Shown: piece after piece, positions 1 through 36,194 of the stretch
Layout of the letters: each line of letters opens with the position of its first letter
How positions within the stretch are numbered: position 1 is the stretch's first letter
From: a virus
IMG/VR virus record: IMGVR_UViG_3300001680_000200
Span: 1 to 36,194 of that record
Length of the DNA stretch: 36,194 bases
Reading direction: 5' to 3' (one strand)
Notes under the pieces: model-generated
Seen by the model: the letters and a program-made list of their open reading frames with translations, nothing else
What the model was told of the DNA's origin: nothing
The model's database searches: none
Program-made: the position numbers and the translations under genes

Positions 1-2
1 AT

Positions 3-677
3 AAGCAATTTCCAGCAACAGGCGAAAGTGCAATTCCTCTGTCAGTAGTTGAGCAAATTGCACTTAAAACACTGGTTGGCGTTCAACAAAACCAATTTAA
101 CAACGCACTTGCTCGATTACTTACAGCAGGTGGACGCTTTATGCCGTCATTTGCCGAGTTTCGCACCTGGTGTATCGGTGAAAGTTGGATGTCTCCAGAA
201 GAAGCTTGGTCTCGCGCATGTAAGTTTACAACTGACCGTTCCGTGGTTATTACCCAAATCACTAAGTACGCCTTAGACGAGGTTATGTATTTGATCGAAG
301 CCGGCCAAATGCGAGCAGCTCAAGATAATTTCTTCGGGACATACAACGTGATGGTGGCTAAAGCTCAGTTAAAAGGCCGTCAGCAAGAGTTTTACACTCC
401 ACCGCTACAACTAGAGCATAAAGAACCTGAACACACCCCAGTAAGCAATGACGAAGCGCAAAAGCATCTCCAATCATTGATGGAACGTTTAAAAATCAAT
501 GGTCGTAAACCTGTACCAGTACAAAAGCTTAAGGCAAAAGAAAAAGAGCCTGAGCTTATAAAAGAGTTGGGTCTTGATCCTTTCGATAATCCACACGAAT
601 ACGCAGAGATGTGCCGTCGGGAGGGTATGCCAATCCCTAGAAATATTCTTCAGCTAATTGATGGGGCGAATGTATGA
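3..677 (+). CDS. Lambda P-like replication protein, 5' truncated by the window edge
   Basis: The frame is open from base 3 to the TGA at 675-677 with no start codon that must be used, so the gene begins left of the window. The visible part has the layout of lambda P-type proteins, which load the host DnaB helicase at the phage origin: a helical N-terminal region, then a segment reading FMPSFAEFRTWC (from base 138) that matches the P-family pattern F-x-P-S-x-x-x-F-x-x-W-C. A lysine-rich linker and a short C-terminal domain ending in RNILQLIDGANV follow. An internal ATG at 141 would cut the conserved block, so it is not the start. It overlaps the next small gene by 4 bases. The P-like call rests on motif and position, and a DnaT-like primosomal protein is the alternative. 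Confidence 0.7.
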   Translation, partial: KQFPATGESAIPLSVVEQIALKTLVGVQQNQFNNALARLLTAGGRFMPSFAEFRTWCIGESWMSPEEAWSRACKFTTDRSVVITQITKYALDEVMYLIEAGQMRAAQDNFFGTYNVMVAKAQLKGRQQEFYTPPLQLEHKEPEHTPVSNDEAQKHLQSLMERLKINGRKPVPVQKLKAKEKEPELIKELGLDPFDNPHEYAEMCRREGMPIPRNILQLIDGANV

Positions 678-787
678 ATAAATTCGAGATTTTAGCGTGG
701 GGTTTACTCATTTCATTTTTTACAGCAGCTATTAGCGGTGCGGTGGTTTTGTGGTGGTTGGCAAGAAAGGAGACGTTTGAAGAATGA
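674..787 (+). CDS. Small single-pass membrane protein, 37 aa
   Basis: This is a short ORF, ATG at 674 to TGA at 785-787, overlapping the end of the replication gene and the start of the next gene by ATGA-type junctions. That tight coupling is the main argument that it is real. The product is MNKFEILAWGLL... with one hydrophobic helix of about 24 residues containing a WW pair, ending in a charged tail RKETFEE. No family is recognised. It would sit in the inner membrane. Small membrane peptides are common in phage early operons, but no function can be read from this sequence. Confidence 0.6.
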   Translation: MNKFEILAWGLLISFFTAAISGAVVLWWLARKETFEE

Positions 788-1191
788 GTTCAATGAGCCT
801 TGCAGATTACCGCGCAACATGTCCGAAAGCTCAAAAAGTTAAAAAGGGTCGAAACAAGTTTAATGCATCCAAAATTAAGTTAGACGGAATGACTTTTGAT
901 AGCACCAAGGAATACAACCGCTATATCGAACTTAAAGCATTGCAGCAGAGGGGAGAGATATTTGGTCTTGAGCATCATACAAAATTTGAATTGGCACCTA
1001 GAACAAAGATCGAGGGGGAGAAACGTACAAAGCCGGCACTTAGATATTTTGCTGATTTTACTTACTACCTCATTAATGGCGAATTCATTGTTGAGGACGT
1101 TAAATCGGTTGCAACACGTAAATTGCCGAGTTACCGCAATAAAAAGCATTTGATGAAAACTGTACACGGTATTGATGTTAGAGAGGTTTGA
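784..1191 (+). CDS. DUF1064-type phage nuclease (PD-(D/E)XK-like)
   Basis: 135 residues. The middle resembles DUF1064 proteins, small phage enzymes related to Holliday junction resolvase-like and restriction-like nucleases: a basic start (KKGRNKFNASKI), then FDSTKEYNRYIELK with a conserved Glu at 43, then FADFTYY (Asp91) and FIVEDVKS (Asp105-x-Lys107). Asp91 with the D-x-K pair is the expected PD-(D/E)XK metal site. A role in resolving branched replication intermediates before packaging is typical for the family and is inferred here. It overlaps the preceding small gene by 4 bases, so the two are probably translationally coupled. The family call is fairly secure; the substrate is not. Confidence 0.8.
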   Translation: MSSMSLADYRATCPKAQKVKKGRNKFNASKIKLDGMTFDSTKEYNRYIELKALQQRGEIFGLEHHTKFELAPRTKIEGEKRTKPALRYFADFTYYLINGEFIVEDVKSVATRKLPSYRNKKHLMKTVHGIDVREV

Positions 1192-1200
1192 GGAGGGTTT

Positions 1201-1485
1201 ATGACCGATATTGAAACGGTGGGTTGGACGGTAGATAAGAAGTTTTTCATATTAAAAGTAAATATGGATGCATTCTTAACTACAGATGAATTTGATGCTT
1301 TAGCTGTGCTTTATGCACGCAAATACAGTGGTGATTTTTCTGGTTGTCAGTTTAAGGGAAAGCTCGCCGTTATGTGCGGGGATAAGGTTTATATAAATCC
1401 TTGGTCACTTGATCATGAATTAAGTGTAGATGAACCAATCGAGGAACTACTTTTTAGTGAGTTCCAAAAGCATTTGAATAATTAA
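1201..1485 (+). CDS. Hypothetical protein, 94 aa
   Basis: ATG at 1201 follows a strong ribosome binding site (GAGGAGGG at about 1190-1197). The product is acidic, has no membrane segment and no metal-binding cluster, and shows mixed alpha/beta character (KFFILKVNMDAFLTTDEFDALAVLYARKY is read as strand then helix, given here only as its location at residues 14-42). No family is recognised. It lies between the DUF1064 nuclease and the candidate late regulator, so it belongs to the end of the early or middle transcript. Confidence 0.7.
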   Translation: MTDIETVGWTVDKKFFILKVNMDAFLTTDEFDALAVLYARKYSGDFSGCQFKGKLAVMCGDKVYINPWSLDHELSVDEPIEELLFSEFQKHLNN

Positions 1486-1507
1486 CGTATTGAATAAGGT
1501 GGTGAAT

Positions 1508-2074
1508 ATGCAGTCTACAGTTGTAATGGATTGGTCAAGATTTCAAATTTTTGAATGGTTCGTAAGTGGAGCAAGCTTGAAGTCACCATCTTATGGCGCT
1601 GCAAATGTTAGATGTACAGATGGGAGGTCTATAGACTTTCAAGATAAATTAGGGGTGGTGGCTGCTATGGGTGATCAACTTACAAAATCAGTTGCAATGG
1701 TCATTATGACCGAAGGTAAATCACAACAGGATTATGAGTACGTTAGGAATCACCTGGCGAAAATCATGATGGATGGAGCCAAAAAGGATAAAAGAAGAGA
1801 GCCAGAAGGAATTGCTATTTATCATTTAGCCTGGCTAATTGCCCGTATAGTTATTGACTATGCTCTAGATCCTGAATTAGAAAATGGGCACAAAGATCCA
1901 GGGCGTTTAGTTTATGCCGGTATTAGAAGTTTTCAAATGAATCCTGATGTATATCGCCAAACATGGAAGCGATATGAAAAGTTAATGGTAACTGCATTAG
2001 AGGAAAAAATTAAAAAAGCGACTAAAATTGCTAGACGTTACAAGGAAGAAACTTTAAATGAGGTGAGAAATTAG
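1508..2074 (+). CDS. Candidate late-gene regulator (Q-like antiterminator position)
   Basis: 188 residues from ATG 1508. Upstream TTG/GTG codons at 1490-1502 are possible, but the AAGGTGG at 1496-1502 fits only the ATG. The protein is soluble and rich in charged residues, with a basic helical C terminus (KIKKATKIARRYKEE). A segment near the C-terminal third (FQMNPDVYRQTWKRYEKLM) resembles the DNA-recognition helix region of phage Q or sigma4-like proteins. It is the last gene before a promoter that is immediately followed by intrinsic terminators, the place lambda Q occupies upstream of pR'. The function is inferred mainly from that context. It might instead be an unrelated transcriptional activator. 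Confidence 0.55.
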   Translation: MQSTVVMDWSRFQIFEWFVSGASLKSPSYGAANVRCTDGRSIDFQDKLGVVAAMGDQLTKSVAMVIMTEGKSQQDYEYVRNHLAKIMMDGAKKDKRREPEGIAIYHLAWLIARIVIDYALDPELENGHKDPGRLVYAGIRSFQMNPDVYRQTWKRYEKLMVTALEEKIKKATKIARRYKEETLNEVRN

Positions 2075-2104
2075 TTTCCACTTTTGCGATAACTAGGGTA
2101 TAGT
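2075..2104 (+). promoter_or_regulatory. Candidate late promoter, copy 1
   Basis: TTTCCA (2075-2080), an 18-base spacer, then TATAGT (2099-2104). The -10 matches consensus at 5 of 6 bases and the -35 at 4 of 6. The same boxes with the same spacing recur at 23461-23490, inside a longer similar block that continues TATAGTTTTATTAA. It starts one base after the stop of the candidate Q-like gene and is followed within about 50 bases by intrinsic terminators, like lambda pR'-tR'. Confidence 0.6.
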
Positions 2105-2149
2105 TTTATTAAATTGGTCGAAGTATAAATTTGACCAGCTTAAATTTAA

Positions 2150-2178
2150 AAGCTCATCTAAATAGGTGGGCTTTTTTA
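2150..2178 (+). terminator. Intrinsic terminator in the late leader, copy 1
   Basis: Stem AAGCTCA/TGGGCTT (2150-2156 and 2167-2173, one G-U pair) followed by TTTTTTATT. It would end transcripts from the promoter at 2075-2104 after roughly 65 bases unless antitermination occurs. A shorter imperfect inverted repeat, TGGTC...GACCA (2115-2137), lies between promoter and terminator. Confidence 0.75.
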
Positions 2179-2192
2179 TTGCCCTTATAAAA

Positions 2193-2223
2193 GCTCGGAT
2201 CCTTACGGAGACCGAGTTTTTTT
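2193..2223 (+). terminator. Second tandem intrinsic terminator
   Basis: CTCGG (2194-2198) pairs with CCGAG (2212-2216), extended by an inner TCC/GGA, and a T-tract TTTTTTT follows. It lies directly behind the first late-leader terminator, making a tandem block to read-through. Confidence 0.8.
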
Positions 2224-2515
2224 ATTTTTAATATTACTTCTCTGGAGAGAATAAAAGAATTGAAACTCACGATCACGTATTTACTGATTAGCTAAAGACT
2301 GTTTGAGTAAATGCGTAGGGATGCACGAAAGACATCACAACCCATGCAGTTCATCGCGCATGGATGGGATATGCAGGAAATACATACCAGATTGGGAGTG
2401 ATGTCCCGCCAAAAATTGAGATGAAAGCTGAAACGTAAAATACTGTGCCCATCCAGTGGTTTTATAAAGTAAGTGAGTAGCGGTAGGCCACAGTACTGTG
2501 ATAGCTGTGGCAATT
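2224..2515. other. Gap of about 290 bases without a convincing gene
   Basis: No ORF with a good ribosome binding site is present. The longest forward candidate is a 37-codon ATG frame, 2311-2424 (starts MRRDARKTSQ), without a Shine-Dalgarno. An overlapping frame is open from 2320 to about 2439 and reads protein-like (GYAGNTYQIGSD) but lacks a sensible start. A third piece near 2425-2513 contains CDSCGN and is broken by a stop at about 2470. The pattern fits either decayed small genes or a structured untranslated RNA ending at the terminator at 2516-2546. Reverse-strand ORFs here look like shadows. Confidence 0.35.
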
Positions 2516-2546
2516 AAGCCCTTCATTTTTATGTCGGGCTTTTTTA
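2516..2546 (+). terminator. Intrinsic terminator
   Basis: AAGCCC (2516-2521) pairs with GGGCTT (2536-2541), followed by TTTTTTATT. It closes the geneless stretch and precedes the orphan coiled-coil gene. Its position inside the longest upstream frame argues against a start at 2498 for that gene. Confidence 0.75.
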
Positions 2547-2575
2547 TTTCTTTAATATATTTTGGAAAAGAAAAC

Positions 2576-2848
2576 ATGACTATGACAAACGTTGAATTAG
2601 AGAATGAAATCAATGCTCTTAAAACGGAATTAACTTCTCTTAAGCAGACCGTAAATGCTAATGCTTCGGCGATTGCTGCTAATACAGCTGTAATTTCTAA
2701 AAAAGCAGATGTAACGGCGGTGAATACGATTAGTACACGAGTTACTGCTGCTGAAGGAAGCATCACAAGCCAAGGCAGTTCAATCACTACTTTGAATAAT
2801 AGCTTAATGGCAGTTCAGACACGCGTAACTGCATTAGAAAATAAATAA
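2576..2848 (+). CDS. Orphan coiled-coil protein sharing the tail-fibre repeat
   Basis: 90 residues from ATG 2576, with GGAAAAG at 2564-2570 as ribosome binding site. A second ATG at 2582 is possible. The frame extends upstream to 2498, but that would run through the terminator at 2516-2546. The N-terminal 25 residues form leucine-zipper-like heptads (ELENEINALKTELTSLKQ). The rest is one to two units of the repeat that fills the J-like tail protein 24 kb away: KAD...ISTRVTAAEGSITSQGSSITTLNNSL, seen in pieces such as RVTNAEG, SQGSSIT and LNNN in the large gene. It has no signal peptide or catalytic motif. It probably forms a trimeric or dimeric coiled coil. Its role is unknown; a co-assembly partner or a leftover fragment of the fibre gene are both possible. 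Confidence 0.75.
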   Translation: MTMTNVELENEINALKTELTSLKQTVNANASAIAANTAVISKKADVTAVNTISTRVTAAEGSITSQGSSITTLNNSLMAVQTRVTALENK

Positions 2849-2890
2849 AAAGGGTTTTAAAAGTTTGCCGTGTAAATTTTGGCACAAACG

Positions 2891-2930
2891 GCCCCTCTAA
2901 ATAATGGTTATTGGAGGGACTTTTCTTTTT
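2891..2930 (+). terminator. Intrinsic terminator
   Basis: CCCTCTAA (about 2893-2900) pairs with TTGGAGGG (about 2911-2918, with a G-U pair), followed by an interrupted T-tract (TTTTCTTTTTT). Confidence 0.6.
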
Positions 2931-2948
2931 TATTAAAGAGGAACACTT

Positions 2949-3101
2949 ATGAGTATCGAAATCAAACAAGAGAAGTACTTCAGTTTAGAAGTTGAGGTGG
3001 AAGAAAGCACAGTAATTCTTTATCAAAAAGATTCAGACATTGTGATTAGCAAAGATGCAGCCAAAAAGTTGCTTGAAATATTGAAAGACTTTGTTGGGTA
3101 A
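2949..3101 (+). CDS. Hypothetical protein, 50 aa
   Basis: This short ORF, ATG 2949 to TAA 3099-3101, has a good ribosome binding site (AAAGAGGA about 7 bases upstream). The product begins MSIEIKQEKYFSLEVEVEES and ends KKLLEILKDFVG, which suggests two to three beta strands followed by an amphipathic helix. No family is recognised. It sits between two terminator-like hairpins in the accessory stretch before the terminase genes. Confidence 0.65.
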   Translation: MSIEIKQEKYFSLEVEVEESTVILYQKDSDIVISKDAAKKLLEILKDFVG

Positions 3102-3124
3102 TTATTTTTAAGGATTGTTCACCA

Positions 3125-3370
3125 ATGAATCGAAAACAAAAGAAAGCAAAGCGTTTGAATGCTAAAGCCCATACTCAAAAGCAAGCTCAGGTCTATATGA
3201 CTCCAAAAGAGAAGAAAGACATTTATGAGTGGAATAATGCTCATGATGAATTAACTCTTGAACCAATAGAAGGCCTTAAGGAATCAAAGCTTATCAAGGG
3301 TGTAAAAGTCGGCATCTGGCTAACATTATGTGTCGCAATAATCTGGATGTCTTGGCATTTCTTGGGGTGA
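3125..3370 (+). CDS. Small membrane protein with basic N terminus, 81 aa
   Basis: ATG 3125 is preceded by AAGGA (3110-3114). The first 30 residues are very lysine-rich (MNRKQKKAKRLNAKAHTQKQ). The C terminus carries one hydrophobic segment (VGIWLTLCVAIIWMSWHFLG), probably a C-terminal membrane anchor with the basic part in the cytoplasm. No family is recognised. The next gene starts 2 bases after its stop, so the two are likely co-translated. Confidence 0.65.
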   Translation: MNRKQKKAKRLNAKAHTQKQAQVYMTPKEKKDIYEWNNAHDELTLEPIEGLKESKLIKGVKVGIWLTLCVAIIWMSWHFLG

Positions 3371-3372
3371 TT

Positions 3373-3546
3373 ATGGACAAAAATGAAGGTAAAAAGAATC
3401 TTGATAAATTTTCCTTAGAATTGGAGCGTTATCAAAATTTATCGCGTACAGGTCTAACTCGTGATGAGATGCTCGTTATAGATAGGATAATTGTTCGATT
3501 AAAGGGGCAAGTTAAAAATTTACGGACTGCTTTATATGGAAATTAA
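3373..3546 (+). CDS. Hypothetical helical protein, 57 aa
   Basis: The frame opens at 3328, but ATG 3373 directly follows the stop of the preceding gene and uses the GGGGTGA at 3364-3370 as ribosome binding site, so it is chosen. The product is short, charged and predicted mostly helical (LDKFSLELERYQNLSRTG, then DEMLVIDRIIVRLKGQVKNL). No family is recognised. It overlaps the nuclease gene downstream by 11 bases. Confidence 0.6.
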   Translation: MDKNEGKKNLDKFSLELERYQNLSRTGLTRDEMLVIDRIIVRLKGQVKNLRTALYGN

Positions 3547-4003
3547 AGACTATTTTGGCCTAACAAGAAAAAGGGAGATTAAAACAAAACCCAAAAGCCG
3601 TCCATTACCTAAAGCCACCGAGAAATATTTAAAAGCAGAAGAAGAATTTACAAAGGCTTTAGATATTTTGGATATCAAATATGAAAAGAATTTTCAGTTT
3701 AAAACAACAAAGCATTGGCGATTTGATTTTCATTTAATTGAGTACAAAATTTTAGTGGAAATTGCTGGCGGCCCTTGGTCAGCAGGAAGAAAAAGAAAAC
3801 AAATTTCTTATGATTTGGATCGTGAAGATACTGCTCATGTTATGGGGTATACGATTGTTCGATTGGAATCTGCAGCTAGATTCAAAATCAATGAATCTGG
3901 ACCATTACAGATACAAGCTCACTTTGCCAGCCAGTGGCTCGAAAATTTAAAGAGGCAAATATTTAATGGAGATCAGACCATTCCCTCCAACGGACTTTCT
4001 TGA
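3536..4003 (+). CDS. PD-(D/E)XK-like endonuclease (DUF559/Vsr-like fold)
   Basis: 155 residues. The core reads KHWRFDFHL (Asp64) followed by ILVEIAGG (Glu75) and a W-x-x-GRKRKQ segment. This matches small phage and bacterial nucleases of the Vsr/DUF559 type, in which the Asp of FDF and the Glu of VEI bind metal. A later GYTIVRLE strand fits the end of the same fold. It lies close upstream of the terminase genes, where many phages keep an HNH or similar nuclease that assists packaging. That role is inference. It overlaps both neighbours, by 11 bases upstream and 38 downstream. The ribosome binding site is weak, suggesting translational coupling. Confidence 0.7.
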   Translation: MEIKDYFGLTRKREIKTKPKSRPLPKATEKYLKAEEEFTKALDILDIKYEKNFQFKTTKHWRFDFHLIEYKILVEIAGGPWSAGRKRKQISYDLDREDTAHVMGYTIVRLESAARFKINESGPLQIQAHFASQWLENLKRQIFNGDQTIPSNGLS

Positions 4004-4604
4004 TCAATCGGAAAATGAGAAAGCTATCCGTTTAATCCCTGCACCAGAATTAATGGAGTGGGTTAAAGCAAACTTTCTTACATTGGGTGGACCACTTCAC
4101 AACCCTGACCATGACCACATTGCGGAAATACTTCATGATCAAGATGAGTTTTTAGCATTTGCTTGGGCTTCTTCAGCTTATAAAAGTAAACAAGCTATGG
4201 TGTTAGGGCAATGTGAGAAAGTTATGTTTAACGTTGGTGGCTGGCGTAAAGCAAGACAAGAACAACAAATGGTGGATTGGTTCGGTTTTGTGCCGACCTA
4301 TTTAATTACGATTGATGGCGGGTTTTGCGATAAGGCAAACGATAGCGAGTTTTGTGCTTTGATTGAGCATGAACTTTACCACATAGGTGTTGAACGCGAT
4401 GAAGATGGCGAAATGCTCTTCAGTAGTTCCACTGGATTACCTAAGCACTATTTGGCTGGGCATGACGTTGAAGAGTTTATTGGTGTTGTCAAAAGGTGGG
4501 GACCAAGTAAGAGTGTAAAACGTCTTGTTGAGGCTGCGAAGAATCCGCCGTTTGTTTCAGATTTAGATATTTCAAGATGCTGCGGAAATTGTGTAATCAA
4601 CTGA
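3966..4604 (+). CDS. Putative phage metallopeptidase
   Basis: 212 residues. A zinc-protease signature HELYH lies at residues 135-139 within ALIEHELYHIGVERDEDGE, and upstream is a strand-rich domain including PTYLITIDGGFCDKAND. This matches the putative phage metallopeptidase family that commonly lies next to terminase genes in Gram-negative phages; its substrate is not known. The C terminus ends in a cysteine cluster, CCGNC, after a helix. ATG 3966 has AGAGG about 10 bases upstream and overlaps the preceding nuclease by 38 bases. It might act on a capsid protein or a host target. The sequence does not decide. Confidence 0.75.
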   Translation: MEIRPFPPTDFLDQSENEKAIRLIPAPELMEWVKANFLTLGGPLHNPDHDHIAEILHDQDEFLAFAWASSAYKSKQAMVLGQCEKVMFNVGGWRKARQEQQMVDWFGFVPTYLITIDGGFCDKANDSEFCALIEHELYHIGVERDEDGEMLFSSSTGLPKHYLAGHDVEEFIGVVKRWGPSKSVKRLVEAAKNPPFVSDLDISRCCGNCVIN

Positions 4605-4624
4605 GCCTGGTGGCTCTTTTTTTT
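4603..4624 (+). terminator. Intrinsic terminator before the terminase genes
   Basis: GAGCC-TGGT-GGCTC (4603-4616) followed by TTTTTTTT. The stem begins at the stop codon of the metallopeptidase gene. Confidence 0.75.
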
Positions 4625-4662
4625 GCCTATCTTGTTGGACGTAGTTGGACGAAGGGGGGAGT

Positions 4663-5178
4663 ATGGCGGCGCTTAAAGAGCCTGTGAAAATCTTTATAGT
4701 TCAGTCTCTTGCCTGCTTTGATACCCCTCAACAAGTAGCGGATGCTGTCAAACAAAGATTTGGTATAGAAATTGACCGAAGACAATGTGAGGCGTATGAC
4801 CCCACAAAGGCAACGGGGAAGAACTTAAGTAAGAAACTTATTACTTTGTTTAATAAGACCAGGGCAGATTTCCAAAAGAATGTTTATGACATTCCCCTGG
4901 CCAATAAAGCCTATCGTTTAAGAGAGCTTCAGAATATTTATGAGGGCTGGAAAAATAACAGGCTGATGAAGCAGGGGGTAATTAAACAGGTTCGGGAAGA
5001 AATGCAAGGCCATGACCTGATGCTTTTAAATGTTGAGTTGAAACAACTTGAGATTGAGAAGATCAGAGAAGGCGAACGGGACGATGATCCAACACCAGTC
5101 AAGGTGACCATTCAAGTTGTAGATGCGAGTAAAAAAGATGCCGAACATCAATCCGACGCTGAATGTACCTCAGGCTAA
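4663..5178 (+). CDS. Terminase small subunit (DUF2280 family)
   Basis: 171 residues from ATG 4663, placed 5 bases after a very strong ribosome binding site (AAGGGGGGA). A TTG at 4645 is in frame but would bury that site. The N-terminal half contains TPQQVADAVKQRFGIEIDRRQCEAYDP, given here only by its place at residues 21-47, a helix-turn-helix-like region seen in DUF2280 proteins of Acinetobacter and Pseudomonas phages. The C-terminal half is helical and charged and ends in an acidic tail. The small subunit recognises the packaging site on concatemeric DNA and hands it to the large subunit, whose gene overlaps its 3' end. Confidence 0.8.
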   Translation: MAALKEPVKIFIVQSLACFDTPQQVADAVKQRFGIEIDRRQCEAYDPTKATGKNLSKKLITLFNKTRADFQKNVYDIPLANKAYRLRELQNIYEGWKNNRLMKQGVIKQVREEMQGHDLMLLNVELKQLEIEKIREGERDDDPTPVKVTIQVVDASKKDAEHQSDAECTSG

Positions 5179-6430
5179 TTTTTTACAGATGGAAAATAAA
5201 TTCCGTGCATTTGTGGCGGGATTTGGTTCTGGAAAAACTTGGGTTGGTAGTGCAAGCCTATGTAATACTTCATGGGAGTTCCCAAAAGTACCACTAGGTT
5301 ATTTTGCGCCAACTTACGCACAGATCAGAGATATCTTTTACCCTACAATTGATGAAGTAGCATTTGACTGGGGTTTAAAAACAAAAGTTTATCAGTCGAA
5401 TAAAGAAGTCGATATTTATTATGGTCGCCAGTATCGCACTACTATTATTTGTCGATCGATGGATATTCCAGACTCAATTGTCGGTTTTAAAATTGGTCGT
5501 GGCTTGATTGATGAACTTGATGTCATGGCTAAGCTTAAAGCACAACAAGCTTGGCGAAAGATCATTGCGCGTATGCGTTATAAGCAAGCTGGTTTGCTCA
5601 ATGGTATTGATGTGGCCACAACACCTGAAGGGTTTAAATTCACTTATGAGCAGTTTGTAAAAGAGGCAAATAAAACACCAGCTAAGCGAAAGCTTTATGG
5701 AATGATCCAGGCTTCAACTTATGACAACGAAGCCAATTTGCCAGATGATTATATTTCATCGCTTTATGAGTCTTATCCACCACAATTGATTTCAGCTTAC
5801 TTAAAAGGGCAATTTGTCAATTTAACAAGTGGTGCTGTTTACCCAGACTTTGACCGAGTTAAAAATCACACAGATGAAGAAATCAAGCAGGGCGAGCCTT
5901 TACTCATTGGGATGGACTTTAACGTACTTAAGATGGCTGCTGTGGTTTATGTCATTAGAGAAGGTAAACCAAGGGCCTTGGATGAATTGGTCGGGGTGAG
6001 AGATACACCGACCATGTGTCAGTTGATTATAGAGCGTTTTCCTTTTCATGATATTACTGTGGTACCAGATGCTTCAGGTCAAGCGACCTCATCAAAGAAC
6101 TTTAGTGAATCTGATCATGCGATCTTAAAGAAAAATGGTTTTAAGGTTGAAGTGAACGGTGTAAACCCAAGCATTAAAGATCGAATAAATGCAGTGAATG
6201 CACAAATCCTAAACGCTGACGGTGAACGACATCTAAAAGTGAACACAAATAAGTGTCCTAACTTTACGGCTACTTTAGAGCAGCAAGTCTATGACGATTT
6301 TGGAATGCCAGATAAAAGTGCTGGCTTGGATCATGTGGGTGATGCTGGTGGTTATCCAATAGCTAAGCGGTTCCCAATTATCATTCAGAAAGTATTTAAA
6401 CGGCGCACGATCGCTGGTTATTCTCATTAA
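5138..6430 (+). CDS. Terminase large subunit
   Basis: The packaging ATPase and nuclease, about 430 residues. Walker A is GFGSGKT near residues 28-34, and Walker B is LIDELD following GFKIGRG. The C-terminal RNase H-like nuclease half shows GMDFNV (first acidic metal ligand), VVPDASG and a final DHVGDAGGY. The length is normal. Two starts are possible: ATG 5123 with no ribosome binding site, and ATG 5138 with a weak GAG 8 bases upstream. Either start overlaps the small subunit gene by 41-56 bases, so translational coupling is likely. It works at the portal vertex with the portal protein encoded next. Confidence 0.92.
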   Translation: MPNINPTLNVPQANFLQMENKFRAFVAGFGSGKTWVGSASLCNTSWEFPKVPLGYFAPTYAQIRDIFYPTIDEVAFDWGLKTKVYQSNKEVDIYYGRQYRTTIICRSMDIPDSIVGFKIGRGLIDELDVMAKLKAQQAWRKIIARMRYKQAGLLNGIDVATTPEGFKFTYEQFVKEANKTPAKRKLYGMIQASTYDNEANLPDDYISSLYESYPPQLISAYLKGQFVNLTSGAVYPDFDRVKNHTDEEIKQGEPLLIGMDFNVLKMAAVVYVIREGKPRALDELVGVRDTPTMCQLIIERFPFHDITVVPDASGQATSSKNFSESDHAILKKNGFKVEVNGVNPSIKDRINAVNAQILNADGERHLKVNTNKCPNFTATLEQQVYDDFGMPDKSAGLDHVGDAGGYPIAKRFPIIIQKVFKRRTIAGYSH

Positions 6431-6435
6431 ACAAT

Positions 6436-6459
6436 GCACCTTTTTAGGTGCTTTTTTTT
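6436..6459 (+). terminator. Intrinsic terminator between terminase and portal
   Basis: GCACCT/AGGTGC (6436-6441 and 6446-6451) with a T-tract of eight. Confidence 0.8.
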
Positions 6460-6470
6460 GGTGTTTTTTT

Positions 6471-7811
6471 ATGGCAGTTACTGATAAACATCCGCAGTAT
6501 ATTGCTGCGCAAAAAGCCTGGTTGATTATGCGCGATGCCGTTGCTGGTGAAGAGGAAATCAAACAAGCACAAACTAAGTATCTTTCTAAATCGGCAGGGA
6601 TGATCGAAGCTGAAAAGCAGGGTGATACGGCTGGAGCGATTTATAAAGCTTATCTCAGTCGCGCTCAGTATCCATTATGGGTTCAGGATTCATTGCGCAC
6701 GATGATCGGTCTAGTCTCAAAGCTTGAGCCCAATATTGTGATTGAAAGTTCTTTGCTTAAAGGGCTGATCGATAATGCCACAAATGATGGATTTGGCTTA
6801 AAACAGCTTTTTATTCGTATTTGTCTAGAGTTACTTGAATATGGCCGTTGTGGCTTGCTTGTTGATGTAGATGCTAATGGAGTGCCTTATTTTGCACTTT
6901 ATGACGCTTTATCCATTATTAACTGGAAGGAAAACAGTATTGATGGTCGAAAGGATTTGAAACTTTTAGTGCTGGAGGAGCAGTTTGATAATAGTGAGGA
7001 TGAGTTTGGGCATGATACCAGGACAGTACATCGTGTTTTGTCTATGGATAATGGTGCCTTAACTGTACGTTTGTTTGATGGATCTGCTGTAGAAGATAAA
7101 ACACCAGATCTTGGTAAAAACATGCTTTCTTTTACGCCATTTGTTTTTTGTGGCACTACAGATAATTCAGCGCATGTTGGAACGGTGCCACTTCTCACTA
7201 TGGCCAAAGCTGCTTTGAAGTATTACCAGCTAAGCGCTGATTATTTCCAGTCACTTCATCACACAGCTCATCCTCAGCCTTGGATTAATGGTCTTGATGA
7301 TGGTGCTGATATTAGTGTTACTGGTGTTATGGCTGTTTGGGATCTTCCTGGTGAAGCGCAATGCGGTTATTTGGAAATTTCAGGTAATGGGATTGAGCTA
7401 ACCAAAAAAGAAATGGATGCACAAAAGAATGCAGCTCTTGAGGCTGGTGCAAAGGTTATTGATACAAATACACAAGAATCTGGAGAAGCACGCCGCGCAC
7501 GTCAGGATGACCAGCATGCAAGCTTACATAGCATTGTGATGTGTGCAGCTGCAGCAATCGAGCAAGCAATTAAATATGCAGCTCAGTGGTTAAAGCTAAA
7601 TCCTTCTAAATATGCGTTTACTGTTGAGCCCGAGTTTATTGTTCAGCAATACGATATCAACCTTGCTAAGCAGCTTTATGAAGGTGCTATTTCTGGAAAA
7701 AATTCATTCCAGACATATTGGGAATATATCGCTACAGGTAAATTACCTGGTCATGATTATAAGGAAGAATTGAAGCGGATTGAAGGTGAGCGTGATAGCG
7801 CTCCGCTATGA
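6471..7811 (+). CDS. Portal protein (DUF4055 type)
   Basis: 446 residues. It matches the DUF4055 portal-like family in length and features: an N-terminal helical part (SKSAGMIEAEKQGDTAG, YLSRAQYPLWVQDSLRTM), the core LLEYGRCGLLVDVDANGVPYF typical of portal wing/stem boundaries, and a helical region rich in Q, A and E (EARRARQDDQHASL) that would form the DNA tunnel. The portal forms a dodecameric ring at one capsid vertex and is the docking site for the terminase. It is followed after 8 bases by the Mu F-like gene, the usual order. Confidence 0.88.
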   Translation: MAVTDKHPQYIAAQKAWLIMRDAVAGEEEIKQAQTKYLSKSAGMIEAEKQGDTAGAIYKAYLSRAQYPLWVQDSLRTMIGLVSKLEPNIVIESSLLKGLIDNATNDGFGLKQLFIRICLELLEYGRCGLLVDVDANGVPYFALYDALSIINWKENSIDGRKDLKLLVLEEQFDNSEDEFGHDTRTVHRVLSMDNGALTVRLFDGSAVEDKTPDLGKNMLSFTPFVFCGTTDNSAHVGTVPLLTMAKAALKYYQLSADYFQSLHHTAHPQPWINGLDDGADISVTGVMAVWDLPGEAQCGYLEISGNGIELTKKEMDAQKNAALEAGAKVIDTNTQESGEARRARQDDQHASLHSIVMCAAAAIEQAIKYAAQWLKLNPSKYAFTVEPEFIVQQYDINLAKQLYEGAISGKNSFQTYWEYIATGKLPGHDYKEELKRIEGERDSAPL

Positions 7812-7819
7812 GGTGTTAA

Positions 7820-8926
7820 ATGGCTTCAGATACCCAAAAATCGCTTATTGAGGTACTTACACAACATCAGGCGTATTTATATCGAGCTTCTTCTCAATCA
7901 GTTAATGAGTTATTAAAAATCTTTAATGATGAGTCGGCATTGATGCTGGCAAAACTTAGAGATTTGTTAGAAGAGTTGAATGATTTTGAAAAGGCTGCCC
8001 TTGCTAGTGGCCAATATACAACTACAAACCTCAAAGAAATTCGGGACCTAATTTCTCAGTGGTTTACGGCAATTAATACTTCATTACCTGAAGCATTCGC
8101 GGTTTCTGCTACAGCATTAGCGGTATATGAGGCCAATTACACGGCGAAGCTATACGGCGGAAAGATAAAACAGCCCAGTGGGGAAAAACTTTATAAGGCG
8201 GCAAAAAAAGTTCCTTTGGTAGGCGGGGCATTGGTCGACGACCTTTTAACAAAGTTGGCTGAAAGTGCTCGTCAAAAGGTTGAATACGCGATTCGGGATG
8301 GAATTAGTTCTGGTAAAACGAATCAGCAAATTGTTCAGCGCATTGGTGGGACTAAGCGCCTTAATTATGAAGATGGCATTTTAATCAGTAGCAAGTCTGA
8401 TATCGATCGGACGGTAAGAACTGTTAGGAGTCATGTTGCTAATCAAGCTTACCTGAATAGCTTTAACCAGATCGGCTTTGAATACGTAAAGCTGGTAGCA
8501 ACGTTGGATGGTAGAACATCAAAACTATGCGCCTCACTGGATGGTGCCGTTTGGAAAATTGATGACCCAGCCAAAAGAGTGCCGCCGTTGCATCCAAATT
8601 GCCGAAGTATTCTGGTACCAGTGGAAAAAGACGGAAAACTAACAGGCGAGCGTCCTTTTGTAATGGATGAGCGAAGAGTTAAGGACATTCCTAAGGACGA
8701 GCGAAGCCAACTCATCGGCCAACTGGATGCAAATACAACATTTAAAGAGTTTTTCGGAAAGACTGACGATTTCTTTCAAAAAGAATGGTTAGGGCCAAAG
8801 CGTTATAAGCTCTTTAAGGAAGGAAAATTTGATTTTGATAAGTTTTTCGATCCAGATGGGCGACTTTACACACTTGACCAACTTCGGAAGTTGGATGAAC
8901 AAATTTTTAAGAGGTTGGGCATATGA
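7820..8926 (+). CDS. Phage Mu F-like head morphogenesis protein
   Basis: 368 residues. The C-terminal half carries the Mu gpF signature: RTVRTVRSHVANQAYLN, then LDGRTSKLCASLDG and RVPPLHPNCRSILVPV, with the conserved C-x-x-L-D-G and H-P-N-C-R pieces (two cysteines and a histidine). The N-terminal third is helical. MuF-type proteins are minor capsid proteins near the portal, and some are injected with DNA. The C terminus ends about 100 residues past the Mu F motif with no recognisable toxin domain, so this is the plain form. The ATG has GAGGTG about 7 bases upstream. Its stop overlaps the next gene (ATGA). Confidence 0.88.
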   Translation: MASDTQKSLIEVLTQHQAYLYRASSQSVNELLKIFNDESALMLAKLRDLLEELNDFEKAALASGQYTTTNLKEIRDLISQWFTAINTSLPEAFAVSATALAVYEANYTAKLYGGKIKQPSGEKLYKAAKKVPLVGGALVDDLLTKLAESARQKVEYAIRDGISSGKTNQQIVQRIGGTKRLNYEDGILISSKSDIDRTVRTVRSHVANQAYLNSFNQIGFEYVKLVATLDGRTSKLCASLDGAVWKIDDPAKRVPPLHPNCRSILVPVEKDGKLTGERPFVMDERRVKDIPKDERSQLIGQLDANTTFKEFFGKTDDFFQKEWLGPKRYKLFKEGKFDFDKFFDPDGRLYTLDQLRKLDEQIFKRLGI

Positions 8927-9153
8927 GTGAATCAAAAGTTAAGCACCTGGTGCTTAAACGACATCCAACTTTGAAAGGTTACTTAATTATTTGTGATGAA
9001 GAATCTGGATTGCCATTAGCTGGGCAAAAAGCAGTACAGATGAACAGTAATGCTAGTGATGGACCAGCCACAATAACAGTAACTTTCGAAGCTTATGGTC
9101 GTAATGGTGTTCGCTTAGTAAGCGATGAACCTAGGGCCAAAGAGGAAAAATAA
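8923..9153 (+). CDS. Hypothetical protein, 76 aa
   Basis: The start overlaps the Mu F-like stop (ATGA at 8923), with GAGG about 10 bases upstream. The sequence is predicted mostly beta (VKHLVLKRHPTLKGYLIICD, then TITVTFEAYGRNGVRLVSD) with a charged C-terminal tail. No family is recognised. Its tight coupling to the Mu F-like gene suggests a head-related or accessory role, which is inference. Confidence 0.7.
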   Translation: MSESKVKHLVLKRHPTLKGYLIICDEESGLPLAGQKAVQMNSNASDGPATITVTFEAYGRNGVRLVSDEPRAKEEK

Positions 9154-9335
9154 TGGTAAAGGTAATTAAGCCAGGTAAATTGCCTGAGGACACTATTCAT
9201 GAGATTACTTGTCACAATTGCAAATCTGACTTGGAGTTTAAAGAAAGTGAAGCCCGCATTTTTAACCACCGAAATGAAATTAATTTAGTTATAACTTGTC
9301 CCGTTTGTAAGAAAGAACTCGGGAAAACAAAGTAA
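9153..9335 (+). CDS. Small zinc-ribbon protein, 60 aa
   Basis: The start overlaps the previous stop (TAATG). Four cysteines, in the pairs CHNC (20 and 23) and CPVC (49 and 52), are spaced as in a zinc ribbon, with a short beta-like segment between. Such single-domain ribbons usually bind nucleic acid or a protein partner. Nothing in the sequence shows which applies here. It ends the portal-MuF block and is followed by a terminator. Confidence 0.75.
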   Translation: MVKVIKPGKLPEDTIHEITCHNCKSDLEFKESEARIFNHRNEINLVITCPVCKKELGKTK

Positions 9336-9353
9336 TCAATTTATTTTAACCAT

Positions 9354-9376
9354 AGCACCTTCGGGTGCTTTTTTTA
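9354..9376 (+). terminator. Intrinsic terminator
   Basis: AGCACC-TTCG-GGTGCT with seven T. The loop is a UUCG tetraloop. The ribosome binding site of the next gene follows directly. Confidence 0.85.
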
Positions 9377-9388
9377 TGTGAGGTCATC

Positions 9389-9892
9389 ATGACAAAGCAA
9401 CCGCTAACACTTCAAGAGCTAGTGCAAAATGTTGAATATTTCAACGTGGACCAAGCATCACCAGAAGCACTACCTAAACGCATTATATGCATCTTAAAAC
9501 TTCACTCTGGAGTGCAAGTAAACGGCGAGTATTTGATACCTGAAGGCTCACCAGTTGGTGATTACAATCCGTTTGCACTTACAGCAGCCATTGAAAATTT
9601 AAAACAGCTCGGGTTTGAAATTATTGAACCACCTTCAGATCCACAAGTGATCGAAGGTGAGGCGGTTGAGGTTGGCCAGAATTTAGATGAGCCATCAAAG
9701 TCACCAGGTGTACAGTCGATTGAAGCGATTTCATCACCTTATATTCAGACGGTTGAAAACTCATATGATGCTCATCATGCAAATCTTCATTCTATTGAAG
9801 TATTGACCTCACTTTTGAAAGCTCCTCGGTTAAATAACAAAGTACAGGAATCAACCAATAATAAGCTTATTGAACTGATTGAGAGCCTTTAA
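9389..9892 (+). CDS. Hypothetical protein, 167 aa
   Basis: ATG 9389 with GAGGT 5 bases upstream is chosen over an upstream start at 9365 that lies inside the terminator T-tract. The N-terminal 80 residues look like a compact domain that ends LKQLGFEIIE. A flexible, acidic, proline- and serine-rich linker follows (residues about 85-125), then a helical C terminus (HANLHSIEVLTSLLKAP to NNKLIELIESL). No family is recognised. It is framed by terminators on both sides and precedes the Acb2/Tad1-like gene, so it is an independent cassette that could be accessory rather than structural. Confidence 0.65.
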   Translation: MTKQPLTLQELVQNVEYFNVDQASPEALPKRIICILKLHSGVQVNGEYLIPEGSPVGDYNPFALTAAIENLKQLGFEIIEPPSDPQVIEGEAVEVGQNLDEPSKSPGVQSIEAISSPYIQTVENSYDAHHANLHSIEVLTSLLKAPRLNNKVQESTNNKLIELIESL

Positions 9893-9929
9893 TTTTCTTT
9901 GATGTTTTGAGCGTGAAATCAATTTAACT

Positions 9930-9951
9930 AGCACCTAAAGGTGCTTTTTTT
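9930..9951 (+). terminator. Intrinsic terminator
   Basis: AGCACCT/AGGTGCT (9930-9936 and 9939-9945) with seven T. Confidence 0.85.
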
Positions 9952-9964
9952 GTGAGTATAAAAA

Positions 9965-10585
9965 ATGTCTAAGAAGTTATTAGCATTATCAATGGTTGCG
10001 TATATCGGCACTAAATCAGTATTAGCAGTGCCTATGTCACGTGGCGAATACAATGAGTACCAAGGTTGGCAAATTCCTGAAAATGAAGATCCAGCAGATC
10101 CAGGCTATTTGATCGAGTACAAAGATGGTGGCAAGGCTAATCATCCAGATCATGAAGGTTATATCTCTTGGTCACCAAAGGATGTTTTTGAACATTCATA
10201 TCAACCAGATGGTATTCAAAATTGTGTAATGGGCCGTGAAATCCATAAAGATGATAACGAAGTAACGGTTTTCCATAACGAAACAGTTAAAACCCGAGAC
10301 GGTGAGCAGTCTCTTGAACCAGGACATTTCTATGATGTTGTAGCTGGAGATTCACTTACTCCAATTCAATTCCAACTTGGTCCAGTTAAGGAAGTTGGAG
10401 TTAATGGCATCACGAATGAAGCGTTAATTGCGATTGTTCTACATCGTTTACGTGTTTTGAATGAAAAGTTTCCTTGCCGCGAAAATTCACTTGCTATTAC
10501 TAATATTGAGCAAGGTCAAATGTGGCTAGAGCAACGTACCCGAAATCGTCAGAAGCGTGGTGTTGAAGGTTTTAACATCGCATAA
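9965..10585 (+). CDS. Acb2/Tad1-type hairpin-domain protein (candidate cyclic-nucleotide sponge)
   Basis: 206 residues in two parts. Residues 12-81 (YIGTKSVLAVPMSRGEYNEY ... EGYISWSPKDVFEHSY) match a phage module that I recall as an N-terminal partner of several anti-defence-like domains, including the DUF2829/Tad2 type. Residues about 145-203 (NGITNEALIAIVLHRLRVL, CRENSLAITNIEQGQMWLEQ, then RQKRGVEG) match the helical hairpin of Acb2/Tad1 proteins, with the pattern REx(S/A)LAxTxxExxxMWL. Acb2 and Tad1 bind cyclic nucleotide or cADPR-type signals and block CBASS or Thoeris. Many phages carry this domain in the capsid operon without a tested function. The N terminus looks weakly signal-like, but homologs start near YIGTK, so it is probably cytoplasmic. 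The domain call is from motif memory; function is inferred. Confidence 0.65.
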   Translation: MSKKLLALSMVAYIGTKSVLAVPMSRGEYNEYQGWQIPENEDPADPGYLIEYKDGGKANHPDHEGYISWSPKDVFEHSYQPDGIQNCVMGREIHKDDNEVTVFHNETVKTRDGEQSLEPGHFYDVVAGDSLTPIQFQLGPVKEVGVNGITNEALIAIVLHRLRVLNEKFPCRENSLAITNIEQGQMWLEQRTRNRQKRGVEGFNIA

Positions 10586-10603
10586 CTTTATTAATCGAAA
10601 TAC

Positions 10604-10626
10604 AGCGTCCTAATGGGCGCTTTTTT
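10604..10626 (+). terminator. Intrinsic terminator
   Basis: AGCGTCC-TAAT-GGGCGCT (one G-U pair) followed by a run of T. Confidence 0.75.
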
Positions 10627-10673
10627 AATGCCTTGAGATAAGGCTTTACCCCAATCAAACGAGAGGTTTGAAC

Positions 10674-11441
10674 ATGTCATTGCCATTTATTGTTGATTCG
10701 CTTGATGCCATCAAAGAAGAGCACCGCGCTTTATATGTTGAGGAAAACGGGAAGTTTCGCCTTGACCTAGAAGGTTACGAAGATCCAAAAGGTTTGAAAT
10801 CTGCACTTCAGAGTGAGCGTGATGCTGCTAAGAATGCAAAACGAGAACTTCAGGATTTTCAAAAACAATTTGAGGGCATTGACCCTGAAATTGTTAAGAA
10901 GGTTTTTGCTCAACTTGACCAGGATGAAGAAGCCAAATTAATCGCAGACGGCAAAGTAAACGAAGTGATCCAGAAACGTACCGAGAAGATGCGTGAAGAA
11001 CATGAACGTGTACTTAAATCCGAAAAAGACCGTGCTGACAAAGCAGAAGCTTATGCAAATAAGTTCAAAGATTCTGTAATCCAAGGGCAAATCATTCAAG
11101 CAGCTGTAGAGCTTGAAGCGTTACCTGAAGCAACAGGCGACATTGCGTTTTTAGCTAAAACAAAATTTGCATTAGATGAAAACGGCAAAGCGGTCGCTGT
11201 TGATGAAAACGGCGAAGTGATCATTGGTAAAGATGGCCAAACAGCATTATCGCCAAAAGAGTGGGTTGAATCTCTACGTGAACAAAAGCCGTACTACTGG
11301 CCTAAAGCAAGTGGTATGGGCGCACCAGGTTCAGGCGCTTCAATTAAAAAATGGTCGGACTATTCAGAAGCTGAGCGAGCGAATCTAGCTCGTGAAAACC
11401 CAGCAGCATTCCAGCAATTATTGAAAACTAAAGGTAACTAA
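10674..11441 (+). CDS. Head scaffolding protein
   Basis: 255 residues from ATG 10674, 7 bases after GAGAGG. A TTG at 10668 is too close to that site. The pattern is that of phage scaffolds: N-terminal MSLPFIVDSLDAIKEEHRAL with a glycine-containing turn (LDLEGYEDPKGLKSAL), a long charged coiled coil (residues about 40-130), and a basic C-terminal tail after an acidic region with a proline- and glycine-rich linker (GMGAPGSGAS). Scaffold gathers coat subunits into a procapsid and then leaves or is degraded. It is encoded 2 bases before the major capsid gene, the normal arrangement. Confidence 0.85.
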   Translation: MSLPFIVDSLDAIKEEHRALYVEENGKFRLDLEGYEDPKGLKSALQSERDAAKNAKRELQDFQKQFEGIDPEIVKKVFAQLDQDEEAKLIADGKVNEVIQKRTEKMREEHERVLKSEKDRADKAEAYANKFKDSVIQGQIIQAAVELEALPEATGDIAFLAKTKFALDENGKAVAVDENGEVIIGKDGQTALSPKEWVESLREQKPYYWPKASGMGAPGSGASIKKWSDYSEAERANLARENPAAFQQLLKTKGN

Positions 11442-11443
11442 TT

Positions 11444-12421
11444 ATGCCATCTGTTCAATTACAAGATATTTTCGTTGGTGACTACTACCAGACTTTGGAC
11501 CCAGTAAATTCACCTGAAAAAACCGCCGTATTCCAATCAGGAATTGTTGTAAAAAATGAAGCTTTAACTGACATTGCTAATAATGGCCAAGGCTCATCAA
11601 CGATTTCGTACTGGAATGATCTTGATGCAGACGAAGAAGCGAATGCGTCAACTGACAATCCTGATGATAAAGGTGCGGTCGGTAAGGCTACACAAGGCTC
11701 AATGCAGGCCCGTACACTTTATTTAAACAAAGGTTATGGAACTGCCGACCTTTCAACTGAATTGGCAAATAGTGAGCCAATGCAGCATATTCGTAACCGC
11801 TTTGGTAAATACTGGGAGCGCCAGTGGCAGCGTTATTTATTGGGAGCTGCACGCGGTGTTATTGCTTCCAATATTGCCAATAATAATGGCGATATGGTGA
11901 TCGATGCAGGCGCAACTGTATCGGCTAATGCATTCCAAGACGCTGCATTTACAGCAGGTGACACTGCTGACCAATTTACAGCGATGGGGGTTCATTCAGT
12001 AGTAATGAACCAAATGGTTAAGCAAGACATGATCGAGTATTTACGTGACAGTAATGGTCAGATCATTCTTGCCACTTATCTTGGTAAGCCGATCTTCATG
12101 GATGATGGTTTGGTTTACGGTAATGGCCGTTATATTTCTCTCATTTTTGGTAATGGTGCATTTGGTTATGGAGAGGGAACTCCAACTACTCCAGTAGAAC
12201 TTGAGCGTCTACCATCAGGCGGTAATGGTGGTGGTGCAGAAATTTTATGGGAACGTAAAACATTCATTCTTCATCCAGCTGGTTTCTCATGGAAAGGTTC
12301 TGTAGATCCAAACGCTTCGCCAAAAATTGCAGGCTATGCAACTGCTGGTAATTGGGAACGAGTGTTTGATCGTAAAAATGTTCCATTTAGTGCCGTAATT
12401 TCAGGTACAGCAACCCCTTAA
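11444..12421 (+). CDS. Major capsid protein
   Basis: 325 residues, the usual size for an HK97-fold coat protein without a fused protease domain. Supporting features are the position right after scaffold, an N-terminal arm, a central region with long helix RNRFGKYWERQWQRYLLGAA, and a stretch ADQFTAMGVHSVVMNQMVKQ followed by YLGKPIFMDDGLVY, typical of the A domain of coat proteins. A glycine-rich loop (GGNGGGAE) lies near residue 270. No maturation cleavage signal is obvious. AGGTAA about 8 bases upstream serves as ribosome binding site. It would be the most abundant product of the operon, and a perfect hairpin with a U-rich tail follows. Confidence 0.9.
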   Translation: MPSVQLQDIFVGDYYQTLDPVNSPEKTAVFQSGIVVKNEALTDIANNGQGSSTISYWNDLDADEEANASTDNPDDKGAVGKATQGSMQARTLYLNKGYGTADLSTELANSEPMQHIRNRFGKYWERQWQRYLLGAARGVIASNIANNNGDMVIDAGATVSANAFQDAAFTAGDTADQFTAMGVHSVVMNQMVKQDMIEYLRDSNGQIILATYLGKPIFMDDGLVYGNGRYISLIFGNGAFGYGEGTPTTPVELERLPSGGNGGGAEILWERKTFILHPAGFSWKGSVDPNASPKIAGYATAGNWERVFDRKNVPFSAVISGTATP

Positions 12422-12428
12422 TAAACAT

Positions 12429-12452
12429 GGCGGCGTAAGCCGCCTTTGTTTT
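12429..12452 (+). terminator. Hairpin after the major capsid gene
   Basis: GGCGGC-GTAA-GCCGCC with tail TTTGTTTT. This is a strong GC-rich stem; the tail is interrupted by one G, so it may end transcription only partly or protect the capsid mRNA 3' end. Confidence 0.75.
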
Positions 12453-12463
12453 GGAGAGAAGAA

Positions 12464-13063
12464 ATGAAAGTAATTTACACAAATAATATCCCATTGATTC
12501 GTGACCCAAGTGTTTGCTATCGAAACGACTTTATTGGAGTGATCGGGAACGCTACTGCAGTAGAAGTTGATGATGATTTTCCTGATGCTGAAATCATTAA
12601 GCAAGCTTATGGCCGTTTAGCAATACCTCTTGAAGAGGAAGCTGCTGATGTGGGCTCAAATAGCGATTCAAAATTGCAAGAACGCTTAACCGATGCTCTA
12701 AAAAAGCTTGAAGTAGTTGAAGCAGAAAAGACCCGACTTGAGGCAGAAAATTCTCGTTTAGAGGGTGAGCTTGCAGAAGAAGTGGCGGAAAAATCTGCAA
12801 TGCTTGTCGATGAGCAAATCGCAACGGCGAAAGGTGAGTTGGCATCATTCAAAAATGATATTCCTGCTATGAAAGCACGTATTGCTGAATTAGAAGCAGG
12901 CAAAGGTACACCTGATCCATTAGATGGCCCAACACCAGGTGATTATGAAAATTGGAAGGTCGACCAAATAAAGGCTTATTTAACCGATAAGGGTATCGAG
13001 TTCAAACAGTCTGCATTAAAGCCAGAATTGATTGCATTGATTCCACAAGATCCGAAGGAATAA
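12464..13063 (+). CDS. Coiled-coil protein with C-terminal HeH/LEM-like domain, head region
   Basis: 199 residues from ATG 12464 (GGAGAGA 5 bases upstream; an upstream TTG frame starts inside the hairpin). Residues 1-50 are a small domain. Residues about 65-145 form a long acidic coiled coil (LTDALKKLEVVEAEKTRLEAE and after). A proline-rich linker follows, and residues about 163-192 (NWKVDQIKAYLTDKGIEFKQ ... ELIALI) match the short two-helix HeH/LEM or SAP-like fold that binds DNA or protein. Genes of this type often follow the coat gene in Acinetobacter and Pseudomonas phages. The function is unknown; a minor head or decoration-associated protein is plausible. Confidence 0.7.
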   Translation: MKVIYTNNIPLIRDPSVCYRNDFIGVIGNATAVEVDDDFPDAEIIKQAYGRLAIPLEEEAADVGSNSDSKLQERLTDALKKLEVVEAEKTRLEAENSRLEGELAEEVAEKSAMLVDEQIATAKGELASFKNDIPAMKARIAELEAGKGTPDPLDGPTPGDYENWKVDQIKAYLTDKGIEFKQSALKPELIALIPQDPKE

Positions 13064-13066
13064 TCC

Positions 13067-13444
13067 ATGAGCTTTATCACTGAACAAGAAGCAATTGAAC
13101 GTGTAGCTGGCTTTGCTGCTTTATCTGACGGTGATAAAGCTGACTATCTTGAAAAGTCAGAAGCTTATTTGTTGGCGCGTAATGTTAAGCCTTATGAAGA
13201 TATAACAACCGTCCCTAAAGCCCTCAAAACGGCGTCATACGAAGTCATAAAAGGCATTATGAAGGGTGAGCTTTATCAAGGCCAAGAACAGGCATTAAAG
13301 CGCAAAAGAGTGAAGGCTGAGGTTGAGTCTGAAAAAGAGTATCAAGACGGATCTGTAAAGCTTAATGCGACTGAGCAATACATTCTTGATTTGATCAAAC
13401 CATACTGCAAACGGCGATCAGTGATCTATATTCGGAGAATCTAA
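13067..13444 (+). CDS. Head-tail connector (gp6-like adaptor, 'DnaT-like' family)
   Basis: 125 residues. The helical arrangement (TEQEAIERVAGFAAL, DYLEKSEAYLLARNV, ALKTASYEVIKGIMKGEL) matches the small phage adaptor proteins that databases often label DnaT-like ssDNA-binding. By position between coat and tail-joining genes it should form the ring that extends the portal (HK97 gp6 / lambda gpW region). ATG 13067 has AAGGA 7 bases upstream. Its stop overlaps the next start (TAATG). Confidence 0.75.
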   Translation: MSFITEQEAIERVAGFAALSDGDKADYLEKSEAYLLARNVKPYEDITTVPKALKTASYEVIKGIMKGELYQGQEQALKRKRVKAEVESEKEYQDGSVKLNATEQYILDLIKPYCKRRSVIYIRRI

Positions 13445-13812
13445 TGGGTTTAAGAGATGAACTTCAGGCTGAAATTGCCGAAGCATTTGATGAGGATCTA
13501 GCTGACGCCGTTCATGCTTTTACGTGTGAAAGAATTGTTAGCACAAGCTGGAACCCAAAAACGAATACATCTGAAAATATTGTTGATCAATACAATGGTC
13601 GTGGCGTTTTGTTTGGCTCTTACAACCAATATCAGGTTCAAACCCTTGGAGTACTAGCCACAGATAAAAAGGCAACTGTACTGCAAAATGAAGTGACCAT
13701 GGTGCCGAAAATTGATGATGAGTGGGTGACGGCGCAAGGTACTTATCGTGTTATGCATATTCAACAAGATCCAGCAGCGACTATTTGGAAGTGTCAGTTG
13801 AGGAGAGTGTAA
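13444..13812 (+). CDS. Head closure / stopper-like protein
   Basis: 122 residues. Mostly beta after an N-terminal helix (MGLRDELQAEIAEAFDEDL): RGVLFGSYNQYQVQTLGVLA, then ATVLQNEVTMVPKIDDEW and GTYRVMHIQQDP. This is the layout of head-tail joining stopper proteins (gp16/FII-like), a family sometimes mislabelled glutamate 5-kinase in databases. The order adaptor, stopper, gp10-like, tail terminator in this window supports the call. Confidence 0.72.
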   Translation: MGLRDELQAEIAEAFDEDLADAVHAFTCERIVSTSWNPKTNTSENIVDQYNGRGVLFGSYNQYQVQTLGVLATDKKATVLQNEVTMVPKIDDEWVTAQGTYRVMHIQQDPAATIWKCQLRRV

Positions 13813-13814
13813 TA

Positions 13815-13985
13815 ATGTCTTGGGTTGCATATAAATTTCATGAAAGTGTTCAGGTGGTACCTGAGGACGATTTAAAACCACACACATTCTTTCATTGTGA
13901 ATGCCATCCTAAAATTGTGGACGGCGTTTTTGTTCATAACTCGTTTGATGGTAGAGAGGCCACTGAAACATCTTTGCCAAGTTGA
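13815..13985 (+). CDS. Small His/Cys protein with HNSxDGRE motif, 56 aa
   Basis: ATG 13815 follows AGGAG at 13801-13805, and the stop precedes the next start closely. The product begins MSWVAYKFHESVQVVPEDDL and has a His/Cys cluster, HCECHP at residues 27-32, then HNSFDGRE at 41-48. This C-x-C-x-P plus H-N-S-x-D-G-R-E combination is one I recall from many small phage proteins encoded near head-tail joining genes, including in actinophages, with no known function. The residues could hold one metal ion. It is not a fragment of a neighbour: its frame, start site and motif are intact. Confidence 0.7.
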   Translation: MSWVAYKFHESVQVVPEDDLKPHTFFHCECHPKIVDGVFVHNSFDGREATETSLPS

Positions 13986-13996
13986 TAGGTTTAGTC

Positions 13997-14410
13997 ATGA
14001 TTAATACTGATTATGTACCCGAGTGGTATATCTCACCATTCCAACATGTTCAATACACGCTTGCTCGAAATCAGCTTCACATGGATCTGTTATTCGAAGA
14101 CATGAATAAGGTCGATCCGTTCTTATCTAATGAAGGAGCAGCGGCTCAAGTCAATTACTATTCTGACGGCGCGTATGCAGTTGTTCAGTTGGGCGATACC
14201 TCAGAAAGAAAATTGATAGAGATCTATGGCTTGCTTTTGCACGAAGCTGTGCATGTTTGGCAGAAAGTTAAAAAGCTCATGGGAGAAAAAGAGCCTAGTT
14301 CAGAGTTTGAAGCATATTCAATTCAATCGATCGCACAAGATCTTTTTAAAATGTATGAAGAAAGCGAGGTAAATGATGGGATGGAAGGGGAAAAAGCCGA
14401 CAAGTTTTAG
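13997..14410 (+). CDS. HExxH metallopeptidase-like protein in the head-tail region
   Basis: 137 residues from ATG 13997; a TTG at 13982 is less likely. The motif LLLHEAVHVWQ puts His82, Glu83 and His86 as a zinc-protease signature. About 20 residues on, EPSSEFEAYSIQSIAQDL supplies a glutamate (E of EFEAY) placed as the third ligand in gluzincin-like enzymes. I recall similar small proteins in other phages at this place between stopper and tail terminator genes. The substrate is unknown; a structural protein is one option. It is the second HExxH protein in the window and does not resemble the first outside the motif. It overlaps the next gene by about 35 bases. Confidence 0.72.
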   Translation: MINTDYVPEWYISPFQHVQYTLARNQLHMDLLFEDMNKVDPFLSNEGAAAQVNYYSDGAYAVVQLGDTSERKLIEIYGLLLHEAVHVWQKVKKLMGEKEPSSEFEAYSIQSIAQDLFKMYEESEVNDGMEGEKADKF

Positions 14411-14744
14411 TTTAGATGTCGTAAAAAATGCTGAAGACCAGGTAAAGAAAATTACCATGGATACAGTGCAATCATTGGTTGTCTCAAGCCCCGTTGATAC
14501 TGGAGCTTACCGAGCTTCACACGTTGTCTCGATTGGATCTGCTGATTATGGTGTACGTGGACCTGAAACAAACGCCGTTCAGGATGCAGCAATTCAAGCC
14601 ATTAAGTTTAAGCTTGGAAACTTAGTTTATATCCAAAACAACAAAGCCTACGCAGAACGTTTGGAAGATGGCTGGTCAGATCAAGCACCACTAGGTATTT
14701 ACAGCACTACATTCACTTATATTACTCAAAAGTATGGTGGTTAA
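14376..14744 (+). CDS. HK97 gp10-like tail completion protein
   Basis: About 122 residues. The start may be ATG 14373 or 14376; GCGAGGT at 14365-14371 fits 14376 better. The family pattern is visible: an N-terminal helix (DVVKNAEDQVKKITMDTVQSL), then the conserved SSPVDTGAYRASHVVSIG, and a C-terminal segment VYIQNNKAYAERLEDGWSDQAP, where the Y-x-x-x-L-E-x-G-x-S-x-Q-A-P is diagnostic of gp10-type proteins. These are minor tail proteins at the head-tail interface. It overlaps the metallopeptidase-like gene in another frame. Confidence 0.85.
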   Translation: MGWKGKKPTSFSLDVVKNAEDQVKKITMDTVQSLVVSSPVDTGAYRASHVVSIGSADYGVRGPETNAVQDAAIQAIKFKLGNLVYIQNNKAYAERLEDGWSDQAPLGIYSTTFTYITQKYGG

Positions 14745-14745
14745 G

Positions 14746-15144
14746 ATGACAATGACTTTAGAGCAAGCTAGGCAAGCTATCGTGGACCGTATGATGAGCT
14801 TTACAGGAATTTCTCAAGATAGAATCCAATATCCAAACGCTCCAGGCTTTACAGCACCAACAAAAGGCTTGTGGTGCCGATTAACCATTAAAGGCGGATC
14901 TAGTTTTATTGCTGGCCTTGCTGATTCACCTTGCACCCGCCGTACTGGCAATATCTTAATTCAGTGTTTTGCACGGCCTAATACTGGAGACCAAGAAATA
15001 ACAATGCTAAGTGACGCTTTGCTTACTCATTTTGAATACTTCAGTATTCAGGCTTTGAAATGCTGGCAAGGTCAATCAATAGATACGGGGAAAGACGCTG
15101 ATTTTGTGCAGTACAATGTGACAATTGGATATACGGTGAATTGA
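14746..15144 (+). CDS. Tail terminator protein (DUF4128-like)
   Basis: 132 residues from ATG 14746 (an alternative ATG at 14734 overlaps the previous gene). Features of tail terminators of the gpU/DUF4128 kind: an N-terminal helix (LEQARQAIVDRMMSF), YPNAPGF, WCRLTIKGG, a strand with RRTGNILIQCFARPNTGDQE and a final beta segment FVQYNVTIGYTVN. The R-x-G-x-x-x-x-x-x-F-A-x-x-x-x-G spacing is typical. It would cap the tail tube as a hexamer and set tail length with the tape measure. Confidence 0.78.
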   Translation: MTMTLEQARQAIVDRMMSFTGISQDRIQYPNAPGFTAPTKGLWCRLTIKGGSSFIAGLADSPCTRRTGNILIQCFARPNTGDQEITMLSDALLTHFEYFSIQALKCWQGQSIDTGKDADFVQYNVTIGYTVN

Positions 15145-15145
15145 T

Positions 15146-15358
15146 ATGTCATGCATGCTGACTCTAGAAGAAATTGAAATTAAACGGCAAGAGCTTGAAC
15201 GACACTTGGAAGCTGTAATGGGTACGGTACTAGATAAATGGCAAGTGGATAACAAGTTATGTGTTTCTGATGTAAACATCCGTTTGGCCAATGTTCATAG
15301 TCTTGGTGGAACAAAGCACAATATTGTCACTGGAGTAAGCGTTGAATTAGATGATTGA
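15146..15358 (+). CDS. Hypothetical protein, 70 aa
   Basis: ATG 15146 is 2 bases after the tail terminator stop, with GGTGA upstream. The N-terminal helix (LTLEEIEIKRQELERHLEAVMG) is followed by mainly beta sequence (DVNIRLANVHSLGGTKHNIVTGVSVELDD, residues 42-70). No family is recognised. Operon position between tail terminator and tail tube suggests a tail-assembly or accessory role. Confidence 0.65.
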   Translation: MSCMLTLEEIEIKRQELERHLEAVMGTVLDKWQVDNKLCVSDVNIRLANVHSLGGTKHNIVTGVSVELDD

Positions 15359-15378
15359 TCTAAAATTTTAAAGAAATT

Positions 15379-15400
15379 ACCGCCGTTTGGCGGTTTTTTT
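15379..15400 (+). terminator. Intrinsic terminator (first of a tandem pair)
   Basis: ACCGCC-GTTT-GGCGGT followed by six or more T. Confidence 0.85.
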
Positions 15401-15417
15401 ACGTCCCTAATTTTGTG

Positions 15418-15440
15418 GCCACCTTCGGGTGGCTTTTTTT
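15418..15440 (+). terminator. Intrinsic terminator (second of a tandem pair)
   Basis: GCCACC-TTCG-GGTGGC followed by seven T. It lies 17 bases after the first, so two full terminators separate the head-tail genes from the tail tube gene. Confidence 0.85.
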
Positions 15441-15466
15441 ATGCCTAACGTTAGGAGTATAAAGCC

Positions 15467-16396
15467 ATGTCGAGTGGTGCACGTCAGATAACACAAATTG
15501 CAAAAGAAACAACGATTGGTACAACGCCTTCACCTTTTGCACGTACTACCTTTGAATTTACTGAAAATGGCTTAGATGCAACAGTAACAAAGGAAGACTC
15601 AAATTCAATTACCAGTGGACGTATTGCACGTGCGTCAATGATTACTGGTGCAGAGTATGCCGGTGAATTAAAATGCGAAGCAAAATATAGCCCTTTAGTT
15701 CAAGACCTGATGGCCGCAGCAGCTTTTAACAACTGGTCATCTAATGTTTTAACTTTTGGTGGAACTCTTCGCCAAACCTTCTCTGTTTTACGCGGCTTTG
15801 ACGATGTAAATGACTACCATGTTTTCCGTGGGTGCCATGTAAATACTTTTGGAATTGATATTCCTGAGGCTGGATTAATTACAATGACCTTCGGCCTAAT
15901 GGCCCTTGGTCGCACAAACTTTTCTACTGCTCCAACTGGAACAATTACGGCTGCTGATAATAGCCCTAAATTATCGAATGTCTCTGTAGGAGATATTTTG
16001 ATTGACGGCGTTTCTCAAGCGGGAATTTCATGCCTGACAGCTTTTACATTTAATTGGGATAATACGATGCAACTCCAACGCTGCTTGGGCGGTGGGATCA
16101 ATGCACGTGCAATTTTAGAAATGCTTGCCAATGGTACAGGTTCATTTACGGCAGCTTGGTCACGTAACACATCTGATATGTATGAAAAGCAATTCACTAA
16201 TAAAACGATTTCTTTAAAAGTTCCAATCACTGATGTAGATGGAAATAAATATGAAATCTTTATCCCTAAAGCGGAAATTACCGCTCCGTTACCTAGTGGT
16301 GGTACTGCAGATCTTTTAAATGCTTCTTTTGAATATAAAGTTGTGGAAATTGCCCCAACGATTACCCGTACACCAGCAGTTGTTCCTGCGCCCTAA
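15467..16396 (+). CDS. Major tail tube protein
   Basis: 309 residues, mostly beta. The N-terminal part GARQITQIAKETTIGTTPS followed by TTFEFTENGLDATVTKEDSN is characteristic of siphovirus tail tube proteins, as is the GRIARASMITGAEYAGELKCE strand pair. The protein is of the phage tail tube family that includes an extra C-terminal beta domain. AGGAG 10 bases upstream marks the ATG. It stacks as hexameric rings around the tape measure protein. The preceding tandem terminators mean the gene begins a separately controlled section unless read-through occurs. Confidence 0.85.
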   Translation: MSSGARQITQIAKETTIGTTPSPFARTTFEFTENGLDATVTKEDSNSITSGRIARASMITGAEYAGELKCEAKYSPLVQDLMAAAAFNNWSSNVLTFGGTLRQTFSVLRGFDDVNDYHVFRGCHVNTFGIDIPEAGLITMTFGLMALGRTNFSTAPTGTITAADNSPKLSNVSVGDILIDGVSQAGISCLTAFTFNWDNTMQLQRCLGGGINARAILEMLANGTGSFTAAWSRNTSDMYEKQFTNKTISLKVPITDVDGNKYEIFIPKAEITAPLPSGGTADLLNASFEYKVVEIAPTITRTPAVVPAP

Positions 16397-16406
16397 TTAA
16401 TCTGAT

Positions 16407-16431
16407 AGCAGCCTTTATGGCTGCTTTTTTT
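16407..16431 (+). terminator. Intrinsic terminator
   Basis: AGCAGCC/GGCTGCT (16407-16413 and 16419-16425) with seven T, between tail tube and tail chaperone. Confidence 0.85.
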
Positions 16432-16441
16432 GGAGTTAAAC

Positions 16442-16975
16442 ATGGCTTTAAAAGTAAGCATTCAGACTAGTAAAACAGTTAGTAAATGGCGGGAATATGT
16501 TGATAAGGAAGGAAATGTATTAGCTGAATTTAAAATTCGTGGTATCTCATATAAGCCATATCAGGTGGCCCTTGAACGAGCAAATAACCAAATCACCTCT
16601 AAAGGTTATGATGTCAGTAAGGCTTCAAAAGAAGATAAGCTTTATCATGAGCTACTTTTAGAAGCAGCTGCATGTCACCTAATTGAGGACTGGAAAGGTG
16701 TCGTTTTTGAGGAGGAGAATGCCGAAAAAGAGATTGTCGTAACAGAGCCAGAATATTCACCCGAGAATGCAACTAAGCTTTTAAATATGGGGGATATTGG
16801 TGTTTCAATATGGCTTTATATCAGACAAGAAGCCGAAACTATCCAAAAAGAGGCGGATTCTTACAAGGATGAAGTGGTGGGAAAGTCCTCAAGCTCTACA
16901 ACTGGTCAAAGTTCAACTCAGAACAAGAAGCGAGCGACTACAACCAGAAGCAAACGGCAATCGCCCAAGCCTTAA
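16442..16975 (+). CDS. Tail assembly chaperone, short form (gpG-like)
   Basis: 177 residues when read without slipping, from ATG 16442 (GGAG 6 bases upstream; a frame start at 16430 lies in the terminator T-tract). The first about 150 residues are helical and form the folded chaperone part (YKPYQVALERANNQITSKGY, LYHELLLEAAACHLIEDWKG). After the slip site at 16879-16885 the zero frame turns into a low-complexity S/T/K/R tail (SSSSTTGQSS, KKRATTTRSKR), the typical filler of gpG-like forms. It binds the tape measure and recruits tube protein. In lambda, G and GT must be made in a fixed ratio. Confidence 0.85.
   Translation: MALKVSIQTSKTVSKWREYVDKEGNVLAEFKIRGISYKPYQVALERANNQITSKGYDVSKASKEDKLYHELLLEAAACHLIEDWKGVVFEEENAEKEIVVTEPEYSPENATKLLNMGDIGVSIWLYIRQEAETIQKEADSYKDEVVGKSSSSTTGQSSTQNKKRATTTRSKRQSPKP
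16879..16885 (+). promoter_or_regulatory. Programmed -1 ribosomal frameshift site GGGAAAG
   Basis: Codons GTG GGA AAG of the gpG-like frame contain G-GGA-AAG, the X-XXY-YYZ heptamer identical to the lambda G/GT slippery sequence. The -1 frame is open from 16873 to 17238. Its translation across the overlap (VLKLYNWSKFN ... QTAIAQALNLKKPEEF) looks like normal protein, while the zero frame becomes low complexity. Confidence 0.88.
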
Positions 16976-17238
16976 ATTTGAAGAAACCAGAAGAATTTCA
17001 GAAGCCTGAATATTCATTTACCTCACATGCAATTTTATCGGCGTATAACGTTATTTCGCGCTCAAGACGTTATGAGCAAGGCATTCCTCTAGCTTTGGAT
17101 ATTTCATCCATATCTGCATATTGTGAACATTACGAATTGCCAGTCGAAAGAGATATTTTTAACGACTGTATTTTTGCGATGGATAATATTTTTCTGGATG
17201 ATTCTCACAAAAAAATGAAGCAGCCTATTAAAAAATAA
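16885..17238 (+). CDS. T extension of the tail assembly chaperone (made as a GT fusion)
   Basis: This reading frame has no credible start of its own: the first candidate is TTG 16978 with no ribosome binding site. Reached by -1 slippage at 16879-16885 it adds 117 residues after 148 of the gpG-like protein, giving a 265-residue GT form. The extension includes VLKLYNWSKFNSEQEASDY and a compact helical C-terminal domain ending in KKMKQPIKK. In lambda the T part binds the tail tube protein. Here the tape measure gene is not next; a HicAB and lipoprotein insert separates them. Confidence 0.85.
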   Translation, partial: VLKLYNWSKFNSEQEASDYNQKQTAIAQALNLKKPEEFQKPEYSFTSHAILSAYNVISRSRRYEQGIPLALDISSISAYCEHYELPVERDIFNDCIFAMDNIFLDDSHKKMKQPIKK

Positions 17239-17278
17239 CCCTAGAGGTATTTACTTAAAATAACTCTAGGGTTATAAT
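17237..17278 (+). promoter_or_regulatory. hicAB promoter with operator-like inverted repeat
   Basis: TTTACT (17250-17255), a 17-base spacer and a perfect TATAAT (17273-17278) make a strong sigma70-type promoter. A perfect 10-base inverted repeat, AACCCTAGAG (17237-17246) and CTCTAGGGTT (17264-17273), flanks the -35 and fills the spacer up to the -10. This is where a repressor such as HicB would bind to block it. The left arm begins in the stop region of the T extension. Confidence 0.75.
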
Positions 17279-17306
17279 TGCTTCATCAAGTTAAGAAGGG
17301 AATGGT

Positions 17307-17489
17307 GTGAAAAGTCTGGATTTAATCAAAATGATTGAAGCAGACGGTTGGTATGAGGTTAGGGTTACAGGAAGTCATCATCACTTCAAACACCCAACCA
17401 AAAAGGGGTTAGTTACAATCCCGCATCCTAAAAAAGATTTACCAAACGGAACTGTTAAAAGCATTTTGAAGCAAGCGGGTCTAAATTGA
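17307..17489 (+). CDS. hicA: HicA-type mRNA interferase toxin
   Basis: 60 residues, a normal size for HicA. GTG 17307 is the start, with AAGGG about 6 bases upstream. It has the dsRBD-like HicA sequence: LDLIKMIEADGWYEVRVTGS, then HHHFKHP with the active-site histidine in the GSHHHF motif (residues 22-27), then KGLVTIPHPKKDLPNGTVKS and ILKQAGL. HicA cleaves mRNA on or off the ribosome and is held inactive by HicB. Toxin-first order is the usual hicAB order. The pair interrupts the tail operon and has its own promoter, so it is cargo rather than a structural gene. Confidence 0.92.
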   Translation: MKSLDLIKMIEADGWYEVRVTGSHHHFKHPTKKGLVTIPHPKKDLPNGTVKSILKQAGLN

Positions 17490-17494
17490 CCCGC
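17475..17494 (+). promoter_or_regulatory. Perfect hairpin over the hicA stop codon
   Basis: GCGGGTC-TAAATT-GACCCGC. The TGA of hicA (17487-17489) sits at the loop/stem boundary. The tail (TGTTTCCTG) is poor in T, so it is not a standard terminator. It may act as an attenuator or an mRNA-processing site that sets the toxin to antitoxin ratio. Confidence 0.5.
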
Positions 17495-17580
17495 TGTTTC
17501 CTGACTTTAAATATCTGCCCTTTACAACTAACCATAACGCAGTGGGCGATATGTTTATGCCAAGGGCATGGAGTGTTGAG

Positions 17581-17985
17581 ATGTTATATCCAATTGCAAT
17601 TGAACGAGGATCAGATACCGAAGCATTTGGTGTCACTGTTCCTGATATTCCAGGTTGTTTTAGTGCTGGCGACACATTAGAGGAAGCTATCGAGAACGTA
17701 AAAGAGGCTATTTCTGGTCATTTAGAAATCCTAGCTGAAGATGGTGAGGAAATTCCTTTAGCATCTGAAGTAGGTAAGTTTCTAGATGATACCGACTATA
17801 AAGGAATGATCTGGGCAGTTACTGAAGTTGATGTTAGTCGTTATTTAGGTAAGCCAGAAAAAATCAATGTTACTTTGCCAAGCCGATTAATTCGGAAGAT
17901 TGATGATAATGTTGGTAAGGATAAAAGATTTAAAACCCGATCTGCATTTTTGGCCGCTGGTGCTGAAAAGCTACTACATGCTTAA
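17581..17985 (+). CDS. hicB: HicB-type antitoxin with ribbon-helix-helix tail
   Basis: 134 residues from ATG 17581, which has GGAG/TTGAG upstream and begins MLYPIAIE as HicB proteins do. An in-frame ATG at 17542 would add a non-conserved N terminus. Residues about 1-60 are the degenerate RNase H-like domain (DTEAFGVTVPDIPGCFSAGD, then LEEAIENVKEAISGHLEIL) that caps HicA. Residues about 90-134 (KINVTLPSRLIRKIDDNVGK ... RSAFLAAGAEKLL) are a ribbon-helix-helix DNA-binding segment, so the product can autorepress the inverted-repeat promoter upstream. The gap of 91 bases from hicA holds a hairpin. A terminator follows. Confidence 0.92.
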   Translation: MLYPIAIERGSDTEAFGVTVPDIPGCFSAGDTLEEAIENVKEAISGHLEILAEDGEEIPLASEVGKFLDDTDYKGMIWAVTEVDVSRYLGKPEKINVTLPSRLIRKIDDNVGKDKRFKTRSAFLAAGAEKLLHA

Positions 17986-17992
17986 AATAGAG

Positions 17993-18018
17993 AAGCCACT
18001 CGATTGAGTGGCTTTTTT
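17993..18018 (+). terminator. Intrinsic terminator after hicB
   Basis: AAGCCACTC-GATT-GAGTGGCTT, a 9-base perfect stem followed by six T. It isolates the hicAB transcript. Confidence 0.9.
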
Positions 18019-18066
18019 ATTTCTCACCTGTTAAATTTTATCCATTAAAAAATGATGGGTAATTTC

Positions 18067-18666
18067 ATGAAAAAGATTATTTTATTGGGTTTGGTTTCAA
18101 TTCTTGGTGGATGTTCAGTTGCACCGATTCAATTGCCAAATAATGTATCAACTATAAGTGCTAGTTCAGCGGGGGATACATACATTGATAAAATTGATTA
18201 TTCTTTTAATTCAACAGGTACATCATTCTCTAAATTGAAATTATGTGCTGCTGAAAATTTTCAAAATGATGATATTGTTCTACATGACCAAGCTGGTAGT
18301 TTCATAGGGGCATATACAGGTAGATATTATGAGAATAATAATACTCAAGTTCACCAAGGAAAGTCTGTTTTTAAATATCTAGATGAAAATGAAAAAACAT
18401 TTATTGCAAATGGCAATGTAAAGACAAAAGGACAGCAAGCAGGTCTTATTACAGATTTTGTTAAATATGATGTAAAGGTTGCTCTTAAAGAAAATAAAGT
18501 TCAATTTGTAATGAGTAATATTTTGAGAGCTCAACAAAATACAGGCACATCAAGTAATAATGGTTTTAGACAGGTTGGAACATGGGCTGGAGCACGTGCA
18601 CCTGGTGTTATTGAAGCATTAGATGGTGTGGCTCATAAATATCAAAACTGTATTCTTGCTAATTAA
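18067..18666 (+). CDS. Lipoprotein of unknown function (cargo gene)
   Basis: 199 residues from ATG 18067 (an in-frame ATG at 18052 would lengthen the n-region). MKKIILLGLVSILGGC is a type II signal peptide with lipobox ILGGC, and Cys16 would be the lipidated residue. The mature part is mostly beta with a few helices, contains one further cysteine pair (Cys in LKLCAAEN and near the C terminus in YQNCILAN), and has no recognised family. Outer-membrane export is likely because the +2 residue is Ser, not Asp. The base composition is visibly more AT-rich than the flanking tail genes. A superinfection-exclusion or host-surface role is possible, but nothing in the sequence proves it. Confidence 0.75.
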   Translation: MKKIILLGLVSILGGCSVAPIQLPNNVSTISASSAGDTYIDKIDYSFNSTGTSFSKLKLCAAENFQNDDIVLHDQAGSFIGAYTGRYYENNNTQVHQGKSVFKYLDENEKTFIANGNVKTKGQQAGLITDFVKYDVKVALKENKVQFVMSNILRAQQNTGTSSNNGFRQVGTWAGARAPGVIEALDGVAHKYQNCILAN

Positions 18667-18682
18667 ACAAGTAGTAATAAAA

Positions 18683-18705
18683 AAGCACCTTAGGGTGCTT
18701 TTTTT
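18683..18705 (+). terminator. Intrinsic terminator
   Basis: AAGCACC-TTAG-GGTGCTT followed by T. First of two terminators between the lipoprotein and tape measure genes. Confidence 0.85.
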
Positions 18706-18745
18706 AGTAAATACGCCAGCTTGGTAATTTTATTTAATTTTGAAC

Positions 18746-18770
18746 AACCCACTCCTTGAGTGGGTTTTTT
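18746..18770 (+). terminator. Intrinsic terminator
   Basis: AACCCACTC-CTT-GAGTGGGTT, a 9-base perfect stem followed by six T, just before the tape measure ribosome binding site. Confidence 0.88.
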
Positions 18771-18790
18771 ATTGCCTGGAGAAAAGTAAG

Positions 18791-21700
18791 ATGACTCAAG
18801 AATCTCGTCTAGTCATTGTCATTGATTCAAAAAATGCAGAGCGTAACGCGCGTAATCTAGCCAATGAATTAGATAGCATTGAAAGAAATGGTGATTACGC
18901 TACTAAGTCAATGGATAAGCTTTCTGTAGCGACCAGACAGCTTGCAGGATATATGGCTGGGGTTGTTACCGTAGGGGCAGCAATTAATAAAATGGATCTC
19001 TACACGGGTATTAATAATAAACTTAAATTAGTAACAAACAGCCAAGAAGAATTGAATCGTGCAATGACAGATACCTTTGATATTGCACAGCGTTCAGCTT
19101 CTTCATGGAGTGCGGTAAATGATGTTTACTCGAAATATATGTCTAATGCCAAGACTTTAAATCTTACACAAGCACAAACTGCCAAACTTACAGAAATTAC
19201 TTCAAAAGCTGTTGCAATCAGTGGCTCTAATGCTGAGTCGGCAGCAGCAGCTCTATTTCAGTATGGACAAGCATTAGATGGCGGTGTGCTTAGAGCAGAG
19301 GAGTTCAACAGCCTTGTCGATGGTGCTGGTGGACTTTTAAATGCTATGGCAAAAGGTTTGGGAGTTACCCGTGGTGAGCTTCGTCAAATGATGCTTGATG
19401 GAAAACTAACTGGTGAAGTTATTACCAAGGCATTACTGCAGGCTGGTGATAGCGTTGAAGAGCTCTATGGAAAGACTGACAAGACTATTGGTCAATCCCT
19501 AGAAATGCTAAGTAATGGTATTACGAAATTTGTAGGTGAAACGGGGAAAGGTTCGGGTGCAGCTCAAACTTTATCTGGTTCTATTCAGGTTTTAGCAAAC
19601 AATTTAGATTTATTAGTGAATGGGGCCGTAGTTGCTGGAATTGGTTTAATTACCAAAGCAGTATTAACGAAAACAGTAGCCATCCAAGCAAGCATTGCTG
19701 CCTCGGCTCAACAGAGAGCTGCGAATTTAGCTGAAGCTCAATCTCAAGTACAGTTACTTGGTGTTGAAGCTATGAGGGCGCGTCAAGCTGCTGCATTGGC
19801 TCTCACTGAAATAGGATTAGCTAGGGCAGAATATAATGCGGCGACAACTGCAAATGCTCGAGCTGCAGCTATACAACGTAAAACTGCTGCCGAGATTGCA
19901 CATAGCATTGCTTTAAAAGAGGCAACTGCAGCCACAATGGCCTATACAGTAGCTCAAGGGAATTTAAATCGAGTTGCGACATTAGGTAGTCGTGCTTTAG
20001 GTTTAGTAGGGGGGCCAATAAACGCTATCGCCCTGGGAATTACTGCACTAGCTGCTGGCTATATGTATTTTCAGGATAAAGCAGCGCAAGCTAATAAAAA
20101 ATTAGAAGAACAAGCTTCTGTAGCCAAAAAAGCTAAAGAAGAACTTTTAGCCTTGCGTGGACTTGAAAAAGATTCGGCAATTAATGACATGGCCACTTCA
20201 TTTGAGCGGCAAAATAAGGCATTAGCAGAATCAAGTAGCAAGATTAATATTCAGTTAAATGCCATAGCTCAACTTTATAAGGGGAATAAAGAGATCGTCC
20301 AGGTTGTTAATGATGCGATGGATGGCACCATTAGCATGAATGAGGCAGTTAAACGTTTTAATGATTTACGTATTAGTAAAGAGATCTACAATTCCCTTAA
20401 AGAAAATACTAAAGAATTTGAAAAAAATGCTAAAGAAGCTAAGACCACGAAAGATTCACTTAAACTTTTTGGAATTGAGGTTGAGTTATCAGGCAAAAAA
20501 GCACAAACGGCAGTTGCAGGGATTGACGAAAATTCGAAAGCTTTAATTGGTAATGAAAGTGCCGCCCAAAAAGCTACAAAAGCCCAAAAAGGATATTTTG
20601 ACAGTCTAAGAAATGATGTGTTGAATTCTAATGAAGAATTGGCATACCTGAATCTTGGTTATAGTGAAGAGGTTGTTAAAAAGATCAAGGAGTTAGAAAA
20701 GGCAAAACAAGCTGTAGCTCCTGCTGGAACAACAGTGATTGTTACAAATGAAGAAATTGCTCAAATCATTACAGCACAAAAAGCATTGGATGCACTTAAG
20801 GAAAAGAAAGATGCGATAACAGAAGCTGAAAAGAAACATACTAGTGAACTTGAAAAACAGCAAAAAATTATGGCTGTGAATGCAAAAGTACAAGCATTAT
20901 CAAAGAAATATAATATTTCTGATAAGGCTGCAGCTGCTGGTATTCCACAAGGCCTGATTGAAGGCATGATTATGCAGGAAAGCAGAGGAGATACTTATCG
21001 TAAAGGCAAATTATTAACATCACCAGTCGGTGCTCAAGGTTTGGCACAATTTATGCCAGCTACAGCTAAACAGTATGGTGTTGATGTTAGAAGTGAAGAA
21101 TCTAGTGTTAATGGAATGATTAAGTATGTTTCAGCTCTTCTTAGACAGTTTGGTGGAGATGTTGAAAAGGCTATTATGGCGTACAACGCTGGACCGGATA
21201 ATGTAAAAAACGGAAAGGCATATGGATACAAAGAAACTAAGAAATATCTAGCAAACGTAAAGTCGTATGCAGCAGGTGCGAACGGATATTCAGCTGGTGA
21301 TATTTCTTCTAAAGACTTCGATAATATGCTTGATGATTCAGCCAAAATGGCTGAAGAGCGGGCAAAATTGCGCTTACAGTTGGAAAATGATGTTGCTAAT
21401 GAAGTAACTAAAATTAGAAATGAACTCTCGAAAAAATTAGAAGATGTAGATAAAGCTAATTTCAACCCAGCACGTAAAGATGAAATTAAAGCAGAGTTAA
21501 AAGCACGTGCTGATAATGATATTGCTATTGCCCAACAGGCTTTAAAAACCAAGTTGGATGACTATAAACAATTTAATTTAACAGAAGAGGATCTAATAAA
21601 GGAAAGCTTTGCAAGGCGTCAATTTGAAGCTGAGCATGACTTTCAATTAACCCAAGATCAACGTAAAGAAGCAGTTAATTTACTTGGTCAACAACTTCAG

Positions 21701-22864
21701 CAAGAACTAGGCTTACTCAAACTAGCCCAAGAACAGAGATTATTTCAGGCTAAACAATTTCTATATTCAGAGATTGATGCAATGAGGGAAAGATATCGAC
21801 TTGAGCGTGAGGAAATTTTAAAGAATAGTAAGCTTAGTGATGAAGAGCGTCAAAAAAGAATAATGTTATCAAAATCACAAGAGCAGTTAGAGGTCCTGGA
21901 TAAAGCTGCTACGGCAAGTCGAAGTTGGGATCGTACATATGCAGACATGACAGGGAACAGCCAACAATATCAGTTGGACCAAACTCGCGCCGACCAAACA
22001 GCACAGTCATTAAATATGGCAAATGGTCAGGAAGCTGTTTTGAATATGCAGGCTGAGGATCCAAATGCAAATTTACAGGAAATTGCAGCACAACGGGAAC
22101 AAATATGGGCTGAACATACCGAGCGAATGAAGCTCATTGAGTCAACTTATCAGAACGACTCTATTAGCCTGCAATTAGGTTATGGAGCTAACGTAACTGG
22201 TGCATTAGCTGGAATGTTTAAGAATATGCTGGGTGAGTCATCAAGTGCTTACCACATTCTTTATGAAAGTCAGCGTGCATTTGCCTTAGCACAAGCGGGA
22301 ATGAATATGTGGAAAGCCGCATCCGATGCTTATGCGAATGAACCAGGTACTTGGTATCAGAAAGCAGCCGCTGCCGCTATAGCCACCTTGAAGTCAGGAA
22401 CATTTGTTTCTTTGATCCAAGCTGCAACACCACAAGGTTTTGCTGATGGCGGATATACAGGAAATGGACTTAAACATACACCAGCTGGAATAGTACATAA
22501 GGGCGAAGTTGTATGGTCGCAAGATGACATTAAAAGATGGGGTGGTGTGAGTGTTGTTGAATCAATGCGAACAAGTTCACCAAGCGGTTATGCTAACGGC
22601 GGGTACGTATCTAATAGTCAATCTGATGCGATTGCTACGAGAAGGGAGTCTAGACAATTTGATGCGATTAACTATGGAAGAATGGAAAAGGCGCAACCTA
22701 CTGTTACCATTATCAATCAGACATCAGAGAAAGTGGATGCTACCTCTGATTGGGATGGTAAAGAGTTGACAGTCATTTTAAAAGAGTATCAGAAACAAAA
22801 TGAGGCAATGATGGATTCGAAGATTGAAAAACGATTTACGATGTCTAAGCGTCAAGGGTGGTAA
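18791..22864 (+). CDS. Tape measure protein with internal lysozyme-like (SLT) domain
   Basis: 1357 residues from ATG 18791 (GGAG 9 bases upstream; an earlier frame start at 18740 overlaps the terminator). The N-terminal 250 residues match tape measure domains (QRSASSWSAVNDVYSKYMSN, EEFNSLVDGAGGLLNAMAKG, LDGKLTGEVITKALLQAGD). Hydrophobic stretches follow near residues 285-310 and 410-435, the latter LVGGPINAIALGITALAAGY, then long coiled coils. At about 20,880-21,290 lies an SLT transglycosylase domain: IPQGLIEGMIMQESRGDTYR with the catalytic Glu in QESRG, SPVGAQGLAQFMPATAKQYG and IMAYNAGPDNVKNG. The C terminus has the usual GFADGGYTG and YANGGYV repeats. It sets tail length and, through the SLT domain, could cut peptidoglycan during DNA entry. 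Confidence 0.92.
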   Translation: MTQESRLVIVIDSKNAERNARNLANELDSIERNGDYATKSMDKLSVATRQLAGYMAGVVTVGAAINKMDLYTGINNKLKLVTNSQEELNRAMTDTFDIAQRSASSWSAVNDVYSKYMSNAKTLNLTQAQTAKLTEITSKAVAISGSNAESAAAALFQYGQALDGGVLRAEEFNSLVDGAGGLLNAMAKGLGVTRGELRQMMLDGKLTGEVITKALLQAGDSVEELYGKTDKTIGQSLEMLSNGITKFVGETGKGSGAAQTLSGSIQVLANNLDLLVNGAVVAGIGLITKAVLTKTVAIQASIAASAQQRAANLAEAQSQVQLLGVEAMRARQAAALALTEIGLARAEYNAATTANARAAAIQRKTAAEIAHSIALKEATAATMAYTVAQGNLNRVATLGSRALGLVGGPINAIALGITALAAGYMYFQDKAAQANKKLEEQASVAKKAKEELLALRGLEKDSAINDMATSFERQNKALAESSSKINIQLNAIAQLYKGNKEIVQVVNDAMDGTISMNEAVKRFNDLRISKEIYNSLKENTKEFEKNAKEAKTTKDSLKLFGIEVELSGKKAQTAVAGIDENSKALIGNESAAQKATKAQKGYFDSLRNDVLNSNEELAYLNLGYSEEVVKKIKELEKAKQAVAPAGTTVIVTNEEIAQIITAQKALDALKEKKDAITEAEKKHTSELEKQQKIMAVNAKVQALSKKYNISDKAAAAGIPQGLIEGMIMQESRGDTYRKGKLLTSPVGAQGLAQFMPATAKQYGVDVRSEESSVNGMIKYVSALLRQFGGDVEKAIMAYNAGPDNVKNGKAYGYKETKKYLANVKSYAAGANGYSAGDISSKDFDNMLDDSAKMAEERAKLRLQLENDVANEVTKIRNELSKKLEDVDKANFNPARKDEIKAELKARADNDIAIAQQALKTKLDDYKQFNLTEEDLIKESFARRQFEAEHDFQLTQDQRKEAVNLLGQQLQQELGLLKLAQEQRLFQAKQFLYSEIDAMRERYRLEREEILKNSKLSDEERQKRIMLSKSQEQLEVLDKAATASRSWDRTYADMTGNSQQYQLDQTRADQTAQSLNMANGQEAVLNMQAEDPNANLQEIAAQREQIWAEHTERMKLIESTYQNDSISLQLGYGANVTGALAGMFKNMLGESSSAYHILYESQRAFALAQAGMNMWKAASDAYANEPGTWYQKAAAAAIATLKSGTFVSLIQAATPQGFADGGYTGNGLKHTPAGIVHKGEVVWSQDDIKRWGGVSVVESMRTSSPSGYANGGYVSNSQSDAIATRRESRQFDAINYGRMEKAQPTVTIINQTSEKVDATSDWDGKELTVILKEYQKQNEAMMDSKIEKRFTMSKRQGW

Positions 22865-23058
22865 TTAAATATTAATCAAATGTAATCATTCAAATTAAAG
22901 ACCATAAAGGTTTGAAGCACTTTCGAAATCAGATGGTGATTTAATAGTTACAATTGGTAAGATGTTAGATCAGAAAATTGACCTTGGTTGATATTAGTCT
23001 CTAACGAGATTTCCACAAGGTTATTTGTTACGTAAGGCCATTAAAGGAAAGAAAGGAT
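22865..23058. other. Intergenic 194 bases with a possible gene remnant
   Basis: A 24-codon stretch at about 22,913-22,990 reads FEALSKSDGDLIVTIGKMLD and looks protein-like, but it lacks a start codon and ends in TGA. It could be the decayed tail of a gene. No hairpin with a T-tract follows the tape measure stop, unlike most junctions in the window. Confidence 0.3.
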
Positions 23059-23352
23059 ATGGTTGAAGATAAACAAGAGAATCCATTTGAAGGTGCAATG
23101 TCACAACTAATTAAATTTATCTCTGCCAAAGATGATTCAACACAGTTGTTGATCAGTCATTTGGTTAGTTATCTTGAGGAGAAAGGGGTTATTGATATTG
23201 ATGATTATTTGGAATATACAGAGAAAGCCAAAGATCGACTGATTAGCAAAATCAATAATGGTTCCAATCCAGAAGAGAGCGAACAATTTAAATTAGCGGT
23301 ACAGCAAACATTTAATTGGCACATTGAAGATTTTAAGAAGTCAGAAAATTAA
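23059..23352 (+). CDS. Hypothetical acidic protein, 97 aa
   Basis: ATG 23059 has GGAAAGAAAGGAT upstream. The product is acidic and helical (MSQLIKFISAKDDSTQLLIS, then LVSYLEEKGVIDIDDYLEYT and FKLAVQQTFNWHIEDFKKS) with no membrane segment or motif. No family is recognised. It lies between the tape measure gene and the second late-promoter module, with its own terminator, so it could be cargo. Confidence 0.65.
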   Translation: MVEDKQENPFEGAMSQLIKFISAKDDSTQLLISHLVSYLEEKGVIDIDDYLEYTEKAKDRLISKINNGSNPEESEQFKLAVQQTFNWHIEDFKKSEN

Positions 23353-23356
23353 TTTT

Positions 23357-23382
23357 AACCTCCTTCGGGAGGTTTTGGTTTT
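23357..23382 (+). terminator. Intrinsic terminator
   Basis: AACCTCC-TTCG-GGAGGTT followed by TTGGTTTT. UUCG tetraloop; the T-tract is interrupted by GG. Confidence 0.7.
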
Positions 23383-23460
23383 AATGAAAGTGGAAGTTTA
23401 AATTTCTAAATGCACAAGCCTTCAAACTATTTAAAATAGATTATTTAAGATGCTTTCTAG

Positions 23461-23490
23461 TTTCCACTTTTTCGTTATTTACGGTATAGT
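23461..23490 (+). promoter_or_regulatory. Candidate late promoter, copy 2
   Basis: TTTCCA (23461-23466), 18-base spacer, TATAGT (23485-23490), the same boxes and spacing as at 2075-2104. The 12 bases GTTTCCACTTTT and the 14 bases TATAGTTTTATTAA are identical in the two copies. Beyond the -10, GGTCATA-CTTTAGA-TATGGC forms a small hairpin, and a terminator follows within about 60 bases of the predicted start. Confidence 0.6.
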
Positions 23491-23526
23491 TTTATTAATC
23501 TGGTCATACTTTAGATATGGCTATTA

Positions 23527-23553
23527 AAAGCTCGCTTAACGCGGGCTTTTTTT
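23527..23553 (+). terminator. Intrinsic terminator in the late leader, copy 2
   Basis: AAAGCTCGC-TTAAC-GCGGGCTTT, a 9-base stem with one G-U pair followed by a T-tract. It corresponds to the terminator at 2150-2178: both begin AAAAGCTC and end GGGCTTTTTT. Confidence 0.85.
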
Positions 23554-23566
23554 GTGAGAAAAATTT

Positions 23567-23908
23567 ATGAGTGATCTTATATTCACTTTTGAATGTGACC
23601 TAGATGGTAATAACCAAACGCAACGCTTTAATACGTTATCAACCAAATTTGGTGATGGATATGAGCAAACTGCATCAGTTGGTCTAAACAATAGATCTGG
23701 TGAATGGACTTATCAACGCACAGCTTATAAAGCTGAAATTATGCAAATTAAAGCTTTTTTTGATGCCCACAAGGGTGCTAATTCCTTTTTATGGAATTCG
23801 CCGTTGGATGGGCAAGTGCGTGTAAAAACTGTTGATTATCAACATACGTGTATGGGTGGTGATGTCTGGAGGATTTCCACAACCTTCACCCAAGTTTTCC
23901 AACCTTAA
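23567..23908 (+). CDS. Minor tail protein (gpM-like)
   Basis: 113 residues, the size of lambda gpM. The sequence MSDLIFTFECDLDGNNQTQR, then TKFGDGYEQTASVGLNNRSG and FFDAHKGANSFLWNSPLDGQ, matches the phage minor tail (gpM/DUF1833-like) pattern with G-D-G-Y-x-Q and F-x-W at conserved places. The end reads WRISTTFTQVFQP. It is a distal tail or tip component assembled with gpL, K, I and J. It is the first gene after the second late-promoter module, with GTGAG as ribosome binding site. Confidence 0.85.
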   Translation: MSDLIFTFECDLDGNNQTQRFNTLSTKFGDGYEQTASVGLNNRSGEWTYQRTAYKAEIMQIKAFFDAHKGANSFLWNSPLDGQVRVKTVDYQHTCMGGDVWRISTTFTQVFQP

Positions 23909-23922
23909 TATTTTTACTCAAC

Positions 23923-23947
23923 AGCTCCTATTAGGAGCTATTTTTTT
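23923..23947 (+). terminator. Intrinsic terminator
   Basis: AGCTCCT/AGGAGCT (23923-23929 and 23933-23939) with tail ATTTTTTT. Confidence 0.8.
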
Positions 23948-23965
23948 GCTTATAGGAGCAAACCC

Positions 23966-24322
23966 ATGGCTGTTAAAACTTTAGATCTTGCTGAAGCTTT
24001 TTTTGTTGGCGAATTGCGTGCTCAGTTGTTTGATGCTCGTAGTTTTGGTAACGATTTGCCCGCTGGTAAAATTGAAACGCTGACTATTAATTATGATAAA
24101 CCTTCTAATTCAGTGGGTATCGTAGTTACACCTGGAGGCGGTACCAATGGAAGCATGACTTTACTTGATGCTGATATTACCAGATGGGTAATACAGGCAA
24201 TTCAAAATGCTGGGTATTTATATGGCGTAACAGTTAATTCATTAAATATGAAATATGACTTAGCTACGAAAAAAATTAGCGTTGAATATACTCCTGTCGC
24301 GGAAGCTCCAGCTCAAGCTTAA
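23966..24322 (+). CDS. Tail tip-region protein of unknown family, 118 aa
   Basis: ATG 23966 follows ATAGGAGC. The product is mixed alpha/beta (MAVKTLDLAEAFFVGELRAQ, IETLTINYDKPSNSVGIVVT, TRWVIQAIQNAGYLYGVTVN) and ends in an A/P-rich tail. No family is recognised. It sits between the M- and L-like genes, a place without a lambda counterpart, and ends 9 bases before the L-like gene. A structural tail role is likely from context only. Confidence 0.65.
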   Translation: MAVKTLDLAEAFFVGELRAQLFDARSFGNDLPAGKIETLTINYDKPSNSVGIVVTPGGGTNGSMTLLDADITRWVIQAIQNAGYLYGVTVNSLNMKYDLATKKISVEYTPVAEAPAQA

Positions 24323-24331
24323 GGAGTATCT

Positions 24332-25030
24332 ATGACTTTACAAAGTGATTTTCAAAAACTTGAACCAGGTGGATTAGTTCACCTGTATGAATTAGATGCC
24401 AGTTCCTACGGAATTGGCATTTTGCGTTTTCATGGTCATCAACAAGAAGGAAGCATTTTTTGGCAGGGTGAAGAGTTTGAAGCAATTAGCTTAGAAGTCT
24501 CTGGCCTAGAAATGCGGTCGGACGGTAAAGCTTCTGCTCCAACTTTAACGATCGCAAATAACATCGGTGGAATACAGGGGGCAATTTCAGCTTACTGTCT
24601 TCAATGCAAAGATTTTGTTGGGGCAAAGCTTAAAGTAATAACTACCCTTGCCAAATATCTCGATGCTAAAAATTTCCCTGAAGGTAACCCTACAGCGTCG
24701 AATGAAGCTAAAGAACAGAAATGGTATATCGAGCAAAAGACATCTGAAAATGCTCAGCAAGTAACTTTTGAGCTTTCAAATCCAATTGATTTTGAAGGTT
24801 TAAAAATACCTGTTCGTCAAATCACTTCTTTATGCCATTGGTGCACCATGGGCAAATATCGGGGCGAAGAGTGCGGCTATACAGGAACTGCCATGTTTAC
24901 TGATAAAGATGAGCAAACTGATGATCCAGCTTTAGATCGATGTGGTGGAAGGCTCCGATCATGCCGTGTGCGTTTCGGAGAAAACAAACCATTGCCTTTC
25001 GGCGGTTTCCCAGCATCAAGTCTTATGTGA
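24332..25030 (+). CDS. Minor tail protein L-like, with iron-sulfur cysteines
   Basis: 232 residues, the same length as lambda gpL. The N-terminal half is beta-rich (GGLVHLYELDASSYGIGILR, FEAISLEVSGLEMRSDGKAS). The C-terminal half carries cysteines 168, 171, 181, 204 and 211 within SLCHWCTMGKYRGEECGY and DRCGGRLRSCRVRFG. In lambda gpL, four C-terminal cysteines hold a [4Fe-4S] cluster, and the positions here agree. The end PLPFGGFPAS is also conserved in the family. ATG 24332 has AAGGAG about 9 bases upstream. It forms part of the tail tip hub. Confidence 0.9.
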   Translation: MTLQSDFQKLEPGGLVHLYELDASSYGIGILRFHGHQQEGSIFWQGEEFEAISLEVSGLEMRSDGKASAPTLTIANNIGGIQGAISAYCLQCKDFVGAKLKVITTLAKYLDAKNFPEGNPTASNEAKEQKWYIEQKTSENAQQVTFELSNPIDFEGLKIPVRQITSLCHWCTMGKYRGEECGYTGTAMFTDKDEQTDDPALDRCGGRLRSCRVRFGENKPLPFGGFPASSLM

Positions 25031-25036
25031 GAACTT

Positions 25037-25792
25037 ATGAAATTAACGGCAAAGATTAAAAAAGCAATCATGACACATGCTGATGAATGCTATCCACAAG
25101 AATGCTGCGGCGTGATCGTTGGTAAAGAGTATATCCGTTGCCGCAATATTTCTGATAATGCGGATCAATTTGAAATTCATCCCGAAGATTTAACTTTGGC
25201 AGAAGACCAGGGGGAAATCAAAGCTTATGTGCATTCGCATCCTGATGGCACTACTCGAGCAACTGATCTTGATTTAGTTCAAATCGAATTACATAAAAAA
25301 CCGTGGGTAATCTGTTCTTATCCAGATCTAGATTTCGCTATTTATGAACCATGTGGATATCTAACGCCTTTAATTGGGCGAAATTATTACCATGGCTGGC
25401 AAGATTGTTATGCACTTATACGCGATTTTTATAGTCGAGAGTTGGGTATTGAGCTCATGGATTTTGAGAGAAAAGATGCCTGGTGGGAAGAAAGTGATCA
25501 CCCTTCACTTTACCTAGAAAACTACGAGAAAGCAGGGTTCTATGAAGTAGATACTCCTCAATATGGCGATATGTTAATTTGCCGTGTAGGGCGTACAGAG
25601 CATCCAAATCATGCACTTGTTTGGCTAGGAGATAATGGAAAATTAAAGTCAGAAGAGGCAGAAAACTGCATAGGTTCAACTCTAATTCTTCATCATCCTT
25701 ATAACCGAAAGTCAGTGCGAGAAATTTATGGTCAGCAATGGCTTGAACGTACAGTTAAAATCTTGAGGCATAGAGATGTTAAAAACAATTAA
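25037..25792 (+). CDS. Tail assembly protein K-like: JAMM plus NlpC/P60
   Basis: 251 residues with two enzyme-type domains. N-terminal Mov34/JAMM: Glu22 in PQECCG, then HSHPDG (His66, His68) and an aspartate about 10 residues on (TDLD), a zinc isopeptidase-like site. C-terminal NlpC/P60: HGWQDCYALIRDFY with catalytic Cys124, and NHALVW with His192. This two-domain layout is that of gpK-type tail tip proteins, in which the NlpC part may cut peptidoglycan or a partner. It overlaps the I-like gene by 17 bases. Confidence 0.9.
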   Translation: MKLTAKIKKAIMTHADECYPQECCGVIVGKEYIRCRNISDNADQFEIHPEDLTLAEDQGEIKAYVHSHPDGTTRATDLDLVQIELHKKPWVICSYPDLDFAIYEPCGYLTPLIGRNYYHGWQDCYALIRDFYSRELGIELMDFERKDAWWEESDHPSLYLENYEKAGFYEVDTPQYGDMLICRVGRTEHPNHALVWLGDNGKLKSEEAENCIGSTLILHHPYNRKSVREIYGQQWLERTVKILRHRDVKNN

Positions 25793-26447
25793 ATTGTATG
25801 GCGTACTTGGACAACAGTTTGGTCGTGAATTTAAGCTCGATGTGGCAAATACACGTGAAGCTATGCGTGCCTTATCTGTACAAATTGCAGGGTTCGAGAA
25901 GTTTATGCTGCATGCCCACGAGCAAGGCTTGCGGTTTGCCGTATTTCTTAAAAGTAAAAATTCAAATAATAAACGCGGCAAGAAAAGCCCATCAATCTAT
26001 GACCATGAAACTAAGCGACTCATTACTGGAGACAATATCGGTGAAGAGCAGCTTGATATGAATACCGAAGCTGATGTTATTCATGTAGTACCTCGTGTTG
26101 TAGGTGCTGGGGGTAATGGGGCATTACAAACCATTATTGGGGCTGTCATGGTTGTTGTTGGTGTGGTTGTTGGGGTGTTTGCTGGCTGGACTGGTGTTGG
26201 CGCAGTTGTAGCACAAGGTCTGATTGGAGCTGGTATCGGGATGATGTTGGGTGGTATTGCAATGATGCTGATGCCTAAAGTCGATAATACCCAAGACCAA
26301 AACCAAGATGGGAATAAAGCCAATAAAGGTTTTGGCGGCGCTGTAACAACAGTTGCCCAGGGAAATCCAGTTCCTGTTCTTTATGGCCAACGTGAGGTTG
26401 GTGGGTTCATTGTGAGTGCTGGCCAATATCCAGAAGACCAATTGTAA
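25776..26447 (+). CDS. Tail assembly protein I-like
   Basis: 223 residues. The N-terminal 100 residues resemble gpI proteins (TIKLYGVLGQQFGREFKLDV, then TREAMRALSVQIAGFEKFML), a ubiquitin-like beta-grasp module. Residues about 115-165 form a glycine-, alanine- and valine-rich hydrophobic region (IIGAVMVVVGVVVGVFAGWT and more) that could be membrane-active. The C terminus NPVPVLYGQREVGGFIVSAG is typical of the family's end and is also seen at the end of I proteins adjoining J. It starts inside the K-like gene with GAGG upstream. Confidence 0.87.
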   Translation: MLKTIKLYGVLGQQFGREFKLDVANTREAMRALSVQIAGFEKFMLHAHEQGLRFAVFLKSKNSNNKRGKKSPSIYDHETKRLITGDNIGEEQLDMNTEADVIHVVPRVVGAGGNGALQTIIGAVMVVVGVVVGVFAGWTGVGAVVAQGLIGAGIGMMLGGIAMMLMPKVDNTQDQNQDGNKANKGFGGAVTTVAQGNPVPVLYGQREVGGFIVSAGQYPEDQL

Positions 26448-26464
26448 AAAATTAAATGTTTTCC

Positions 26465-26488
26465 AAGGCGCTTTTAAGCGCCTTTTTT
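26465..26488 (+). terminator. Intrinsic terminator between I and J
   Basis: AAGGCGCTT/AAGCGCCTT (26465-26473 and 26476-26484) with six T. Confidence 0.88.
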
Positions 26489-26507
26489 ATTGCGCGAGAT
26501 TTTTGTT

Positions 26508-29500
26508 ATGGCGATTGTAAAAGGCGCGAAAAAAGGTAAAGACGAAGCACGGCAACCAATAATTGCCTCAGATTCTGCACAATCCAAAACCTATATCAAT
26601 ATATTATATGGTTTAGCAGAGGGTGAGGTCGAGGGATTAGCGAATGGATATCAATCAATTTCTCTTGAAGAGACTCCGCTTCAGGATGCAAATGGAAATC
26701 TCAATTTTTCAAATGTAAAAGTAGATTTCCGAAAGGGTACTAATGACCAAGATTACATAGAAGGCTTCCCCTCAGTAGATAGTGAATCAGCTGTTGATGT
26801 TGAATTAAAGTCAGGAACTCCTTGGGTACGTGCATTTAACAATATCGATCTTGATGCTTTACGTATTCGGTTTAAGTGGGGTCCACTACGCAAACAAGAT
26901 GCCACTACAGGGGATGTTAGTGGTCTAACAATTGAATACGCTATTGATCTTCAAACTGATGGCGGAACGTGGACAGAAGTTTTAAAAACAAAAATATCAG
27001 ACAAAACTTCTGCAAATTATGAACGGGCTCATCGTATTGATTTACCTAAAGCTGATACTGGTTGGCTCATCCGTGTTCGCCGTCTTACGCCTAATTCAAC
27101 ATCTGAATATGTCAGCGACAAGATGTATATCGAGGCTATTACTGAAGTAGTCGATGTAAAACTACGCTACCCAAATACAGCTTTACTTGGCATTCGATAC
27201 GATGCTGAAACTTTTGGGAATGTTGCAAAAGTTGCTGTTGATTTGAAAGGTACCTTAATTTTGGTACCCACAAATTATAACACTCAAACCCGACAATATA
27301 CGGGAATGTGGGATGGTACCTTTAAGCGAGCCTATACAAATAACCCCGCATGGATTTACTACGATTTATGTACAAATGATCGGTATGGCCTTGGGAGTCG
27401 TTTAACTCCTTTTATGATTGATAAATGGTCTTTGTACCGTTTAGCTCAATATTGCGACCAGACAGTTTCTGATGGGGTTGGTGGCCAAGAACCACGTTTT
27501 ACTTGTAACGTTTATCTGCAAAGTGCTGAAGAAGCTTTTAGCATTTTAATGAAGTTAGCTGGTGTATTTCGTGCGATTGCTTATTGGGATGGTAATAGCA
27601 TCAATTGTGATGCAGACATTCCCCAAGATACATATTTCACCTATAGCCGAGCTAACGTAATCGGTGGAGTATTTGAATACTCTGGTACTCGTGCACGTGA
27701 TCGTCACAACGTAGTTAAGGTTGCCTGGGATAACCCAGCAAATCACTACAAAACCGAGTACGAATATGTACGTGATGAGAAGGCAATTGCTGAGGCTGGC
27801 CAAGTACGCATTCTTGAATTAGATGCGTGGGGATGTACTTCTCGTGGCCAGGCTCAACGTGCAGGCCACTGGGCTTTAAAATCCGAGCAAAAGGAGACTC
27901 GTACAGTTTCGTTTAAAGTCGGTTTAGATGGGCATATTCCACTGCCAGGAAGAGTAATTGAAATTGCGGATGAACTGTTTGCAGGACGTGCTAATGGCGG
28001 ACGTGTATCTAAAATTTCTGCTGATCTCAAAAGCATAACCATTGATCGAGATGACGTTATTGCTAAAGCTGGTGATCGTCTGGTTATCAATGGCGAAAAT
28101 GGCAAAGCACAAACGCGAATTGTTCAGTCGATCTCTGGTCGGGTTATCACAGTAACACTTCCGTTCGATGAGAATTCAATTGCTGTACAAAACGTATGGG
28201 TTCTTGATGCTCAAGATTTAGCGACAATGAAGTTCCGTGTTATTTCAATCTCACAAGATGAAAAACACCAGTTCAGTATTACAGCACTCCAATATAACCC
28301 TCAAAAATTTGATGAAATTGATAACGGTGCATTCTTTGAAGAAGCACCTATATCAATAGTCAATCCTTCAACTCAAGAACCAGTCAAAGATGTTTTGATT
28401 ACGACCGAAAGTCGTGTTGATCAAGGTATTAATGTCACCACAATGATTGTGTCATGGACACAAGCAAAAGGTGCTGTTAAGTATCTTGTTGAGTGGCGAA
28501 AAGATGATGGTTCGTGGATTCGTTTACCATTAACTGGTAATAATTCAGTCGAGGTACCTGGTGTTTATTCAGGTCAATATCAAGCTCGTGTTACAGCAAT
28601 TTCTGCTTTTGAAATCGCATCTTTACCGGTTACATCTTCCTTAACTGAAATTACTGGAAAGCAGGGATTACCGCCGAAAATAGCTTTTATACGTGCCACA
28701 GGTATTTTGTTTGGAATGAAGCTTGATTGGGGATTCCCTCCAACAGGTGCAAAAGATACAGCTTATACCGAAATTGAAGTTTCACCTGATGGCATCAACA
28801 ATATTGCTCAATTAGGATTGTTTGCATATCCGACTACCACTACCACAATCCAAGGTTTACAACCTAATCTTAGACAGTTTTATCGCGGTCGATTAATTGA
28901 CCGGATTGGCAATGTTGGTCCTTGGTCTGAATGGGTCAATGGTACGACCACAGCAGATCCGGAAGCGGTTCTTGATCTTATTTCTGGTCATATTAATGAG
29001 AGTGATCTTGCCCAAGAGCTTCAAGGTAAAATTGAAAATTCAGTCGATGTATCTGAAGCAGCCCAAGCTGCAGCAAATAATGCCCAAGCTGTTGCTAGTA
29101 GCGCCCAAACTGCAGCTAACAATGCCCAGGCTGTGGCCTCTGAAGCTAAGACGGCGGCCTCGAGTGCTCAATCGGCAGCAACCTCTGCTCAAACACAAGC
29201 TTCTTCAGCCCAAAAAATAGCAAATGATGCGAGTGTTATAGCGACCAATGCTAAAAATACAGCGAATAATGCATCAACAGCAGCATCTAAAGTAGCAAGT
29301 GATTTAATCACTTCTACAAATCTGTTAAATCAAAAGATTGCAGATGAGAGTTCTACTCGTATCGCTGCAATTTCTAATTTGAATGATGGATTAACAACTG
29401 AAACTACTCAGCGCAAGTCTGAAGATGCGGCCCTGTTAAGCAACATTGAAACTTATAAATCAAGCACCAATGGCACTTTATCAAGTTTGCAGACTCAGAT

Positions 29501-32500
29501 TACGACAAATGCTACAAATACAAGTGCCAATGCTACGCAAATTAACGCGCTAGATTCACGTTTAACTACGAATGAATCAAAGACGAATACAGCTATTTCA
29601 TCTGCGGCCACAGCTCAAACAACTGCAAACACAGCAGTAAGCAAGGCTGATGCAGCTTCGATGTCAATCAATACGCTAAAAAGCACTTTAAGAGTACAAG
29701 CAGACGCGCTCAATATTGATCCTCATTTTGTATCTGGTTTGGAATATTACACAATTGCTGAAACACCGGCAGGTAACTCTGTTACGCACGGCGCTTACGG
29801 TGAGAATGGGTCACTTGGTATTCGTGTAATTAAGTCAAATACAGATACATCTGCTGGAACAAATACAAACGTCAATACAAACCGGACAGATGGTTTTTTC
29901 TTAAAAGCTAATAATACGTATCGGGCAATTGTTAGATGTAAGTTGATATCAGGCACGGGAAGTATTCTTGGTCGTTTTCACAGAAAATCTGATAATGCTG
30001 TTCTTGCGTCTGCGACACTATCTGTGACATCAACATCGGCTTATGTCGATTTAATTTATACATATAAACCGACATCAGATGTTCTTGTGTATTTCGGAAC
30101 ATGGGTCATGGCATCTGGTACGATTGATTATGATTCGATTAGTATCATTAATGCTACGGATGCGGTTGCTTCTGACGCCAATGCATCGGCTATCACAAAT
30201 CTAGCCAGTCGTGTGACAAATGCCGAAGGGACTCTAACAAGTCAAGGCAGCTCAATTACGCAACTGAATAATAATATTGTAAGTATCAACGGAACGCTTG
30301 CAAGTAAAGCGGATGCATCTACTTTAAGTTCTTTGGCTAACCGTGTGACTACAACTGAGGGCAATATATCATCTCAGGGAGGTGCTATTACATCCCTTCA
30401 AAATAACGTTTCTACAATTAATAATGCGCTTGCATCAAAAGCAGATTCAATCGCCTTATCCGCCCTAGATAGCCGAGTAACTACTACCGAGGGGACTATT
30501 ACAAGTCAAGGCGCGTCTATCGCATCTTTACAGAATTCATTGAGCAGTGTGGGTGTAAACTTAGTTGCTTTGGCAGATCAGTTAAAAACTGTATCAATGG
30601 CCGCAACTACGGGTGAAAGCTATATCACATGGTCTTTAACTGATCCTGCACTTAAGCCAGACACTTATTACACTTTGTCTTTTTGGGCAGTGCGAACCGC
30701 AAATGTTAAGAGCGTTGAATCATTCTTAATTGCTAGTAATGGTGCACATCACAAATCAACTTATGTGACAGTTGGAACAACGAATCTTGTTCGATATTCA
30801 GTAACATTTAAAACTAGTGCGGATGCAGTAGGCGTTACCTATTCCCTACGTTTTGATCTTAACGGTTCTAGTGATGGCAATAATGCGACATTAACAATTC
30901 AAAAGCCTCAATTAGAAGAAGGCCAAGTTGCAACTTACTGGAAACCATCTACTTATGATAAAGCAGATGCTAGTGCGTTAAGCACGCTTCAGAACACAGT
31001 TACACAACAAGGAAATACCCTAACATCAAACAGTAGTGCTATCACTTCGCTGCAAAACAGTGTTACTAACATTAATAACGCTTTAACGTCAAAAGCGGAT
31101 GCAAGTGCGGTTAGTAGTATTGATTCAAAAGTGACAACTATTGACGGTAAAGTAACGTCAAATACTGCAAATATTACTTCGCTGAATAACTCGATCACGA
31201 ATGGGAGTCTTAACTTAGTCTATAACACCCTTTACAACGACTTAAGTAATATCACAGCGAATGGTAATCATAGTATTGCAGTGGATAGCGCAACTTATGC
31301 CCGATCTAGAGTTTTAAAAGTAACAGCTAGTGGTGCTGGGCAAGATGGTGTGCATCAAATCTTAATGACCACATCAGTTGTTCCAGTGGCGAGTTCTAAT
31401 GAACCACTTGTCTTATCGTTTTTTGCAAAAGCTGATGCTGCATTATCTGTAAAAATTCAATTATTCGGTGGTATCGGTTCCCAAAATATTGCACTAACAA
31501 CTACATGGACAAAGTACACAATTACAACTTTAAGAAAGTCAGCATCACATGTTGATACTACTAATTTGTATATGTTATTGCTTGCCGCAGGCGTTGCATA
31601 TTTTACAAATGTTCAATTAGAAAGAGGGACAATCGCAACCGCATATTCAGCAGCTTCTACTGAAACAGGTAATTTAATTGCTGCAAATGCTTCTGCACTT
31701 TCATCTTTAAGTTCCACAGTTACTCAGCAGGGAAATACGTTAACAAGTCAAGGTAACTCCCTTACTTCACTCAATAACAGTGTAGCAACAGCGCAAAAAA
31801 CAGCTAATGATGCAGTATCCGCAGCAGATGCAGCACAGAAGACAGCGAATACAAAAGCCGATGCTTCGGCATTGGAGGCATTGTCTAACACTGTGACATC
31901 ACAAGGTAATACTATATCTTCTCAAGGAAGTGCAATTACCTCTCTGAACAATAGTGTTAATACAATTAATAACGCTCTGGCATCAAAAGCAGATTCAAGT
32001 GCTATTACAGCTTTAGATAGTCGTGTAACAGCTACAGAAAATGGTCTAACTACAACCAACAGCAACATCACAAGTTTGCAGTCTGCTATTCAGTCACAAG
32101 GTGATGCGCTAAATTTAGACCCAAATTTTAGAGAGGGCTTGAAGTTCATTGCCGTAAGTGAGCTTGCAACAGGTAACTCAATTGTTGCTGGTAATTACGG
32201 TGAAGGTGGGGGTACTGGCTTACGAGTAACTAAATCAAATGATGCCGGTACCTCTGGTACCAACCCAACGGTAAGAACACCGACCTCGGGGATGTGGTTA
32301 AAAGCAGGGCGAACTTACCAAGCAACTGTAAGGGCACGTAAGGTATCTGGAACCGCAGGTTTATTGCTGCGCTGGATTAGAACAGGTGATAACGCCACAT
32401 TAGCAGTAAAACAAGTAACAGCAACAGATACAACCAATTTTGTTGATTTCTCTTTAGATTATGCACCAACCTCAGATGTATTCGCATGGTTTGGTGTATG

Positions 32501-34469
32501 GATGTATCCAAACGCTGGGGTTGTTGATTATTCTTCTATTCGCTTGGTAGATAAAACGGCATCTTTAGAAAATGCTGCAACAGCATCAGCCGTTTCTTCA
32601 CTAACCTCCCGTGTCGCAAGTGCAGAAGGTACGATTACAAGCCAAGGGAACAGCATTGTTTCTTTAAATAATAGTGTTTCAAATATTAATGGCGCTTTAG
32701 CTACGAAAGCAGATAACGCTGCATTATCAAGTTTGGATTCCAGAGTCACCGCGACGGAGAACTCTATTACAAGCCAAGGTAACCAGATCACCAGTTTGCA
32801 GGCAGGTTTAAGCGCCGCGGCAGTAATTGGTGCAAACTTATTAAGTAATACGGCTGCTCCGAACTCTGCGAATCAACCAAAAACAAGCGATGGTACAGCT
32901 TCTGCCCAAGGATTTTCGACAAATTTCAATATTGATTCTTACTTTACTGTTAACGATGCGAGTGTAGAACGCTACTACCGTATGACCTCACCAGTCAACG
33001 CTACCAGTGTTTTACGCGCAAGCACTACTTACACAATTAGTGCAGATGTGCGTGGTGCTGCATTGCCAGTGCGCTGGCGGATTATTGCCCAAGTTGGCGG
33101 CGCTTGGAGTGATATTGCTGTTAAATCAATGAGCGGTATCAGCAATAATCAATACACTCGACAAAGTTGCACATTCACAGTTCCAGCAAATGCAACAAGC
33201 CTCATTATGTCTTTTCAGTCTGATTCAACTACAGTTGGAAACGCATTGGCTATAAGACGCATGAAGTTGGAACAAGGGAATGTTGCAACACTGTGGGAGC
33301 AACCAATTGGCGAAATTGCAACTTCAAAAGCTTTATCTTCACTTGATACTCGAGTTACGAATGCTGAAGGGACCATTTCTAGCCAAAGCAATTCAATTAC
33401 ACAATTGAATAACAGTGTATCGAATATTAATGGTGTCCTTGCAAGTAAAGCCGATGCTTCTGCGCTCAGTTCATTGGATTCTAAAGTTTCTGTTATTGAT
33501 GGCAAAGTTTCAACTCAAGCATCGAGTATTACTACTTTGCAAACTACTGTTGGTGGAAATACAGCTGCAATTCAACAGGTAACTGAAAGCGTTGATGGTG
33601 TTAAAGCTCAGCAATATTTAAAAATGGATGTGAATGGGCATTTAGCAGGTCATGGTTCAATGAATGATGGTACCACGTCAACATTCATTTTCAATTACGA
33701 TACTATCCAGTTCGGCGCGCCAGTTGGAGTCGATGGTGTAACTCCTAAGCCTATAATGTCGCTATTAAATACGCCACTAACTCTACCGAATGGAACAGTA
33801 ATTCCAAGAGGTTTATATGTAGATTCTGGTAGCTTTGGCTATATTAATGCAAATAGAATCTGGGCAGAAAATCTAAGCACCATTAGCGCTGATTTAGGTG
33901 ATATTGAAGTTGATAATGCTCACATTAAAAACGGAGCAATAGACACTTTAAAAATCCAAGATGAAGCCGTTACTGTCCCTTCCGGGGTAATTAATCAAAC
34001 AGAGCGTAAATTTTATTTCGCTGTTTCTAATTCAATGGCAGGTTCAGTTGGTTATACACAAGATTTAGTTACTCTTAATGTGCAAACGCAAGGAGGTAAA
34101 CTAAGGATTGATGGATCGTTTGTGTTTGACTGTAAGGTCAGGATCACACAATATCCATCCTCCTACGACATTTTGAAATGTGTGACGCTAGCTTGTCGGG
34201 TATTAGTAAATGGTACTGTTGCGTACACTCAGGAAATATACCCAACATTTTATGATGGGAGCAGTACAATCCGGTTTATTGGAGTTACTGCGACACCCGT
34301 TTATATCCTACCTGCTTCCACTGGTACAAAAACAATAGTGCTTCAGTTGGCCTATATCACTAAATATTCCAATATTTATTATGGTTCATTTGAAGCTCAA
34401 GGTGGCTTTGCCGAAACTCCTACAATAGTCACCATGTCATCTTTATCAACATTGGAGCTTAAAAAGTGA
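26508..34469 (+). CDS. Giant J-like central tail tip/host-specificity protein with modular extension
   Basis: 2653 residues from ATG 26508 (TTG 26490 lies at the terminator), about twice lambda gpJ. Residues 1 to about 620 are the conserved J core (SDSAQSKTYINILYGLAEGE, ELWQ-like FNNIDLDALRIRFKWGPL, FSILMKLAGVFRAIAYWDGN). Two fibronectin III-like domains cover about residues 625-830. A long alanine/glutamine coiled coil (about 29,050-29,330) is followed by alternating 36-residue coiled-coil repeats (KADASALSSLDSRVTTTEGT type) and five beta modules, at about 29,712, 30,548, 31,206, 32,110 and 32,830. A DUF1983-like segment (AIQQVTESVDGVKAQQYLKM to AIDTLKIQDEAV) precedes a terminal beta domain. 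J-type proteins contact the host receptor. Its stop overlaps the next start (GTGA). Confidence 0.92.
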   Translation: MAIVKGAKKGKDEARQPIIASDSAQSKTYINILYGLAEGEVEGLANGYQSISLEETPLQDANGNLNFSNVKVDFRKGTNDQDYIEGFPSVDSESAVDVELKSGTPWVRAFNNIDLDALRIRFKWGPLRKQDATTGDVSGLTIEYAIDLQTDGGTWTEVLKTKISDKTSANYERAHRIDLPKADTGWLIRVRRLTPNSTSEYVSDKMYIEAITEVVDVKLRYPNTALLGIRYDAETFGNVAKVAVDLKGTLILVPTNYNTQTRQYTGMWDGTFKRAYTNNPAWIYYDLCTNDRYGLGSRLTPFMIDKWSLYRLAQYCDQTVSDGVGGQEPRFTCNVYLQSAEEAFSILMKLAGVFRAIAYWDGNSINCDADIPQDTYFTYSRANVIGGVFEYSGTRARDRHNVVKVAWDNPANHYKTEYEYVRDEKAIAEAGQVRILELDAWGCTSRGQAQRAGHWALKSEQKETRTVSFKVGLDGHIPLPGRVIEIADELFAGRANGGRVSKISADLKSITIDRDDVIAKAGDRLVINGENGKAQTRIVQSISGRVITVTLPFDENSIAVQNVWVLDAQDLATMKFRVISISQDEKHQFSITALQYNPQKFDEIDNGAFFEEAPISIVNPSTQEPVKDVLITTESRVDQGINVTTMIVSWTQAKGAVKYLVEWRKDDGSWIRLPLTGNNSVEVPGVYSGQYQARVTAISAFEIASLPVTSSLTEITGKQGLPPKIAFIRATGILFGMKLDWGFPPTGAKDTAYTEIEVSPDGINNIAQLGLFAYPTTTTTIQGLQPNLRQFYRGRLIDRIGNVGPWSEWVNGTTTADPEAVLDLISGHINESDLAQELQGKIENSVDVSEAAQAAANNAQAVASSAQTAANNAQAVASEAKTAASSAQSAATSAQTQASSAQKIANDASVIATNAKNTANNASTAASKVASDLITSTNLLNQKIADESSTRIAAISNLNDGLTTETTQRKSEDAALLSNIETYKSSTNGTLSSLQTQITTNATNTSANATQINALDSRLTTNESKTNTAISSAATAQTTANTAVSKADAASMSINTLKSTLRVQADALNIDPHFVSGLEYYTIAETPAGNSVTHGAYGENGSLGIRVIKSNTDTSAGTNTNVNTNRTDGFFLKANNTYRAIVRCKLISGTGSILGRFHRKSDNAVLASATLSVTSTSAYVDLIYTYKPTSDVLVYFGTWVMASGTIDYDSISIINATDAVASDANASAITNLASRVTNAEGTLTSQGSSITQLNNNIVSINGTLASKADASTLSSLANRVTTTEGNISSQGGAITSLQNNVSTINNALASKADSIALSALDSRVTTTEGTITSQGASIASLQNSLSSVGVNLVALADQLKTVSMAATTGESYITWSLTDPALKPDTYYTLSFWAVRTANVKSVESFLIASNGAHHKSTYVTVGTTNLVRYSVTFKTSADAVGVTYSLRFDLNGSSDGNNATLTIQKPQLEEGQVATYWKPSTYDKADASALSTLQNTVTQQGNTLTSNSSAITSLQNSVTNINNALTSKADASAVSSIDSKVTTIDGKVTSNTANITSLNNSITNGSLNLVYNTLYNDLSNITANGNHSIAVDSATYARSRVLKVTASGAGQDGVHQILMTTSVVPVASSNEPLVLSFFAKADAALSVKIQLFGGIGSQNIALTTTWTKYTITTLRKSASHVDTTNLYMLLLAAGVAYFTNVQLERGTIATAYSAASTETGNLIAANASALSSLSSTVTQQGNTLTSQGNSLTSLNNSVATAQKTANDAVSAADAAQKTANTKADASALEALSNTVTSQGNTISSQGSAITSLNNSVNTINNALASKADSSAITALDSRVTATENGLTTTNSNITSLQSAIQSQGDALNLDPNFREGLKFIAVSELATGNSIVAGNYGEGGGTGLRVTKSNDAGTSGTNPTVRTPTSGMWLKAGRTYQATVRARKVSGTAGLLLRWIRTGDNATLAVKQVTATDTTNFVDFSLDYAPTSDVFAWFGVWMYPNAGVVDYSSIRLVDKTASLENAATASAVSSLTSRVASAEGTITSQGNSIVSLNNSVSNINGALATKADNAALSSLDSRVTATENSITSQGNQITSLQAGLSAAAVIGANLLSNTAAPNSANQPKTSDGTASAQGFSTNFNIDSYFTVNDASVERYYRMTSPVNATSVLRASTTYTISADVRGAALPVRWRIIAQVGGAWSDIAVKSMSGISNNQYTRQSCTFTVPANATSLIMSFQSDSTTVGNALAIRRMKLEQGNVATLWEQPIGEIATSKALSSLDTRVTNAEGTISSQSNSITQLNNSVSNINGVLASKADASALSSLDSKVSVIDGKVSTQASSITTLQTTVGGNTAAIQQVTESVDGVKAQQYLKMDVNGHLAGHGSMNDGTTSTFIFNYDTIQFGAPVGVDGVTPKPIMSLLNTPLTLPNGTVIPRGLYVDSGSFGYINANRIWAENLSTISADLGDIEVDNAHIKNGAIDTLKIQDEAVTVPSGVINQTERKFYFAVSNSMAGSVGYTQDLVTLNVQTQGGKLRIDGSFVFDCKVRITQYPSSYDILKCVTLACRVLVNGTVAYTQEIYPTFYDGSSTIRFIGVTATPVYILPASTGTKTIVLQLAYITKYSNIYYGSFEAQGGFAETPTIVTMSSLSTLELKK
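29040..33600 (+). repeat. Internal repeats of the J-like gene
   Basis: At least ten copies of a roughly 36-codon coiled-coil unit of the form KADxSALSSLDSRVTxxEG, TITSQGxxITSLxNSV, occur singly or in tandem between larger beta modules. The modules beginning at 29,712 (ALNIDPHFVSGLEYYTIAET) and 32,110 (ALNLDPNFREGLKFIAVSEL) are clear paralogs. A related unit forms the separate gene at 2576-2848. DNA-level similarity between units is moderate, which could support recombination. Confidence 0.85.
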
Positions 34470-35008
34470 CGGTATTAGTTTCAAAGAATGGTGAAGTTAT
34501 TGGACATATTTTTGGTAATGAAGAGATGATCAAGCTGAATACTCCTGAGGGATGTATCGCTTTAGATGATCCTCCTTGTCCAAATATGTTTTTTCAAGAA
34601 GGAAAGTGGATAAATATTCCCACTCAGCCCTCGCCATATCATATCTTCGATTATGAAACTAAGAAGTGGGTCGATAATCGAACTTTAGAAGATGCAAAAA
34701 GGCATAAATGGGAGCAAATCAAGCAGATTCGGGATCAGTATGAGTTTGGCGGATTTGAGTTTGAAAATAAGCTTTATGATTCAGACTCTAATTCTCAACT
34801 AAGAATCGCTACTGCAGCTTTGCTCGGTGTACCAGTTGAGTGGACTTTAAAAGACAATTCAGTTGTTAATCTTAGTCCTGATCAATTGATTGACTTAAAA
34901 ACCGCGCTTGCAGTGCACATTAATAACATTCATGAGAGAGGGCGTATTGCACGACAGAAAATTGAAACTGCTTTGACATATGAAGAAATTGAAGCAGTAA
35001 ATTTCTAA
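34466..35008 (+). CDS. Tail fibre assembly-like protein (DUF4376 type)
   Basis: 180 residues. GTG 34466 overlaps the J stop (GTGA), with GGAG at about 34,455. The first 85 residues include KWINIPTQPSPYHIFDYETK and KKWVDNRTLEDAKRHKW, and the C-terminal half is helical (EQIKQIRDQYEFGGFEFENK, LSPDQLIDLKTALAVHINNI). This is the usual form of DUF4376-containing proteins next to fibre genes, several of which act as fibre chaperones. Tight coupling to the giant J-like gene fits a folding or attachment partner. Confidence 0.75.
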   Translation: MTVLVSKNGEVIGHIFGNEEMIKLNTPEGCIALDDPPCPNMFFQEGKWINIPTQPSPYHIFDYETKKWVDNRTLEDAKRHKWEQIKQIRDQYEFGGFEFENKLYDSDSNSQLRIATAALLGVPVEWTLKDNSVVNLSPDQLIDLKTALAVHINNIHERGRIARQKIETALTYEEIEAVNF

Positions 35009-35028
35009 TTTAAAAATTTCAATGAGAG

Positions 35029-35050
35029 CACCCAATCGGGTGTTTTTTTT
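35029..35050 (+). terminator. Intrinsic terminator before the lysis genes
   Basis: CACCC-AATC-GGGTG followed by eight T. Confidence 0.8.
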
Positions 35051-35068
35051 ATTTCTGGAGTAATGGCT

Positions 35069-35458
35069 ATGGAGCCACTTTCAACAAGCAGTATTACTGC
35101 ATTTTTAAAGTTTTATGGTGCGGCAATTGCTGTCACCTTAGCAATTTCATTAGTTGCTGCCGTCGTTTTAATGACACGAATGCCAAGGTCTCCTCAAGAA
35201 TGGGCCGTGGGTTTGATTTGCACCGTTGTTTCCAGTTTATGTGGCGGTTCATTCATTATCGTGAAATGGGGCTTGCATGAGTGGGTCACTGATATCTGGG
35301 GAATGATTGCTATAGGTGGTTTTTTCTTCATTTGTGGTTTGCCCGGTTGGGCCATTGTGCGATGGACCTTTAATTTCATCGACAAGCAAGAAGGGAAAAC
35401 GATTGTTGAAGTGATTAAAGAGTTTAAGAAAGCCAAAAACGATATTTCAAACAGTTAA
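35069..35458 (+). CDS. Holin-like protein, three membrane segments
   Basis: 129 residues from ATG 35069 (GGAG 9 bases upstream); ATG 35063 lies too close to that site but could be used, giving an alternative length. Three hydrophobic segments are visible: YGAAIAVTLAISLVAAVVLM, VGLICTVVSSLCGGSFIIVK and WGMIAIGGFFFICGLPGWAI. A charged cytoplasmic tail follows (VIKEFKKAKNDISNS). The position directly before the endolysin gene and the topology indicate a holin, which forms the membrane hole that releases endolysin. No specific holin family is recognised with certainty. Dual starts separated by two codons are sometimes used for holin/antiholin pairs, but no regulatory structure is evident here. 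Confidence 0.75.
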   Translation: MEPLSTSSITAFLKFYGAAIAVTLAISLVAAVVLMTRMPRSPQEWAVGLICTVVSSLCGGSFIIVKWGLHEWVTDIWGMIAIGGFFFICGLPGWAIVRWTFNFIDKQEGKTIVEVIKEFKKAKNDISNS

Positions 35459-35460
35459 TG

Positions 35461-35481
35461 CCGCCTTCGGGCGGTTTTTTT
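35461..35481 (+). terminator. Intrinsic terminator between holin and endolysin
   Basis: CCGCC-TTCG-GGCGG followed by seven T. Confidence 0.85.
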
Positions 35482-35500
35482 ACATCTGAAGGAAACCGAA

Positions 35501-36046
35501 ATGAATATTGAACAATATCTTGATGAGTTAATTAAACGCGAAGGCGGGTATGTAAATAATCCCGCAGATCGGGGTGGTGCAACCAAATACGGTATTACTC
35601 AATCTGTAGCTCGTGAAAACGGCTATAGAGGCAATATGAAAGATTTACCTCTTGATGTGGCCAAAGTAATTTATCGGAAACAGTACTGGATAGAACCACG
35701 TTTTGATCAGGTGAATACTCTTAGCTCTGCTGTAGCTGAAGAACTTTTAGATACTGGTGTGAACTGTGGTATCAACTTTGCAAAACCACTTTTACAGCGT
35801 GCTTTGAACTTGCTTAACAACCAAGGTAAAGCTGGGTACGCCGATTTGAAGGTTGATGGTGTTTATGGTTCTAACACTTTAGGAGCTTTAAAAACCTATC
35901 TAGCCAAACGTGGGAAAGAAGGTGAGAAGGTTCTAGTGCGAGTGCTCAACATTATGCAAGGCCAGCGTTACATTGAAATCTGTGAGCGTAATAAAAGCCA
36001 AGAGCAGTTTTTCTATGGCTGGATCGCTAATCGGGTTGTTATATGA
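35501..36046 (+). CDS. Endolysin, GH108 N-acetylmuramidase
   Basis: 181 residues, the normal length. LDELIKREGGYVNNPADRGG holds the catalytic Glu14 of glycoside hydrolase family 108, and the following ATKYGITQSVARENGYRGNM with YRKQYW fits the family. The C-terminal part (GINFAKPLLQRALNLLNNQG, KVDGVYGSNTLGALKTYLAK) is the usual peptidoglycan-binding domain of type 3. No signal peptide is present, so release depends on the holin. ATG 35501 has AAGGAAA 7 bases upstream. The stop overlaps the next small gene by 4 bases. Confidence 0.93.
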   Translation: MNIEQYLDELIKREGGYVNNPADRGGATKYGITQSVARENGYRGNMKDLPLDVAKVIYRKQYWIEPRFDQVNTLSSAVAEELLDTGVNCGINFAKPLLQRALNLLNNQGKAGYADLKVDGVYGSNTLGALKTYLAKRGKEGEKVLVRVLNIMQGQRYIEICERNKSQEQFFYGWIANRVVI

Positions 36047-36174
36047 AAGTCTTTCATTGCAGACGTTCAAAGATAGCTTTGACAATCACAGTGCTGTGCA
36101 TTCTATTATCAGGATGCACAGCTCATACGATCAATAGCAATGTGAGTGTAGGTATTTGTGTGAAAGCTCTCTGA
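36043..36174 (+). CDS. Small lysis lipoprotein (Rz1/o-spanin-like)
   Basis: 43 residues, ATG 36043 overlapping the endolysin stop (ATGA), TGA at 36172-36174. MKVFHCRRSKIALTITVLCI followed by LLSGC is a type II signal peptide, and the lipidated Cys25 leaves only a 19-residue mature tail. Size, lipobox and position match outer-membrane spanin subunits (Rz1), which fuse inner and outer membranes in the last step of lysis. It lacks the proline-rich tail usual for Rz1, and no Rz inner-membrane partner is encoded nearby, so the spanin call is tentative. Confidence 0.6.
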   Translation: MKVFHCRRSKIALTITVLCILLSGCTAHTINSNVSVGICVKAL

Positions 36175-36188
36175 GGAGGGCTTTATTT
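36163..36188 (+). terminator. Terminal hairpin after the lysis genes
   Basis: AAAGCTCTC/GAGGGCTTT with a TTT-A-TTTG tail. The stem begins inside the last codons of the small lipoprotein gene. Weaker T-tract than the others. Confidence 0.55.
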
Positions 36189-36194
36189 GTAATA

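Follow-up and report, generated by a model that had tools for sequence, protein, structure and literature searches.

A predicted Tad1 sponge behind a shared N-terminal module in a probable moron of an Acinetobacter-type phage

Results

The gene lies among head genes and is bounded by terminator-like hairpins

The window, by which we mean the whole stretch of DNA that was analysed, is a virus record of 36 kb (36,194 nucleotides). Its nearest relatives with a named host came from Acinetobacter genomes, so an Acinetobacter-type host is likely for this phage. The gene starting at 9965 was found in the order minor head, 9965 gene, scaffold, major capsid, together with the following features:

9930..9951, + strand: terminator-like hairpin AGCACC-TAAA-GGTGCT plus T-tract, directly 5' of the gene (stem-loop 9930-9945)
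9952..9956, + strand: probable ribosome-binding site GTGAG, 8 nt 5' of the ATG, with no variation among 15 leaders
9965..10585, + strand: whole gene, N-terminal module plus predicted Tad1, 206 aa (ATG at 9965, stop codon at 10583-10585)
9965..9997, + strand: hydrophobic leader MSKKLLALSMV, residues 1-11, in Acinetobacter versions only (low AlphaFold confidence)
9998..10201, + strand: shared N-terminal 'YIGTK...SWSP' module, residues 12-79 (phrog_872; predicted beta-alpha-beta-beta-alpha)
10220..10582, + strand: complete Tad1 domain as predicted from PDB profile match, AlphaFold and Foldseek, residues 86-206
10223..10372, + strand: predicted beta-sheet part of Tad1, residues 87-136 (five modelled strands; full-length alignment of 53 Tad1 sequences)
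10415..10558, + strand: predicted two-helix hairpin of Tad1, residues 151-198 (Pfam, PDB phmmer, AlphaFold models)
10604..10626, + strand: terminator-like hairpin plus T-tract, 3' of the gene (stem-loop 10604-10621)

The open reading frame is real and under purifying selection. Compared with seven homologues, dN/dS was about 0.05-0.1 (NG86) and was low across both modules, values that are approximate because the higher dS estimates were saturated. Some 31 IMG/VR contigs encode relatives of the whole protein, with identities of 80-100%. The start codon at 9965 is supported because GTGAG is invariant at its distance from the ATG. The frame and the motifs quoted in the first-pass annotation were all found as given, with YIGTK at residues 13-17, GYISWSPKDVFEHSY at 65-79, RENSLAITNIEQGQMWLEQ at 172-190, and RGVEG at 198-202.

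The region holds 10 terminator-like sites where 2.8 were expected. The upstream hairpin was located about 20 nt 5' of the ATG in versions with Tad1 as well as in those with Tad2, and 97% of its cells were paired, with compensatory changes in two of the five counted pairs, all of this compensatory support coming from one divergent sequence (L140); shifted pairings failed. A promoter search returned no good sigma-70 match and one weak site at 9834-9862, within the upstream ORF. Because no convincing promoter was found, expression would need read-through, antitermination or an unrecognised promoter. With terminator-like hairpins on both sides, the gene has the appearance of a moron and not of a member of the capsid operon, being a terminator-bounded insert among structural genes that moves independently of its neighbours. 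The first-pass annotation had placed it inside the capsid operon, which holds for its position among the head genes and is called into question by the terminator-like hairpins directly before and after it. The simple co-expression with the capsid genes that was also proposed is doubtful, since T-tract hairpins bracket the gene and the upstream one is conserved.

Several small genes and repeats were found nearby. A GCACC-loop-GGTGC-T6 hairpin is repeated at 9354-9374, 9930-9950 and 18679-18704. Copies stand 5' of the 9965 gene and of the phrog_31105 ORF next to it (9365-9892, start at about 9389). This ORF occurs in some relatives but not in others, and might be another moron. The same small-gene cluster includes a zinc-ribbon-like ORF of 60 residues with two CxxC pairs (9153-9335), which matched no Pfam or NCBIfam family at cut-off.

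Residues 86-206 are predicted to form a complete Tad1 domain

When a profile made from the Tad1 alignment was searched against the PDB, it matched CmTad1 (8kbb) at E=7e-39, with 8-120 of the 121 positions aligned; for CbTad1, E was about 2e-28. The single sequence matched the 8kbb Tad1 at E=8e-17 (PDB phmmer), and phrog_2428 was matched over residues 98-204 (E=1.6e-38). The Pfam hairpin family PF24729 gave E=1.6e-5 and 25.5 bits, slightly below the curated cut-off of 27 bits, under which the Tad1 relatives L048 and L052 likewise fall. A search of the window protein for Tad2 (PF11195) gave no match. The Tad1 alignment (n=53) covers the full extent of the domain, and none of its invariant positions is missing from the window protein, with F136, Q137, G139, N147, G148, E152, N174, R191, T192, R195 and G202 all kept. 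The family-invariant loop and helix motifs in this alignment, FQxG, NG, REN, RTxxR and the VEG tail, were also all present.

The full-length AlphaFold monomer model was poor across residues 82-147, which was fixed by using a Tad1-only alignment. The resulting Tad1-only monomer model had a pLDDT of 91 and consisted of five strands followed by two helices. All 19 PDB fold matches with E<0.001 were Tad1 chains (Foldseek, TM 0.64-0.80), either apo or bound to gcADPR, cADPR, cA3 or cAAG. For the full-length model, PDB matches besides Tad1 carried no meaning, and the search of viral models gave few good matches, mostly to module-bearing or unnamed proteins, from which no function was gained.

By homology and predicted fold, residues 86-206 are a full-length Tad1, and Tad1 rather than Acb2. 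Acb2, a hairpin-only protein (Vs.4 group), was ruled out by the full Tad1 beta domain and the Tad1 structure matches. Both share the Acb2/Tad1 helical hairpin family PF24729, which T4 Vs.4 (Acb2) matches far better than the window protein does (7e-20), but Acb2 is without the beta domain, whereas the window protein matches Tad1 along its whole length. Because Vs.4 is a shorter hairpin protein (PMC10097602), we filed the protein under Tad1.

The Acb2/Tad1-type hairpin proposed in the first-pass annotation stands far beyond chance by these searches. It was borne out by the profile comparison, strongly for phrog_2428 and below the cut-off for PF24729, as well as by the predicted Tad1 fold, which includes the two-helix hairpin. 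A middle segment of about 60 residues had been described as unrecognised; the alignment, profile, AlphaFold and Foldseek results instead point to Tad1's own beta domain, and a full-length Tad1 is predicted in place of a lone hairpin interrupted by an unrelated segment. The proposal was thus correct and erred on the side of caution.

The N-terminal module occurs with several partner domains

The N-terminal module was modelled confidently (pLDDT mostly 85-97, AlphaFold). It had no match in searches of Pfam and NCBIfam, and no relative in the PDB when searched by sequence and by profile. Its conserved aromatic and polar positions are M24, Y29, N30, W35, Y66, S68, W69, P71 and F75. The module also occurs as a stand-alone protein of about 70-80 aa (L115, L124, L129, L170). 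The possibility that it is a remote form of the 'RKKPV..GEFYPCKPDIF' phage module was dropped, as profile comparison gave a probability of 0.7%. The tail of that widespread RKKPV-type module (phrog_419/1810) is joined to Tad1 at L256:3-485, possibly making the module a second carrier. In Staphylococcus phage SN8 (L262:493-1094) a small RKKP-module gene adjoins a TIR-domain gene beside the integrase.

The leader ahead of the module resembles a signal peptide (MSKKLLALSMVAYIG..VLA) and was also observed in L036, L039, L042, L045, L092, L140 and L275. Leader hydropathy was 1.6-2.6 in the Acinetobacter versions vs at most about 1.1 in homologues from other hosts. Cleavage of the leader would take away the first strand of the module.

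Among the viral and genome contigs scanned, module records came from Acinetobacter, Burkholderia, Halomonas, many Bacillota, Verrucomicrobia and Kiritimatiellae. The domains behind it were Tad1, as in the window, Tad2 (PF11195), crAss001_48 (PF21825), N4 gp49/Sf6 gp66 (PF13876) and WDGH (PF25311). Tad2 bears out the earlier suggestion that the module partners other anti-defence domains. Locus counts by local HMMs were 84 for Tad1, 49 for Tad2, 22 for crAss001_48, 17 for gp49/66 and two for WDGH; these counts contain duplicate fetches and come from a query biased to Acinetobacter. Within the genus Acinetobacter, 11 of 176 genomes had the module, with Tad2 in seven, crAss001_48 in three and Tad1 in one.

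Some proteins carry two cargos behind the module: Tad2 then crAss001_48 in L136, crAss001_48 then Tad2 in L137, and gp49/66 then Tad2 in L166. In phage N4, gp49 consists of the module and Tad2, and the adjoining gp48 is a gp49/66-family protein. A free-standing gp49/66 gene was located near a module gene at about ten distinct loci, and in L051 a module-gp49/66 gene is followed directly by a Tad1 gene. We classed the crAss001_48 partner as an orphan family; its identification as Acb2 was rejected, since T4 Vs.4 is hit by PF24729 but gives no match to PF21825, and nothing in the PDB matched the partner. Long N-termini ahead of Tad1 in L206, L208, L211 and L218 were rejected as fusions, as they represent out-of-gene read-through in stop-to-stop frames. 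Two further arrangements were seen: the order is reversed in L161:2611-3204 (Halomonas), with the gp49/66 domain N-terminal of the module, and separate Tad2 and Tad1 genes adjoin on one phage contig (L246:1727-2728).

Cargo domains are exchanged behind the module at one locus

Two sequences, L030 (module-Tad1) and L110 (module-Tad2), represent the same prophage locus. Their upstream flanks are 88% identical over 2511 bp, and the leader and module are 80% identical up to codon 75-76, beyond which the DNA is unrelated. Identity resumes 11 nt past the L030 stop codon, with a downstream flank of 2361 bp at 87%. In L110 the exchanged segment is the Tad2 domain plus a gp49/66 gene. In this one clear allelic pair, Tad1 and Tad2 with the gp49/66 gene have been exchanged behind a retained module.

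In the wider set, the gene remains between the minor-head and scaffold genes, and the module is 91-100% identical among Tad1 versions. Versions with Tad2 occupy the same gene slot in L110 and L118, and probably in L140. In some prophages, identity of the neighbours falls to about 35% for terminase, 28% for portal, 57% for scaffold and 30% for major capsid. This conservation of the gene while adjacent structural proteins diverge argues for the behaviour of a mobile moron.

Discussion

We give a probability of roughly 0.8 to the reading that a tailed phage or prophage of Acinetobacter type carries the 9965 gene as a moron, and that the gene encodes a Tad1 sponge behind a constant carrier module. 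The protein is a new member of the known Tad1 family. Its predicted likeness to the solved members (CbTad1 7uav/7uaw/8smd; CmTad1 8kbb-8kbd) extends over a complete beta domain, helical hairpin and C-terminal tail, and the invariant residues and predicted fold are alike, but it is about 30% identical to them and has an extra N-terminal module of ~80 residues. Tad1 hexamers, which are built of three dimers, have six pockets that take up gcADPR or cyclic dinucleotides, and cyclic trinucleotides bind at two additional sites (PMC12043709); this capture blocks Thoeris and CBASS effectors (PMC12043709). By analogy with the family, the window protein would form a hexamer and sequester ThsB-made gcADPR as well as CBASS cyclic di- and trinucleotides, such that ThsA- and CBASS-type effectors would stay untriggered and abortive infection would not follow. 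A survey of 175 Acinetobacter genomes for two domains found the CBASS cyclase domain SMODS in 36 of them and the ThsA sensor STALD in four. Because SMODS is common and STALD rare in Acinetobacter, the protein may be directed more often at CBASS; the rarity of STALD likewise suggests that Thoeris, as judged by this sensor, may not be the main target. Counting against this explanation, the N-terminal module could alter oligomerisation or block the pocket, and a signal-peptide-like leader in the Acinetobacter versions would fit poorly with a cytosolic sponge; the promoter search, too, turned up none belonging to the gene itself.

The module might instead bind a nucleotide or other ligand as an anti-defence domain in its own right, so that these proteins would be sponges for two signals. 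Conservation of its aromatic and polar positions, the stand-alone copies and the tandem sponge fusions are consistent with such a role, but no relative of known function was found by structure or sequence, and we consider it unlikely. Quite unlikely, too, is that the carrier or the position among head genes serves to load Tad1 into the capsid, from which it would be injected and act before new phage proteins are made. The precedent is phiKZ gp184, a Tad1 whose N-terminus is extended. It has been validated as an injected inner-body protein (PMC10449902, PMC13282480), is listed as orf184 among Tad1 (PMC12043709), and is described as acting against CBASS and Thoeris (PMC13282480). It resembles the window protein in having a C-terminal Tad1 behind an extension and matches the window Tad1 and the same Tad1 profile (phrog_2428), but the match is confined to the Tad1 part, and its extension is unmatched by the module. 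The 9965 gene does have its place among the head genes, after minor head and before scaffold; in unrelated phages (L124, L164, L138), module genes are likewise found in the interval from portal to scaffold, and purely late expression would be late for a sponge. Many other module genes, however, adjoin lysis genes (L097, L101, L122) or other non-head genes (N4 gp49). It is highly improbable that the fusion represents a relic, either degenerate or regulatory, whose Tad1 has ceased to bind nucleotides: the slightly low PF24729 hairpin score would agree with decay, but known Tad1 relatives fall under the same cut-off, all invariant residues are retained, and dN/dS is low.

On the preferred reading of a Tad1 sponge behind a carrier, the latter might contribute a constant function, such as support of the oligomer, a second ligand site or localisation. 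It might also provide the homologous stretch at which recombination replaces sponges as host defences change. The Tad2/DUF2829 (PF11195) module proteins, including N4 gp49, have the same N-terminal carrier, and in L110/L118 the same slot, but their C-terminal sponge is unrelated, and solved Tad2 is a homotetramer, not a hexamer. A constant carrier module with several sponge or orphan partners and cargo exchange at one locus appears to be new. Neither the module nor any swapping of sponges was mentioned in the papers found by an open-literature search that stopped short of the key Tad1 and Tad2 papers.

More tentatively, the module may serve phages and prophages of several bacterial phyla as a carrier for anti-defence domains in general. 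On that view the crAss001_48 (PF21825), gp49/66 (PF13876) and WDGH (PF25311) domains would be nucleotide sponges, or counter-defence domains of another kind, that have so far gone unrecognised and that recombination exchanges at the module end; the module may dock its cargo to one shared site, for instance the virion. Tad1, Tad2 and Acb2 were previously studied as stand-alone sponges, and here one module of ~70 residues fronts predicted Tad1, Tad2 and three orphan families that are common in phages. Should it mark anti-defence cargo, it would supply a sequence tag with which to search for new inhibitors of nucleotide-signalling immunity. A role would then also be suggested for N4 gp48 and proteins of the Sf6 gp66 type, which carry no functional assignment in the libraries searched. 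It also makes testable the question of whether sponge specificity is switched by domain swaps on a fixed carrier.
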